Part shown: one piece after another, positions 1 through 53,008 of the stretch
How positions within the stretch are numbered: position 1 is the stretch's first letter
Layout: every line of letters begins with the position of its first letter
NCBI GenBank assembly: GCA_902555465.1
Contig: CACDSN010000008.1
Coordinates: 1 to 53,008, forward strand
Length of the DNA stretch: 53,008 nucleotides
Direction: 5' to 3'
Source of the DNA: an uncultured Pelagibacteraceae bacterium
GTDB lineage: Bacteria; Pseudomonadota; Alphaproteobacteria; Pelagibacterales; Pelagibacteraceae
Position numbers and translations under genes: made by a program
Notes under the pieces: generated by a model
Seen by the model: the letters and a program-made list of their open reading frames with translations, nothing else
Told to the model about the DNA's origin: nothing
Databases searched by the model: none

Positions 1-920
1 ATTTAATAACTCTAAAATTATTTCAAAAAGATTATCAATTTCAAAACTTAAATCATAAAGATTTTAATCCTTATTTAAAAATAATAAATAATATAAAAGT
101 TGCAGCAACAATAACCTTTTTTTATGACAAAGAAAAAATTATAAATTTAACTAAAGTTTGTAAAGGATTATATGAAATCTCAAATCAAAATGAAATTTAC
201 ATATTCACTAATAAAGTTTTCTCAGAGAATGAATTAGAATTATCTGAGGCTTTAAGGAAAAGTTTAAAAATTAATATAATTCAAGAACCAATTAATAACA
301 GATTGTTACCATGGTATCATATTAATTTTATGAGAAAATTATTTATATCTAGAACTGATATAACTCATTTTGCACATTTAGAAGATGATATTCTTCTAAA
401 TAAAAATAATTTTAATTATTGGTTAAATAGTAGAGAGGTATTAAAAAAATTAAACTTAATACCAGGTTTTGTAAGAACAGAGATTAATGACAAGGATAAA
501 AATATTTATGCAATTGATTTTTTAAAAAAGAATTTTATAAAAAATTTACCAAAGATTAAAATCAATGATAACTACTACTTTGTAAATCATAAATACCCCT
601 ATCAAGCGATGTATTTATACGATAGAGATTTAATGAATGAACATTTAAACAGTCCTTCTAGCAATCCAGATTGTGGTCACGGTGCTTACGATATTAATTA
701 TTTAGATAGTAGAATGATTAATTTGGATTTAATGGCAAAAGCAAATATTGGTTTAACTTTCATCAATGTTCCAAAAGGTCTTCATAATCGTATGGTGGTT
801 TTATATAGCATTAAAAACAACAGAATAGATAAAGTGTGCGAAATTCAACATTTATCAAATAAATATGCAAATACCAAATCTTCTTTTGGTAATATCAAGA
901 TAGAAGAAGCAATCAAATAA
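1..920 (+). CDS. Glycosyltransferase-like protein, 5' truncated by window edge
   Basis: The frame is open from base 3, so the true start lies upstream of the window; a TTG at 303 is only an internal Leu codon. About 305 residues are visible. A beta strand-like stretch (VAATITFFYDK, about bases 99-131) is followed by a helix, and HLEDDI at about 375-392 resembles the acidic metal/nucleotide-sugar motif of GT-A glycosyltransferases. A Cys/His-containing stretch (NPDCGHGAYD, about 664-693) follows. I infer transfer of a sugar in surface polysaccharide synthesis, in line with the neighbouring methyltransferase and FkbM-like genes. Donor and acceptor are unknown, and the family assignment rests on motif resemblance only. 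Confidence 0.6.
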   Translation, partial: LITLKLFQKDYQFQNLNHKDFNPYLKIINNIKVAATITFFYDKEKIINLTKVCKGLYEISNQNEIYIFTNKVFSENELELSEALRKSLKINIIQEPINNRLLPWYHINFMRKLFISRTDITHFAHLEDDILLNKNNFNYWLNSREVLKKLNLIPGFVRTEINDKDKNIYAIDFLKKNFIKNLPKIKINDNYYFVNHKYPYQAMYLYDRDLMNEHLNSPSSNPDCGHGAYDINYLDSRMINLDLMAKANIGLTFINVPKGLHNRMVVLYSIKNNRIDKVCEIQHLSNKYANTKSSFGNIKIEEAIK

Positions 921-935
921 ATTATATCAATTTAA

Positions 936-2156
936 TTAAATTATTTCAATGTCAGGTAAAGGGAAAATAAATTTAACTCCTTGGTTAAGATATTTCTTCT
1001 CTTTATTTAGTATAAAATTTTTAAAATGCCATGGTAATACTAACAAATAATCTGGTTTCAAATTTCTCAAATTTTTTTCAGAAATTATTTTTATATTACT
1101 TCCAGGTGTAAATTTATTATATTTGTACTTGTTAACTTCACCTATATATCTTATTAAATTTGAGTTTATGTTGCAAAATTGTAAAATTACATTTCCTTTT
1201 GTGGAAGCGCCATACCCATAAACTTTTTTTTTCATATCTTTTAAATTTTTTAATAAATCAACTAATATTTTTTTTTGCTCCTCACATTTTTTAAAAAAGT
1301 TAATAAATGACTTAAATTCATTTACTTTTAAGGTATTTTCTTTTGATAAAAGCCAATTAACAATCTTTTTATCTTCTAAATAAGATGATTTTTTTTTTGC
1401 AACTGAAAGTGCAAAACTGCCTCCATTAATATCATTAAATTCTATGTCTATGATTTTCAAATCCGCTTTATCTAAAATATATTTAATTGAAGTAAGAGAA
1501 TAGTATTCTAAATGTTCATGACAAATAGTGTCATAAGAAATATTTTTTATCATTGATGGCATATAACTTAGTTCTAGGTGCCATATTCCATCATCATCAA
1601 GTAACTCATGTATATCTCTAGCAAAATTTACTGGATCCTCTAAATCATAAAACATAGCTATAGATGTAATTAATTTTGCTTTTTTTTTAATTTTTTTTTG
1701 TAAAATATCGCCTGAAAAGAATTCTGGAATCTTGACAATATCTTTTCTGTAAAACTTAGAAAATTTACTAATTGTAGGGTCTACTCCAATTAAATTTAAA
1801 TTTTTTGGAAAAAAAGATAAAAAAGTTCCATCATTACTACCTATATCAATTATTGTATCATTAGATTTTAAAGATAATCTTTTTTTTAACTTTTCAACTT
1901 TATATTTTAAATGTGTAAACATAGACTTATTTAAAGAAGACATATATCCATAGTTTTCACCATACATTTCAAAATTATTAAAAGAATTTTGTAATTGTAG
2001 AAGTTTGCAATTTTCACATAAAACAAGAGCCAGTGAACCCTTAGATATTTTATGTTGTTTATTTTTTGGAAAAATTCCTGTCAGATATTGATTCCCTAAA
2101 CTAAATGTGAATTTTAAATTACTGCTTTTACAGCATCTACAGTTTTTTATTTTCAT
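936..2156 (-). CDS. SAM-dependent sugar C-methyltransferase-like protein
   Basis: This 406-residue protein has the three-part layout of NDP-hexose C-methyltransferases. An N-terminal zinc-binding module (Cys 6, 8, 9 and 47, 50; Methyltransf_13 type) comes first. A Rossmann SAM domain with IIDIGSNDGTF at about residues 102-112 follows. The C-terminal Methyltransf_14 domain has YGYGASTKGN near residue 312. HEHLEYYS in the middle is the usual catalytic-region signature. Such enzymes methylate a carbon of an NDP-keto-sugar, making branched deoxysugars for polysaccharide. It faces the preceding gene convergently with 15 bases between stops. The substrate is not determined; related proteins are often annotated only as class I methyltransferases. 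Confidence 0.8.
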   Translation of the reverse strand: MKIKNCRCCKSSNLKFTFSLGNQYLTGIFPKNKQHKISKGSLALVLCENCKLLQLQNSFNNFEMYGENYGYMSSLNKSMFTHLKYKVEKLKKRLSLKSNDTIIDIGSNDGTFLSFFPKNLNLIGVDPTISKFSKFYRKDIVKIPEFFSGDILQKKIKKKAKLITSIAMFYDLEDPVNFARDIHELLDDDGIWHLELSYMPSMIKNISYDTICHEHLEYYSLTSIKYILDKADLKIIDIEFNDINGGSFALSVAKKKSSYLEDKKIVNWLLSKENTLKVNEFKSFINFFKKCEEQKKILVDLLKNLKDMKKKVYGYGASTKGNVILQFCNINSNLIRYIGEVNKYKYNKFTPGSNIKIISEKNLRNLKPDYLLVLPWHFKNFILNKEKKYLNQGVKFIFPLPDIEII

Positions 2157-2251
2157 AAGTATTTATGTTTACTATAAATCAAGCTTTATATCCAATCAAT
2201 CGTATTACATTTAGTTAAAATAAAATTTTAATTTGAGTTATAAATAAAGAA

Positions 2252-3058
2252 TTATTGTTTTTTAAAGAATTTATGAAAAAAATCTGTTTCTTTTTTATTT
2301 AAAAATATTTCTTTCCATTTTTTTGATGTACCAACCCACTGTTTTAATTTATTATTGTATAAACTCATTGAATAGTCTGCCCTATTATCTTTATATAAAA
2401 AGAGTTTTTTTGTTTTTAAATTTAATGTTTCCGTCATCTGTCTAAAGGAACTTTCTATCAAGTGTAACTCTTTAGCATTTTCTAATATTAATCCATAATC
2501 AAAAATAAAATTTTTATCATCATTTTTAATAATTTTATATTTTTTAACGAATTTTTTTGTATTAATAATTAGGCCTCTTTTTAAATCATCGTGGATAAAT
2601 ATATATTTTTTATTTTTTCCGACTAATTTTTTGTAAAGTTTTTTTTCACTTTTATAATTTCTTTTCCAGAATGTTTTTTTGAATCTATAACTATATGGTA
2701 AACCAAATTGTTTATAGAAATTAACAGTACAATGCCAAGGATTTTTTTTAAATTCAGGGTTTAATTTATTTGTAGCATGATAAAAATCATGTCCTATTTG
2801 TATTAATTCAAAATTAGCTTTCTGCTTTTTTAAATAATTATAGACTTCCTTTTTTTCAAATTTTGGATCGTTAGAGATAGAAACTATTCTTATATTTTTA
2901 ATATCTCGGTACATAAATTTAGCTGATTTAACATGCATCTTTTTACAAAAGATATAAAAGAATTTTATTTTTGAATTTATTTCTATTAAATATCTTACAA
3001 GACCATTATTTGAAATTATATCACCGATACCTAAATGTTGATAAATAAAAATATTCAT
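2252..3058 (-). CDS. Putative glycosyltransferase-like protein of surface polysaccharide island
   Basis: A 268-residue, Lys-rich protein beginning with IYQHLGIGDIISNNGLVRYL. The GxGD..xxxGL start resembles the N-terminal nucleotide-binding loop of GT-B proteins of the heptosyltransferase (GT9) kind. A second half with FIHDDLKRG and ELHLIESSFRQM would fit the donor-binding domain. It is shorter than typical GT9 enzymes (about 330-350). I cannot name the sugar. It lies 95 bases downstream-strand of the methyltransferase start and is divergent from the small gene at 3088. The function is inferred from the start motif and context. Confidence 0.5.
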   Translation of the reverse strand: MNIFIYQHLGIGDIISNNGLVRYLIEINSKIKFFYIFCKKMHVKSAKFMYRDIKNIRIVSISNDPKFEKKEVYNYLKKQKANFELIQIGHDFYHATNKLNPEFKKNPWHCTVNFYKQFGLPYSYRFKKTFWKRNYKSEKKLYKKLVGKNKKYIFIHDDLKRGLIINTKKFVKKYKIIKNDDKNFIFDYGLILENAKELHLIESSFRQMTETLNLKTKKLFLYKDNRADYSMSLYNNKLKQWVGTSKKWKEIFLNKKETDFFHKFFKKQ

Positions 3059-3087
3059 TTAAAGAGTAATATATTATATTGATAATT

Positions 3088-3480
3088 ATGCCAAAAAAAA
3101 TATTTACTGAAATATCTTTAGGAGAATTACTTGATAAAATTTCTATTTTAGAGATTAAGTTAAAAAAAATTAAAGACAAATCTAAAATTTTTCATATAAA
3201 AAAAGAATATAATATTCTACTAAAAATTAAAAAAAAAGTTAAAGTAAACAAGAAAGTTAATATCTATTATAAAAAATTAAAAGAAGTAAATAATAGCTTA
3301 TGGAATATAGAAGATAAAATTAGGCTGCATGAAAAGTTAAAAAAATTCGATAAGAAATTTATTCTTTTAGCTAGAAGAGTTTATTTTACAAATGATAAAA
3401 GATCAAAAATTAAATTAAGTATAAATATGTCAATGAATTCAAATATTATCGAAATGAAAAGTTATTCAAAATATAATTAG
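3088..3480 (+). CDS. Small DUF6165-like protein in polysaccharide island
   Basis: I place the start at ATG 3088, not at the TTG nine bases upstream, giving 130 residues. The N-terminus (ISLGELLDKISILEIKLKKI) resembles the short DUF6165-type proteins that sit beside glycosyltransferases and begin with a GELLDKITILEIK signature. The remainder is Lys-rich and predicted helical (NSLWNIEDKIRLHEK), probably a helical bundle. No catalytic motif is visible. It is divergent from the preceding gene by 29 bases and 18 bases ahead of the next gene, so those two could be co-transcribed. The role is unknown; an accessory function in glycan assembly is inferred from neighbourhood only. Confidence 0.6.
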   Translation: MPKKIFTEISLGELLDKISILEIKLKKIKDKSKIFHIKKEYNILLKIKKKVKVNKKVNIYYKKLKEVNNSLWNIEDKIRLHEKLKKFDKKFILLARRVYFTNDKRSKIKLSINMSMNSNIIEMKSYSKYN

Positions 3481-3498
3481 TAAATTTAAATTCTAAAA

Positions 3499-4374
3499 AT
3501 GAAACCATCAAAAAAATACTTTGTAAAAGTATTAGAGCAAGTTTCTTTAAAACTTTTTGGTGAGAAGTTTTACTCATACATATTGTTTTTAAGATATTTT
3601 AATAAATTCAAGAGATCATTAAACAGAAAAAAAACTTCATTAAAACATTCAAAAAAATTAGATAAAATTAATGAATTTGAATATAAATTTACATCTCAAA
3701 ACAATGAAGATGGAATAATAAATTTTATTTTTAGTAAAATCCCTAATAATAAATTATTTATAGAAATAGGATTTAGTTATTTTGAATATAATTCACTCAA
3801 TTTAATTAAAAATGGATGGTCTGGTTTTTTAATAGATCAACATCATAAAGAAAATCTTCTTACAGATAGATTGCTTAAAATTTTTTTTCCAAAATCAAAT
3901 ATTAAAGTTTTAACAAGAAGTATTAATAAGGAAAATATTAATAATGTTTTTGAACAAATTTCTTCAAACCAAGAAATAGACTTTTTTTCTATAGATATAG
4001 ATGGAAATGATTACTGGATATTAAAAAATATGAAAATTAATAATATTAAATGTATATGTTTAGAATATAATCATTGGATTGGTAATAATGTAAAAAAAAC
4101 AATTAAATATGATGAAAATTTTAAATTTAATGATGACGGATATTTTGGAGCTTCTCTATTAGCTTTTCATGATTTATTAAAAAAAAAAGAATTTGATCTA
4201 GTGGCCGTTGAAAGTTCTGGAACAAATGCTTTTTTTATAAACAGAAAATATTCTCATAACTTCGAAATTTTAAACCCTATAAACAGCTTTCAATCAAATC
4301 CTTACCTTTACTCTGATGAAAAAAAGAAAAAGATATATTCAGAAGTAAATAATCATGATTTTGAAGATGTTTAA
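3499..4374 (+). CDS. FkbM-like SAM methyltransferase family protein
   Basis: A 291-residue protein. A basic N-terminal region (about 1-60) precedes FTSQNNEDGIINFIFSKI, the SQNxEDG lead-in common to a family of polysaccharide-associated methyltransferase-like proteins. FIEIGFSYFEYNSLNLI at about residues 90-106 matches SAM motif I, and FFSIDIDGNDYWIL matches the acidic motif seen in FkbM proteins (DIDG). It probably methylates a sugar hydroxyl or a lipid carrier-linked glycan; substrate unknown. It follows the small DUF6165-like gene by 18 bases on the same strand. The convergent FkbM-like gene next door starts its stop codon 24 bases away, so two methyltransferase-like genes end face to face. 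Confidence 0.65.
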   Translation: MKPSKKYFVKVLEQVSLKLFGEKFYSYILFLRYFNKFKRSLNRKKTSLKHSKKLDKINEFEYKFTSQNNEDGIINFIFSKIPNNKLFIEIGFSYFEYNSLNLIKNGWSGFLIDQHHKENLLTDRLLKIFFPKSNIKVLTRSINKENINNVFEQISSNQEIDFFSIDIDGNDYWILKNMKINNIKCICLEYNHWIGNNVKKTIKYDENFKFNDDGYFGASLLAFHDLLKKKEFDLVAVESSGTNAFFINRKYSHNFEILNPINSFQSNPYLYSDEKKKKIYSEVNNHDFEDV

Positions 4375-4398
4375 TTTAATTTTTAATAGATTGAATAT

Positions 4399-5217
4399 TT
4401 AATTAAAATAAAAATGTAAATCATTAAATTTTGGATTATTAGGGGAATCTAAATTTACAACAGGAAATTTTTTTGAATAAGCTAAATTATTACAATGTTT
4501 ATTATTTATAAATGTTATTTCAGGAACTTCAGGAAAATTTAGATTCTCAATTAATGAGTTGTTATTATTTCCATGAATATGCACAATAGTAAAATACTTT
4601 AATATTTTTTTTATGTTTTTCTCAAAAATAACTAAATTCTTATTTAACCAATGAAATTCCATTACGATTACATCAATTTTTTTATGGTGATCTAAAATAT
4701 TATCAATTATTTTATACTCTTCACCTTCGATATCGCATTTTAATATAGTTTTTGAAAAATTTTTTTGATTGAATATTTTATCTATAGTTACTTCGTCTGA
4801 AGATAATTTAGAATTTATTTCAGAATTTGATACTACTTTTTTTTTTATAAAACTTATTTTTTTATTATTTATAAATTTTAAATGATTTATGAGTTTGAAA
4901 TAAACATATTTTACATCTTCAAATTTTCTTCTAAATAATAGAAATCTTTTAAAATTTTTAAAAAGATGTTTGATTAAATCGTATGTACTACACGAATAAT
5001 CATAAACATAAATATTATTATTTGTAAAATCTATATAATCAAATTCAAAAGAATAATCATAACCATATCCAAAGCTGATTAGTGTATCTGTGTTTTTTGT
5101 TAAATTTTTTGGAACTATGTAACCTCCATCGAACTGACTACCTAATCTAGTTAAATCATTAGTCTCTCTTGGTACCAAGAAATTAAAGTGTTGATTTACT
5201 TGTTTAGATTTTACCAT
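4399..5217 (-). CDS. FkbM-family methyltransferase-like protein
   Basis: I choose ATG 5217 (272 residues). A longer reading from 5274 would put its first nine codons inside the tRNA-Met gene, so it is unlikely. The protein has RLGSQFDGGYIVP near the N-terminus, a glycine-rich SAM-motif-like stretch (LISFGYGYDYSFE), and KCDIEGEEYKII, the hallmark DIEGxE motif of FkbM methyltransferases. DVIVMEFHWL follows, as in that family. It is likely to O-methylate a sugar of a surface glycan; the substrate is unknown. It is the island gene closest to the tRNA 3' end. Confidence 0.65.
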   Translation of the reverse strand: MVKSKQVNQHFNFLVPRETNDLTRLGSQFDGGYIVPKNLTKNTDTLISFGYGYDYSFEFDYIDFTNNNIYVYDYSCSTYDLIKHLFKNFKRFLLFRRKFEDVKYVYFKLINHLKFINNKKISFIKKKVVSNSEINSKLSSDEVTIDKIFNQKNFSKTILKCDIEGEEYKIIDNILDHHKKIDVIVMEFHWLNKNLVIFEKNIKKILKYFTIVHIHGNNNNSLIENLNFPEVPEITFINNKHCNNLAYSKKFPVVNLDSPNNPKFNDLHFYFN

Positions 5218-5247
5218 TGAACTATATAAAAATTTATAATTTATTTT

Positions 5248-5324
5248 TGGTAGCGGGAAGTGGGATCGAACCACTGACCTCGGGCTTATGAGTCCCGCGC
5301 TCTAACCAACTGAGCTACCCCGCC
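5248..5324 (-). tRNA. tRNA-Met (anticodon CAU), CCA encoded
   Basis: On the minus strand a complete 77-nt cloverleaf can be folded: acceptor arm GGCGGGG pairing with TCCCGCT, D arm GCTC..GAGC, anticodon loop CTCATAA with CAU at 5288-5290, variable AGGTC, T arm with TTCGATC, discriminator A and encoded CCA (5248-5250). The initiator features (unpaired 1-72, three GC pairs next to the anticodon loop) are absent, so elongator Met is favoured. A lysidine-modified Ile(CAU) tRNA is less likely. Two oddities: G1 pairs with U72, and the last anticodon-stem pair (31-39) is A.G. Confidence 0.93.
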
Positions 5325-5377
5325 ATTAATTAACGATGATTTATACTACTTATTTTTCCTATTTCAAAAAGAAATTA

Positions 5378-5932
5378 TTACTGAGTATCTATAGATCCTA
5401 TTATATTATAATTTTTATTTGAAATAACTATTTCACCAGAAGAAACCCCTATATTCAACATTTCTGAGATTACTACGTAATGAGTTACTAATATAAGATT
5501 TTTATTTCCGTCCCAATCTTTTATATATTTTTGTAAATCTTTTATTTGTTTATTTTTAAATTTATAAAATTTTTCATCATAGAATGAATTAAGAGCTTTA
5601 AAAGTTTGAAAATTTCTAAAAGCATATTTTGCAGTATCCTTACACCTGCACCATTCGCTAGATAAGACTTTATCAATTGGGATATTATTTTTTTCAAAAA
5701 AAAGACCAATCCTTTTAGATTGATCAATTCCAGTTTTATTCAAATTTCTCTGAGTGTTGCAGTCATTTAAATCTATATAATCTGGATCACCATTACCAGG
5801 TGCTAAAGCATGTCTTATAAAAACTATGTTTCCTTCAGATTGTAATTTAAGGATTAATTCATCATTAGAATATGTGGATGGCGGAGAAATTATAGATAGA
5901 ATTAAAGATAATATTAAAATAAAATATTTCAC
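5378..5932 (-). CDS. Secreted histidine phosphatase superfamily protein
   Basis: A 184-residue protein with an N-terminal hydrophobic signal segment (about residues 1-22), so probably periplasmic. FIRHALAPGN carries the phosphohistidine RHA motif of the phosphoglycerate mutase-like branch 1 family. LSSEWCRCKDTA supplies the second Arg region and LVTHYVVISEM the second catalytic His. An acidic residue near YDEKFYKF may act as proton donor. Compared with RHG enzymes, G is replaced by A, as in Ais-type LPS phosphatase-like proteins. The start is GTG at 5932. It is divergent from the uracil-DNA glycosylase with only two bases between start codons. The substrate is unknown. Confidence 0.75.
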   Translation of the reverse strand: MKYFILILSLILSIISPPSTYSNDELILKLQSEGNIVFIRHALAPGNGDPDYIDLNDCNTQRNLNKTGIDQSKRIGLFFEKNNIPIDKVLSSEWCRCKDTAKYAFRNFQTFKALNSFYDEKFYKFKNKQIKDLQKYIKDWDGNKNLILVTHYVVISEMLNIGVSSGEIVISNKNYNIIGSIDTQ

Positions 5933-5934
5933 AA

Positions 5935-6609
5935 ATGAATCTTAATCTAAGTTCTTTAAATAACAAAATAATTAAATGTAGAGCCTGCCCTAGATTAATA
6001 AAATTTAGAAATAAGATAGTTAAAAATAAAAGAAAGCAATTTAAAAACGAGATTTATTGGGGAAAACCAATAACAGGTTTTGGAGATCCTAAGGGAAAAA
6101 TTCTATTTGTTGGATTAGCTCCAGCTGCACATGGTGGAACAAGAACAGGCAGGGTATTTACAGGTGATAAGTCATCAGACTTTCTCTATAAATGTTTATT
6201 TAATGCAAAAATATCAAATCAAAATACATCAGATCACGTTAATGATGGATTAAAACTTAAAAACGCGTTTATTACACCTGCCCTTAAATGTGTTCCTCCC
6301 GAAGATAAACCTCTAAAGATTGAATTAGATAATTGTTCTAAATTTTTTAATAATGAGTTAAATATTTTAAAAAATCTTAAGGTTGTTGTGGCTTTAGGAA
6401 AGATTGCATTTGATACATGTAAAATTTTTTACAGCGAAAAATTTGAAATATCAAAAAATGTTCAGTTCGGACATGGAAAAATATTTAAATTAAAAAATGG
6501 AGTAAATTTAGTTGGATGTTACCATCCAAGTCCAAGAAATGTAAATACTGGTCGTATTAATGAAAAAATGATGACACAGCTATTTCAAAAAATAAAAAGG
6601 CTGAATTAA
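5935..6609 (+). CDS. Uracil-DNA glycosylase, family 5 (UdgB-like)
   Basis: A 224-residue DNA-repair glycosylase that removes deaminated bases (uracil, possibly hypoxanthine) from DNA. Motif I GLAPAAHGG with the following TRTGRVFTGD is specific to family 5 (UDGb), which lacks the polar catalytic residue of families 1 and 4. Motif II is GCYHPSPRN near the C-terminus. Four cysteines in the right places (C15, C18, one in ALKCVPPEDKP, one in LDNCSKFF) would bind the 4Fe-4S cluster. The ATG at 5935 leaves essentially no leader, so its promoter must overlap the divergent phosphatase gene. Its stop codon overlaps that of the convergent ybgC. Confidence 0.9.
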   Translation: MNLNLSSLNNKIIKCRACPRLIKFRNKIVKNKRKQFKNEIYWGKPITGFGDPKGKILFVGLAPAAHGGTRTGRVFTGDKSSDFLYKCLFNAKISNQNTSDHVNDGLKLKNAFITPALKCVPPEDKPLKIELDNCSKFFNNELNILKNLKVVVALGKIAFDTCKIFYSEKFEISKNVQFGHGKIFKLKNGVNLVGCYHPSPRNVNTGRINEKMMTQLFQKIKRLN

Positions 6610-7004
6610 TTTTCTAACTTTTTCTTAAGATCTTCAGGTATTTTTGAAGGTTTCCCATTTTTATCAACAGATACTATATGAATTTCTGCATCTGATATAA
6701 TTTCATTGTTTCTTGAAATACTTTGTTTCATTAAAAAAGATGTTTTGGTAAATGATTTAATTTCTGAAATAATTTCTAGCGTATCTTCAAATCTTGCTGG
6801 TTTCCTATATTCAATATTACATGATTTAACTATCAGCAAAACTCCAAATTGTTCAAGTATAGATGAATTAGTATAACCCAAAGAGTATATTGCTTCTGAT
6901 CTGGCACGCTCTAAAAATTTTAAATAATTTGCATAATAAACAACTCCACCTGCATCTGTGTCTTCATAATAAATTTTAACTGTAAAACTAAATTTTTTTG
7001 CCAT
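6606..7004 (-). CDS. ybgC: YbgC-type acyl-CoA thioesterase (hotdog fold)
   Basis: This 132-residue hotdog-fold protein has the classic 4-hydroxybenzoyl-CoA thioesterase/YbgC start YYEDTDAGGVVYYANYLKF, in which the Asp after Thr is the catalytic residue. ERARSEAIYSLG, also diagnostic, follows. It hydrolyses acyl-CoA thioesters, and in proteobacteria is usually encoded with tolQRA-pal and linked to envelope phospholipid metabolism. Here no tol genes are adjacent, which is unusual but compatible with genome shuffling in SAR11. The length is normal for the family. It converges on the uracil-DNA glycosylase gene with overlapping stop codons. Confidence 0.9.
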   Translation of the reverse strand: MAKKFSFTVKIYYEDTDAGGVVYYANYLKFLERARSEAIYSLGYTNSSILEQFGVLLIVKSCNIEYRKPARFEDTLEIISEIKSFTKTSFLMKQSISRNNEIISDAEIHIVSVDKNGKPSKIPEDLKKKLEN

Positions 7005-7041
7005 AATTGATATTATTAATTATATTGAAAATATATTTTAT

Positions 7042-7182
7042 ATGAAAGTTTTTATTATTTGGTTATTTGGAGTGATTTTGTGGAACTTTGGATACCCTGC
7101 CGCCTCTCCTTTAGAAGATGTAATAGCTGCTGTAATATTATCTTTTATCAGCATGTATCTTAAAAAGTTTATTAAAAATTGA
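7042..7182 (+). CDS. 46-residue small membrane protein, unknown
   Basis: A short frame runs from ATG 7042 to TGA 7182 and encodes 46 residues: an N-terminal hydrophobic stretch (VFIIWLFGVILW), a NFGYPAASPLEDV turn, then a second hydrophobic segment (AAVILSFISMYL) and a basic tail KKFIKN. The composition is that of a two-segment inner-membrane mini-protein. It fills the gap between ybgC and the DUF3047 gene exactly, its stop being one base from the latter's stop. The opposite-strand reading of the same bases has no plausible domain and is taken as its shadow. The function is unknown; the call rests on composition and exact packing. Confidence 0.55.
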   Translation: MKVFIIWLFGVILWNFGYPAASPLEDVIAAVILSFISMYLKKFIKN

Positions 7183-7833
7183 TCAATTAGAAGAAAAATA
7201 AATATTTTGATAATAGGCAATAGATTTCAATTTTGAATTATCAGTATCTGCCATTATAGCTACTCCATTTATCTCATTTACATCTAAATCATGAAATTGT
7301 TTGAAGTGCTCTTTTACATTTGCTCTAACTGTAACCCACTCATTCGGATTCTCTTTAGTTGTAGCTAAAACAAAATCTATTGATTTCTTGGTATAGGGAC
7401 TTGGATGAGAGACATTTACGTTTTCATTGCTAGAAAAAACATAATTCATTGCCCTATTTGATAAAGCTGTAGCGCCTGTTTTTTTTACAACAAAAACTCT
7501 AGCTGCATAATCGTGCCCCTTTTTACTCTTTTCATTGATTCCTCTAAGGTCTTTTTCCACCTTCCAGGTGATGTTTAAGTAGGGAGTCTTATTAAGGTCT
7601 ATTTTAATTTCTTTACCGAGGCCAGATGCTGCATTATCTGCTACAGCTTTTAAAAAGTTTCCATTTTCGTTGGATCCTAAAAAATACTGTGTTTTTGAGT
7701 CTGCTCCTCTCACTTTCCTAACCTCTAAAGTGCTTAATTCTTCTTTGGTGAACTCAAAGACTTTAATTTCCTCTGCCGACAACGGAGTGACTAGTAGAAC
7801 AAATAAAATTAATATTTTGAAAATTTTTTTCAT
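7183..7833 (-). CDS. DUF3047 periplasmic protein
   Basis: A 216-residue protein with a signal peptide (about residues 1-20, ending LSA). The mature part matches the DUF3047 pattern: LNITWKVEKDL about one third in, KGHDYAARVFVVK, a mid-protein MNYVFSSN, and a terminal VNEINGVAIMADTDNS. The fold is expected to be a carbohydrate-binding-like beta sandwich in the periplasm. The role is unknown in any organism as far as I know. It is preceded on the same strand by nothing close. Its start region faces the small protein gene at 7917 divergently, so both would use the AT-rich 84-base gap. Confidence 0.75.
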   Translation of the reverse strand: MKKIFKILILFVLLVTPLSAEEIKVFEFTKEELSTLEVRKVRGADSKTQYFLGSNENGNFLKAVADNAASGLGKEIKIDLNKTPYLNITWKVEKDLRGINEKSKKGHDYAARVFVVKKTGATALSNRAMNYVFSSNENVNVSHPSPYTKKSIDFVLATTKENPNEWVTVRANVKEHFKQFHDLDVNEINGVAIMADTDNSKLKSIAYYQNIYFSSN

Positions 7834-7916
7834 ATTTTTAAAAAAAAAATTCTTAATACATTATTTTGACAAAATTTAAACATCCAAAAATCAACTTTGA
7901 TCAGTATATATTAAAT

Positions 7917-8054
7917 ATGAAGACAATTTCGATTTTTATACTCCTTATATATTGGTCAATAATGATTTTGGCTCCTTTAATGTCTGCAGATATAAAATTA
8001 AGTAGGGTTAAAGTTAACCAAATCAAGATAGTTGAACAAAAACCACGTAGTTAG
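7917..8054 (+). CDS. 45-residue putative small secreted or membrane protein
   Basis: From ATG 7917 the frame encodes 45 residues: a Lys start, a hydrophobic stretch (ISIFILLIYWSIMILAPLM), then a polar basic tail (SADIKLSRVKVNQIKIVEQ). That is a signal-anchor layout; cleavage after MSA is conceivable. A longer reading from 7866 adds 17 polar residues and is less likely because it would bury the signal sequence. Its TAG overlaps the convergent SDR stop codon. No homologue is recognised. The tight fit between neighbours and sensible composition favour a real gene, but the evidence is modest. Confidence 0.4.
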   Translation: MKTISIFILLIYWSIMILAPLMSADIKLSRVKVNQIKIVEQKPRS

Positions 8055-8803
8055 TAGGTAGATCGACCACCACTAATATCAAATACCGCAGCTGTTGAGA
8101 AAGTATTTTCTTCTGAAGAAAGCCAGCAAACTAAAGAAGTAAACTCCTCAACTTCCAGAAATCTACCTCTTGGGACTTTTGATAACATTCTTTGCACATG
8201 TTCTTTGGTCATTTGATCTAAAATACGTGTTTTTGCCCCTGCTGGAGTAACTGCATTTACAGCTATATTTTTATCAGCTAATTCTTTGCCCAGTGATTTA
8301 GTTAATGCAATCGCTCCTGCTTTTCCAGCACTGTATGCGCTAGCGTTTGCATTGCCATCTTTTCCAGCAACTGAAGCAACATTTACTATTCTACCATAGT
8401 TATTTTTAATCATATTAGGCACTATTGCTCGACAACAATTAAATGTTCCGATTAAGTTTATATCTACTACTTTTTTCCAGACATCAATATCATAGTCCCA
8501 AAGAGTTGCTGTCGGACCAGTGATTCCAGCATTATTAATCAAAATATCAATGTTAGAATTTTTAGTAATTTCTTTTGCGCAATCCTCAACCTCTTGATAA
8601 TTAGAAACATCAACTATATTTGAACTCAAATTTGGTTTATTTAAATCTTTCAATGATTTTTCAATCATCTTAGGATCAATATCCCAAATTATTACTTTAG
8701 CTCCAGAATTCAAAAGTCTTTTAGCAATATCTAAACCAAACCCTTGAGCTCCACCCGTAATTACAGCAGTCCTATTCTTAAAATTGAATGAAATTTTATC
8801 CAT
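8051..8803 (-). CDS. SDR family NAD(P)-dependent oxidoreductase
   Basis: A 250-residue classical short-chain dehydrogenase. The cofactor loop is TGGAQGFG near residue 17, the NNAG motif is in LINNAGITGP, the catalytic Ser lies in VNVASVAG and the YxxxK pair in YSAGK. The acidic residue after strand 2 (IIWDIDP) suggests NAD preference. It is the last gene of the leftward TRAP/NCS1 operon: its ATG follows the NCS1 stop codon without a gap, so translation is probably coupled. It likely oxidises or reduces a hydroxyl/keto group of the compound imported by this operon. FabG-like fatty-acid function is possible but less likely in this context. Confidence 0.85.
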   Translation of the reverse strand: MDKISFNFKNRTAVITGGAQGFGLDIAKRLLNSGAKVIIWDIDPKMIEKSLKDLNKPNLSSNIVDVSNYQEVEDCAKEITKNSNIDILINNAGITGPTATLWDYDIDVWKKVVDINLIGTFNCCRAIVPNMIKNNYGRIVNVASVAGKDGNANASAYSAGKAGAIALTKSLGKELADKNIAVNAVTPAGAKTRILDQMTKEHVQRMLSKVPRGRFLEVEEFTSLVCWLSSEENTFSTAAVFDISGGRSTY

Positions 8804-10261
8804 TTAATCACTCGCTAATAAATAATACGTGATATAGGAAACAAAAGCACCAATTAACCATGCAAAGCTTTGTAAAAATCTCAAATCTGTGTTCCATATA
8901 GTCGAAGCAGCAAATACAAATCCAATTATTATTGAGTACAAACCTTTTATTTGCCAGCCACCGCTATAAAAGTAAGCCCCTTTTTTTAAATCAGAAAATA
9001 TATCTTTTGAAATGTATTCTTTGTTTTTAATAAAATAATAGTCAGCAATAATAACGCCAGCTATTGGACCAAAAAAAGATCCTATTGTATCAATTATAGA
9101 TAATGCTCCTGATTGACTTAAAATTGGTAGCCATAATCCTCCAAATATTAAACCAATAATAATAATCAGTAGACCTGAGCTTGATTTATCTAAGTTTTTT
9201 GGAAAAAAATTTAATAATGCATTCTGGGTTGGAATATAATTAGCAATTAAATTTGATGATCCTGATGCTACTAATATGAACAAAATTGCAATTATAGTTA
9301 AAAAACTATTATCAATTTTTCCAATAATATCAGTGGGGTTAGTTAATAATTGATCTACTTCTAACATTTTTTTTGCCATAACAATATCTGCACCAATAAC
9401 AATAAATACTGATGCAAATGAAAAAATAAGTAAATTTATTATTAAAGAGAGATTTCCATAAAAATTTTCTGAACTATTTTTAACGTACCTTGAAAAATCA
9501 CCTATGTTTAAGATAACAATTGAAAAAAAGGCAAACAATGTGCCAGTTAAACTTATCAGAGTTAAAAGATTTTGTTTAGAGACGAGATTTTCAGTTGATA
9601 CACTAAGTTTGAACGCGCTAATTATTTCTTTTGAGTTTTCACCTGCAAGTATAATTACAAATACAGCTAAACCTGTATAAACAAACCAAGCTGAAAAATT
9701 TAAAATAAATTTTATAAAATTCTGTCCTTGTTTAAATAAGAAGAACTGAATTATTAACGCAAATATAAAACTAAACCAGTCAATTAGATCCATTCCCATT
9801 ATAAAAACTAAGAACATTTCATTTTCTAAAATAACATCATTATAATTGAAAATAAAAATCCTAATTAAGTATCCAATCGATTTTGAAATAAAAAATGTTT
9901 GAACTCCAAACATGAACATACCTACAATTCCTCTTATCATTCCAACATATCTAGCTCCAGCTACTCCAAATGAAATCCTTAAAATTACTGGAAAAGGTAA
10001 ACCATATTTCTGAGAAGGTTGTCCAACTAAATAAGAAAAAATTGCTACTAAAACACCAGATGTAACACATGCTGCCAAAACAATTAATATATTTAAATCA
10101 TATACTAAATAGAGTGACGCAATTAATGAAAAACCAATTAGACTTTGAATATTGTTTGCCCAAAAACAAAATATATCGCCTCTTGTCCAATTTTTATCAT
10201 TTGGATTAATTCCAACAATATCCCAATTAGTTAGATTTATATTTGCTTTTTCTTGACTCAC
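8804..10261 (-). CDS. NCS1 family nucleobase/allantoin-type permease
   Basis: A 485-residue integral membrane protein with about 12 hydrophobic segments. The N-terminus (GINPNDKNWTRGDIFCFWAN) matches the NCS1 family (cytosine, allantoin, hydantoin, thiamine transporters), as do GQPSQKYGLPFPVILRISFG in the first third and PTDIIG, GPIAGVIIADYYFI later. It is a sodium- or proton-coupled symporter for a nitrogen heterocycle or related solute; the substrate cannot be read from sequence. It lies between the TRAP permease genes and the SDR, 25 bases after dctM and directly abutting the SDR start. Two unrelated importers in one operon is unusual. Confidence 0.85.
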   Translation of the reverse strand: MSQEKANINLTNWDIVGINPNDKNWTRGDIFCFWANNIQSLIGFSLIASLYLVYDLNILIVLAACVTSGVLVAIFSYLVGQPSQKYGLPFPVILRISFGVAGARYVGMIRGIVGMFMFGVQTFFISKSIGYLIRIFIFNYNDVILENEMFLVFIMGMDLIDWFSFIFALIIQFFLFKQGQNFIKFILNFSAWFVYTGLAVFVIILAGENSKEIISAFKLSVSTENLVSKQNLLTLISLTGTLFAFFSIVILNIGDFSRYVKNSSENFYGNLSLIINLLIFSFASVFIVIGADIVMAKKMLEVDQLLTNPTDIIGKIDNSFLTIIAILFILVASGSSNLIANYIPTQNALLNFFPKNLDKSSSGLLIIIIGLIFGGLWLPILSQSGALSIIDTIGSFFGPIAGVIIADYYFIKNKEYISKDIFSDLKKGAYFYSGGWQIKGLYSIIIGFVFAASTIWNTDLRFLQSFAWLIGAFVSYITYYLLASD

Positions 10262-10286
10262 TTAATGGATAATAAACAATTATTTA

Positions 10287-11636
10287 CTACTGTCCATACA
10301 ACAGTGTTGGTAGCCAAAGCACTATTTTAGGAAATGCTATTATAATAATTAAACCAATCACCTGTAGAACCATAAACTGCATCATGCCTAGGTAAATATC
10401 TTTTAAATCCCACTCAGGCACCACTCCTTTTAAAAAATAAGCAGATAATGCTACGGGTGGGGATAGCCAGGCGGTCTGAAGATTTACAGCAACTAAAATA
10501 GCAAACCATATTAAACTAAACTCTAATGCCTCGATAAGTGGTAAAATTATTGGTACAATTATCATTACAATAGGTACCCACTCTAATGGCCATCCTAATA
10601 AAAAAATCATTACCATTACCATTGCTAAAATTAAATACTTATTCATTTCTAAAGATAAAAGAAAATCAGTCAAAACCATCGGGGTTCCTAATCTTGCAAA
10701 AACAGCACCAAAAAAATTTGATGCAGCAACTAGTACCATTATTAGAGCAGATATCTCCAAAGTTTTAACTAAAGCATCTTGCAATTTAGGTAATGATAAT
10801 TTTCTATAAGCAAGAGCTAATAAAAGTGATCCAGCTGCACCACATCCAGCAGCTTCTGTAGGTGTTGCAAAACCAAATAATATACTTCCAAGAGCTGCAA
10901 ATACTAAAGCTGCGGGTGGCACCAATCCAAGAAAAAATTCGATCCAAACAGCCTTCATACTTTTTGCTCTAAGTTCCTCAGGAACAGTTGGCCCCAATTT
11001 AGGATTTAACATACATCTAACTGTCGTATAAGCTGCATACAAACATGCTAATAAAATACCTGGAAGAATAGCTGCTGCAAATAAATCAGTAACAGGAATT
11101 TCCATAATTGGTCCCATTACAACAAGCATAATACTTGGGGGAATTAATATACCTAATGTTCCTCCTGCTGTTATGGTTCCGGCTGCTAATTTTACATCGT
11201 AACCAGACTTATTCATTGATTTAGCTGCCATTATTCCTAATATTGTCACCGAGGCACCAACAATACCTGTTGCAGCTGCAAAAATAACAGAAACAAATAA
11301 AACTGCATAATATAAAGAGCCTCTTACTTTTGCTAACATCATCTGAAAGGCAGAAAATAACCTTTCCATTAAACCAGCTTGTTCCATCATTATGCCCATA
11401 AACACAAAGAGTGGTACGGCGGCGAGAGTTTGTTCGGTCATGACCATGGAAAACTGCAAAGTCATTAAATAGAAAACTAATTTTCCAAATCCAAGATAGC
11501 CAAAAACAAATCCTAAGAAAATTAATGTGAAAGATATAGGAAACCCTATAAATATCGCAAATAACATTACTCCAATTAAAATGAAACCTAATATTGCTGG
11601 ATCAATTAAATGTGAGATCATTCTTGTCCAGGCCAC
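10287..11636 (-). CDS. dctM: TRAP transporter large permease (DctM)
   Basis: A 449-residue, roughly 12-segment membrane protein of the DctM family. It shows family patterns such as FPISFTLIFLG near the start, AAVPLFVFMGIMMEQAGL, GTLGILIPPSIMLVVMGP and PTEAAGCGAAGSL. DctM carries the sodium-coupled transport pathway and works with DctQ and the periplasmic DctP. It overlaps dctQ by 19 bases. The length is within the family range (about 425-450). The substrate class (carboxylate or sulfonate) is set by DctP and is discussed there. Confidence 0.93.
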   Translation of the reverse strand: MAWTRMISHLIDPAILGFILIGVMLFAIFIGFPISFTLIFLGFVFGYLGFGKLVFYLMTLQFSMVMTEQTLAAVPLFVFMGIMMEQAGLMERLFSAFQMMLAKVRGSLYYAVLFVSVIFAAATGIVGASVTILGIMAAKSMNKSGYDVKLAAGTITAGGTLGILIPPSIMLVVMGPIMEIPVTDLFAAAILPGILLACLYAAYTTVRCMLNPKLGPTVPEELRAKSMKAVWIEFFLGLVPPAALVFAALGSILFGFATPTEAAGCGAAGSLLLALAYRKLSLPKLQDALVKTLEISALIMVLVAASNFFGAVFARLGTPMVLTDFLLSLEMNKYLILAMVMVMIFLLGWPLEWVPIVMIIVPIILPLIEALEFSLIWFAILVAVNLQTAWLSPPVALSAYFLKGVVPEWDLKDIYLGMMQFMVLQVIGLIIIIAFPKIVLWLPTLLYGQ

Positions 11637-12229
11637 CTTCCTTTAGTCATTGCATAATAACTTTTAAATAATTCTGAAACTCCCTGAACTAATAAAAATA
11701 TTATTCCAAACCATAAACATGATTTGATGGGCCACATATAAGGCATCCATGTTGTGTCCATTCCTCTTTCATTACGCATAATTGACTCTTGGACAAATAT
11801 AGTTGTCATATATAGAAATACGATTAAACCTGGAAAATAAAATAAAAGATAAAGCCAAAAATCAATTTTACCTTGAGTTTTGGTTTTAAAATTTCTGTAT
11901 AAAAAATCTGCTCTGATATGAACGCCTTTTGAAAGAGCATAACCAGCACCAAGCATAAATAAAGCTCCGTATAAAAAACGACTCATATCATAGGCCCAAA
12001 TTGTTGGCGCTAAAAAAAGTTTTCTTGCTAGCACCTCATAAACCATTCCTAAAATTAATGGAATTGTTATCCAACAAACAATGTTTCCTATAATTTTATT
12101 GAATCTATCTATTGAGACAATTGATTTCGCCATCCATGTTGGCATGTCATCAGGCATCTTGCCAGATCCACCACGCCTTTCGGCTATCATTTCGTCTGAT
12201 ATATCTAGATTAGTAGGTTTATCAGTCAT
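11618..12229 (-). CDS. dctQ: TRAP transporter small permease (DctQ)
   Basis: A 203-residue DctQ subunit with a roughly 40-residue cytoplasmic N-terminal extension (LDISDEMIAERRGGSG) before four membrane segments. YEVLARKLFLAPTIWAYDMS and LSKGVHIRADFLY are typical of the family, as is the WMPYMWPIKSCLWFG segment in the long DctQ subgroup. It stabilises DctM and helps dock DctP. It is separated from dctP by 50 bases that contain a terminator hairpin, and overlaps dctM by 19 bases, so Q and M are translationally coupled. Confidence 0.9.
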   Translation of the reverse strand: MTDKPTNLDISDEMIAERRGGSGKMPDDMPTWMAKSIVSIDRFNKIIGNIVCWITIPLILGMVYEVLARKLFLAPTIWAYDMSRFLYGALFMLGAGYALSKGVHIRADFLYRNFKTKTQGKIDFWLYLLFYFPGLIVFLYMTTIFVQESIMRNERGMDTTWMPYMWPIKSCLWFGIIFLLVQGVSELFKSYYAMTKGRWPGQE

Positions 12230-12242
12230 TATAAAAAGGAAA

Positions 12243-12267
12243 AAGCGGGCGAATATCGCCCGCTTTA
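12243..12267 (-). terminator. Rho-independent terminator between dctP and dctQ
   Basis: A perfect 11-bp stem (AAAGCGGGCGA / TCGCCCGCTTT) with a 3-base loop, followed on the minus strand by a T-rich run (TTTTTCCTTTTTAT, 12229-12242). It lies 12 bases after the dctP stop. Readthrough would be needed for dctQM-NCS1-SDR, so it probably sets a high ratio of binding protein to permease. Confidence 0.9.
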
Positions 12268-12279
12268 ATAAAGTTTAGT

Positions 12280-13374
12280 TTACTTCAAAGAATTCGCATA
12301 AGCCATACCTAGCTTAGCATTTGAAGATTGAGCTCCTGACCAAAACGGAACTGCAACGTTAGCAAAGTTTACCATTGAGTCGTAAACTTCTTTAAAGAAA
12401 GCATTTTCTTTAGAGTTTTTCTCTAAAGTTGCTTTTGCAGCAGCCATATACTCTGGGAAGTAATCTGCAGGAGTGTCCTCAAGTATTACACCATGTTTTG
12501 TTGTAAGTTCTTTTAAAGCTTCTCCATTTACTTTGATCCTGTAAGCTAAAGATCTCATTAAAGATGCATCAGCTGCAACCTTAAGAGCATTTTTCTCATG
12601 ATCTGAAAGTTTTTTGTATTTTGATCCATTGACGTAAAAGTCAGCATTAACCACTACTTGGTGTAAACCTTGTAAGTAGTAATGTTTTAGTACTTTATGA
12701 ATACCAAATACCATGTCTGGTTTTGGACAACACCATTCAGCTGCATCAATTGTACCTGCTTCTAAAGCTGGTAGAATATCTCCACCACCCATTGCAACAG
12801 ATGCAATACCTATATCTTTATAAGTTTGTCCTGGAATTCCTGGAGGTGTTCTAAATTTGAATGTTCTAAAGTCATCCATATTTTTTATTTTTCTAGGAAA
12901 CCATCCAAGAGCTTCTGGTCCAACTGGTTGAAGCATAAAACCTTTGATGTCTCTGTCCATTTCTTTCCAAAGTCTATCGTAAAGTTGTTCACCACCTCCC
13001 ATCAAAAACCATGATAAGAAAGCAATGTTGTCAATACCTACTCCACCACCTGCTACTGGAGATCCAAATAACATTGCTGCAGGATGCTCTCCTGACCAGT
13101 AGTGAGTCCAAGCAAATCCACAATCAATTAATCCTTTGTCAACAGCGTCTAGAGTTTCTTTTACACCAACTACTGTTCCAGCAGGCATGATTTCAAATTT
13201 TAGAGAACCACTTGTAAGTTTTGTTACGTTATCAGTAAAGTCTTTAAGCATTTTTACTTCATCACCTTTTGCATTCAAGACGGTCTGACATTTAAATGTT
13301 GTTGCAGCATTAGCGCTATTAAATAGCCCCATTAAAAAGAATACTGCAAATAACGTTGAAATGATTTTTTTCAT
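12280..13374 (-). CDS. dctP: TRAP transporter substrate-binding protein (DctP/TakP-like)
   Basis: A 364-residue periplasmic receptor with a signal peptide (residues 1-23, ending SANA). FRTPPGIPG near residue 170 carries the family's conserved Arg that binds the substrate carboxylate (or sulfonate). ALEAGTIDAAEWCCPKPD corresponds to the EAGxIDAAEW motif of the TakP (2-oxoacid) and mannitol/lactate-type subgroup, but with CCPKPD where that subgroup usually has G-P-x-D. Substrate prediction is therefore open. The start has a strong Shine-Dalgarno (GAGGGG, 7-base spacing). It is the first gene of the operon, divergent from the GMC dehydrogenase gene across 146 bases. Confidence 0.9.
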   Translation of the reverse strand: MKKIISTLFAVFFLMGLFNSANAATTFKCQTVLNAKGDEVKMLKDFTDNVTKLTSGSLKFEIMPAGTVVGVKETLDAVDKGLIDCGFAWTHYWSGEHPAAMLFGSPVAGGGVGIDNIAFLSWFLMGGGEQLYDRLWKEMDRDIKGFMLQPVGPEALGWFPRKIKNMDDFRTFKFRTPPGIPGQTYKDIGIASVAMGGGDILPALEAGTIDAAEWCCPKPDMVFGIHKVLKHYYLQGLHQVVVNADFYVNGSKYKKLSDHEKNALKVAADASLMRSLAYRIKVNGEALKELTTKHGVILEDTPADYFPEYMAAAKATLEKNSKENAFFKEVYDSMVNFANVAVPFWSGAQSSNAKLGMAYANSLK

Positions 13375-13520
13375 TATTATTCCCCTCTTAATTAATTTAA
13401 ATTAATGAACTGATATCCTCTCAAAAAAACACTTTGATTACAAGCGACAAATCATGCATATGTTAAATAATAATATTGTATTATGTTAATAAATTAAATT
13501 TAGATTAGAACAATTCTACT
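13375..13520. promoter_or_regulatory. Divergent control region between dctP and GMC dehydrogenase
   Basis: This 146-base gap must hold promoters for both the leftward TRAP operon and the rightward dehydrogenase operon. It contains the dctP Shine-Dalgarno (GAGGGG on the minus strand, about 13382-13387) and a 16-bp AT-only palindrome (ATTAATTTAAATTAAT, 13391-13406), which has little information in such AT-rich DNA. No confident -10/-35 pair is called. Confidence 0.4.
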
Positions 13521-15131
13521 ATGCAGAACTTTGATTACATAATTGTAGGTGCGGGATCAGCAGGATGTGTTCTGGCTAATAGACTTTCTGCAAATCAAAA
13601 TAACAAAGTGCTTTTAATTGAGGCAGGTGGAAAAGATACTTACCCTTGGATACATATTCCTGTTGGTTATTTCAAAACAATGCATAATCCAAAAGTAGAT
13701 TGGTGTTTTAAAACTGAACCAGATGAAACAATGAATAATCGATCTATAAGATATCCAAGAGGTAAAACTTTGGGAGGAAGCTCATCTATAAATGGACTTT
13801 TATGGATCAGAGGTCAAAAAGAGGATTATGATATATGGAGACAATTAGGCAATAAAGGTTGGGCCTGGGATGATGTTTTGCCTTATTTTTTAAAATCGGA
13901 AAATAATGAGCTAGGAAAAAGTGAATTTCATAACGACAAAGGGCCGATTACAGTTGCAAATAAAAAAATAAATCTAAAATTATTAGATGAATTTCAAAAT
14001 GCTGCAGAGGAATTTGGAATACCTAAAACTAATGATTTTAATACTGGTGATAATTTTGGAATTGGTTTTTTTCAATTTACAACAAGTTTTAATAAGATGG
14101 GTTTAAAGTTAAGATGTAGTGCTGCTAAGGGTTACTTGAATCCAGTAAAAAAAAGAACAAACTTAAAGATTGAGGTAAATGCACATGTGCAAAAAATAAA
14201 TTTTGAGGGCAAAAAAGCAACAGGAGTCAATTATTATATTGGAGATAAATTAAATACTGTAATCGCAAATAAAGAAGTAATTTTATCTGCTGGATCAATT
14301 GGATCTCCACATATCTTACAAGTGTCCGGGATAGGTAATAGTAAAAAACTCAAAAATCTTGGAATAGATATTATAAATGAATCAAACGGTGTTGGTCAAA
14401 ATTTGCAAGATCATTTAATGTTCAGACCAGTCTACAAAGTAAAAAATTTGAAATCTTTAAATAGAAAAGTAGAAAGTTTATTTGGCAGATTTTTAATGGG
14501 ACTTGAATATGTTCTTAATCAAAGTGGACCGGTAACAATGGGCGCAAGTCAGGTTTGTGGATTTGTGAAGAGTGATCCATCAAGAGCAACGCCAAATTTA
14601 CAATTTCATGTTTCGCCAGTAAGCACTGATATATTAGGTGTAACACCGATGCATGATTTTGAAGGAATTACCCCAACTGTTGCAAATATAAGGCCTACTA
14701 GTAGAGGTGAAATTAATATTACAAGCAATGACAGTAGAGTATATCCAAAAATTAAAATGAATTATCTATCAACTGATGAAGATCGAAAAGTTGCTGCTCA
14801 AGGATTAAAAATTGTAAGAAAAATAATGTTAGAGACCAAAACTTTTAAACAATATGAACCTGAAGAATATAGACCAGGAGTTCATATAACTGACGATGAA
14901 GAATTAGTTAAAGCAGGTTCAGATTATACTCAAACAATTTTTCATCCTGTAGGAACATGCAAAATGGGCAATGATGATATGGCTGTTGTTGATGATTCTT
15001 TAAAAGTAAAAGGAATACAAAATTTAAGAGTTATAGATGCATCTATTATGCCTAATATTACTTCGGGCAATACAAATGCTCCTACAATTATGATTGCTGA
15101 AAAGGGTGCTGATATGATATTGAACGGATAA
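13521..15131 (+). CDS. GMC family FAD-dependent alcohol/choline dehydrogenase-like oxidoreductase
   Basis: A 536-residue flavoprotein. The N-terminal FAD-binding motif is GAGSAGCVLANRL (residues 8-20). GGSSSINGLLWIRG at about residue 90 is GMC signature 1, SAGSIGSPHILQVSGIG matches signature 2, and the C-terminal active-site elements HPVGTCKMG (catalytic His) and SGNTNAPT are present. These enzymes oxidise primary alcohols such as choline or aliphatic alcohols to aldehydes, passing electrons to a quinone or cytochrome. The length is typical of AlkJ/BetA relatives. With the neighbouring SDR genes it probably oxidises an imported hydroxylated solute. The TAA overlaps the next ATG by one base. 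Confidence 0.9.
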   Translation: MQNFDYIIVGAGSAGCVLANRLSANQNNKVLLIEAGGKDTYPWIHIPVGYFKTMHNPKVDWCFKTEPDETMNNRSIRYPRGKTLGGSSSINGLLWIRGQKEDYDIWRQLGNKGWAWDDVLPYFLKSENNELGKSEFHNDKGPITVANKKINLKLLDEFQNAAEEFGIPKTNDFNTGDNFGIGFFQFTTSFNKMGLKLRCSAAKGYLNPVKKRTNLKIEVNAHVQKINFEGKKATGVNYYIGDKLNTVIANKEVILSAGSIGSPHILQVSGIGNSKKLKNLGIDIINESNGVGQNLQDHLMFRPVYKVKNLKSLNRKVESLFGRFLMGLEYVLNQSGPVTMGASQVCGFVKSDPSRATPNLQFHVSPVSTDILGVTPMHDFEGITPTVANIRPTSRGEINITSNDSRVYPKIKMNYLSTDEDRKVAAQGLKIVRKIMLETKTFKQYEPEEYRPGVHITDDEELVKAGSDYTQTIFHPVGTCKMGNDDMAVVDDSLKVKGIQNLRVIDASIMPNITSGNTNAPTIMIAEKGADMILNG

Positions 15132-15709
15132 TGTTATCCGAGCAAATCATTATATTTATTCAAATAGTTTTAATTGATTTAGTTTTAGCAGGAGATAATG
15201 CAATTATAATAGGTATGGTTGCGTCTCAGTTTCCACCAGAACAAAGAAAAAAAATTATATTTTGGGGAATTAGTGGAGCAGTTGTACTTCGAATAATACT
15301 GACTTTATTAACTGCTTATTTATTACAAATACAAGGAATAAGACTTATTGGTGGATTGGCGCTACTTTATATTGTTTACAAACTTTATATAGATGTCATC
15401 AAAAAACAATCCGAAGATCATGAAAATATTAAAGTCGATAATTCAAGTTTCTTTAAAGCTATTACAACTGTTTTAATTGCAGATTTTACAATGAGCCTAG
15501 ATAATGTTTTGGGTGTGGCGGGAGCTGCTAAAGATCATTATTTCTTATTAATATTCGGATTACTTTTATCAATAGCTATTATGGCGGTTGGAGCTACTTT
15601 AATTTCTGGTTGGATTAAGAAATATAAGTGGATTGCTTGGCTTGGATTAATTGCAATACTGGTTGTTGCTGTTGATTTGATTTATACTGATATAAAACTA
15701 TTTATTTAA
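15131..15709 (+). CDS. TerC/YjbE family integral membrane protein
   Basis: A 192-residue protein with about six or seven membrane segments and the two TerC hallmarks: LVLAGDNAIIIG near residue 20 and DFTMSLDNVLGVAGAA near residue 120, whose Asp and Asn residues form the proposed metal site. TerC-family proteins are linked to Mn2+ or other metal efflux and metalation of exported proteins. Its length fits the short YjbE branch. It overlaps the GMC gene by one base (TAATG), suggesting translational coupling, but a functional link to the dehydrogenase is not evident. Confidence 0.88.
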   Translation: MLSEQIIIFIQIVLIDLVLAGDNAIIIGMVASQFPPEQRKKIIFWGISGAVVLRIILTLLTAYLLQIQGIRLIGGLALLYIVYKLYIDVIKKQSEDHENIKVDNSSFFKAITTVLIADFTMSLDNVLGVAGAAKDHYFLLIFGLLLSIAIMAVGATLISGWIKKYKWIAWLGLIAILVVAVDLIYTDIKLFI

Positions 15710-15712
15710 AAA

Positions 15713-16480
15713 ATGTATTTAAAAAAATATAACCTTAAAAATAAAACTGCAGTTGTTACTGGTGCAGGAAAAGGCTTAGGTAGAGCATGTGCAATAGCCT
15801 TAGCAGAAGCTGGTGCAAATTTAGTCATAATTAGTAGAACTAAAAAAGATTTAGATGAAGTCTCAAAAAAAATTAAAAAATTAAAGTCAAAATGCAAGTC
15901 TTATGTTTGCGATATTACAAATTACAACGAAATTAAAAACATTATTAATAGTCAACCAAAAATAGATATTTTAATAAATAATGCTGGAAATAATATTCCT
16001 GAACATTTTACTCAAGTTAAAACAAAAAATATGGAATATCTTGTCAAAATAAACACTATAGCAACTTTCAATCTTGCTCAGTTATGTGCAATAAAAATGA
16101 TAAAAGCTAAAAATAGAAAGAAAATTGGAGGAGCGATAGTAAATATGTCTTCTCAAATGGGTCATGTAGGAGGTCCAATTAGAAGTGTTTACAATATGAA
16201 TAAGTGGGGCTTAGAAGGTTTGACTAAAGGAATGTCCATAGATTTAGCTAAATATAATATTAGAGTTAATACTATTTGCCCAACTTTTGTTGTAACCCCG
16301 ATGACTAAAAAATTTTTAAAAAATAGAAAATTCAAAAAAGAAACATTAAATAACATTCCGCTAGGAAGGTTTGCAGAATTATCAGAAGTTGCTTCAGCTA
16401 CTGTTTTTCTTGCCTCTGATGCAGCATCAATGATTACTGGTACTTCCTTATTGGTAGATGGCGGATGGACAGCTAAATAA
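15713..16480 (+). CDS. SDR family oxidoreductase
   Basis: A 255-residue classical SDR: cofactor loop TGAGKGLG near residue 18, ISRTKKD after strand 2 (Arg suggests NADP preference), NNAGN in LINNAGNN, catalytic Ser in VNMSSQMG, and YNMNK as the YxxxK pair. It resembles gluconate 5-dehydrogenase-like and 3-ketoacyl reductase-like SDRs; the exact substrate is unknown. It is the third gene of the rightward operon GMC-TerC-SDR-M23, three bases after TerC, and shares TAATG with the peptidase gene. It differs from the SDR ending the TRAP operon, which looks NAD-dependent. Confidence 0.85.
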   Translation: MYLKKYNLKNKTAVVTGAGKGLGRACAIALAEAGANLVIISRTKKDLDEVSKKIKKLKSKCKSYVCDITNYNEIKNIINSQPKIDILINNAGNNIPEHFTQVKTKNMEYLVKINTIATFNLAQLCAIKMIKAKNRKKIGGAIVNMSSQMGHVGGPIRSVYNMNKWGLEGLTKGMSIDLAKYNIRVNTICPTFVVTPMTKKFLKNRKFKKETLNNIPLGRFAELSEVASATVFLASDAASMITGTSLLVDGGWTAK

Positions 16481-17274
16481 TGAAAAAATTATTGCTTTTC
16501 GTAGCAATTATATTCTCCACAAATGCATTTGCTGTTGAATTTAAAGGTAAGTTTTTACAAGGTCATTTTATAATTGGAATAACAGAACCTGGTTCAAAAA
16601 TAATTGTAGGTAAAAAAGAAGTAAAAGTCTCTGAAGATGGATACTTTGTTTTTGGAATTGATCGAGATAGAAAATTTGATGTAACCATTACAAAAATCAT
16701 TAATGGAAAAAAAGAAAAGATAATTAAGAAAGTTCTTAAAAGAAAATATAATATTCAAAGAATCGATGGCTTAGAGGAAAGTAAAGTAACCCCACCTGAA
16801 GAAGTATACCAAAGAATAAAAGCAGAAAACAACAGAATTGGAGAAGCAAGAGCTATTAATTCTGATTTACCTTTTTTTAAAGATCAATTTATTATGCCGG
16901 TTGAAGGCATCATAAGCGGCGTTTATGGAAGTCAAAGAATTTTAAATGGAAAACCTAGATGGCCACATTATGGAATTGATATCGCTGCAAAGCAAGGAAC
17001 AAAAATTAAATCTTCAGGCACAGGTGTTGTTACAATGGCGGAAGATGATCTTTATTATACTGGGGGAACGGTAATAATGGATCACGGTCATGGTATTTCT
17101 ACAATTTATTCACATTTAGAAACTGTGATAGTTTCTGTAGGAGATAAAATTAATCAAGGAGATATTATTGGTACTGTTGGTTCAACTGGAAGATCAACAG
17201 GACCACATTTGGATTTTAGAGTTAATTGGTTTCAAACTAGACTAGATCCAATGTCAGTGTTGCCTGATTTGTAA
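16480..17274 (+). CDS. M23 family murein endopeptidase (LytM domain), secreted
   Basis: A 264-residue protein with a signal peptide (about residues 1-18, ending AFA). The N-terminal half is an Ig-like beta domain (GSKIIVGKKEVKVSEDGYFVFG), as in several alphaproteobacterial M23 proteins. The C-terminal LytM domain has the zinc ligands His and Asp in HYGIDIA, the catalytic HGHG, and the third ligand in GPHLDFRV. It cleaves peptide cross-links in peptidoglycan in the periplasm, so acts in cell-wall growth or division. All catalytic residues are present. The ATG overlaps the SDR stop. Confidence 0.9.
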   Translation: MKKLLLFVAIIFSTNAFAVEFKGKFLQGHFIIGITEPGSKIIVGKKEVKVSEDGYFVFGIDRDRKFDVTITKIINGKKEKIIKKVLKRKYNIQRIDGLEESKVTPPEEVYQRIKAENNRIGEARAINSDLPFFKDQFIMPVEGIISGVYGSQRILNGKPRWPHYGIDIAAKQGTKIKSSGTGVVTMAEDDLYYTGGTVIMDHGHGISTIYSHLETVIVSVGDKINQGDIIGTVGSTGRSTGPHLDFRVNWFQTRLDPMSVLPDL

Positions 17275-17293
17275 TCAATAGGTCCGCTATCCA

Positions 17294-17890
17294 TCAATAA
17301 AATAACAACCAAAGACCTACAAAAAATAATAAAGTTCCACCTAATTTATTTAAAATATTTATATATTTATTAATTATTATTTCTCTAAATTTTCCAAATA
17401 CTACTGCATACATTCCATCAAATATTGCACCTACAATCATAAATAAAATTCCAAAATAAATTATCTGTCTTCCGATTGGTTGATTAATTTCAATGAACTG
17501 AGGAATAAACGCTCCAAGAAACAAAAAAGCTTTAGGATTAGATAAGATCACTATTAATCCTTGTAGTATAAATTTCTTATCAAATTTATTTATTTTTTCT
17601 GAATTATCTGAGAGATTTTTTGAAGTAAAACTTAAATATCCCAATGTCATTAAGTAAATTGCACCAATTATTCTAACAACTTTTATTACTTCCTCTAAAA
17701 AAGGAGATATAGCTTTAAATCCCAATGCGAGAAGTAAGATTAATATAATTAAACCTATTTGAGTTCCAACTACGTTTAAAATTCCAGCTCTCATTCCAGA
17801 TTTTAATGAGTTGGCTATTATTAAACTAACTGTTGGACCAGGAACAACTACAACTAAGAAACTTGCAAGTAAAAAATAAATTATTTCCAT
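17294..17890 (-). CDS. LysE/RhtB family amino-acid exporter
   Basis: A 198-residue, six-segment membrane protein. PGPTVSLIIANSLKSGMRAG near the start is the LysE-family signature, followed by a G-T-Q-I-G helix and FLFLGAFIPQFI, typical of RhtB-type homoserine/threonine/leucine exporters. It exports amino acids or similar metabolites. It converges on the M23 gene (19 bases between stops) and is divergent from the M24 gene at 17928 by 37 bases. The substrate cannot be deduced. Confidence 0.85.
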   Translation of the reverse strand: MEIIYFLLASFLVVVVPGPTVSLIIANSLKSGMRAGILNVVGTQIGLIILILLLALGFKAISPFLEEVIKVVRIIGAIYLMTLGYLSFTSKNLSDNSEKINKFDKKFILQGLIVILSNPKAFLFLGAFIPQFIEINQPIGRQIIYFGILFMIVGAIFDGMYAVVFGKFREIIINKYINILNKLGGTLLFFVGLWLLFY

Positions 17891-17927
17891 TGAATGTATT
17901 TTTGATTGAAATTATAGTATTTACATC

Positions 17928-19079
17928 ATGGGTCTTCACTTTTCACAAGAAGAATTTAAATCAAGAAAATCAAAAGTTTTAAATTCGATGAAAGAGCAAA
18001 ATATTGATGCTCTTTTAATGTTTAGACAAGAATCTATGTATTGGCTAACCGGTTATGACACCTTCGGTTACGTTTTTTTTCAAACCTTAATTTTAGATCA
18101 AAAAGGAAACGTAATTCTATTAACTAGAGCTCCTGATCTTAGGCAGGCACAAAATACTTCTAATATTGAAGACATTAGGATTTGGATTGATAAAGATGGC
18201 TCCAATCCAACCTGTGATCTTAAAGTTATTTTGGATGAACTTGATCTTAAAGGAAAAAAACTAGGTGTTGAGTATGAAGCTTACGGTTTAACAGGTAGAA
18301 ATGCCTTAAGACTAAATAAATCTTTGGAAAATTATTGTTCTATTGAGGATAAATCAGATTTAATTACTAAATTAAGAGTAGTTAAATCAAAAGAAGAAAT
18401 TGTTTATGTAAGAAAGGCTGCTGAACTTGCTGACAAAGCTTTAGATGAAGTTTGGAAACATGCAAAAGCAGGAGTAAGTGAGTCAAAAATATTAGCTGAA
18501 ATGAATAGAGTTATATTTGAAGGTGGTGGAGATTATCCTGCTAATGAATTTATTATTGGTTCAGGAAAGAACGCCCTACTCTGTCGTTATCAAGCAGAAA
18601 AACAAATTTTAAAAAATCCAGATCAATTAACTATTGAGTGGGCTGGTACGTACCGGCACTATCACTCTGCAATGTTTAGAACTATTCCGATTAATAAAGC
18701 TGATCCTGAACATTATAAAATGCACGAAGCTTGTGTAGAAGCATTAAAAAATTGTGAAAGTAAATTAAATCCTGGAAATAAAATTGGAGAAGTTTTTGAT
18801 ATTCATGCGAAAACTTTTGATGATCTTGGTTATTACAATGCAAGAATGAATGCATGCGGATATTCATTAGGGACTACTTTTTCTCCTAATTGGATGGACG
18901 TGCCCATGCTGTATACGGGCAACCCTTATGTCATAGAGCCAGGCAACGTATTCTTTATGCATATGATATTGATGGACTCAGAAAATCAGCTCGCAATGAA
19001 TCTTGGTGAAACATACCTTGTTACAGAACAAGGTAATGAAAGATTGGGCAAACAGAAATTAGATTTAGTTGTTCTTTAA
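17928..19079 (+). CDS. M24 family creatinase/ectoine-hydrolase-like protein
   Basis: A 383-residue pita-bread-fold protein with an N-terminal creatinase domain (LMFRQESMYWLTGYDTFGY) and a C-terminal M24 domain. The metal-ligand positions of aminopeptidases are not conserved: the usual first Asp is Glu in TIEWAGTYRHYHSAMFRT, and the second Asp is replaced in the same stretch. This is the pattern of metal-free creatinase and ectoine hydrolase DoeA. GYSLGTTFSPNW matches the GYSxG..xPPxW region of that group. I infer hydrolysis of a cyclic or amidino solute (ectoine-like or creatine-like) rather than Xaa-Pro peptides. No doeBCD genes lie nearby. Confidence 0.8.
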   Translation: MGLHFSQEEFKSRKSKVLNSMKEQNIDALLMFRQESMYWLTGYDTFGYVFFQTLILDQKGNVILLTRAPDLRQAQNTSNIEDIRIWIDKDGSNPTCDLKVILDELDLKGKKLGVEYEAYGLTGRNALRLNKSLENYCSIEDKSDLITKLRVVKSKEEIVYVRKAAELADKALDEVWKHAKAGVSESKILAEMNRVIFEGGGDYPANEFIIGSGKNALLCRYQAEKQILKNPDQLTIEWAGTYRHYHSAMFRTIPINKADPEHYKMHEACVEALKNCESKLNPGNKIGEVFDIHAKTFDDLGYYNARMNACGYSLGTTFSPNWMDVPMLYTGNPYVIEPGNVFFMHMILMDSENQLAMNLGETYLVTEQGNERLGKQKLDLVVL

Positions 19080-19262
19080 TTACTTATTTTGAACAGCGCA
19101 AATATCTTTAATTACTGGGACATTTGCACAATCACCACATTTAGTAACTTGTACTAAACAACCATCATCCATAACTTTTACATCTACAACTCTATCACAT
19201 TTAGAACATGTAGATGAAATAGTTAAACCACATTTTTTACAATTATAAGTTTGTGTATCCAT
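19080..19262 (-). CDS. 60-residue, eight-cysteine mini-protein behind Fur boxes
   Basis: The protein has eight Cys in 60 residues: C8/C11 (CKKC), C19/C22 (CSKC), C35, C42/C45 (CGDC) and C55. The CxxC pairs resemble a zinc-ribbon or iron-sulfur/rubredoxin-like knuckle arrangement, with short beta-rich stretches between (VVDVKVMDD, LVQVTK). It has no signal peptide, so it is cytoplasmic. Its stop lies one base after the M24 stop (convergent). Two near-perfect Fur boxes lie 46-114 bases upstream, with no other gene they could serve, so iron-repressed expression is likely. It could be a metal-binding chaperone, buffer or small ferredoxin substitute; the function is unknown. Confidence 0.75.
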   Translation of the reverse strand: MDTQTYNCKKCGLTISSTCSKCDRVVDVKVMDDGCLVQVTKCGDCANVPVIKDICAVQNK

Positions 19263-19307
19263 AAATCTTAAATAATAACTTAAAAATTTAATTCAAGAAA
19301 TTTCAGT

Positions 19308-19326
19308 TTGAATGATAATCATTCTC
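19308..19326. promoter_or_regulatory. Fur box A upstream of the eight-cysteine gene
   Basis: The sequence contains GAATGATAATCATTC (19310-19324), a perfect 7-1-7 inverted repeat matching the core of the Fur consensus GATAATGATAATCATTATC. It lies 46 bases before the ATG at 19262, where it would overlap a promoter read leftward. Confidence 0.8.
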
Positions 19327-19357
19327 AAAAAAAAATTATTTAAATTAGAAAAATATT

Positions 19358-19376
19358 AATAATGATAATCATTATC
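19358..19376. promoter_or_regulatory. Fur box B upstream of the eight-cysteine gene
   Basis: AATAATGATAATCATTATC matches the canonical 19-bp Fur consensus at 17-18 positions; the palindromic core ATAATGATAATCATTAT is perfect (8-1-8). It starts nine bases after the upstream gene's stop at 19385-19387 and is 50 bp from box A, so both boxes serve the leftward gene at 19262. Confidence 0.85.
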
Positions 19377-19384
19377 AAAATTTT

Positions 19385-19843
19385 TTAATTCATATCACAA
19401 GTAAAAAAAGAAATTTCTTTACCTTGATTTGGGGTATCAATATTAGTTGTGATTTCATGGAGCATTTCTCCTGTAGATTTATTTATAAAAACTGATTCGG
19501 AATACTTTTCATCATTTGTTAAAACTCTAAGTAAAATCGTATTATCTTTTAAAATTTGGGTATCATAAATTGCTCCATTTGGAGCATTAGTAAAAAAATC
19601 AGATAAACCAATTATTTTTAATTCTTGTGATTTGATTGCTTTTATATTTATTTTCCTATCTTTGTTATCCTTAATCTGAGCTGCACTAAATTCTTTATAA
19701 TCGTAAATCTCATTTTTTAATATCTGTTTATCAAGTTTACAATTTGAGCTCTTCTTATAGTCAATTGTAACATTTAAAAATGCTGCTTTAGCATTTGTAT
19801 TTAAAATTAATGAAACTAAAATTATTAAAAGTATATTTTTCAT
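19385..19843 (-). CDS. Secreted protein of unknown function
   Basis: A 152-residue protein with a clear signal peptide (about residues 1-20, ending AKA), so periplasmic. The mature part is Lys-rich with predicted beta strands (NVTIDYKKSSNCKLD, IFINK-like SESVFINKSTGEML) and two Cys (C34 and C149) that might form a disulfide. No family is recognised. It is the last gene of the leftward operon FAD oxidoreductase - 66-residue protein - this gene, ten bases after the second. Fur boxes lie downstream of it, not upstream, so it is not expected to be Fur-controlled from them. Confidence 0.7.
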   Translation of the reverse strand: MKNILLIILVSLILNTNAKAAFLNVTIDYKKSSNCKLDKQILKNEIYDYKEFSAAQIKDNKDRKINIKAIKSQELKIIGLSDFFTNAPNGAIYDTQILKDNTILLRVLTNDEKYSESVFINKSTGEMLHEITTNIDTPNQGKEISFFTCDMN

Positions 19844-19853
19844 TAAAATAAAA

Positions 19854-20054
19854 TTATTTGTTTACTTGCTCATTCACATACTCTACACAAATTTTTTCAG
19901 CTTCTTCTTTTGTCAAATCTGGATTAAGTTTTTTTTGGCCCATCAAACAAGCTTGGATACTCTTGCTAACATTAAATGAGCTATATTTATCTTTAGCTAA
20001 ATATAAAAGTGCTATTGCGACTAATATAAAAATTATAGATTTATATTTTTTCAT
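19854..20054 (-). CDS. 66-residue membrane-anchored small protein
   Basis: A single N-terminal hydrophobic segment (SIIFILVAIALLYLA) follows Lys residues, then about 42 residues with two Cys (C36, C56) and a terminal acidic/basic helix (LTKEEAEKICVEYVNEQ). It is probably anchored in the inner membrane with the rest in the periplasm, where the Cys pair could form a disulfide. Its ATG shares a base with the TAA of the FAD oxidoreductase (TAATG), implying translational coupling. No family recognised. Confidence 0.7.
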   Translation of the reverse strand: MKKYKSIIFILVAIALLYLAKDKYSSFNVSKSIQACLMGQKKLNPDLTKEEAEKICVEYVNEQVNK

Positions 20055-21358
20055 TAAATTTCTGCTCTTGCTCTTAATCTCTCATAAAATAAGCGAGAGT
20101 AAACCCCAATATTTAAAATTATTTCCTGTGGTAACTTTGTTGGTTTAATTCTATTCTCTATAATGCTGATTTTTTCAGAGTCTTGATTTGAAGCCATTAA
20201 GGCTATTTGCTCTCCAAAAAATGTTCCTGTTCCAATACCAGAGCCATTATAACAACCTGCAACAAAAATATTTTCATTGATTTTGTCAAATATTTGAGAA
20301 CCGTTTCTACTTCTACAAACTATACCTGACCAAGTACTCTCGATTATATCGTTTGGTAAATTAGGGAATCTTTTATTGATACCTTTTTGATGAGTTTTTT
20401 TTCTCTTTTCTAAATAGTTTCTAGGAAAATTATATGGATTATTTGTCTCAACAGTATTTCTAATTAAAATTCTTCTATCTTTTGTCATTCTTATTGTTGC
20501 GCCCATTGGTTTAATTGGTAAAACACCCCACTCTTTGGGACTTCCAATGCTTTCATATTCATCATTAGATAGTGGTCTTGTTATACTTGCGGTGAGGGTT
20601 AGGGGAAAACTATAATTTTTTTTAACATTTAAAGATCTTAAAAAACCATTTGTACAAAAAATTATTTTTTTTGTTAAAATTGTATTATTTTTAAAAAAAC
20701 ATTTAATTTTATCAGAATTTATCTCCCATTTTTCCAAATGAGTATTTTCATACAATTCAACATTCTCAGGCAATGTATCAACCATTGCTCTTATTAGTTT
20801 TCCTGGATTTAATAAAACACCTCCCCTAGTATAAATGCCTATATTATAAAATGAAGTTCCCAACCTATCTTTTAGTTCATTTTTATATAGAATTTTGTTT
20901 TCGTAATTCAGGCATGATAATAAATTACTGAATTTGATCGCTATTTTTTCATCAGATATTTTTGATGATGCAAAGTATTTACCGCACGCGTTCCATTCAC
21001 AATCTACTTGGTGTTCAGTAATAAATTTTTTAACTGAATTTATTCCCTCTTCATAAATTTTTATTTTCTTTTTGTAATCTTCAATATTTTTGTTTGATGC
21101 AAAACCATCATTTAGCGTTGTATCAACCAAATAACCTGAATTTCTAGCACTTGATCCCTCGCCGGCTAATTGTGAATCAACTATTAAGATCTTTGACGAA
21201 TTAGAATTATTTGCCAATTGTCTTGCTGCAGATAATCCTGTGTAACCTGCCCCAACAATTAAATAATCACATAATAAGTTAGAATTTAATTTTTTGATAT
21301 TAGTTCTTTTTGGTAAATTGTTTATCCATCCACAACTATGATCATTGATTATAGACAT
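20054..21358 (-). CDS. FAD-dependent oxidoreductase (DAO family, PuuB/OrdL-like)
   Basis: A 434-residue flavoprotein. DYLIVGAGYTGLSAARQL at about residue 31 is the Rossmann FAD motif, preceded by a C-G-W-I-N-N-L-P lead-in typical of PuuB/OrdL oxidases (gamma-glutamylputrescine oxidase-like). ARNSGYLVD matches the family's GRNGG region. The C-terminal VAGCYNGSGIGTGTFFGEQI closes the FAD site. It probably oxidises a secondary amine or amino acid derivative, giving an aldehyde or imine. It is the first gene of a three-gene operon with two small secreted/membrane proteins. The substrate is unknown. Confidence 0.85.
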   Translation of the reverse strand: MSIINDHSCGWINNLPKRTNIKKLNSNLLCDYLIVGAGYTGLSAARQLANNSNSSKILIVDSQLAGEGSSARNSGYLVDTTLNDGFASNKNIEDYKKKIKIYEEGINSVKKFITEHQVDCEWNACGKYFASSKISDEKIAIKFSNLLSCLNYENKILYKNELKDRLGTSFYNIGIYTRGGVLLNPGKLIRAMVDTLPENVELYENTHLEKWEINSDKIKCFFKNNTILTKKIIFCTNGFLRSLNVKKNYSFPLTLTASITRPLSNDEYESIGSPKEWGVLPIKPMGATIRMTKDRRILIRNTVETNNPYNFPRNYLEKRKKTHQKGINKRFPNLPNDIIESTWSGIVCRSRNGSQIFDKINENIFVAGCYNGSGIGTGTFFGEQIALMASNQDSEKISIIENRIKPTKLPQEIILNIGVYSRLFYERLRARAEI

Positions 21359-21367
21359 CTCAACACA

Positions 21368-22648
21368 TTATAATTTTATGTATTCTTTGATTTTCAAATT
21401 TAGATAATTTTTTATATCAAATAAAACAAAATTTTTCTTACACATTGTTAAAATTTTTTTAACAGGAATAGATTTAATTTTATCATGTGGAGTTAGAATT
21501 AATATTGCATCATAAACAGATTTTTTAGGTAATTTTTTTATTAAATAAATTTTTTTATTATTATGCTCAATAGTATTTTTTTTAATAAGAGGATCATAAA
21601 TATCTAGCTTTAATTTTTTTCTTTGAAGCATTTTAATTACTTCTATTGACTGTGAATTTCTTATATCAGAAACATTTTCTTTAAAAGTTATACCCATAAC
21701 TAATATTTTCGCTTTCTTAATACTAATTTTTCTATTTTTAATTGATAATAAAAATTTTTTAACAACTTGAAATTTCATATAATTATTTATTTTTCTTCCT
21801 GCGAGTATTACTTTGGGATTGTATTTGTTTAACTTAGCAACATGAGTTAAATAATAAGGATCTACACTAATGCAATGACCACCAACTAATCCTGGAAAAA
21901 ATTTTTGAAAATTCCATTTAGTTCCAGCCGCCTCAATTACCTTATTAGTGTTAATTTTAAGCTTATCTAGAATAATACTAAGCTCATTGACTAACGCTAT
22001 ATTTAAATCTCTTTGTATATTTTCTATTACTTTAGCTGACTCAGCTATTTTGATGCTTTCTGCTTTATGCGTGAATTTAAAAATCGATTTATAAATCTTA
22101 TCAATCTTTAAAGATATTTTTTTATTTGATCCACTAGTAACTTTAACAATATTTTTAAAATTATGTTTACTATCTCCAGGGTTAATTCTTTCTGGTGAAT
22201 ATCCGCAAAAAAAATCTTTGTTATATTTTAATTTAGAAATTTTTTCTAAGATTGGAACGCAAAAATTTTCAGTACATCCAGGATAAACTGTGGACTCTAA
22301 AATAAAAATAGATTTTTTTTTTAAATATACACCTACAGTTTCACAAGCTTTTTTAACAAATTTTAAATCAGGTCGATTCTTATCATCTATGGGCGTAGGG
22401 ACAGTTACTATAAATACATTGCAACTATTTAACCTATTCTTATTCACGCTAAATATTAAATTCTTATTTTTTTTTATTTTGGAGTTTTTTATTTCACTAT
22501 TTCGATCGAGACCTTTTGAGAGTTCTGATATTCTTTTTTCATTCAAATCGAACCCAATTACTTTAGTTTTTTTGCTAAACTCTAAAGCTAAAGGTAGCCC
22601 AACATAACCTAAGCCAACTATACCAATTATATTTTTGTTTTTTGCCAT
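21368..22648 (-). CDS. Nucleotide-sugar dehydrogenase (UDP-sugar to uronate, TviB/WbpA type)
   Basis: A 426-residue UDP-glucose/GDP-mannose dehydrogenase family enzyme. The NAD loop is GIVGLGYVGLPLA near residue 9. TVPTPID and ESTVYPG are conserved catalytic-domain motifs. The catalytic Cys is in VGGHCISVDPYYL at about residue 255, and VMGITFKENVSDIRNS starts the C-terminal UDP-binding domain. FSKKTKVIGFDLNEKRI and the PYYLTH variant point to the TviB/WbpO subgroup (UDP-N-acetylhexosamine oxidation), though UDP-glucose is possible. It oxidises C6 twice to make a UDP-uronate for surface glycan. It is divergent from the epimerase across 90 bases. Confidence 0.88.
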   Translation of the reverse strand: MAKNKNIIGIVGLGYVGLPLALEFSKKTKVIGFDLNEKRISELSKGLDRNSEIKNSKIKKNKNLIFSVNKNRLNSCNVFIVTVPTPIDDKNRPDLKFVKKACETVGVYLKKKSIFILESTVYPGCTENFCVPILEKISKLKYNKDFFCGYSPERINPGDSKHNFKNIVKVTSGSNKKISLKIDKIYKSIFKFTHKAESIKIAESAKVIENIQRDLNIALVNELSIILDKLKINTNKVIEAAGTKWNFQKFFPGLVGGHCISVDPYYLTHVAKLNKYNPKVILAGRKINNYMKFQVVKKFLLSIKNRKISIKKAKILVMGITFKENVSDIRNSQSIEVIKMLQRKKLKLDIYDPLIKKNTIEHNNKKIYLIKKLPKKSVYDAILILTPHDKIKSIPVKKILTMCKKNFVLFDIKNYLNLKIKEYIKL

Positions 22649-22738
22649 ATAAAAACTACATTAATAAAATACTAATTATTTTGTATTATTTTAACTTTTA
22701 TAATATTTATAAAGAGAATAGCACAATACAAATATTGT

Positions 22739-23758
22739 ATGAAAAAAAAAGTTTTTATTACAGGGTCTGCAGGTTTTATTGGATTTCATTTATCAAAGTA
22801 CCTGCTAGATAAAAGAATAAATGTTCATGGATACGACTCCATGAATAATTATTATGATGTAAAATTAAAAAAATCAAGATTGGGGCTTCTAAAAAAATAT
22901 AATAATTTTACATTTACTAGAAACAAACTTGAAAATGCAGATAGTTTAAAGAAATCAATTCTAAAATTTAAACCTGATTATATCATTCATTTAGCTGCAC
23001 AAGCCGGTGTAAGGTATAGTATTCAAAAACCAAGAGTTTATTTAACATCAAATATTGAAGGAACTTACAATATAATTGAATTTGCAAAAATAGCTAAAGT
23101 TAAACATCTTATTATTGCATCAAGTTCTTCTGTATACGGTGCAAATAAAAAAATACCATTTAAAGAAATTGATAAGACTGACACTCAGCTAAGCATTTAT
23201 GCGGCAACTAAAAAATCAACAGAAAGCATTGCTCACTCCTACTCTAATATTTGGAATGTACCAATCACTATGCTTAGATTTTTTACTGTATATGGTCCTT
23301 GGGGTCGTCCAGATATGGCATTATTTAAATTTACAAAAGGAATATTAAATAAAAAAAGAATCGACATTTATAATAAAGGGAAAATGTATAGAGATTTTAC
23401 ATATATCGATGATATTGTTAAAGGAATTTTTCTATTAATTAATAAACCACCAAATCATAAACAAAAAGGTAAATTTAAAAAAGATACACTTTCACCAATA
23501 GCTCCATTTAGAATTTTAAATATTGGTAATACCAAAAAAGTTTATTTGTTAAATTTTATTAAAACACTGGAAAAAGAATTGAAGATTAAAGCAATTAGAA
23601 ATTATATGCCAATGCAAAAGGGTGATGTTAAACAAACATTATCTGATACAAATCTTTTAAAAAAGATAACAGGTTATAATCCTAAAACAAAGTACCAAGA
23701 TGGTATAAAAAAATTTTTAGATTGGTATTTAGAATATTATAAAAAATTAAAGCAATGA
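22739..23758 (+). CDS. UDP-glucuronate 4-epimerase-like NAD-dependent epimerase
   Basis: A 339-residue extended SDR. GSAGFIGFHL near residue 9 is the NAD loop, ASSSSVYG holds the catalytic Ser, and YAATKKS the YxxxK pair. YDSMNNYYDVKLKKSRL and AQAGVRYSIQKP, together with FFTVYGPWGRPDMA, are the signatures of UDP-glucuronate epimerases (GAE/LpsL group). It inverts C4 of UDP-GlcA, or a related UDP-uronate, to the galacto form. Paired with the divergent dehydrogenase it supplies galacturonate-like residues. Its 3' end overlaps the convergent ald gene by 12 bases. Confidence 0.88.
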   Translation: MKKKVFITGSAGFIGFHLSKYLLDKRINVHGYDSMNNYYDVKLKKSRLGLLKKYNNFTFTRNKLENADSLKKSILKFKPDYIIHLAAQAGVRYSIQKPRVYLTSNIEGTYNIIEFAKIAKVKHLIIASSSSVYGANKKIPFKEIDKTDTQLSIYAATKKSTESIAHSYSNIWNVPITMLRFFTVYGPWGRPDMALFKFTKGILNKKRIDIYNKGKMYRDFTYIDDIVKGIFLLINKPPNHKQKGKFKKDTLSPIAPFRILNIGNTKKVYLLNFIKTLEKELKIKAIRNYMPMQKGDVKQTLSDTNLLKKITGYNPKTKYQDGIKKFLDWYLEYYKKLKQ

Positions 23759-24859
23759 TGATGGATCAATATATTCATGACCAAATGCATCAGCCACTGC
23801 TTTATAGGTAACTTGTCCCTTATGAATATTCAGTCCTGCTAAAAAATTTTTATCCTCAATTAAAGCTTTTCTATATCCTTTATTTGCAAGTCTAACCAGA
23901 TATGGAAGTGTTACTTTGTTTAGTGCTAAGGTTGAGGTTCTTGGTACTCCACCGGGCATGTTTGCAACACAATAATGCACTACATCATCAACTATATATG
24001 TTGGGTCACCATGAGTAGTTGGTTTACTTGTTTCAACACAACCTCCTTGATCAATTGCAACATCAACTATTACAGAGCCTCTTTTCATTAATTTGAGCAT
24101 ATCTTTAGTTACTAATTTTGGTGCTTCCGCGCCAGGAATTAAAACGCCTCCCACTAATAAATCTGTCTCTGCAATCAATTGTTTTAAATCAATTTTGTCG
24201 CTTTGTTGTGGTATAATTTTATCTCCAAAAATCTTAACTAATTGTTTTAATCTTGCTTCAGATTTATCAACTATATGAACTTTCGCTCTCATACCTGTAG
24301 CTATTATTGCTGCATTCTCCCCTACAACACCACCCCCAAGAATTAGTACATTAGCTGGTTCACCTCCAGGTGCTCCACCTAATAATATTCCTCTGCCTTT
24401 TTGGTTTTTTTCTAAACAATGTGCTCCAGCTTGAACCGACATACGCCCTGCAACTGCACTCATAGGAGCAAGTAGAGGGAGTCTACCATTATCATCTGTT
24501 ACAGTTTCATAAGCAATGTTTATACTTTTAGAATTAATTAATCCTTCAGTCAGTTCTTTAGCAGCAGCTAAATGCAAATAGGTGTAAACAATTTGATTTT
24601 CTCTAAGCATCTCCACTTCAGCTTTTTGTGGTTCTTTCACTTTTACAATTATTTCTGCATCGTTGTAAATATCAGCAGCATTTTTTGCAATTTTTGCTCC
24701 AGCTTTCAAATATTGATTGTCATCAAAACCAGCTTCATAACCACCATTGGTTTCTACTAAAACTTCATGACCCTCAGAAACAAGAGTTTTTGCGCTGTCT
24801 GGGGTTAATCCAATTCTATTTTCTTGAGGTTTTATTTCCTTCGGAACGCCTATTTTCAT
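23747..24859 (-). CDS. ald: Alanine dehydrogenase
   Basis: A 370-residue enzyme of normal family length that interconverts L-alanine and pyruvate + NH4+ with NAD. The start MKIGVPKEIKPQENRIGLTP is classic; VKVKEPQ holds the conserved Lys region, YTYLHLAAA the catalytic His, and GGGVVGENAA the NAD-binding loop. MPGGVPRTSTLALNKVTLPY near the C-terminus is also diagnostic. It follows the aminotransferase gene by six bases, so the two are co-transcribed. In taurine dissimilation this pairing is established: the aminotransferase makes alanine from pyruvate and Ald regenerates pyruvate and releases ammonium. Confidence 0.95.
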   Translation of the reverse strand: MKIGVPKEIKPQENRIGLTPDSAKTLVSEGHEVLVETNGGYEAGFDDNQYLKAGAKIAKNAADIYNDAEIIVKVKEPQKAEVEMLRENQIVYTYLHLAAAKELTEGLINSKSINIAYETVTDDNGRLPLLAPMSAVAGRMSVQAGAHCLEKNQKGRGILLGGAPGGEPANVLILGGGVVGENAAIIATGMRAKVHIVDKSEARLKQLVKIFGDKIIPQQSDKIDLKQLIAETDLLVGGVLIPGAEAPKLVTKDMLKLMKRGSVIVDVAIDQGGCVETSKPTTHGDPTYIVDDVVHYCVANMPGGVPRTSTLALNKVTLPYLVRLANKGYRKALIEDKNFLAGLNIHKGQVTYKAVADAFGHEYIDPSSLL

Positions 24860-24865
24860 TAAGAA

Positions 24866-26206
24866 CTAATTTTTCTTAGATTTAGAATAATTTGTAATAC
24901 CTGTTCTTAGTTTTTCAATTATTTCATCAATATGTTTTTTTTCACAAATAAACATTGGTGCAATAATTAAGCAGTCACCAGTAGCTTTGAAATTGACTCC
25001 TGCCTCATAACAGTGTTTGAAACAAGTAAAACCAGCCGCTCCGGGCTTTTTATCCATTTTAATATCAATTCCACCCATCATTCCATATCCTCTTATATTG
25101 TCTACAACATCAATATCTTTTAATGAGAATAATCCTTCTTGGAAATATGGAGCTAAGTTTTTTGCTCTGTTAAAAATATCATCTTTTTCAAATATATCTT
25201 GTACAGCTAATGCTGCTGCAACTGATATTGGAATACCTGAATAAGTATATCCATGAAACAATTCAATCGAACCTTTTGGTGCATTATCAACTATTGCATC
25301 ATAGATTTCTTCTTTACATGCAACAACTCCCATTGGGCTAATTCCGTTAGTTGTTGCTTTTGCCATGGTCATTAAATCAGGAGTAACTCCATACTCTTGA
25401 GATGCAAATGGAGAACCAGTTCTTCCCCAACCAGTAATCACTTCATCAAAAATTAAAAGGATTCCATGTTTATCACATATCTCTCTTAACCTTTGCAAAT
25501 AACCTTTCGGTGGCACTAATGTTCCTGTCGATCCAGCAATTGGCTCAACAATACATGCGGCTATATTTTCTGCACCAAAGTTTGTACAAATTCTTTCTAA
25601 GTCCTCCGCCAGTTCAACTCCTGTTTCTGGTTGGCCAGAAATAAATTTATGTTCCGGTAAATGTGTATGTCTCATATGAACAACACCTGGCATTAAAACG
25701 CTTGCAAAAGTTTTGACGTTATTAACCATTCCACCTACTGAAGTAGCACCAATATTCATACCATGATAACCTCTTTCTCTACCAACAAATCTAAATCTTT
25801 GACTGTCTCCTCTTGCTCTGTGATAAGCAATGGAAATTTTAATAGCAGTTTCAACTGCAGTTGATCCGCAAATTGTATAAAACATTCTATTTAAATTCCC
25901 TGGAGTATGTTTTGAAATTCTAGTTGCTAATTCAAACGACCCACCAAATCCTTGCTGAAATGGCTGTGCATAATCTAAAGTTTGTAGTTGTTTTGTAATT
26001 GCATCAATAATTTCTTCCCTGCCATGCCCTAATGGATTACAAAATAATCCTGAACTTGCATCTATTTGAGTTTGTCCTTGATGGTTTTTTAAATAAACAC
26101 CTTTTGCTTCAACAATTAATCTTGGATTAGCTTTAAAATCTTTATTAGAGCTAAATGGCATCCAATGTTCGTTTAACGAATTAGGTACAGAAGGTTTAGA
26201 ACTCAT
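24866..26206 (-). CDS. tpa: Class III aminotransferase, probably taurine:pyruvate type
   Basis: A 446-residue PLP enzyme of fold type I. LIFDEVITGWGRTG carries the PLP-binding Asp; the Schiff-base Lys is in MTMAKATTNGISPMG; YHGMNIGATSVGG lies in the substrate region. NEHWMPFSSNKDFKANPRL at the N-terminus matches omega-amino acid:pyruvate transaminases (beta-alanine, taurine, GABA). The specific taurine call is inference: it is coupled to ald, which recycles alanine to pyruvate, and is divergent from tauABC. The product would be sulfoacetaldehyde. A beta-alanine:pyruvate transaminase is the main alternative. No sulfoacetaldehyde acetyltransferase (xsc) is in the window. Confidence 0.82.
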   Translation of the reverse strand: MSSKPSVPNSLNEHWMPFSSNKDFKANPRLIVEAKGVYLKNHQGQTQIDASSGLFCNPLGHGREEIIDAITKQLQTLDYAQPFQQGFGGSFELATRISKHTPGNLNRMFYTICGSTAVETAIKISIAYHRARGDSQRFRFVGRERGYHGMNIGATSVGGMVNNVKTFASVLMPGVVHMRHTHLPEHKFISGQPETGVELAEDLERICTNFGAENIAACIVEPIAGSTGTLVPPKGYLQRLREICDKHGILLIFDEVITGWGRTGSPFASQEYGVTPDLMTMAKATTNGISPMGVVACKEEIYDAIVDNAPKGSIELFHGYTYSGIPISVAAALAVQDIFEKDDIFNRAKNLAPYFQEGLFSLKDIDVVDNIRGYGMMGGIDIKMDKKPGAAGFTCFKHCYEAGVNFKATGDCLIIAPMFICEKKHIDEIIEKLRTGITNYSKSKKN

Positions 26207-26422
26207 AATTTTTTTCTAACAGTTAATTCTGAATGAATAGACTAAAATATTCTTTTTTGCACTAATAAATCACTCAAAATTTACTTCAACCTATAATTGA
26301 AATAATTTTAATAGCAACACTCATTTTGAACGCATCAAAATTCTATCATTTACATTGTTTCAAAATTGATTTTTACTTACGTTTATAAATTAAATTTAAT
26401 TTAAACAAAAAGAGGAGAATAA
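26207..26422. promoter_or_regulatory. Divergent control region of taurine genes with palindrome
   Basis: This 216-base gap serves tpa-ald leftward and tauABC rightward. It holds a perfect 7-5-7 inverted repeat, ATTTTGA-ACGCA-TCAAAAT (26323-26341), and further TCAAAAT copies near 26274 and 26362. A strong Shine-Dalgarno (GAGGAG, about 26411-26416) precedes tauA. The palindrome is a candidate operator for a taurine regulator, which is not encoded nearby. Confidence 0.45.
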
Positions 26423-27409
26423 ATGAGAAAAATTATTAGTTTTATTCTAGGAAGTATTTTTGCTCTTAACTTGATGGTTTCAACTGCATTTTCTGCAGCG
26501 AATGAGGTTAGGATTGCATTCTTCTTAGAGTGGGCAACTCCAAACCAAGAAGCTAAAGTTAAAAAAACTTTTGACAAAGCTTTTGGTGTTCCAGTTAAAT
26601 GGACTAACTTTGCAACAGGTGGTGAAATGACAGAAGCTATGCTTTCTGGTGATATTGATATTTCATACTCTCAAGGTCTTACTCCATTTGTAAACGCTGT
26701 TAACGCTAAAGCCCCAATCAAATTGGTTGATGTTGCTGTGTTATACGGAATGGGAGGAACTACATGTGTAGTTGCTAACTCAAGCGGTATTACAAAAGCA
26801 AATGCTTCTGAATTAGAGGGTAAAAAAGTTGCTGTTCCACTTGGAACAATGGCTGACTACGTGTTCAGAGAAACTATGAAAGCAGTTGGTGCAAATGCTG
26901 ACGCTATGCAAGTAATTGACATGAACCCTGAAGATGGTTCAGCTGCAATTGTTAACGGAGACGTAGCAATGGCGTGTTTATTTGGTGGTGCATCAATTGA
27001 AAAGGCTTTAGAAGTTGGAAAAAGAGTATTGACGGTTGATGAGGCTAAAGCTGCTGGTATAGCTGGTATAGACATTGTTTCAGTTACAAATAAATTCTTA
27101 AAAGAAAATCCAGGAATGGTATCTACTTTTATAGAAGTAACTCATGAGGCAAATGCAGCTCATAGAGCAGGGAAATCTAACATGAATATAATTGCGAAAG
27201 ACGCAGGAATGAGTCTTGATGCAACTAAAGGTCAGATGAGTGGATTTGAGTTTCCAGATGCAAATACAATTAAATCTAAATACATGAATAAAGGTGGTAT
27301 TTTAATGAAATACCTAGATGTAATGGGTAATATGTTTGCAACTGCAGAAAATCCTGCATTAAAAGATTACTCTAAAGTAGTAACAACAGATTACTTACCA
27401 GGTTTATAA
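26423..27409 (+). CDS. tauA: Taurine-type ABC transporter substrate-binding protein
   Basis: A 328-residue periplasmic protein with a signal peptide (residues 1-24, ending FSA). The mature part is an NMT1/THI5-like (SsuA/TauA) receptor: VRIAFFLEWATPNQ at the start, TGGEMTEAMLSGDIDISYSQG binding-region motif, VAVPLGTMADYVFRE hinge, and MNPEDGSAAIVNGDVAMACLFG. TauA binds taurine in the periplasm. The specificity is inferred from similarity to long-form taurine receptors and from adjacent tpa-ald. The gene has a strong Shine-Dalgarno (GAGGAG, five-base spacing) and is followed by a terminator before tauB. Confidence 0.85.
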   Translation: MRKIISFILGSIFALNLMVSTAFSAANEVRIAFFLEWATPNQEAKVKKTFDKAFGVPVKWTNFATGGEMTEAMLSGDIDISYSQGLTPFVNAVNAKAPIKLVDVAVLYGMGGTTCVVANSSGITKANASELEGKKVAVPLGTMADYVFRETMKAVGANADAMQVIDMNPEDGSAAIVNGDVAMACLFGGASIEKALEVGKRVLTVDEAKAAGIAGIDIVSVTNKFLKENPGMVSTFIEVTHEANAAHRAGKSNMNIIAKDAGMSLDATKGQMSGFEFPDANTIKSKYMNKGGILMKYLDVMGNMFATAENPALKDYSKVVTTDYLPGL

Positions 27410-27426
27410 TCGGGTAAAGGAAATTA

Positions 27427-27464
27427 ATAGGCGCCAATTATTAAAATTGGTGCCTATTTTTTTT
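27427..27464 (+). terminator. Rho-independent terminator between tauA and tauB
   Basis: A 12-bp stem (ATAGGCGCCAAT / ATTGGTGCCTAT, one G-U pair) with a 7-base loop is followed by a run of T (27458-27464). It starts 17 bases after the tauA stop. Partial termination would leave tauA transcript in excess over tauBC. Confidence 0.92.
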
Positions 27465-27489
27465 GTAAAATTCTAATATATTGATCTAA

Positions 27490-28290
27490 ATGAGTGATTT
27501 AGTTTCCCAAGATCTTAATATGATATTTAAATCTCCAAAAGGAGAAACTGTTCATGCTCTTAAAGACGTAACTTTCAAACTAAAAAAAGGTGAACTCTTA
27601 ACAGTTCTTGGTCCATCAGGATGTGGAAAAACAACTTTGCTTAATATTACAGCAGGTTTTTTAAAACCAACATCAGGATTAATTACCTTAGGTGGAAATG
27701 AAATAAATGGGCCAGGTGTTGAGAGAGGAATGGTATTTCAACAAGGTGCTTTATTTGAATGGTTAACAGTTGCACAAAATGTAAATTTTGGATTAAGAAT
27801 GAAAAAGGTTGAACCAAAGATAACAGAGAAAAAAGTTGAGGAATGGTTAGAAATTGTAGGTCTTAAAGGATTTGGAAATACCCCAACCTATCAATTATCT
27901 GGAGGAATGCAGCAAAGAGTAGCTCTAGCAAGATGTTTAATTAACGATCCAGAATTAATTTTAATGGATGAACCACTTGGAGCATTAGATGCTTTAACAA
28001 GAGAAAAGATGCAATCACTAGTTCTAAAAATTTGGAAAGAGACAGGAAAAACGATTATTTTAATTACACATTCAGTTGAAGAAGCTCTTCTACTTGGAGA
28101 AAGGGTTTATGTGATGGCTCCAAGACCAGGAAGGATTCATAAAGAATATAACCTTCCATTTGCGTCTAGAGGATTAGATCAAGACTTAAGAGAAATTAAA
28201 AATGATAAAGAATTTGTATCAAAGAGGGAGGAAATTCTGTCTATGATTTGGGACATGGAAGAAGAAATAATGGGTAAAGAAACAGGATGA
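27490..28290 (+). CDS. tauB: Taurine-type ABC transporter ATP-binding protein
   Basis: A 266-residue ABC ATPase of the nitrate/sulfonate/taurine family. Walker A is GPSGCGKTT at about residue 40, the Q-loop is VFQQGALFEWLTV, the signature LSGGMQQRVALARCL, Walker B LILMDEPLGALD and the switch His in LITHSVEEA. VYVMAPRPGRI after the H-loop is typical of SsuB/TauB. It powers import by TauC. It shares four bases with tauC (ATGA overlap), so coupling of translation is expected. Confidence 0.92.
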   Translation: MSDLVSQDLNMIFKSPKGETVHALKDVTFKLKKGELLTVLGPSGCGKTTLLNITAGFLKPTSGLITLGGNEINGPGVERGMVFQQGALFEWLTVAQNVNFGLRMKKVEPKITEKKVEEWLEIVGLKGFGNTPTYQLSGGMQQRVALARCLINDPELILMDEPLGALDALTREKMQSLVLKIWKETGKTIILITHSVEEALLLGERVYVMAPRPGRIHKEYNLPFASRGLDQDLREIKNDKEFVSKREEILSMIWDMEEEIMGKETG

Positions 28291-30182
28291 TAATATCTTC
28301 ATTAACATTTTTAATTATATTCGCTGTGATAGGTGCAATTCTTTACGGTCAAAGATTAATTAAAACAGAAAAATCAGATGCAGTATTTGGAAATCCTGAA
28401 AGATCTAAGGGGGGTATACACTGGGTTGTTGTTGGAAGTAGCTTTTTATTATTCCTTTGGCTTTACTATTCATGGGATATAGCAAAGGCTTTTTATCCAA
28501 AATCTGCAAATGAAATCTGTCAAGTGGCAAAAGTAAGAGAGTCTATGCTCTCTTTAAAATATCTTTTTCCCATAGATGAAAGACAGCACAAAAGTACAGC
28601 AATAATTCATAGAGAAAATGAAAATATTCAAAATTATATTTCAGAAATATCTTCAAATCCAAATATAAGTCAGGTCGATAAAGATGTTTTCGTAAATATT
28701 TTAGGAAAAATTAAATTATCAATACCTTATTTGACTAACGAAAAATATTTAGAATTTGAAACAAAAAATACGATCGATAAATTAACTGAAAGGATAAACA
28801 ATTTAACAGAAGTATTTCCAAGCAATAACTTTCCACCACCCTTAACTTTTGATGAGGAAAAACAACTGAATGAAGGTTTAAGTAAACAGCTTGGATGGGG
28901 AGCAACTGGAATGGAAATACCGCCATTGCCTGAGACAAAATTAGGTCTAAAATATCATAAAGCCGCGGATGAATTAAGATTGATTAGTGATGAATTTTTT
29001 CAAATTAGAAATCATAATCCACAATACAAGACATTAACAAATGATATAAAATCGGAGATTAAAAATCATCGCGACAAGTTAAATGATAATCAAGAATTAG
29101 AAATAACACTTCTTAAAGAAATTAATAAATTAAATAAAAGAATTCAGTTTGCAAGTATATTTCCACCAACTACACTTGTAGAATTTGAGCAGGCTGTAAG
29201 AAATTTTGATAATGTTCAAAAAAAAGAACAAGGCTCAATTGCTACGAAAGACGCATTGCTCTTTCCTGGAGGAACAATTGTTAGTAGTGGGCCTACTTGC
29301 GCAGAGGATGGTCCAGGAAGATGGCTGCCTAAACCATCAGATACATTTAGAATCTTTGCAGATATGCTTAAACCAAGTGTAGGATTTAAATTTGTACCAA
29401 TGTTTTGGTATGAAATGATGGGTGTAAATAAAATAGTTGGATTTATTCTTCCTGATTGGATTGCTGATATTATTCCAGGCCAATATCCAATTCACAGTTC
29501 AGATGGACAAGTAAAACCAAATTTTAAAAGTAAAGTTTTAGATATTGTTACTGGAGACTTTGAGGCATTTAAAATACCAGTCCCTGTAGGTCATATATGG
29601 GACTCATTTTTAAGAGTATTTTTGGGTTTAGTGTTTGGAATTATTTTAGGTGTTCCACTTGGAATTTTTATGGGATTAAATAGATTTGCCAAAGGATTTT
29701 TTGATCCGTTGGTTGAATTGTATAGACCAGTTCCACCGTTAGCATGGGCACCTCTTGTAATAACAGTATTTGGAATTGATAATGTAGGAAAAATTTTCCT
29801 ACTATTTATGGTCTCATTATCTATTATGATTATTTCTGCAAGAGCTGGTGCATCTGGCACACAACTATCAAAAATACACGCCGCACATTCTCTTGGAGCA
29901 TCAAGATGGCAAATTCTTAGAGAAGTAATTTTTCCAAATTCACTACCCGAAATTTTAACAGGAATAAGAGTTGCTGTTGGGATGTGTTGGGGAACTTTGG
30001 TTGCTGCAGAATTCTTAGCAGGAACAACTGGAATTGGTTTTGTTGAAAACGTAGCAAGAAAATATATGCAATACGAAGTTATATGGATAACAATTTTTGT
30101 GATGGGAATGTTGGGTTTGTTATTTGATGTTACTATAAGAAAAATTATTGATAAAACAATTCCATGGAGAGGAAAGGGATAA
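28287..30182 (+). CDS. tauC: Taurine-type ABC permease with large N-terminal extension
   Basis: At 631 residues this is more than twice the usual TauC/SsuC length (about 260-280). Residues from about 430 form the normal permease: PVPVGHIWDSFLRVFLG, then five or six membrane segments and the EAA loop AAHSLGASRWQILREVIFPN (about 532-551). Residues 1-70 contain two membrane segments (about 1-20 and 45-61). Residues 70-420 are a large polar region rich in helices, with C78 and C338, probably periplasmic by the flanking segments. It could help dock TauA or stabilise the complex; that is inference. No stop or composition break suggests an artefactual fusion. Confidence 0.88.
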   Translation: MIISSLTFLIIFAVIGAILYGQRLIKTEKSDAVFGNPERSKGGIHWVVVGSSFLLFLWLYYSWDIAKAFYPKSANEICQVAKVRESMLSLKYLFPIDERQHKSTAIIHRENENIQNYISEISSNPNISQVDKDVFVNILGKIKLSIPYLTNEKYLEFETKNTIDKLTERINNLTEVFPSNNFPPPLTFDEEKQLNEGLSKQLGWGATGMEIPPLPETKLGLKYHKAADELRLISDEFFQIRNHNPQYKTLTNDIKSEIKNHRDKLNDNQELEITLLKEINKLNKRIQFASIFPPTTLVEFEQAVRNFDNVQKKEQGSIATKDALLFPGGTIVSSGPTCAEDGPGRWLPKPSDTFRIFADMLKPSVGFKFVPMFWYEMMGVNKIVGFILPDWIADIIPGQYPIHSSDGQVKPNFKSKVLDIVTGDFEAFKIPVPVGHIWDSFLRVFLGLVFGIILGVPLGIFMGLNRFAKGFFDPLVELYRPVPPLAWAPLVITVFGIDNVGKIFLLFMVSLSIMIISARAGASGTQLSKIHAAHSLGASRWQILREVIFPNSLPEILTGIRVAVGMCWGTLVAAEFLAGTTGIGFVENVARKYMQYEVIWITIFVMGMLGLLFDVTIRKIIDKTIPWRGKG

Positions 30183-30406
30183 TGAAAAAAGATAAAATAT
30201 TAGAATGGTCGGGTGTAATAACTGCTATAATTTATTCACTTTTAGTTGCAATGAATATTGGTGCAGAGTTTTTTGGTTTTACATTATTATTAATATCCGC
30301 AATTTTAATTGGTCTTTGGGCATTTATTGGAAAGCACAATGGAATTTTACTTTTACAATTATTTTATGCAAGTGCAGGTATCTTGGGGATGATACGTTGG
30401 TATTAG
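30182..30406 (+). CDS. 74-residue membrane protein at end of taurine operon
   Basis: The start is ATG 30182, sharing one base with the tauC TAA; an in-frame ATG at 30164 inside tauC is less likely. After KKDKILEW come three hydrophobic segments (GVITAIIYSLLVAMNIGAEF, FTLLLISAILIGLWAFIG, GILLLQLFYASAGILGM) and a terminal RWY. The layout is like a small PnuC- or SemiSWEET-like three-helix protein, but no specific motif decides this. Coupling to tauC suggests an accessory role in uptake. The function is unknown. Confidence 0.65.
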   Translation: MKKDKILEWSGVITAIIYSLLVAMNIGAEFFGFTLLLISAILIGLWAFIGKHNGILLLQLFYASAGILGMIRWY

Positions 30407-30421
30407 TTTAAATTTTTAAAT

Positions 30422-31306
30422 ATGAAAATATTTGATTGTACAACATTTTATTCTGAGGATTTGATGTTAGATGTAAGGTTTAATGTTTTAAATGAATATG
30501 TACACAAATTTATTGTAGTTGAGTCGAATTATTCACACAGTGGAAGAAAAAAAAAATTAAACTTTGATATTAACAATTACTCAAAATTTAAGGATAAAAT
30601 CATTTACCTAGTAATTGAAAATGAACCTGAGGATATTATCAAGTCTGACAATATTACTAGTGAAATTAAAAGAATGAATAGTCTTAAAAGAATTGATCAA
30701 TCATATAATTATATGATTCAAGGAATTGGCGAGGCTTCCGAGGACGATTTAATTTGTCTTAGTGACAATGATGAAATACCAAATTTTAATTCAAGTTATT
30801 TTAAAAATTCCAACAAAGATATATTTATTTTTGAACAATTATTTTTCTATTATAAATTTAATTTACTATACGATTTAATCCCTTGGTATGGAACTAAAGC
30901 GTGTAAAAAAAAGAAATTAAAATCGTTTTCGTGGTTGCGACATTTAAAAAATAAGAATTATCCATTTTGGCGTTTAGATACATATTTTTCTGAGTATAAG
31001 CAAAGAAATTTAAAAATTGTTAAAAGTGGAGGATGGCATTTTACAAATATTAAATCGCCAGCAGATATTTATGAAAAACTTTCTAATTTTGGTCATCACA
31101 ATGAATTTGATGTATCTGGATTAACTATTAATGACATAGAAAGGGATATAGAAAAAAGGATAGTTAATTATAATCACCTAGCTGACCAAAAAACAATTGA
31201 TAAATATAATGCAGATTACAAATTAAAAGTAATAGATGATAATTTATTACCAGAATATCTAGTATTAAATAAAAAAAATTTGAAACAATGGTTTGATTTT
31301 TCTTGA
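30422..31306 (+). CDS. GT17 family glycosyltransferase-like protein
   Basis: A 294-residue protein with the beginning of Glyco_transf_17: KIFDCTTFYSEDLMLDVRFN, followed by FIVVESNYSHSG, the conserved VE-x-N/x-H-G region. LICLSDNDEIPNF holds the D-x-D-E motif for metal/nucleotide-sugar binding, and GGWHFTNI a conserved Trp-His. GT17 was named for N-acetylglucosaminyltransferase III, but bacterial members act in polysaccharide synthesis with unknown donors. Its TGA overlaps the next ATG (TGATG), so it is coupled to a Gfo/Idh oxidoreductase. Confidence 0.8.
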   Translation: MKIFDCTTFYSEDLMLDVRFNVLNEYVHKFIVVESNYSHSGRKKKLNFDINNYSKFKDKIIYLVIENEPEDIIKSDNITSEIKRMNSLKRIDQSYNYMIQGIGEASEDDLICLSDNDEIPNFNSSYFKNSNKDIFIFEQLFFYYKFNLLYDLIPWYGTKACKKKKLKSFSWLRHLKNKNYPFWRLDTYFSEYKQRNLKIVKSGGWHFTNIKSPADIYEKLSNFGHHNEFDVSGLTINDIERDIEKRIVNYNHLADQKTIDKYNADYKLKVIDDNLLPEYLVLNKKNLKQWFDFS

Positions 31307-32247
31307 TGGTAAATTGGGGTATAATAGGTTTTGGCAGGATGGGTCTAACATTCGCTAATGCTATTGAAGAAATTGAAAACTCTAAATTAATATCTATAGC
31401 TAGTAAATCTGGGAAAAAATTCAAAGATTATCAAAATAGTACTTATGAAGAAATAATAAATAGTAAAGATATTAATTCAGTATATGTATCTACATTAAAT
31501 AATACACACATTGATATAATTAATAAATTGTGTGATGCAAATAAAAATATACTTTGTGAAAAACCTGTATCAACAAATTATAACGATTTACGAAATTTAC
31601 ATAAAAAGATTCAGCAGAAACAAATTAGTTTTTTTGAAGCAATAGCTTATTATTCTCACCCACAAACTTTAATGATTTTAGAATTAATTGAAAGTGGTGA
31701 AATTGGTGAAATTAAAAAAATAGAAAGTAACTTTGGTTTCAAAGCAAAGTATAATCCTGAATCAAGACTATTTGATAAGAAACTTGGTGGCGGTGCAATT
31801 TATGATTTAGGATGCTATCCAATTAGTTTTGCAATGCTATTTTCAAAAGATCATAATAAAATAAAAATACAAGACAGAATATTGGATTACGCTCCATCTA
31901 AAGTAGACAATGATGCAAAAGCAACCTTAATTTGTGATGATAGCTTTGAATGTAAAATTCATGTGAGTATAAATAATGATTTAGATAATACGTGTAAAAT
32001 TCACGGATCTAAGGGATATATTAAAGTATTAGATCCTTGGTTGCCTAAAAAAGAGTCTCAAGTTGAAATTTCAAATAATAAACATTTTTATTTAAAAAAT
32101 ATAAGTTCTAAAATTTCTATATATGCTAATCAAATTAAAAATGTATCGGATTTTATTATTTCAGAAAAAAATAAAAGTAAAAACCTTTTTGATATTAAAA
32201 AATCATTAATTAATATGAAATTAGTTGAGGATTGGTTAAAAAATTAA
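31306..32247 (+). CDS. Gfo/Idh/MocA family NAD(P)-dependent oxidoreductase
   Basis: The ATG at 31306 is chosen (313 residues), with the TGATG overlap to the GT17 gene; the TTG three bases upstream is not needed. GIIGFGRMGLTFANAI is the Rossmann motif, and CEKPVSTNYND contains the conserved EKP Lys. YDLGCYPISFAM holds the C-terminal domain motif GGGAxxDxGxY and its catalytic His position is here in the YP region. Such enzymes oxidise or reduce sugar derivatives. Coupling to a glycosyltransferase suggests preparing a sugar moiety. The C-terminal 20 residues are Lys-rich. The substrate is unknown. Confidence 0.85.
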   Translation: MVNWGIIGFGRMGLTFANAIEEIENSKLISIASKSGKKFKDYQNSTYEEIINSKDINSVYVSTLNNTHIDIINKLCDANKNILCEKPVSTNYNDLRNLHKKIQQKQISFFEAIAYYSHPQTLMILELIESGEIGEIKKIESNFGFKAKYNPESRLFDKKLGGGAIYDLGCYPISFAMLFSKDHNKIKIQDRILDYAPSKVDNDAKATLICDDSFECKIHVSINNDLDNTCKIHGSKGYIKVLDPWLPKKESQVEISNNKHFYLKNISSKISIYANQIKNVSDFIISEKNKSKNLFDIKKSLINMKLVEDWLKN

Positions 32248-33254
32248 TGAAACAAGCAAAACTTTTTAAATTAATAACGAATATTTTTAAAAAACATGGA
32301 CTATCTACAAAACATTCCATTATATGCTCTAAAGCTATTTTAAATGCTGAACTAGTCGGAGCTCCGTCACATGGTGTTTCTAGAATTGCTTCTTATTGTA
32401 ATAGAATTAAAAATAAAGTTATTAATGCTAAACCAAATATCAAAATTAAAAAAATATCATCCTCCGTTACCCATATTGATGCAGATAATGCAGTTGGTTT
32501 TATTGGTGCAGATTTAGCTATTAATAAAGCAATTCAGAATGCACAAAGAACAGGAATTGGATTTGTTGCTGTTAAAAATAGTGGTCACTACGGTTTATCA
32601 GGATATTATGCTGAAAAGGCTGCAAAGAAAGGAATGGTTGCTTTTTGTTTCACAAATGCACCTCCTGCTATAGCTCCTTATGGTGCTAAAAAAACTTTAT
32701 TTGGCACAAATCCAATTTGTTTTGCTGCTCCTACTGGATCAAAAGTTCCCTTTGTTTTAGATACATCAGTTTCAAAAATTAATAGAGGCAAAATACGAAG
32801 AGCTGAACAATTAAAAAAAAAAATTCCTTTTGGAGTAGCATTAGACAAATTTGGTAAACCAACAAATGATCCTAAAAAAGCACTCGATGGTATACAACTT
32901 CCTATAGCTGAATATAGAGGATCAGGATTGGCTTGGATGATAGATATACTGTCAGGTGTTTTAACGGGTGGTAATCACAGTGGTAAAGTAAAAGATCCAT
33001 TTGATGATTTTTCAGGACCTCAAAATATTGGCCATATGTTCATTGTATTTAAATCCAATTTATTTGTAAAAAATTATAATAAACGAATCAAAGAAAATAT
33101 AAAAAGAATTAAAAAACTACCCAAACTTAAAGGAGTAAAAAAAATTTACTTTCCAGGTGAAAACAAGTCTGAGAGATTTAGAAAAAACTTCAATAAAAAT
33201 ATTAATATTCCTAAAAATATCTTAACTATTGTTAATAATTTAAATAAAAGCTGA
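32247..33254 (+). CDS. Malate/L-lactate dehydrogenase (LDH2) family oxidoreductase
   Basis: The start is ATG 32247 (335 residues), sharing TAATG with the oxidoreductase. GAPSHGVSRI near residue 32 contains the catalytic His region of the LDH2/MDG2 family. VKNSGHYGLSGYYAEKAAKKG and FTNAPPAIAPYGAKK, then GTNPICFAAP, are the family NAD-site motifs, and AEYRGSGLAWMIDIL replaces the more usual GYKGSGLA. These enzymes reduce 2-oxoacids to 2-hydroxyacids; ComC/SlcC sulfolactate dehydrogenases belong here too. With HpsN 3 kb away, sulfolactate is conceivable, but it is coupled to sugar genes, so ureidoglycolate, malate or lactate remain equal options. Confidence 0.82.
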   Translation: MKQAKLFKLITNIFKKHGLSTKHSIICSKAILNAELVGAPSHGVSRIASYCNRIKNKVINAKPNIKIKKISSSVTHIDADNAVGFIGADLAINKAIQNAQRTGIGFVAVKNSGHYGLSGYYAEKAAKKGMVAFCFTNAPPAIAPYGAKKTLFGTNPICFAAPTGSKVPFVLDTSVSKINRGKIRRAEQLKKKIPFGVALDKFGKPTNDPKKALDGIQLPIAEYRGSGLAWMIDILSGVLTGGNHSGKVKDPFDDFSGPQNIGHMFIVFKSNLFVKNYNKRIKENIKRIKKLPKLKGVKKIYFPGENKSERFRKNFNKNINIPKNILTIVNNLNKS

Positions 33255-33353
33255 AGCTAACCAAACTAGTGTAGCTATAGATAAAGATAAAAAGAATATA
33301 TTTAATGGCTTATAATGTTTTTTATCAAACAACGATGTACCCCAAAATTGCAA
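33240..33353 (-). CDS. 37-residue small membrane protein candidate, TTG start
   Basis: A frame on the minus strand from TTG 33353 to TAA 33240 encodes 37 residues: a short aromatic start (QFWGTSLFDKKHYKPLN), then one hydrophobic segment (IFFLSLSIATLVWLASAFI) up to the stop. It overlaps the 3' end of the 70-residue gene by 29 bases in another frame, and the convergent LDH2 gene by 15 bases. A soluble basic head with a C-terminal membrane anchor fits a tail-anchored mini-protein. The non-ATG start and short length limit confidence; composition is far from random. Confidence 0.42.
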   Translation of the reverse strand: MQFWGTSLFDKKHYKPLNIFFLSLSIATLVWLASAFI

Positions 33354-33537
33354 TTGAAAGGCAGAACATCCCCATCAATACTCTATTCTGAAATCTTTCT
33401 CTTTTTTTCTCTTCGAATACTCTCTTCTTAAGAACATCTATATTTACTTTTTTTGGGGACAAGTCTTTTTTCTCAGAAATTTTTTGAGTGTAAGCCTCAG
33501 TAATCACAGATGTTCTATTAAATGTTTCAGTACTCAT
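33325..33537 (-). CDS. 70-residue tail-anchored small protein
   Basis: The first 50 residues are polar and charged, with a helical stretch (VDVLKKRVFEEKKRERFQN-like), and the last 18 are a hydrophobic segment (LMGMFCLSIAILGYIVV) that would anchor it in the membrane by its C-terminus. No family is recognised. The 37-residue candidate starts inside its 3' end, suggesting an overlapping pair of small membrane proteins translated together. Upstream it is divergent from the regulator gene at 33646. Confidence 0.6.
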   Translation of the reverse strand: MSTETFNRTSVITEAYTQKISEKKDLSPKKVNIDVLKKRVFEEKKRERFQNRVLMGMFCLSIAILGYIVV

Positions 33538-33592
33538 TTTTAAAAACCAAATTTAATCATGAAATAACTATCTTGTACAATTTAGCATTGTT

Positions 33593-33636
33593 CAAAATGG
33601 GTTGACTTATCAAATGCCTTAGACCAAAATGGGTTG
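33593..33636 (+). promoter_or_regulatory. Direct repeats over the regulator promoter
   Basis: CAAAATGGGTTG occurs twice, at 33593-33604 and 33625-33636, 32 bp apart (about three helical turns). TTGACT (33602-33607) and CAAAAT (33625-33630), spaced 17 bp, could be -35 and -10 boxes. The repeats would then cover both, as expected for an autorepressor operator. Confidence 0.5.
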
Positions 33637-33645
33637 GGAGGAAAA

Positions 33646-34611
33646 TTGTCTCAAATACCAAATATAAATAAAAGCATAGATAAAGCTAATTTAAAAGTAA
33701 TAATATCAGAGAATTACCTAAATTTTGCACCTGAGTATATGTCGTTTCTTGGTGAATGGATAACTGGAACATACAAAGCTTTTAACGATGCGGACAAATA
33801 TATCATTTTGGGTTACTTGTTTAGAAAAACTGTAACATTCTATTATGATAACTTTATAAAAGTAAATTATGAGACATTTTATAAAACTGATCACTTTGAT
33901 ATTGAAAAAATAAATATTGTTGAAATTTCAAAAGCACTCAATATTCCAAAAGAAACAGCTAGACGTAAAGTAACTGAACTTGAAAAAGTAGGTGTCATTA
34001 AAAAAAAAGGCAAACATTTAATAATCGACAAAACTGCCATTAAGCTAGTAGAGCCAATTAATACAATGAAAAATTTAACTAATGTTTTTTATATAATTTA
34101 TAAAATTTGTAGAAAAAAAAATATTATTGATCGAGATATTGAAAAAGAAGCAATTACAAATGCAATGAAATCAAATTTAACATATACGTGGTATCATTAT
34201 TATAAATTTATTTTTTATTGGTTATATAATTGGAAAAAATTCTTTAATAATGATACTGAAAAATTTATTATATGGTGCATACCAATGCTTCATAGAGCTA
34301 ATAAAATGAGATTAGAAAAAAAGAGTCCTGAAGTAGATATTTCTAGTTGGCGTTTAGGTATCGAAAAATTAGAAACACAAGGAATAAATACAATGTCTCT
34401 GTCTGATATCACTGGAATTCCAAGACCTACTGTTACAAGAAAACTAAAAACTTTATTTTTAAACAAGCATTTGTATATGGATAAAAATAAATTAATTCAT
34501 CCTGGCGATCAAGGTACCTATAAAGCAGAAATGTACAATATACAGAACAATTCTTTAAATGAGTTTAGCGATTTTACTGCAAAAATATTTAATCAAATAA
34601 TTCTTAAGTAG
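33646..34611 (+). CDS. Two-winged-helix transcriptional regulator, lineage-specific
   Basis: I choose TTG 33646 because GGGAGG ends four bases before it; an in-frame TTG at 33634 would lack this (321 residues). Two similar helix-turn-helix regions are visible: NIVEISKALNIPKETARRKVTELEK in the first half and TMSLSDITGIPRPTVTRKLKTL near the C-terminus, both MarR/Crp-like recognition helices followed by a short wing (KKKGKHLII; LYMDKNKLI). Between them is an aromatic helical region (YTWYHYYKFIFYWLYNW). It has no ligand domain I recognise. Its own promoter carries repeated sites. Targets are unknown. It converges on the BASS gene with an eight-base overlap. Confidence 0.75.
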   Translation: MSQIPNINKSIDKANLKVIISENYLNFAPEYMSFLGEWITGTYKAFNDADKYIILGYLFRKTVTFYYDNFIKVNYETFYKTDHFDIEKINIVEISKALNIPKETARRKVTELEKVGVIKKKGKHLIIDKTAIKLVEPINTMKNLTNVFYIIYKICRKKNIIDRDIEKEAITNAMKSNLTYTWYHYYKFIFYWLYNWKKFFNNDTEKFIIWCIPMLHRANKMRLEKKSPEVDISSWRLGIEKLETQGINTMSLSDITGIPRPTVTRKLKTLFLNKHLYMDKNKLIHPGDQGTYKAEMYNIQNNSLNEFSDFTAKIFNQIILK

Positions 34612-35452
34612 AATTTTTCAAAAACCAAATAAATAAAAATCCTGTTAAATACATAATTAACGCATAAGCAGCAGTAGGGATCATATAAACAACTTCATTT
34701 GAAATTTCTGTAGCTACAAAAACTGCTAAGGTTCCATTTTGAAGTCCACATTCTAAAGATATACATTTTACTTGCTGGATTCCTGTTGCAAATTTTTTAG
34801 CAAGAAAATAAGCAATTGCCATCATTACAATATTTAAATTTAATACCACTAATCCTGCTTGGGTTAGATAATTTAAAATATTTTCTCTTTCCTCTATCCA
34901 AATAGCAATAAATACTATTAAAAATAAAAAACCGGTAATCTTATTAATAATTGATGTTCTTGAAGAAATAAAATTGTCAGCAAATTTTCTTATGATCATT
35001 CCAATAAGTACTGGGACTGCAACTACTAATGCCATTTTTAATGCTGTTCCTGTGATATTTATATCTTCAGATGCAAAACTTATTCCTAAAAGATTTGCAG
35101 AATTAAAAACGATTAATGGAACTGTTATAATGCTAATAATGCTAATAATAGCTGTCAGTGAAATAGATAAAGCTACGTCACCATTGGCAAACTTTGTAAG
35201 AATATTTGAAGTAATTCCACCAGGTGCTGCAGCTATAATCATTACTCCAAGTGCAATTTCAGGGCTAGTGCCTAAAAACTTTATTAAAATAAATGCAACT
35301 ATTGGTAAAATTATTAATTGAGATGTTAGTCCTATCAAAAAATCCTTGGGCGTTTTCACAACCCTAGTAAAATCTTGTACTGTTAATCCTAGTCCTAAAC
35401 CAAGCATTATCAATGCAAGTGCAATAGGTGCTATTTTTGTAACTATTTCCAT
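34604..35452 (-). CDS. Bile acid:sodium symporter (BASS) family transporter
   Basis: A 282-residue protein with about nine or ten membrane segments. LGLGLTVQDFTRVVKTPK at the start, a central AAPGGITSNILTKFANGDVALSISLTAI (the conserved sodium-site/crossover region) and LECGLQNGTLAVFVA are family signatures. Bacterial BASS proteins import organic anions such as pantoate, 2-oxoacids or bile acid analogues with sodium. It stands divergent from the phosphate acyltransferase gene by 78 bases. Given HpsN two genes away, an organic-acid or sulfonate substrate is possible but not shown. Confidence 0.88.
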   Translation of the reverse strand: MEIVTKIAPIALALIMLGLGLGLTVQDFTRVVKTPKDFLIGLTSQLIILPIVAFILIKFLGTSPEIALGVMIIAAAPGGITSNILTKFANGDVALSISLTAIISIISIITVPLIVFNSANLLGISFASEDINITGTALKMALVVAVPVLIGMIIRKFADNFISSRTSIINKITGFLFLIVFIAIWIEERENILNYLTQAGLVVLNLNIVMMAIAYFLAKKFATGIQQVKCISLECGLQNGTLAVFVATEISNEVVYMIPTAAYALIMYLTGFLFIWFLKNST

Positions 35453-35530
35453 ATGATAATAAATAACATAAAATCATAAAATTGTTAAAATTTCTTTATA
35501 GAATTACGAAAAAGAATTATAAGCATTTCC

Positions 35531-36442
35531 ATGTTGTCAGATAAAAAAGTAGTATGCCCAATTAATTTACTTGAAAAAGCTAGCAGTAAAAAAGGAATAA
35601 AAGCTGCAATAGTTAATGCCGGCAAGCCCCTTCCGATGCTAGCAGTTTTAGACTCTGTAAATGAAAAACTTATAGAGCCTATATTTATTGGTGATAAAAT
35701 TGAAATCCAAAAATGTGCGGATGATCTACAATGGGATATTTCAAAATATGAAATAATCCATGAACCTATTGAGAATAATACAGCAGAAATAGCTGCAAAA
35801 TTAGCGTCGAAAGACAAAGTTAAAATTATTGTTAAAGGGCATATCCATACTGATATTTTAATGAAAGAGGTTCTTAAAAGACAACACAAATTAATTAATA
35901 AAACACGTTTGAGTCATGTTTGGCATATGACTTTAGAAAAAGATGACAAACCTCTTATTATTACTGATGGAGCTTTAAACGTCGCTCCTAACTCTAAAAC
36001 AAAAATGCATATTTTAAAGAATGTAGTAAATTTTGCTAAAAGAATAGGAATTGATAGACCAAAAATTGCAATTTTATCTGCAACAGAAGAGGTAATAGAA
36101 AGTGTTCCAACAACTCTAGATGCTAAAGAATTAACAGAGCTTGCCAAATCTGAAAAAATTGATGCTGATGTTTTTGGACCACTAGCATTTGATAATGCTA
36201 TTTCTAAAAAATCAGCTGCAATTAAAGGCATTAAAAATGAAGTTGCTGGGCAAGCAGATATCTTGCTGGTTCCTAATGTAGAAACAGGAAATTCACTTGT
36301 TAAAATGATGATTTATTTTATGGGAGCTTGCGCTGCTGGAGTTGTAGTTGGAGGAAAAGTTCCAGTAGTCATAACAAGTAGATCAGATGATGCACCTGCA
36401 AGACTTGCATCTATTGCCGCTGCAGTAGTTGCATTAGACTAG
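35531..36442 (+). CDS. Phosphate acetyl/butyryltransferase family protein
   Basis: A 303-residue member of the Pta/Ptb family, with the short (Ptb-like) length. VVCPINLLEKASSKKGIK near the start, KGHIHTDILMKEVL in the middle, and TDGALNVAPNSKTKMHILKN plus ADILLVPNVETGNSL with YFMGACAAGVVVGGKVPV at the end are family signatures. It exchanges CoA and phosphate on a short acyl group. Pta is established downstream of sulfoacetaldehyde acetyltransferase in taurine use, giving acetyl-CoA from acetyl phosphate. Here it precedes hpsN by 40 bases. Which acyl group it handles is not decided by sequence. Confidence 0.85.
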   Translation: MLSDKKVVCPINLLEKASSKKGIKAAIVNAGKPLPMLAVLDSVNEKLIEPIFIGDKIEIQKCADDLQWDISKYEIIHEPIENNTAEIAAKLASKDKVKIIVKGHIHTDILMKEVLKRQHKLINKTRLSHVWHMTLEKDDKPLIITDGALNVAPNSKTKMHILKNVVNFAKRIGIDRPKIAILSATEEVIESVPTTLDAKELTELAKSEKIDADVFGPLAFDNAISKKSAAIKGIKNEVAGQADILLVPNVETGNSLVKMMIYFMGACAAGVVVGGKVPVVITSRSDDAPARLASIAAAVVALD

Positions 36443-36482
36443 TTGTTTAATTTAAAATTATAATATAAAAACCTCTAAAGTT

Positions 36483-37769
36483 ATGGCCATACAATATTTA
36501 AAGAAATCTCCAAAAACATCATCAACCGACGATACTAAAACCTCAGTTATTGTTCAAAATTTATTAAAAGAGCTTGAAAAAACAAAAGAACCAGGATGTA
36601 TAGAGCTTACTAAAAAATTTGATAAATATGATGGAGAAATAATAGTTTCGAAAGAAAAAATTGAAGAAATTAAAAAAAACTTAGATCAAAAGACTAAAGA
36701 TGACATACAGTTTTCCTTCGATCGAGTTAAGAAATTTGCAGAAGCTCAATTAAAAAATTATGGTCAAGATTTTGAAGTCGAATTATCTGATGGTCTTTTT
36801 GCAGGTCAAAAATTAATTCCTGTTAATACTGCTGGATGTTATATTCCTGGAGGTCGTTACGCACACATTGCATCAGCTGTAATGAGTGTAACAACCGCAA
36901 AAGTTGCAGGTGTAAAAAATATTATTGCATGTAGTCCACCTAAACCAGGCATTGGTGCTCATCCTACAATCGTTTATACAGCAAACCTATGTGGTGCAGA
37001 TAAGATTTTAAACCTTGGGGGTGTTCCAGCAATTGCTGCAATGACAAATGGATTATTCAACAATCCACCTGCAGATATAATAGTTGGACCTGGTAATCAA
37101 TTTGTTGCTGAGGCAAAAAGAATCTTATTTGGCAAAGTTGGAATAGATTTATTTGCTGGACCGACTGAGATAGCTGTAATTGCAGATAAAAATGCTGATC
37201 CAGAAATTGTTGCTGTAGATTTAGTTGGACAAGCAGAGCATGGATATAATTCACCAGCTTGGTTATTTACAACCAGCAAAGATTTAGCTGAAAAAGTAAT
37301 GAAAAGAGTTCCTGAACTAATTGCAGAACTTCCTGAATTGCCAAGAACAAGTGCAGAAGCAGCTTGGAGAGATTATGGCGAAGTAATTCTTTGTGATACA
37401 AACGATGAAATGGTTAAAGTTAGCGATGAGTATGCACCAGAACATTTAGAAGTTCAGACTGAAAATTTAAAATGGTTCCATGAAAAATTAACAAATTATG
37501 GATCTCTTTTCGTGGGAGAAGAAACAACAGTTGCATATGGTGATAAATGCTCAGGCACAAATCATATTTTACCTACTAAGGGTGCCGGTAGATATACAGG
37601 TGGTTTATTTGTGGGTAAATTTATTAAAACACTAAGTTTTCAGAGAATGACAAAAGAATCCACTAAAGAAGTTGGTGCTGCTGCAGCAAGAATCTCACGA
37701 TATGAGGGAATGGAAGCGCATGCAAGAACTGGTGATGTCAGATTGAGAAAATACGGATTTTCAAATTAA
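36483..37769 (+). CDS. hpsN: Sulfopropanediol 3-dehydrogenase-like (HpsN), histidinol dehydrogenase family
   Basis: A 428-residue enzyme of the HisD fold. GCYIPGGRYAHIASAVMSV, VGPGNQFVAEAKRILFG and DLVGQAEHGYNSPAW (metal Gln/His) are present, APEHLEVQ holds the catalytic Glu-His, and EAHARTGDVRL near the end has the last metal His. GAGRYTGGLFVGKF and the EAWRDYGEVILCD-like AAWRDYGEVILCD distinguish HpsN from histidine-pathway HisD. HpsN oxidises (R)-2,3-dihydroxypropane-1-sulfonate to (R)-sulfolactate with two NAD. The alternative is true HisD, but no his genes are adjacent and the SGTNHILPT region has HpsN context. The desulfonating SuyAB is not in the window. Confidence 0.82.
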   Translation: MAIQYLKKSPKTSSTDDTKTSVIVQNLLKELEKTKEPGCIELTKKFDKYDGEIIVSKEKIEEIKKNLDQKTKDDIQFSFDRVKKFAEAQLKNYGQDFEVELSDGLFAGQKLIPVNTAGCYIPGGRYAHIASAVMSVTTAKVAGVKNIIACSPPKPGIGAHPTIVYTANLCGADKILNLGGVPAIAAMTNGLFNNPPADIIVGPGNQFVAEAKRILFGKVGIDLFAGPTEIAVIADKNADPEIVAVDLVGQAEHGYNSPAWLFTTSKDLAEKVMKRVPELIAELPELPRTSAEAAWRDYGEVILCDTNDEMVKVSDEYAPEHLEVQTENLKWFHEKLTNYGSLFVGEETTVAYGDKCSGTNHILPTKGAGRYTGGLFVGKFIKTLSFQRMTKESTKEVGAAAARISRYEGMEAHARTGDVRLRKYGFSN

Positions 37770-39032
37770 CTAATTTCTATTTAATACTAGGTCTAAATAC
37801 AACGCAGCTGACCAAGAAAAATTATAGGCTCCCATAGCATGCCCACTTTTACAACTATAGTACTCATGAAATCCTTTTTGATTTATTAAATCGATTGTCT
37901 TTTTTTTTACATAACTTGAAAATATTTTATCTTTATTTTTAAGTCCCTGATAAATTATCCAGTTACAATTAATCCAAATAGGTCCACGCCAATATCTTTT
38001 TTCCTCAAAACTTTTATGATCTGGTTTTATAGATGAAAATATATATTTTTTCCCTTTATTATAATTTTTAAGATTTCTTATAATTTTTTTATTGAGTAAA
38101 TTATTTTTAATATCTGCATATAAAATAAAAAAATTAGTTATTGAAGGAACTACTATTCTTTTTTTATTTTTAATATCATACGCATAAAAGACATTTTTCT
38201 TGCTATTATATAATTTTGTTATTTGTTTTTCAGATTTCTCCGAAAATTTCATTAAATCTGAGTAATTTATATTGTATTTTTTTAAAAGAATTACAAGATC
38301 CTTAAGAGCTCTCAAAAAAATTGAGTTAAAGCCTAAATCAATTACATTAAACTTTGAAATTTTATAAAGTTTAGTTGGATTATATTTATTAGCTTTTAAG
38401 TGATTTTTAATTGTAACGTAACGATCATAATCTTTATTTAGTGGTCTCTGCTCAGGATTCACAACTTTAATATCTCCTCTTTTATATTTTAAATTTTTTT
38501 TTACTTTAACTTTGCTCATAGGCTCGTCCCAAATGGATGAATTATCATAGCCGCTTTCCCACGGATGCAATATCGATATTAGACCTTTTTCTTGAGGGTC
38601 CCTATATTTTATAAACCAATTAATATATTTTTTTAATTTTTTTACGATTACTTTAATTCTTTTTTCTTGTTTATTAGTAATTTTTTTATTTTCCAATATT
38701 TGTCTTAAAATACTTACAATTATTGGTGGCTGGGTTATTCCTGAAGATGAAATTTTATTACCACAGTTCCAAACTGTATGATTGGGAAAATATTTTGTAT
38801 TTTTATCATGAAACAAAATATGTGGTACCATTCCATCTTTCCATTGTCCTTTTAATAATGTGTTAATTTCATCTAATGCAAAATTTAAATTAAAGTGAGA
38901 ATAACCTAATGCAATAAAAGCTGAGTCCCAATTCCACTGTGCTGGATAAAGTTTATTATTAGTTGGAAGTGTGTAGCCAGATCTTCTATTATTTAATAAA
39001 GTTTTTTGAGCTTTTTTTAATAATTTTGTCAC
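37770..39032 (-). CDS. GH63-like glycoside hydrolase (glucosyl/mannosylglycerate hydrolase type)
   Basis: A 420-residue (alpha/alpha)6-barrel enzyme. YPAQWNWDSAFIALGYSHF near the N-terminus, ISILHPWESGYDNSSIWD in the middle (catalytic acid Asp) and EEKRYWRGPIWINCNWIIY (catalytic base region) are hallmark GH63 motifs shared with bacterial mannosylglycerate/glucosylglycerate hydrolases. GHAMGAYNFSWSAALYLDLV closes the barrel. It has no signal peptide, so it is cytoplasmic, fitting cleavage of an imported glycoside. It is the last gene of the sugar ABC operon (four bases after the permease). Its stop abuts the convergent hpsN. Confidence 0.85.
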   Translation of the reverse strand: MTKLLKKAQKTLLNNRRSGYTLPTNNKLYPAQWNWDSAFIALGYSHFNLNFALDEINTLLKGQWKDGMVPHILFHDKNTKYFPNHTVWNCGNKISSSGITQPPIIVSILRQILENKKITNKQEKRIKVIVKKLKKYINWFIKYRDPQEKGLISILHPWESGYDNSSIWDEPMSKVKVKKNLKYKRGDIKVVNPEQRPLNKDYDRYVTIKNHLKANKYNPTKLYKISKFNVIDLGFNSIFLRALKDLVILLKKYNINYSDLMKFSEKSEKQITKLYNSKKNVFYAYDIKNKKRIVVPSITNFFILYADIKNNLLNKKIIRNLKNYNKGKKYIFSSIKPDHKSFEEKRYWRGPIWINCNWIIYQGLKNKDKIFSSYVKKKTIDLINQKGFHEYYSCKSGHAMGAYNFSWSAALYLDLVLNRN

Positions 39033-39036
39033 TAGA

Positions 39037-40230
39037 CTAACCTTTTACACTGCCTGCTGTTAGTCCACTAACAAGATATTTTTCAAAATATATAAATATA
39101 AATAAAATAGGTAATGTTACTATCACTGAACCTGCCATTAAATACTGCCTTGGTGTTTCTGCATCACCACTTAAATATTGGATTGCTCTTGATAAAGTAA
39201 ATGAGTTTGGATTATCTAAAAACATTAAAGAAAATAAAAATTCATTCCATGCAATCATAAATACATAAAGTGCAACTGATGAAATGGCAGGTATGCTTAG
39301 CGGTAATATTATTTTTATTATAATTCCAAACCAACTTAATTTATCAAGAATTGCAGCTTCCTCTAATTCTTTAGGAATACTTTTAAAATAACCTTGAAGC
39401 ATATAAATTGCTACAGGTAATGTTGTGGCTGTATAAACAATTAGTAACCCGCTTATAGAGTTTCTCAAACCTAATTGACTAAACACCGTATACAAAGGTA
39501 TTACCAAAACTATTGCGGGAAACATGTATATTATCAATATTGATGTTGACATAAATGTTTTGCCAAAAAAATTAAGTCTAGCTATTGCATAAGCTGCTGG
39601 AATAGCAAAAATTAGAGTAATAAAAACAGTTCCGAGGGACACAATAGTGCTAGTCAAAATATATTTACCAAAATTATACGATGTAAAAATCACAAAATAT
39701 GATTTAAATAAACTTTTTAAATCTTGATTGAAATCAATTGAGAAGTCTAATGGATTTACCAATAAAGCAATTTGAGTTTTAAAACTAGTAACTAACATCA
39801 TATAAAAAGGGAAAAGTATTACAAATGAAAAAAGAACTATTCCAAATAAAGTTAAAAAATCAAAAAGAATTAATTGTGTGGAATGTTCATTGCGCAAAAA
39901 TTTGGAATTGTATTTTTTTGTTTTTGATGCAAAAAAATATAAAATAAATACTATTCCTATATTGTACCAAATTGGTAATTTATTTATCAAAAATCCATCT
40001 ACGTAAACAAAGATAAACGCAAAAAATAAAAATTTAATAATAAAATTTAATCTTTCACGTATAAATATATTTAAAAAAGAAAATAAAAATCCAAGTATAA
40101 ATATAATTTGAGTATTAAAGTTTTCTAATTTGAGTCCCTGTAGTGTAACAAGTATTTTCCATATAGATATTAAACTTAGTAAGAAAAATGACGAAATTAT
40201 AGAATAGATTAAAAGATTTTTAATTTTCAT
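39037..40230 (-). CDS. Sugar ABC permease, MalG type, with N-terminal extension
   Basis: A 397-residue protein; usual MalG/UgpE proteins are about 280. Residues 1-110 add about four hydrophobic segments (such as IIFILGFLFSFLNIFI and IGIVFILYFFA). The standard permease starts near 120 (FVILFPFYMMLVTSFKTQ), and ends with the EAA loop EEAAILDKLSWFGIIIKIIL and VAGLTAGSVKG. It forms the channel with the MalF-type partner. It overlaps that gene by 11 bases. The extra segments are unusual, and parallel the extended partner and TauC. Confidence 0.88.
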   Translation of the reverse strand: MKIKNLLIYSIISSFFLLSLISIWKILVTLQGLKLENFNTQIIFILGFLFSFLNIFIRERLNFIIKFLFFAFIFVYVDGFLINKLPIWYNIGIVFILYFFASKTKKYNSKFLRNEHSTQLILFDFLTLFGIVLFSFVILFPFYMMLVTSFKTQIALLVNPLDFSIDFNQDLKSLFKSYFVIFTSYNFGKYILTSTIVSLGTVFITLIFAIPAAYAIARLNFFGKTFMSTSILIIYMFPAIVLVIPLYTVFSQLGLRNSISGLLIVYTATTLPVAIYMLQGYFKSIPKELEEAAILDKLSWFGIIIKIILPLSIPAISSVALYVFMIAWNEFLFSLMFLDNPNSFTLSRAIQYLSGDAETPRQYLMAGSVIVTLPILFIFIYFEKYLVSGLTAGSVKG

Positions 40231-41479
40231 CTACCCTCTTTCCTAAAAGTTTAAAATAAAAAAACATAAATAAAAGTAAGAGCAAAACAATTACGATTGA
40301 AACTGCTGATCCCATTCCTATATCTGATATTGCAAAACCTTGTTGATAAACATTAATTGGTAAAGTTCTTGTTCCTGATGCACCACCAGTAAGTAAAAAT
40401 ACATCTTCAAATTTATTAAAGTTCCAAATAAATCTAATCATGAAAAGTATTGAAATTACCGCAGTAATTTGAGGCAATGTTATTTTAAAGAATTTTTGGA
40501 ATGGACTTGCGCCGTCTACATCAGCAGCTTCATATAGATCTTTTGGTATGGCCTGAAGACGTGCAAGAATAAATAAAAAGGCTAATGGGAAATATCTCCA
40601 AATTTCAAATATTATAACTGTAGTAAGTGCAAGTCTTAACTTGATGCTAAATCCAAGTATATTTATATCTAAATATTTTTGGCCAAGTAAATTAATTGGA
40701 GTGTCTAAAATTTGAAAATTCACTAATAAGCTATTCAATGTTCCGCTGTTAGGATCAAGTAAAAGTTCCCATGTATATGCAAGAGCTACAACAGGTGCTA
40801 CATAAGGAAATAATAAAACACTACGCATTAATGTTCTTCCATAAAACTTTTGATTTACCATTTGTGCAGTTAAAATTCCAAACACAATAGAACCAACAGT
40901 ACCAAAAAAGGTATAATAAAAAGTAGTAAGTAACAAATCGACAAATTCGTTCTCAAAAATAACTTTTTTAAAATTTTTTAAAGTAAAGTTTGTATTTAAT
41001 AATATATTATCTGAGTCTCCTGACAGACTTGGTTTTGAAGACTTTAAATATTTTTTATCGATTTTTGTGCTATCCTTAATTTCAAAAACAATCTCAAAGT
41101 TTTCTCTATATTTAGCAGACCAATTTCCAAAATCACACTTAACTTTATTTTTTTTAAAATTACATCTTTCATCTAAGTTAAGTGGTTTGAAATTATCAGG
41201 AAATTTATCCTCAAACTCAACATTTCTTATTTCTTGTAATAGTGAGCTATTTCTTAATTTATAGACTATTTTAATTTTATTTTGCTCATCAGGGATAGTT
41301 TTTACAATTTCTTTTGCTCTGGGCTCAGGAATTCTTATGTCTTTAAGCTGAACTTCTTTAAAGCTAATCCAAATATTTGCAAAAATTGGGAAAAGTATTA
41401 TTGCAAAAACTAGGCATACTGCTGGTAATGTTAATATATAAGCAGTTCTTTTTTCTGAATTTGATAATTTTTGTTCCAT
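40220..41479 (-). CDS. Sugar ABC permease, MalF type, with periplasmic insert
   Basis: A 419-residue permease. The first membrane segment (about 12-38) is followed by an insert of about 120 residues (45-160) before the family's NFKKVIFENEFVDLLL region. The insert has beta-strand character and a pattern like DUF11/conserved-repeat domains (a predicted sandwich): IVYKLRNSSLL, PDNFKPL, C106 and C115 around a short loop, and FEIVFEIKD. It would be in the periplasm and could contact the binding protein. The rest is standard: EAADVDGASPFQKFFKITLP as EAA loop. It is separated from the binding-protein gene by a terminator. Confidence 0.87.
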   Translation of the reverse strand: MEQKLSNSEKRTAYILTLPAVCLVFAIILFPIFANIWISFKEVQLKDIRIPEPRAKEIVKTIPDEQNKIKIVYKLRNSSLLQEIRNVEFEDKFPDNFKPLNLDERCNFKKNKVKCDFGNWSAKYRENFEIVFEIKDSTKIDKKYLKSSKPSLSGDSDNILLNTNFTLKNFKKVIFENEFVDLLLTTFYYTFFGTVGSIVFGILTAQMVNQKFYGRTLMRSVLLFPYVAPVVALAYTWELLLDPNSGTLNSLLVNFQILDTPINLLGQKYLDINILGFSIKLRLALTTVIIFEIWRYFPLAFLFILARLQAIPKDLYEAADVDGASPFQKFFKITLPQITAVISILFMIRFIWNFNKFEDVFLLTGGASGTRTLPINVYQQGFAISDIGMGSAVSIVIVLLLLLFMFFYFKLLGKRVDEN

Positions 41480-41480
41480 A

Positions 41481-41516
41481 AAAAAAAGCGGATAAAATAT
41501 ATTATCCGCTTTTTTT
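41481..41516 (-). terminator. Rho-independent terminator between sugar-binding protein and permeases
   Basis: A 15-bp stem (A7 GCGGATAA / TTATCCGC T7) with a 6-base loop. It sits 15 bases after the stop of the binding-protein gene and just before the permease ATG at 41479. Flanking A and T runs make it symmetrical, so it could act in both directions. Confidence 0.92.
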
Positions 41517-41530
41517 AATAATTTAAATTG

Positions 41531-42856
41531 TTAGAATTTAGCTAGCTCTGCATTTATTTTATCAACTGCTTCATCAACAGATATCTCATCATCCATATAT
41601 TCTCTTGTGATTCTGTTTATGAATTGAGCATTGATAATTTTTGATGCTCTTGATAGCTCACCTTCTTTAACACCCCATCTGTTAGCAGTATCTAGACCTG
41701 CTACAATGTTATTTATAACGTCTGCAGAGTAAAGGTCGGTTAAAGGTGCTTTTCTATCAACACCCACTGGAAGTTTACTCCAAGCTTTTGTATACGCTTC
41801 AGGATCGCTTGAATTTCCTCTTCTTACTGGAAACTTTCCTTCTGGAGCAATTGACAATGTGCTCGTGTAACCTTCATCCATAGAATACATGATAAACTTT
41901 TTAGCTTGATCTGTATCGGCATCAGCTGTTATTCCAAAGTATCTTATGTCAGCCCATGCAGCACCTTTTTTATTATTTGGTCCACTAAAGTTAGTTATAA
42001 AACCAGTTTTAGATGCTAATTCAGGTGAAGTAGGATCGCTATTAATTGTTGGTGGCGCAGAATCTCTTAAGCCAGCCAGCTCATCCATAATAAATGGAGA
42101 CCATATTATCATTGGAGTTTTTCCAGCGAAATAAAGTTCTCTTGATTGTTTCCAGTATAGTTCACCAGATGGACTAGCTTTTGCTAGTTTCTTGTAAAAC
42201 TCTAACGAATTTTTCAAAGCTTTACCTTGTTTCTTGGTTCCGCCTTTTTTAACTATATTTACACCATTTGCTAACAAGACATGCTCAAGAACCTGACTCA
42301 TAAAGTTTTCGTCAGTTTTAGTTGCAGCAACAAATCCAAACATATCATTGCTTGATAAGGCATCTATTGCTTTTTCAATATTTGCGTAATTAGTTGGTGG
42401 CTCCAAACCAGCTTTTTCAAAAAGGTCTTTTCTATAAACCACCATTTGTGTCCAACCATCAACTGGAACGGCAGCGATTTTAGAACCTTTTTTTGCCATC
42501 TTTAAAGCACCTGGGGCAAATGTTTTTTTGCCTAGTGCCTTAACTACATCGTTATTTGCATCAACGTCTAATATTCCGGCCTCTGCCCAAGGTAATACAT
42601 ACTGAAGTGTATGATAAATCACATCAGGTAAGTCACCTGCCGCAGCTGCTGCAGTAGCTCTTGTACCTAAATCTTTTTCCTCAATAGGAATTACTTCAAC
42701 TTTAATTCCTGTTTTAGCCTCAAAAGATTTAGCCATTGCCTCCTGCTTTTCCATTCTTGCAGGCTGGACTTCTGTAGTCCAAAATTTAATATCCGCATAG
42801 CTAGCGCCCGAAATGAACAGTGCTAAAATGGATAATATTTTTATTATTTTACTCAT
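41531..42856 (-). CDS. Sugar ABC transporter substrate-binding protein
   Basis: A 441-residue periplasmic receptor of the MalE/UgpB (SBP_bac_1) class, with a signal peptide (about residues 1-21, ending SYA). IKFWTTEVQPARMEKQEAMA opens the mature protein; FEAKTGIKVEVIPIEEKDLG, PVDGWTQMVVYRKDLFEKAG and an aromatic-rich binding cleft (ELYWKQSRELYFAG) match the family. The start has GAGGGG with six-base spacing. It binds a sugar or glycoside; the adjoining GH63 enzyme points to a glycosylglycerate-like solute or alpha-glucoside. It follows the ATPase gene by 152 bases, which should contain its own promoter. Confidence 0.88.
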   Translation of the reverse strand: MSKIIKILSILALFISGASYADIKFWTTEVQPARMEKQEAMAKSFEAKTGIKVEVIPIEEKDLGTRATAAAAAGDLPDVIYHTLQYVLPWAEAGILDVDANNDVVKALGKKTFAPGALKMAKKGSKIAAVPVDGWTQMVVYRKDLFEKAGLEPPTNYANIEKAIDALSSNDMFGFVAATKTDENFMSQVLEHVLLANGVNIVKKGGTKKQGKALKNSLEFYKKLAKASPSGELYWKQSRELYFAGKTPMIIWSPFIMDELAGLRDSAPPTINSDPTSPELASKTGFITNFSGPNNKKGAAWADIRYFGITADADTDQAKKFIMYSMDEGYTSTLSIAPEGKFPVRRGNSSDPEAYTKAWSKLPVGVDRKAPLTDLYSADVINNIVAGLDTANRWGVKEGELSRASKIINAQFINRITREYMDDEISVDEAVDKINAELAKF

Positions 42857-43008
42857 TTTTGTCCCCTCTCTCTCTATGTTAAAAAATTAATATAAAAAAA
42901 ATGAAAAACAGTTTCAATAGATAGAACAATAGTATTTGGAATACCAGATAAGACATTTTTTCATAATAGAATCGTTATAAATAAAGAATTTGACAATTCT
43001 AAGTTGTA

Positions 43009-44064
43009 TTAAGACCTTATCCTAAAACCATTTTCATCAAATAATAATACATTTTTTAAATCAAAACCAAATGTATTGTTGATTTGAATATCGCTAGAAA
43101 TTTTTGCACACAATTGGTTATGATCACTTACCATATAAACTATTTTTTCATTTCCAAGATTTTCAATTAATTCAATTTTTGATGTAAAATTAAATTCTTG
43201 ATTTTTGTTAGGAGTTAAATGTTCAGGTCTTATACCGATAAAATAGTTTTTTTGATCTAAGTTTATACCGCTAAAAGAGATGCTATTTCCTAGAATATTT
43301 ATTTTATTGTTTGAGATGATGTTCTCAGAATTTATTTTAAAAATATTCATTTTTGGAGTTCCAATAAATTGAGCAACAAAAATATTATCTGGATTCGTAT
43401 AAATTTCGTTAGGTGTTCCAACTTGCTCAATATTACCGTTATTTAATATGACAATTCTATCTGCTAAAGTCATTGCTTCTACCTGATCGTGAGTTACATA
43501 GATCATATTAGTTTTAATTTTTTGATGAAGTCTGGAGATTTCGACTCTCATTTCCGCTCTAAGAGCGGCATCAAGATTAGACAATGGCTCGTCAAATAAA
43601 AAAATTTTTGGATTTCGTGTTATCGCTCTTCCAATTGCAACCCTTTGCCTTTGGCCGCCCGAAAGTTCTTTTGGTCTTCTCTCTAGAAGATCTTCAATTT
43701 TAAGTGTTTTGGCTGCACTTAGAACTTTTGTGTGAATTTCTTCATTAGTGTTTTTTTCAATTTTAAGTCCGAAAGACATATTATCAAAAACATTCATGTG
43801 TGGATATAAAGCGTAGGACTGGAATACCATTGCGGTATGTCTTTTAGATGGATGCATTTCATTAATTACCTCATTGTTAATTTGGATTTCACCTTCATCT
43901 ATATGTTCTAATCCAGCAATCATTCTAAGAAGTGTAGATTTACCACATCCCGAGGGTCCTACCAAAACTAAAAATTCATCATCTTTACCTTGAAAATTAA
44001 AGTTATTAATTACTTTATTATCTCCGAAAGATTTACCTACATTTGAAAATTTAATATTTGCCAT
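43009..44064 (-). CDS. Sugar ABC transporter ATP-binding protein (UgpC/MsmX type)
   Basis: A 351-residue ATPase with the C-terminal OB-like regulatory domain (from about 240) that marks the UgpC/MalK family. Walker A GPSGCGKST at about residue 38, Q-loop VFQSYALYPHM, signature LSGGQRQRVAIGRAI, Walker B IFLFDEPLSNLD, and YVTHDQVEAMTLADRI are all intact. FIGIRPEHL in the tail is typical. It energises the permeases of this operon. Some UgpC-type ATPases serve several importers. It is upstream of the binding-protein gene, an order opposite to many sugar operons. Confidence 0.93.
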   Translation of the reverse strand: MANIKFSNVGKSFGDNKVINNFNFQGKDDEFLVLVGPSGCGKSTLLRMIAGLEHIDEGEIQINNEVINEMHPSKRHTAMVFQSYALYPHMNVFDNMSFGLKIEKNTNEEIHTKVLSAAKTLKIEDLLERRPKELSGGQRQRVAIGRAITRNPKIFLFDEPLSNLDAALRAEMRVEISRLHQKIKTNMIYVTHDQVEAMTLADRIVILNNGNIEQVGTPNEIYTNPDNIFVAQFIGTPKMNIFKINSENIISNNKINILGNSISFSGINLDQKNYFIGIRPEHLTPNKNQEFNFTSKIELIENLGNEKIVYMVSDHNQLCAKISSDIQINNTFGFDLKNVLLFDENGFRIRS

Positions 44065-44086
44065 AAATAGATTTATTTTATTAAAT

Positions 44087-44713
44087 TTAATACATAGATG
44101 TCAAATTAATTACAATCTCAAATAAAATATATAAAGCTAAGGATCCCATAAATAAAATTATAAAAGCATTAATAGCTTGCCAGGTTTTTTGATTATTCAA
44201 CTGCTTTGATAATAATTTTGACAAATATCCTAATGAAAAAAAGAAAATAAATGAAGATATTGATGCCCCTAGTCCAAATAAGTATTTATGAGTAATATGA
44301 AAATTTTTAGAAAAATTTCCTAAAAAAAATACTGTATCTGAATAAACATGAGGATTAAGATAAGTAAAACTTATTGTTTTTAAAATTACAATTTTTAATG
44401 AGGACTTATAACTTTCAGTATTAAAAGTAGTTTCTTTATATTTAAATTTTAATTTACTAATAATGAAATAAATTAGAAAGATTAGTAAAAGAATATTTAA
44501 AATTAATTCAACAATATTTGTGAAGTAATACTTAAAATATTCAAATAAAAAAATTCCAATAAATATAAGAATTAAGTCTGATAACGAACAAATTAAACAA
44601 ACTATAAATATAAATTGTCTTTTTAAACCTTGTTCAATTACAAATATATTTTGAGCTCCAATTGCTAAAATTAAGCTAAATCCAGTAAAAAAACCGAGGC
44701 TTAAAAATGTCAT
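44087..44713 (-). CDS. LysE/ArgO family amino-acid exporter
   Basis: A 208-residue, six-segment membrane protein. LAIGAQNIFVIEQGLKR near residue 17 is the strong LysE/ArgO signature (GAQNxFVxxQG). FTYLNPHVYSDTVFFLG in the middle (the NPH motif) is also conserved, as is a terminal W-x-x-INA-F region. ArgO-type proteins export arginine or lysine by proton exchange. It is 22 bases before the ATPase gene on the same strand and 15 bases after the thiolase. The link to sugar uptake is unclear, so these may just be packed neighbours. Confidence 0.87.
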   Translation of the reverse strand: MTFLSLGFFTGFSLILAIGAQNIFVIEQGLKRQFIFIVCLICSLSDLILIFIGIFLFEYFKYYFTNIVELILNILLLIFLIYFIISKLKFKYKETTFNTESYKSSLKIVILKTISFTYLNPHVYSDTVFFLGNFSKNFHITHKYLFGLGASISSFIFFFSLGYLSKLLSKQLNNQKTWQAINAFIILFMGSLALYILFEIVINLTSMY

Positions 44714-44728
44714 TAAAAAAACTAAAAA

Positions 44729-45916
44729 TTAAAGAATATTTTCTATACACATTGCGATACCCATTCCACCGCCAATGCAAAGAGTTGCAAGTCCCTTTTT
44801 TGATTTTCTTTTCTGCATTTCATGTACCAATGTAACCAACACTCTAGCTCCAGATGCACCTATTGGGTGGCCTAATGCAATTGCTCCACCATTAACATTT
44901 ACTTTTTCGGTATTGAAACCAATTTCTTTATTTACAGAAATTGCTTGTGCAGCAAAAGCTTCATTAGCTTCCACTAAATCTATTTGATCTTTAGTCCATC
45001 CTGCTTTTCTAATTGCTAATTTTGAAGCTGGAATAGGTCCTGTTCCCATTAATGAAGGATCAACTCCGCACTGGGCCCAAGACACAATTTTAGCTAAAGG
45101 TTTTAAATTCTTATCTTTTGCTGTTTTTAAGTTCATTAATGTTAAAGCTGCAGCTCCGTCGTTTAAACCTGAAGCATTACCTGCGGTGACAGTTCCATTT
45201 TCTTTAAAAACTGTTTTTAGAGTAGATAATTTTTCTATATTAGTTCCAGCCTTAGGATATTCGTCTGTATCAAACATTTTTCCGTTTTTTAACTTTATCG
45301 GAACAATTTCATTTTTAAATTTATTTAGTTTGATTGCTGCTGATGCCTTGCTTTGAGAATTAACTGCAAATTCATCTTGTTCCTTACGAGTAATTTGGTA
45401 TTTTTCAGCAACATTTTCTGCTGTTACTCCCATATGGTATTGATTATAAACATCAATTAATCCATCTGTAAGCATAGAGTCTTTCATTTTACTTTCTTCA
45501 TTTTTTTCGCCTTTTCTTAGAACTTGATAATGTGGAGAATTAGTCATGCTTTCTTGTCCACCTGCTATAATAATATTTGCGTCGTTTAATTTTAATGAGT
45601 TATAACCCAATGCGACTGCAGCCAAACCAGACCCACAAACCTGATTTATTGTAGTTGCAGATTTTGAATTTTCTATTCCTGAGTTAATTAATGATTGTCT
45701 AGCAGGGTTCTGTCCTGATCCAGATTGTAAAACTTGCCCCATATAAACCATATCTACTTCATTGTTTTTAAGATTTGAATGTTCTATGCACCTCTTAATT
45801 ACCTCTGAACCTAATTGAACAGCTGAGTGATCTGATAAACTTCCAATAAAAGAACCAATCGCTGTCCTGAAAGCTGAAGTGATGACAATATCATTATCGT
45901 CTATCTGTTTACTCAT
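44729..45916 (-). CDS. Acetyl-CoA C-acetyltransferase (thiolase)
   Basis: A 395-residue thiolase of normal length. The nucleophilic Cys is in INQVCGSGLAAVALG at about residue 93, the His in GGAIALGHPIGASGARVL at about residue 350, and the second Cys in LCIGGGMGIAM near the end. SATTINQVCGSG and NAPxxNxxGSG-like elements identify the biosynthetic type (PhaA/AtoB), which condenses two acetyl-CoA to acetoacetyl-CoA or runs the reverse. No phaB or phaC is nearby, so a degradative or ketone-body role is as likely. It begins the leftward run that leads into the sugar operon. Confidence 0.9.
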   Translation of the reverse strand: MSKQIDDNDIVITSAFRTAIGSFIGSLSDHSAVQLGSEVIKRCIEHSNLKNNEVDMVYMGQVLQSGSGQNPARQSLINSGIENSKSATTINQVCGSGLAAVALGYNSLKLNDANIIIAGGQESMTNSPHYQVLRKGEKNEESKMKDSMLTDGLIDVYNQYHMGVTAENVAEKYQITRKEQDEFAVNSQSKASAAIKLNKFKNEIVPIKLKNGKMFDTDEYPKAGTNIEKLSTLKTVFKENGTVTAGNASGLNDGAAALTLMNLKTAKDKNLKPLAKIVSWAQCGVDPSLMGTGPIPASKLAIRKAGWTKDQIDLVEANEAFAAQAISVNKEIGFNTEKVNVNGGAIALGHPIGASGARVLVTLVHEMQKRKSKKGLATLCIGGGMGIAMCIENIL

Positions 45917-45937
45917 AATTATTATTTATCACTCAAA

Positions 45938-46987
45938 TTAGAAACAAACAATATGTTCTATATGTATAGGCTTTCGAATTCCAAATTTATCGTTAATTTG
46001 ATGTTGATGAACATGGTGCGAGTGAACAAATACTGGTAATAAATTATTAGTATTAGTTTTTAAAGTATAAATAAAACTACTACCTCTAAATTTTATATCA
46101 ATAACATCAAATTTTAAATTACTTTTATCATCGTGCAGTAAATCCTCAGGCTGCAAAAGTAATTTTACATTTGTTCCAATCTCGACAGGATTTACAAAAT
46201 TTCCTGTGATTACACCTAGATCCTCATTTTCTAAACTTTTTGGACTGGTAACTTTTGCAGGAATTAAAACACCTCTATTAAGAAACTTAACTACTTTTTC
46301 TGAATTTGGAAAATGATATACATTGTAAGGATCATCAAATTGCTTAAGTTCTTTATCTAAAATTACGCCACATTTATCTCCCAAATAAAATGCTTCATAA
46401 GAATCATGAGTAACTATAATTGTTGTTATCTTAAACTTTTTAAGTATTTGTTTCAATTTTACTTGTATCTCCTCTTTAAAACTTTGATCAACGTTTGAAA
46501 GGGGTTCATCCAGCAATAATAAATCAGGGTTTGAATTCAGCGATCTTGCTAGTGAAGCTCTTTGTGCTTCTCCAGCACTAATTTGATGTGGAAATTTGTT
46601 TAGGATATTTTCTAAATTTAAAATTTTAATTAATTCATTAATATTTATCTGATCTCTATTACTATTTCTTGAAGATAATTTTATATTTTTTTCAATTGTG
46701 TAGTGAGGAAATAAACTATTTTCTTGAAACGAAAGAGCAATCTTTCTATCTTCTGGCTCTACATGAGTTTTTTCCGAAGATAAAGTTTTTTCTTTAAGAA
46801 TAATTTCACCTTGAGATATTTTTTCTAATCCTGCAATAGATCTTAAAATAGTTGTCTTTCCTATCCCAGATGGACCAAGCAAACATATAATATCTCCCTC
46901 ATTTTTAATTGAAAAGGAAACATTTTTAACTTTTTCTGAACCAGAAACTTTAAATGTAGTATTTTTAATTTCAAAAAAATTATTCAC
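45938..46987 (-). CDS. fbpC: Fe(III) ABC transporter ATP-binding protein (FbpC-like)
   Basis: A 349-residue ATPase with Walker A GPSGIGKTT at about residue 40, Q-loop SFQENSLFPHY, Walker B LLLDEPLSNVD and H-loop IIVTHDSYEAF. The signature is the unusual ISAGEAQRASLARSL in place of LSGGQQQR. The C-terminal domain ends in VHSHHVHQHQIN, a His-rich run. It overlaps the permease gene by eight bases and completes the fbpABC operon. The role is energising iron import. The His-rich tail could bind metal, but that is speculation. Confidence 0.85.
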   Translation of the reverse strand: MNNFFEIKNTTFKVSGSEKVKNVSFSIKNEGDIICLLGPSGIGKTTILRSIAGLEKISQGEIILKEKTLSSEKTHVEPEDRKIALSFQENSLFPHYTIEKNIKLSSRNSNRDQININELIKILNLENILNKFPHQISAGEAQRASLARSLNSNPDLLLLDEPLSNVDQSFKEEIQVKLKQILKKFKITTIIVTHDSYEAFYLGDKCGVILDKELKQFDDPYNVYHFPNSEKVVKFLNRGVLIPAKVTSPKSLENEDLGVITGNFVNPVEIGTNVKLLLQPEDLLHDDKSNLKFDVIDIKFRGSSFIYTLKTNTNNLLPVFVHSHHVHQHQINDKFGIRKPIHIEHIVCF

Positions 46988-48599
46988 TTCTCTCTCTTAA
47001 GATATATTTTGAAGTAAGTAAAATAAAGAAACTTGCGATTATAATCAAACATAAGGATGGGACTGCAGCAGCCTCTAATAAATCCTCAGAAGCAGAGATA
47101 TATGCCGTAGTTGCGAAAGTTTCAAAATTAAAGGGTCTTAAAATTAGTGTGATTGGTAATTCTCTAACTATTTCTAATGAAACCAATATAATTACAAATA
47201 AAAGAGAATTTCTTAAGTAAGGAATGTGAATATTTAAAAAAGTTTTTGTTTTAGAATATCCAAGAATATAAGCACTTTCATCAACAGAAATATTCATTTT
47301 CTCGTATCCAGACTTAATTCCATTAAAAGCTAATGAATAAAATCTTATACAGTAAACTATGACTAAACCTAAAATTGACCCTATAAATATTTTTTTTATA
47401 GATAAAAAACCTAATGTCTTAATTATATTCTCATCAAACCAAGCAACAAAAGTAATGAAAGCTATCGCGAGAATTACCCCAGGTATAGCATAACCGGAAA
47501 TTGATAGAGTAGATAATACATTTAATATTTTTTTATTTGAAACTCTATTTCCATAATTAGATATTAAAGCAAAAAATATTAGTACCAAACTTGATAAAAA
47601 AACTAAATATAAAGTATTTAATAAAAGATTAATTATATTTAAGTCATATAAATTTTCTGGAAATTTAATTGTCCAGTATAGCATTTGACTTAGCGGAAAT
47701 AGAAAACTTATAAAAAATAAAATAAAACAAAATGAAAATGCATAATAAGCCTTATAGCCATAAAGTTTAGTTTTTTGCTTTTTCTTAAACCCACCCTTAG
47801 CCTCCAGATGATATCGTGCTTTTCTTCTAGATAAATTCTCAGTTAGGAACAATATAAAAATAAATAATAAAAGAAAAAAAGATATACGGTTTGCAAATGC
47901 TAGGTCATCAAAGGCTATCCAGGCATTATAAATACCAGTAGTTAGAGTGTTTACTGAAAAGAAATCTACAGCACCAAACTCAGCTAAAGTCTCCATTGCT
48001 ACTAATGATAGTCCTGCAACAATAGCAGGACGAGCGGCAGGCAAAATTATTGAATAGAAACATTTTAACTTTGAAAAACCAAGATTTTTGCCTAATTCTA
48101 TTAAGTTTTGTGATTGATACAAAAATGAGGATCTTGCAAGTATGTAAACATAGGCAAAAAGAGAAAATGAAATTGATAATATTAAACCGAACATACCACT
48201 AAATTTAGGAATATGTTGATTATAATTTCCATCTCCAAATAAAAATTTTAAAATTGTAAATGCTGTTCCATAATTTTCAAAAAATGCAAATAAAGAGTAA
48301 GCGTAAATGTATGGTGGTACAGCAAATGAGAGAATTAAGGCCCATTTAAAAAAATTGGATCCTGGAAATTCATAAAATGAAACTATATACGCAGAGCCTA
48401 CTCCTAAAAAGAAAGTTAAAAATAAAACTCCGAATAAAAGAAATAAAGAATTAAAAACATATTCCAAAAAAAAAGTTTCTTTAAGAATTTCATAATAGTT
48501 AGATGTATCCTGAAAAAAACTTAAAAATATAGTTATGATTGGAATTATAACAATAATTGAAATTAAAAAAGAAGATATGAACCAAGCGTTTATTCTCAT
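46980..48599 (-). CDS. fbpB: Fe(III) ABC transporter permease (FbpB-like, fused double permease)
   Basis: A 539-residue permease with two copies of the binding-protein-dependent transport domain and about 12 membrane segments, as in FbpB/SfuB. The first copy's EAA loop is IELGKNLGFSKLKCFYSIILPAA-like (residues about 168-190), and ETLAEFGAVDFFSVNTLTTG is highly characteristic of iron permeases. The second copy has ESAYILGYSKTKTFLNIHIP as EAA loop. It moves ferric iron into the cytoplasm. It is preceded by the hairpin region and small protein gene. Confidence 0.9.
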   Translation of the reverse strand: MRINAWFISSFLISIIVIIPIITIFLSFFQDTSNYYEILKETFFLEYVFNSLFLLFGVLFLTFFLGVGSAYIVSFYEFPGSNFFKWALILSFAVPPYIYAYSLFAFFENYGTAFTILKFLFGDGNYNQHIPKFSGMFGLILSISFSLFAYVYILARSSFLYQSQNLIELGKNLGFSKLKCFYSIILPAARPAIVAGLSLVAMETLAEFGAVDFFSVNTLTTGIYNAWIAFDDLAFANRISFFLLLFIFILFLTENLSRRKARYHLEAKGGFKKKQKTKLYGYKAYYAFSFCFILFFISFLFPLSQMLYWTIKFPENLYDLNIINLLLNTLYLVFLSSLVLIFFALISNYGNRVSNKKILNVLSTLSISGYAIPGVILAIAFITFVAWFDENIIKTLGFLSIKKIFIGSILGLVIVYCIRFYSLAFNGIKSGYEKMNISVDESAYILGYSKTKTFLNIHIPYLRNSLLFVIILVSLEIVRELPITLILRPFNFETFATTAYISASEDLLEAAAVPSLCLIIIASFFILLTSKYILRERSE

Positions 48600-48633
48600 A
48601 ATTTATAATCCGCCTTATAAACATGGAAAGTAT

Positions 48634-48671
48634 TAGTGTCCACGAAAAGGGAAAGCCAATCGTGGACACTA
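48634..48671 (-). other. 12-bp hairpin between the Cys mini-protein and fbpB
   Basis: A perfect 12-bp inverted repeat (TAGTGTCCACGA / TCGTGGACACTA) with a 14-base loop lies 10 bases after the stop of the small gene. Neither strand has a T-run after it, so it is not a classic terminator. By position it corresponds to the terminators after the other binding-protein genes; it may protect the fbpA message from 3' decay or be a protein site. Confidence 0.65.
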
Positions 48672-48681
48672 TTTAAGAAAA

Positions 48682-48852
48682 TCAAAAATTAAATACTTTT
48701 AGGATATGCGGAACCTCCTTAGCTTTAACTTCTGAAAGTTTTCTTTTATTTATTCTTTTATCTATTTTTTTACACTCCGCAGCACATGGAGAACACGGCT
48801 TGGAAGATTTATTATAATCGATATCAGAAATAAATTTTGTTTTTTCTTTCAT
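48682..48852 (-). CDS. 56-residue CxxCxxxC protein coupled to fbpA
   Basis: ATG 48852 follows the fbpA stop codon TAG without a gap, and the frame runs to TGA 48682. The protein has an acidic N-terminus (FISDIDYNKSSK), a cysteine cluster PCSPCAAECKK (C20, C23, C27), then a Lys/Arg-rich half (KRINKRKLSEVKAKE). There is no signal peptide, so it is cytoplasmic. A CxxCxxxC motif could bind Fe, Zn or a 4Fe-4S cluster (with a fourth ligand). Position inside a Fur-controlled iron operon and exact stop-start coupling support a real gene in iron handling. No family is recognised. Confidence 0.7.
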   Translation of the reverse strand: MKEKTKFISDIDYNKSSKPCSPCAAECKKIDKRINKRKLSEVKAKEVPHILKVFNF

Positions 48853-49881
48853 CTATTTCCATCCAGCAGCTGTCATTATTTCTACTGCAGTAGCTTGATT
48901 TTTCCCATAAGAAGCTAACTTGGTTTTCATGTCTTGTTTGAAATCTAATCCTAAGTTGTTTACTACTAATGGGCTTGGTGAAACACCATCAATCATTGGA
49001 AACTCAAAAGTATTATTTGTAAAGTGTTCTTGAGCTTCAGGTGTTAATAGATACTCCACAATAGCAATAGCGTTTGCTTTGTTAGGAGCGCCTTTTACTA
49101 AAGCTGCACAACTAACATTCATGTGAGTTCCTCTATCATTTTGATTAGGGAAGAAAGCTTTAACTTTTCCAGCAGCTTCTTGTTGTTCTGGACCTTTTTT
49201 ACCCGACAACATAAGAGCTAAGTAATATGTATTTGCTACAGCAATATCTGCTTCTCCAGCAGCAACTGCCATAATTTGTGCTCTATCATTACCTTCTGGT
49301 GTTCTTGCCATGTTAGCAACAACTCCCTCTGCCCATGCAGCTGCAGCTTTTTTACCATTGTTAGCAATTAATGAAGCTACAAGAGATTTATTGTAAATGT
49401 TGCTAGATTTTCTTATTACTAATCTACCTTTCCATTTAGGATCTGCTAGACCTTCATAAGTCATTCCAGATAATTCAGCGCCAGTAACTCTTTCAGGCGA
49501 GTAATAAATTATTCTAGCTCTTTTTGCGATTCCAACCCACTTATTTGTTCTAAAAGTTTTTGGAACAGCTGCTTTGATAGATGCAGAAGTTAATCCAGAT
49601 TGAAGTACACCTTTTGAATCCATCGCACCACATCTTCCAGCATCAGCTGTAATATAAAGGTCTGCGGATGAGTCAGCGCCCTCTTCAATTATTCTTTTCT
49701 CTAATGCGCCTGATTTACCGTTAATTAAATTTACTTTAATTCCCGTTTTCGCTGTAAACTTTCCATAAAGTTCAGCATCAGCTTTGTAATGTCTTGCATT
49801 GAAAATATTAACTTCAGCTGCAATTGCAAAATTTGATACAAACAATGAGATAATCAAAGCCAAATTTGTTATTTTTTTCAT
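48853..49881 (-). CDS. fbpA: Fe(III) ABC transporter substrate-binding protein (FbpA/FutA-like)
   Basis: A 342-residue periplasmic protein with a signal peptide (residues 1-21, ending AIA). NIFNARHYKADAELYGKF at the mature start matches FutA/FbpA class iron receptors (HY pair as iron ligands), and IAVANTYYLALM near residue 213 holds the diagnostic double Tyr that binds ferric iron. LINGKSGALEKRIIEEG and NVSCAALVKGAPN are family patterns. Two Shine-Dalgarno-like GGAG motifs precede the ATG, the nearer at four bases. A double Fur box lies 33-67 bases upstream. It is the first gene of the operon. Confidence 0.93.
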   Translation of the reverse strand: MKKITNLALIISLFVSNFAIAAEVNIFNARHYKADAELYGKFTAKTGIKVNLINGKSGALEKRIIEEGADSSADLYITADAGRCGAMDSKGVLQSGLTSASIKAAVPKTFRTNKWVGIAKRARIIYYSPERVTGAELSGMTYEGLADPKWKGRLVIRKSSNIYNKSLVASLIANNGKKAAAAWAEGVVANMARTPEGNDRAQIMAVAAGEADIAVANTYYLALMLSGKKGPEQQEAAGKVKAFFPNQNDRGTHMNVSCAALVKGAPNKANAIAIVEYLLTPEAQEHFTNNTFEFPMIDGVSPSPLVVNNLGLDFKQDMKTKLASYGKNQATAVEIMTAAGWK

Positions 49882-49913
49882 TTATCTCCGTTTCTCCGCA
49901 TAAGTTATATGAA

Positions 49914-49948
49914 AATGATAACTATTATCATTGATAATGATTATCAAT
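49914..49948. promoter_or_regulatory. Two overlapping Fur boxes upstream of fbpA
   Basis: ATTGATAATGATTATCAAT (49930-49948) is a perfect 9-1-9 inverted repeat close to the Fur consensus. AATGATAACTATTATCATT (49914-49932) is a second box with one mismatch between arms, overlapping the first by three bases. Together they would let two Fur dimers cover the fbpA promoter. Confidence 0.88.
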
Positions 49949-49984
49949 ATCAATGTTATATCTGCGACGTTTTGGCTTAATTTT

Positions 49985-50875
49985 CTAAAATTCCCACTCT
50001 GAAATTTTACTGTAAAGGAAATTCCTAAATGCCTGAACTCTAGCTACATTTTTAAGTGATTGTGGATAAACAAAGTGCGCCTCTGTTATTGGTCCTTCCA
50101 CGCTTGGAAGAACCTTAACAATATTAGGCTGTTTTACTGTTAAGTAGTCTGGAATTGCTGCGAGACCAACTCCGCTTTGAACAGCTAATAATAATCCGTA
50201 TACACTATTAACCTTCATTACCGGTTTTCTCTTTTTATTATCCCTCATTCCAAGTTTTAGAGCCCAATCAGGATCGTAAACTGGTGATGGTGCTCCTCTG
50301 CCAAACGATATAAAGCTGTGTTTATTGAGATCATTTATAGTTTTAGGATAACCATGTTTTTCAAGGTATTTTGGTGAACCATATATATGATAGTTTATAT
50401 CTATTAATTTTTTTTGAATATAATTTAATTGTTTTGGCCTTCTCATAAATATACCAATGTCAGCTTGCCTTGTGCTTAAATCTAATTCTTTGTCATCAAA
50501 AATTAGCTCTACTTCTATTTCAGGGTTTAATTGCATAAATTCCTGAATTCTTGGAGTTAACCAAGTTGTTCCAAAGCTAACAACTGTTGTAACCGTTAAT
50601 TTTCCTGATGGTTTTGTTTTTTTATCTCCTAGAGTAGTTTCAACTTCTTTAAGCTTTGAAATTACCTCATGGGCAGTCTTAAATACATATTCTCCATTTT
50701 CAGTCAAAGTAAGACCTCTTGCATGTCTTTCAAAAAGTTTTACTTTTAAATCATCTTCTAATGCTTGAATTTGTCTACTTATGGCTGATTGACTAAGATT
50801 TAAATTAATAGTTGCGCTAGTAAAACTTCCTGCTTCTGCAACTGCATGAAATATTTTTAGTTTATCCCAATCCAT
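49985..50875 (-). CDS. LysR-type transcriptional regulator
   Basis: A 296-residue LTTR. The N-terminal winged helix (MDWDKLKIFHAVAEAGSFT; SQSAISRQIQALEDDLKVKL; FERHARGLTLTENG) is canonical, with a linker helix and an effector domain starting near GKLTVTTVVSFGTTWLTPRI. It is typical of the GcvA/alphaproteobacterial 'WDKLK' subgroup. It senses a small molecule and binds DNA as a tetramer. It lies one base after acuI, so it is likely co-transcribed and could regulate folE-acuI or genes elsewhere. The gene next to it (fbpA) is controlled by Fur boxes, so is not an obvious target. Confidence 0.9.
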   Translation of the reverse strand: MDWDKLKIFHAVAEAGSFTSATINLNLSQSAISRQIQALEDDLKVKLFERHARGLTLTENGEYVFKTAHEVISKLKEVETTLGDKKTKPSGKLTVTTVVSFGTTWLTPRIQEFMQLNPEIEVELIFDDKELDLSTRQADIGIFMRRPKQLNYIQKKLIDINYHIYGSPKYLEKHGYPKTINDLNKHSFISFGRGAPSPVYDPDWALKLGMRDNKKRKPVMKVNSVYGLLLAVQSGVGLAAIPDYLTVKQPNIVKVLPSVEGPITEAHFVYPQSLKNVARVQAFRNFLYSKISEWEF

Positions 50876-50876
50876 A

Positions 50877-51879
50877 TTATTTATTTACATCAACAACTAT
50901 TCTACCAGAAACCTGACCTTTTAAAATTTGAGGAAAAATATTTATTAACTCATCCATACTTATTGTTTGAACAACTTCATCCAGAACATTAAAATCAATC
51001 AATCTTTCAACTTGAGACCAAACAAACTCTCTTCTTTTCATGCTAATTTGAATTGAGTCTATTCCCCAAAGTTTTACTCCTCTTAAAATAAAAGGCATCA
51101 CATTAGTATTTAATTTTACACCACCCGCATTTCCACATGCTGCAATAATTCCAGAGTGTTTCGTTTGAGTAATTGCATGGGCTAAAATGTTTCCACCAAC
51201 TGTATCAACAACGCCATCCCAAATTGCTTTTCCAAGTAATTTCGTTTCCCCTTCAAATTCTGATCTATTTACAATGTTTTTTGCACCTAATTTTTTTAAA
51301 ATCTCAACGTTTTCAGGTTTGCCAGTTACAGCGGTTACATTATATCCCATTTTCGATAAAGCCATAACAGCAACTGATCCTACTCCTCCTGTCGCACCAG
51401 TAACGAGTACATCATTAACTTTTTCTCCTAACAAAAGACTCTCTCTAGCATTAACTGCTAAAGCACAAAGTAAAGCTGTAAAGCCTGCTGTACCCATAAT
51501 CATAGTTTCTTTATTTGATATATTTTTTGGTTTTTTAATTAAAAATTCTTTTTTAACTTTTGCTAATTGAGAGTAGCCTCCATGATAAATTTCTCCGACT
51601 CTACATCCTGTTAGGACAACTTCATCATCTTTTTTAAATTCACTTACGTTGCTTTCTAAAACTTTTCCAGAAAAATCAATTCCGGGTATTCTTGGAAAAT
51701 CTCTTACTAATTTTCCTCCATCATTTAAAATTAAAGCATCTTTGTAGTTTAAGTCTGAATAGTCTACTTTTACAAGAACATCTCCTTGATCCAAAAAAAC
51801 TAGAGTCTAATTCTTTAATTTCTCTTGAGAAATTTTCAGATTGATTATCTATTACTATGGCTTTAAATTTGTCAGACAT
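50877..51879 (-). CDS. acuI: AcuI/YhdH-type acryloyl-CoA reductase, apparent frameshift
   Basis: A medium-chain dehydrogenase. VDYSDLNYKDALIL, RIPGIDFSGKV, VTGATGGVGSVAVM (NADPH loop) and VDTVGGN are intact from 51794 down, but that frame lacks the family's first ~28 residues. They are found in another frame from ATG 51879 (MSDKFKAIVIDNQSENFSRE). A run of seven T (minus strand, 51793-51799) joins the frames; six T would give a continuous 333-residue protein (..SSFLDQGDVLVKV). So there is one extra base. AcuI reduces acryloyl-CoA from DMSP breakdown to propionyl-CoA. Gene order folE-acuI-lysR, 21 bases after folE. Confidence 0.85.
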
Positions 51880-51900
51880 TGATTAAGTTATAACGAAGAT

Positions 51901-52503
51901 TTACTTACTTATAAATCTTAAATATCTATTCTGAAAACTTAAATCTTCTTTAAATTGACCTAAATAATAATTAGTAACTGTTGTTGCATGTTCTTTCTTA
52001 ATACCTCTCATAGTCATACACTGATGGGTTGAATCTATTGAGACAGCTACCCCTTTTGCTTCTAGAGATTCCATTAAAGTTGTTGCAATTTGCATTGTCA
52101 GTCTTTCTTGTGTCTGAAGCCTTTTTGAAAATATTTCAACTACTCTTGCAAGCTTACTAAGACCTACAACTCTATCTTTAGGAATATATGCAACGTGTGC
52201 AACTCCAATAATCGGCGCCATGTGGTGTTCACAATGACTGAACACTGAAATATTTTTTTGTATCACCATGTCATCATATCCCTCAACATCGCCAAACGTT
52301 TTTTCTAAAACTTTTTTTGGATCTTCGTTGTAACCTTTAAAATATTCTTTGAATGCTTTGATAACTCTTTTAGGAGTTTCAATTAGACCTTCTCTATTAG
52401 GATCTTCGCCCATCCAGTTTAAAATTTTAATAAATGCTTGTTCTGCCTCTTTATCAGAGATTTTTTGATCCAGAACTTTAGGTGTTTCTTTAACTAATTT
52501 CAT
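51901..52503 (-). CDS. folE: GTP cyclohydrolase I
   Basis: A 200-residue enzyme of normal length that converts GTP to 7,8-dihydroneopterin triphosphate, the first step of folate and pterin synthesis. FSHCEHHMAPIIGVAHVAY holds the Cys and His zinc ligands, with QERLTMQIAT after it. The last ligand Cys is in STHQCMTMRG, where most homologues have HLC. GEDPNREGLIETPKRV is the conserved N-terminal motif. It heads the leftward folE-acuI-lysR run and is divergent from hisI across 75 bases. Confidence 0.95.
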   Translation of the reverse strand: MKLVKETPKVLDQKISDKEAEQAFIKILNWMGEDPNREGLIETPKRVIKAFKEYFKGYNEDPKKVLEKTFGDVEGYDDMVIQKNISVFSHCEHHMAPIIGVAHVAYIPKDRVVGLSKLARVVEIFSKRLQTQERLTMQIATTLMESLEAKGVAVSIDSTHQCMTMRGIKKEHATTVTNYYLGQFKEDLSFQNRYLRFISK

Positions 52504-52578
52504 AAATCGCTTTATATATAATTATCAAATTTTTTTAAATATTTAATATAACTATAAATATGCTACATAAAAGCCACT

Positions 52579-53008
52579 ATGTTTAAAAAAAGAGAAAATG
52601 TCTACGAAATTGAAGAGGGAGACTTATTGTCGCCTAAGTTTGATAATGACGGTTTGATACCAGTCATAACTACATGTTCAAAAAACAAAAGAGATTCTTA
52701 TGCATGGTTACATGAATGTTGAAGCTTTAAAATTAACATTAGAAACAAAAGAAGCGCATTACTGGAGCAGATCTAGAAAATCAATCTGGCACAAAGGGAA
52801 AACAAGCGGTTTTGTTCAAAAAGTAAAAGAGTTAAGAATTGATGATGATCAAGATGCAGTATGGCTTACGGTTGATATTGGCGAAGGGTCAAGTTGTCAT
52901 GTTGGATATAGATCATGTTTCTATAGATCTGTTCCTTTAGGAAAAATAGACAACGCAAGAGAAATTAAGATGAAATTTGAAGAAAAAGAAAAAAAATTTG
53001 ATCCTGAT
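52579..53008 (+). CDS. hisI: Phosphoribosyl-AMP cyclohydrolase HisI, frameshifted and 3' truncated
   Basis: From ATG 52579 the frame encodes [14 protein letters not shown].. VITTCSKNK and stops at 52722 after 47 codons. The +1 frame from about 52690 continues as [44 protein letters not shown] and [12 protein letters not shown] up to the window edge. These are the HisI metal-site and catalytic motifs (Asp-x-Asp-x-Asp, Cys residues). Removing one A from either A6 (52680-52685) or A4 (52687-52690) restores one protein. The enzyme opens the purine ring in step 3 of histidine synthesis. The C-terminus is cut by the edge. Confidence 0.88.

Follow-up and report, generated by a model that had tools for sequence, protein, structure and literature searches.

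A microprotein gene in the ferric iron importer operon

The ferric iron importer operon of an uncultured Pelagibacteraceae bacterium carries, between fbpA and fbpB, a 56-aa gene that we call SMALL. It is almost certainly a genuine protein gene, and as judged from the searches it is a previously unmodelled microprotein gene restricted to SAR11 and its family. We tentatively suggest that its product is a cytoplasmic dithiol microprotein that handles iron entering through FbpBC.

We analyzed a window of 53,008 nt (contig CACDSN010000008.1), to which all coordinates refer. SMALL occupies 48682..48852 on the minus strand (ATG 48852-48850, TGA 48684-48682). Translation of the plus strand of this interval is interrupted by stops, and the frame is open on the minus strand only, 48852→48682. 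The product (MKEKTKFISDIDYNKSSKPCSPCAAECKKIDKRINKRKLSEVKAKEVPHILKVFNF) has a computed net charge of +8, and neither a signal peptide nor a membrane segment was apparent from its sequence. A first-pass annotation of the same DNA had described most of these features correctly: the ATG comes immediately after the TAG of fbpA, C20, C23, and C27 all lie within PCSPCAAEC, the second half is basic, and the frame ends shortly before a 12-bp hairpin (48634..48671, minus strand), which begins 10 nt past the SMALL stop and runs from 48671 to 48634. The CSPC motif corresponds to codons 20-23 (48784..48795, minus strand) and the third Cys to codon 27 (48772-48774, minus strand).

The same annotation had placed the gene inside a Fur-boxed fbpABC operon, and the FbpA type, the neighbors, and an exact palindrome all agree with this. 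The gene directly upstream (48853..49881, minus strand) encodes a 342-aa ferric iron-binding protein of the fbpA/sfuC/futA type, identified by homology to solved ferric-binding proteins (iron transport protein 2pt1, E 3e-86; FbpA entry 1q35, E 9e-51; FutA/FbpA type). Downstream on the same strand are the fbpB permease (46980..48599) and the fbpC ATPase (45938..46987), which overlap. The host operon is thus a ferric ABC transporter, FbpABC/FutABC, by FbpA homology together with an adjacent permease and ATPase. The exact Fur-box-like palindrome GATAATGATTATC lies at 49933..49945 (minus strand), 52 nt ahead of the start of fbpA, and the motif has five matches with at most one mismatch in the window vs 0.22 expected. 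Under iron limitation, the sfuC, sfuB, and sfuA transcripts of strain HTCC1062 rise 16-, 10-, and 5-fold (PMC2864753), and SAR11 is devoid of any classical siderophore machinery (PMC13271415). At the loci read, the usual genes upstream are folE-QOR-LysR.

Two further Fur-box-like palindromes lie near a gene for a 152-aa protein (19314-19376 and 19385-19843, minus strand). They are found on the 3′ side of this gene, between two convergent genes; the N-terminus of the protein resembles a signal peptide, and Pfam gave no match for it.

Conservation, synteny, and selection

The first-pass annotation had proposed searching the fbpA-fbpB gap of SAR11 genomes and computing dN/dS, and both analyses favored a real gene. 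Using a single-sequence query, we matched SMALL in 128 of 201 genomes of the genus and in 27 of the 30 that are nearly complete. We then searched the same genomes with FbpA and compared coordinates, counting only those in which the fbpA 3′ end lies within the contig (n = 132). SMALL was present on the same strand in 126 and absent from six; where present, the match begins 2-82 bp beyond fbpA. Profile searches recovered SMALL at the same position in the further family genera g3, g4, g13, and g14, so that five family genera have orthologues. Wherever the operon was readable they lie between fbpA and fbpB, and at the loci read the order was constant: fbpA-SMALL-(sometimes peroxiredoxin)-fbpB-fbpC. 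No location other than the iron importer operon was seen in the genomes searched. When genome contigs were searched with a narrow profile, the best 80 of 316 relatives were all Pelagibacteraceae, Pelagibacterales, or Pelagibacter records.

Among 87 distinct coding sequences, the median dN/dS by divergence bin was 0.28-0.49, which is purifying selection of moderate strength. A spurious ORF could be this short and missing from some relatives, but orthologues in five genera with dN/dS well below 1 refute that idea and leave it next to no chance. Several genera have kept the frame and the CxxC at this one place in the operon, which puts the case for a genuine gene, as supposed in the first-pass annotation, far beyond chance.

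Outside the family we found no credible match in 385 class-level genomes; three marginal matches (E 0.002-0.01) were read back at their loci, and none was a convincing orthologue. Weak second matches in three genus genomes (E about 0.008-0.01) fall in a 690-aa frame, which in the one case read (G032) resembles polynucleotide phosphorylase, and the matches in genus g6 are antisense to a membrane-protein gene. Two degenerate patterns detected no SMALL in viral contigs. Pfam and NCBIfam gave no significant match or covering model for the query, a Pfam scan of 43 members gave the same result, and PHROG and PDB-sequence searches returned nothing significant.

An invariant cysteine pair

Only C20, C23, and F54 are invariant among 43 diverse members; P22, E26, K29, and R37 are nearly so. 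The first-pass annotation had proposed a CxxCxxxC cluster, of which the first two cysteines stand and the third does not. The third position is Cys in 81 of the 87 distinct core-set coding sequences and Val or Ala in the remainder. Replacement by Val occurs in a few genus clades (e.g., L042-L044 and L073), and the two sister genera, g3 and g4, have Ala, Val, or Thr at this site, except that the g3 members L121 and L122 retain the Cys. Read from the alignment, the conserved site is CxxC, usually CxPC, instead of CxxCxxxC. A [4Fe-4S]-type three-Cys site therefore fails, as the third Cys is not conserved. Since only two cysteines are invariant in 56 residues, SMALL would have to dimerize or join a partner to bind a metal as a tetrathiolate; the alternative would be a redox dithiol. 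The pair by itself could also bind Zn or be purely structural.

AlphaFold with a 43-row alignment predicted helices at 21-34 and 44-53 (pLDDT 78, pTM 0.49), in which C20 immediately precedes helix 1 and the first turn of that helix holds C23. Such an arrangement at a helix start is frequent in metal and redox dithiols. For one g4 member modeled from its single sequence the helix layout was different and is less reliable. Foldseek of the SMALL model against the PDB gave no match.

Several known small proteins of metal metabolism were compared with SMALL. HMA domains, such as the N-terminus of CopA, share a CxxC at a helix start and a weak local similarity, but the latter is not significant (E about 1.1 against PDB sequences) and no beta-alpha-beta fold is predicted for SMALL; we rejected an HMA metal-binding domain because fold and significant match were both lacking by Pfam, PDB sequence, AlphaFold, and Foldseek. 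Bacterioferritin-associated ferredoxin (Bfd) and other Fe-S proteins are likewise small Cys proteins of iron metabolism. They need four Cys ligands, and with two invariant cysteines SMALL was not accepted as a Bfd or 2Fe-2S ferredoxin. The Fbp proteins of B. subtilis are small, basic, and regulated by iron starvation; they act with the sRNA FsrA, whereas SMALL is tied to the operon of a ferric ABC transporter and carries the invariant CxPC.

FeoC, encoded in the feo Fe(II) operon, is a small cytoplasmic winged-helix protein. Like it, SMALL is a small Cys-containing, presumably cytoplasmic protein encoded beside an iron importer; unlike it, SMALL is modeled as two helices, and the Cys spacing differs. 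By analogy, SMALL might be a Zn- or Fe-stabilized accessory subunit that sits on the transporter, at FbpC or FbpB, and tunes stability or activity as FeoC does for FeoB. A small, presumably cytoplasmic protein with cysteines, strictly tied to the iron importer operon and found nowhere else in the genomes searched, would suit such a role. It is not, however, FeoC-like by Pfam scan or predicted fold (the FeoC winged-helix family matched none of the 43 members scanned), and wherever it was read it lies in fbpA-fbpB rather than in a feoAB operon. We regard this subunit role as rather doubtful.

A hairpin element before fbpB

The hairpin downstream of SMALL is a conserved RNA element that likely serves as a translational-coupling or regulatory device. 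Most relatives have a stable hairpin at this place (mononucleotide-shuffle z often -4 to -8) that begins about 10 nt past whichever stop precedes it, with stem sequences that are very different among relatives. Loop complementarity to the fbpB SD-start region was seen in L071 (ACTTACCCTT/AAGGGTAAGT), L036 (TTTACCCT/AGGGTAAA), L046 (GGTATTACCC/GGGTAATATC), and L113 (CTCCTCC/GGAGGAG), and to the fbpB start in L110 and L111 (ATTACCC/GGGTAAT). Summed across 55 non-redundant gaps, the energy of loop-RBS pairing was better than in all 2000 permutations in which loops were exchanged between loci, a result that gives no strict probability because the loci are related. In the window's own hairpin, loop-RBS pairing is weak and no better than with swapped loops. 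An Rfam search across the operon gave no match at E up to 0.1.

The pattern resembles a pseudoknot in which loop and RBS change together (L036, L046, L071, L110, L111, L113, L232, and L233 considered). In L068, an unusually long SMALL-fbpB gap contains tandem long hairpins with a fold energy of -59.5 kcal/mol.

Does the hairpin explain SMALL? SMALL is small, has a net charge of +8, and comes from a Fur-boxed operon; its gene directly precedes the conserved hairpin, and in several relatives the hairpin loop complements the ribosome-binding site of fbpB. On these grounds SMALL could be an RNA-binding protein of the RNA chaperone type. But the hairpin element is present without SMALL in HTCC1062 and relatives, L110-L112, L232, and L233, SMALL is present with gaps of 0-13 nt that are too short for a hairpin (L076, L133, and L136), and a plain RNA chaperone would not be expected to have an invariant Cys pair; we consider this role unlikely. 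As they occur independently, neither SMALL nor the RNA element requires the other, and we rejected SMALL as an obligate partner of the hairpin. It is also conceivable that the peptide is functionless and the ORF only a coupling or leader device carrying ribosomes to the hairpin before fbpB, given a stop codon about 10 nt before the hairpin and a hairpin at the same distance past the fbpA stop where SMALL was lost. Amino-acid-level purifying selection and the invariant C, C, and F contradict this, as does the fact that the hairpin follows fbpA alone where a lineage lacks SMALL, making a mere leader very improbable.

Loss and decay

SMALL is cleanly absent from L106, L107, L110-L118, L232, and L233, where the fbpA-fbpB gap is 11-86 bp. 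It is frameshifted or truncated in L120, L124, L125, and L140, and L109/L231 keeps a recognizable scar of its 3′ end. Labels for presence, loss, and decay require at least 11 changes on the FbpA tree, a pattern consistent with SMALL being ancestral in the family, as is probably the case, with several losses; alternatively, fbpA may have been transferred horizontally together with SMALL. The first-pass annotation had counted on the frame being kept in close relatives. It is lost in some lineages by deletion, frameshift, or decay to a scar, and since purifying selection acts on the frame in genomes that have it, this marks a dispensable accessory gene, not a false ORF. Having been lost repeatedly, SMALL is not required for iron import.

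One genome without SMALL (G226) was identified as the model strain HTCC1062. Its FbpA match (1180955-1181971) directly adjoins 1181972-1182071, the intergenic region between sfuC and SAR11_1239 (PMC2704228). As SMALL is missing there, the iron-limitation work on HTCC1062 (PMC2864753) informs on the operon only, and existing studies of this kind on that strain could not have seen SMALL. The natural pattern of presence and loss supplies ready comparison strains.

Proposed role

SMALL would be translated together with fbpA: its start codon lies at the fbpA stop or shortly beyond it, and the 3′ end of the fbpA gene (TGGAAATAG) has GGAA a few bases 5′ of the SMALL ATG, so that the final fbpA codons, TGGAAA TAG, are the source of an SD-like sequence. 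On iron starvation, Fur would release the operon and SMALL would be made alongside FbpA, the periplasmic Fe(III)-binding protein. In the predicted cytoplasmic product, the N-terminus would be flexible and basic, helix 1 would be capped by the CxPC dithiol, and a short second helix would precede the invariant Phe. The dithiol, probably shared by two copies or with a partner, may bind, reduce, or pass on iron delivered by FbpBC; alternatively, SMALL may regulate FbpBC according to the cytosolic iron or redox state.

Taken as a whole, the explanation that SMALL is a genuine, SAR11-specific protein, co-translated with fbpA, whose CxPC dithiol handles iron or regulates FbpBC is plausible, if somewhat short of an even chance. 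The gene, its position, its selection, its Cys pair, and its dispensability are observed; a location in the cytoplasm, coupled translation, control by Fur, a metal or redox chemistry, and a partner are inferred. More specifically, SMALL could possibly found a new SAR11-specific iron-handling family, with a CxPC protein that receives or reduces FbpBC-delivered ferric iron or senses iron to gate the transporter, a proposal we hold only loosely. In general, the fate of Fe(III) after its import by FbpBC to the cytoplasm is, to our knowledge, poorly understood, and SMALL is a concrete candidate for handling it there. SAR11 acquires iron through this ferric importer in iron-poor oceans, and the proposal, if true, would add a previously unknown step, in the cytoplasm, to the way a dominant marine lineage imports ferric iron.

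Other genes at these loci

SMALL-fbpB gaps of about 680-790 bp occur in L011, L023, L025, L032, L035, L041, L042, L073, and L081, and those read hold an extra gene, a peroxiredoxin (Redoxin match for L041). The peroxiredoxin is degenerate in L011 and L023, apparently without its catalytic Cys, and that of L011 no longer matches Pfam. L108 has a remnant. In the window, a quinone-oxidoreductase-like gene (51721-51879 and 50877-51794, minus strand) is apparently split near 51.79 kb; its N-terminal part, MSDKFKAIVIDNQSENFSREIKELDSS, is in a different frame from the remainder, which suggests a frameshift or an assembly error.
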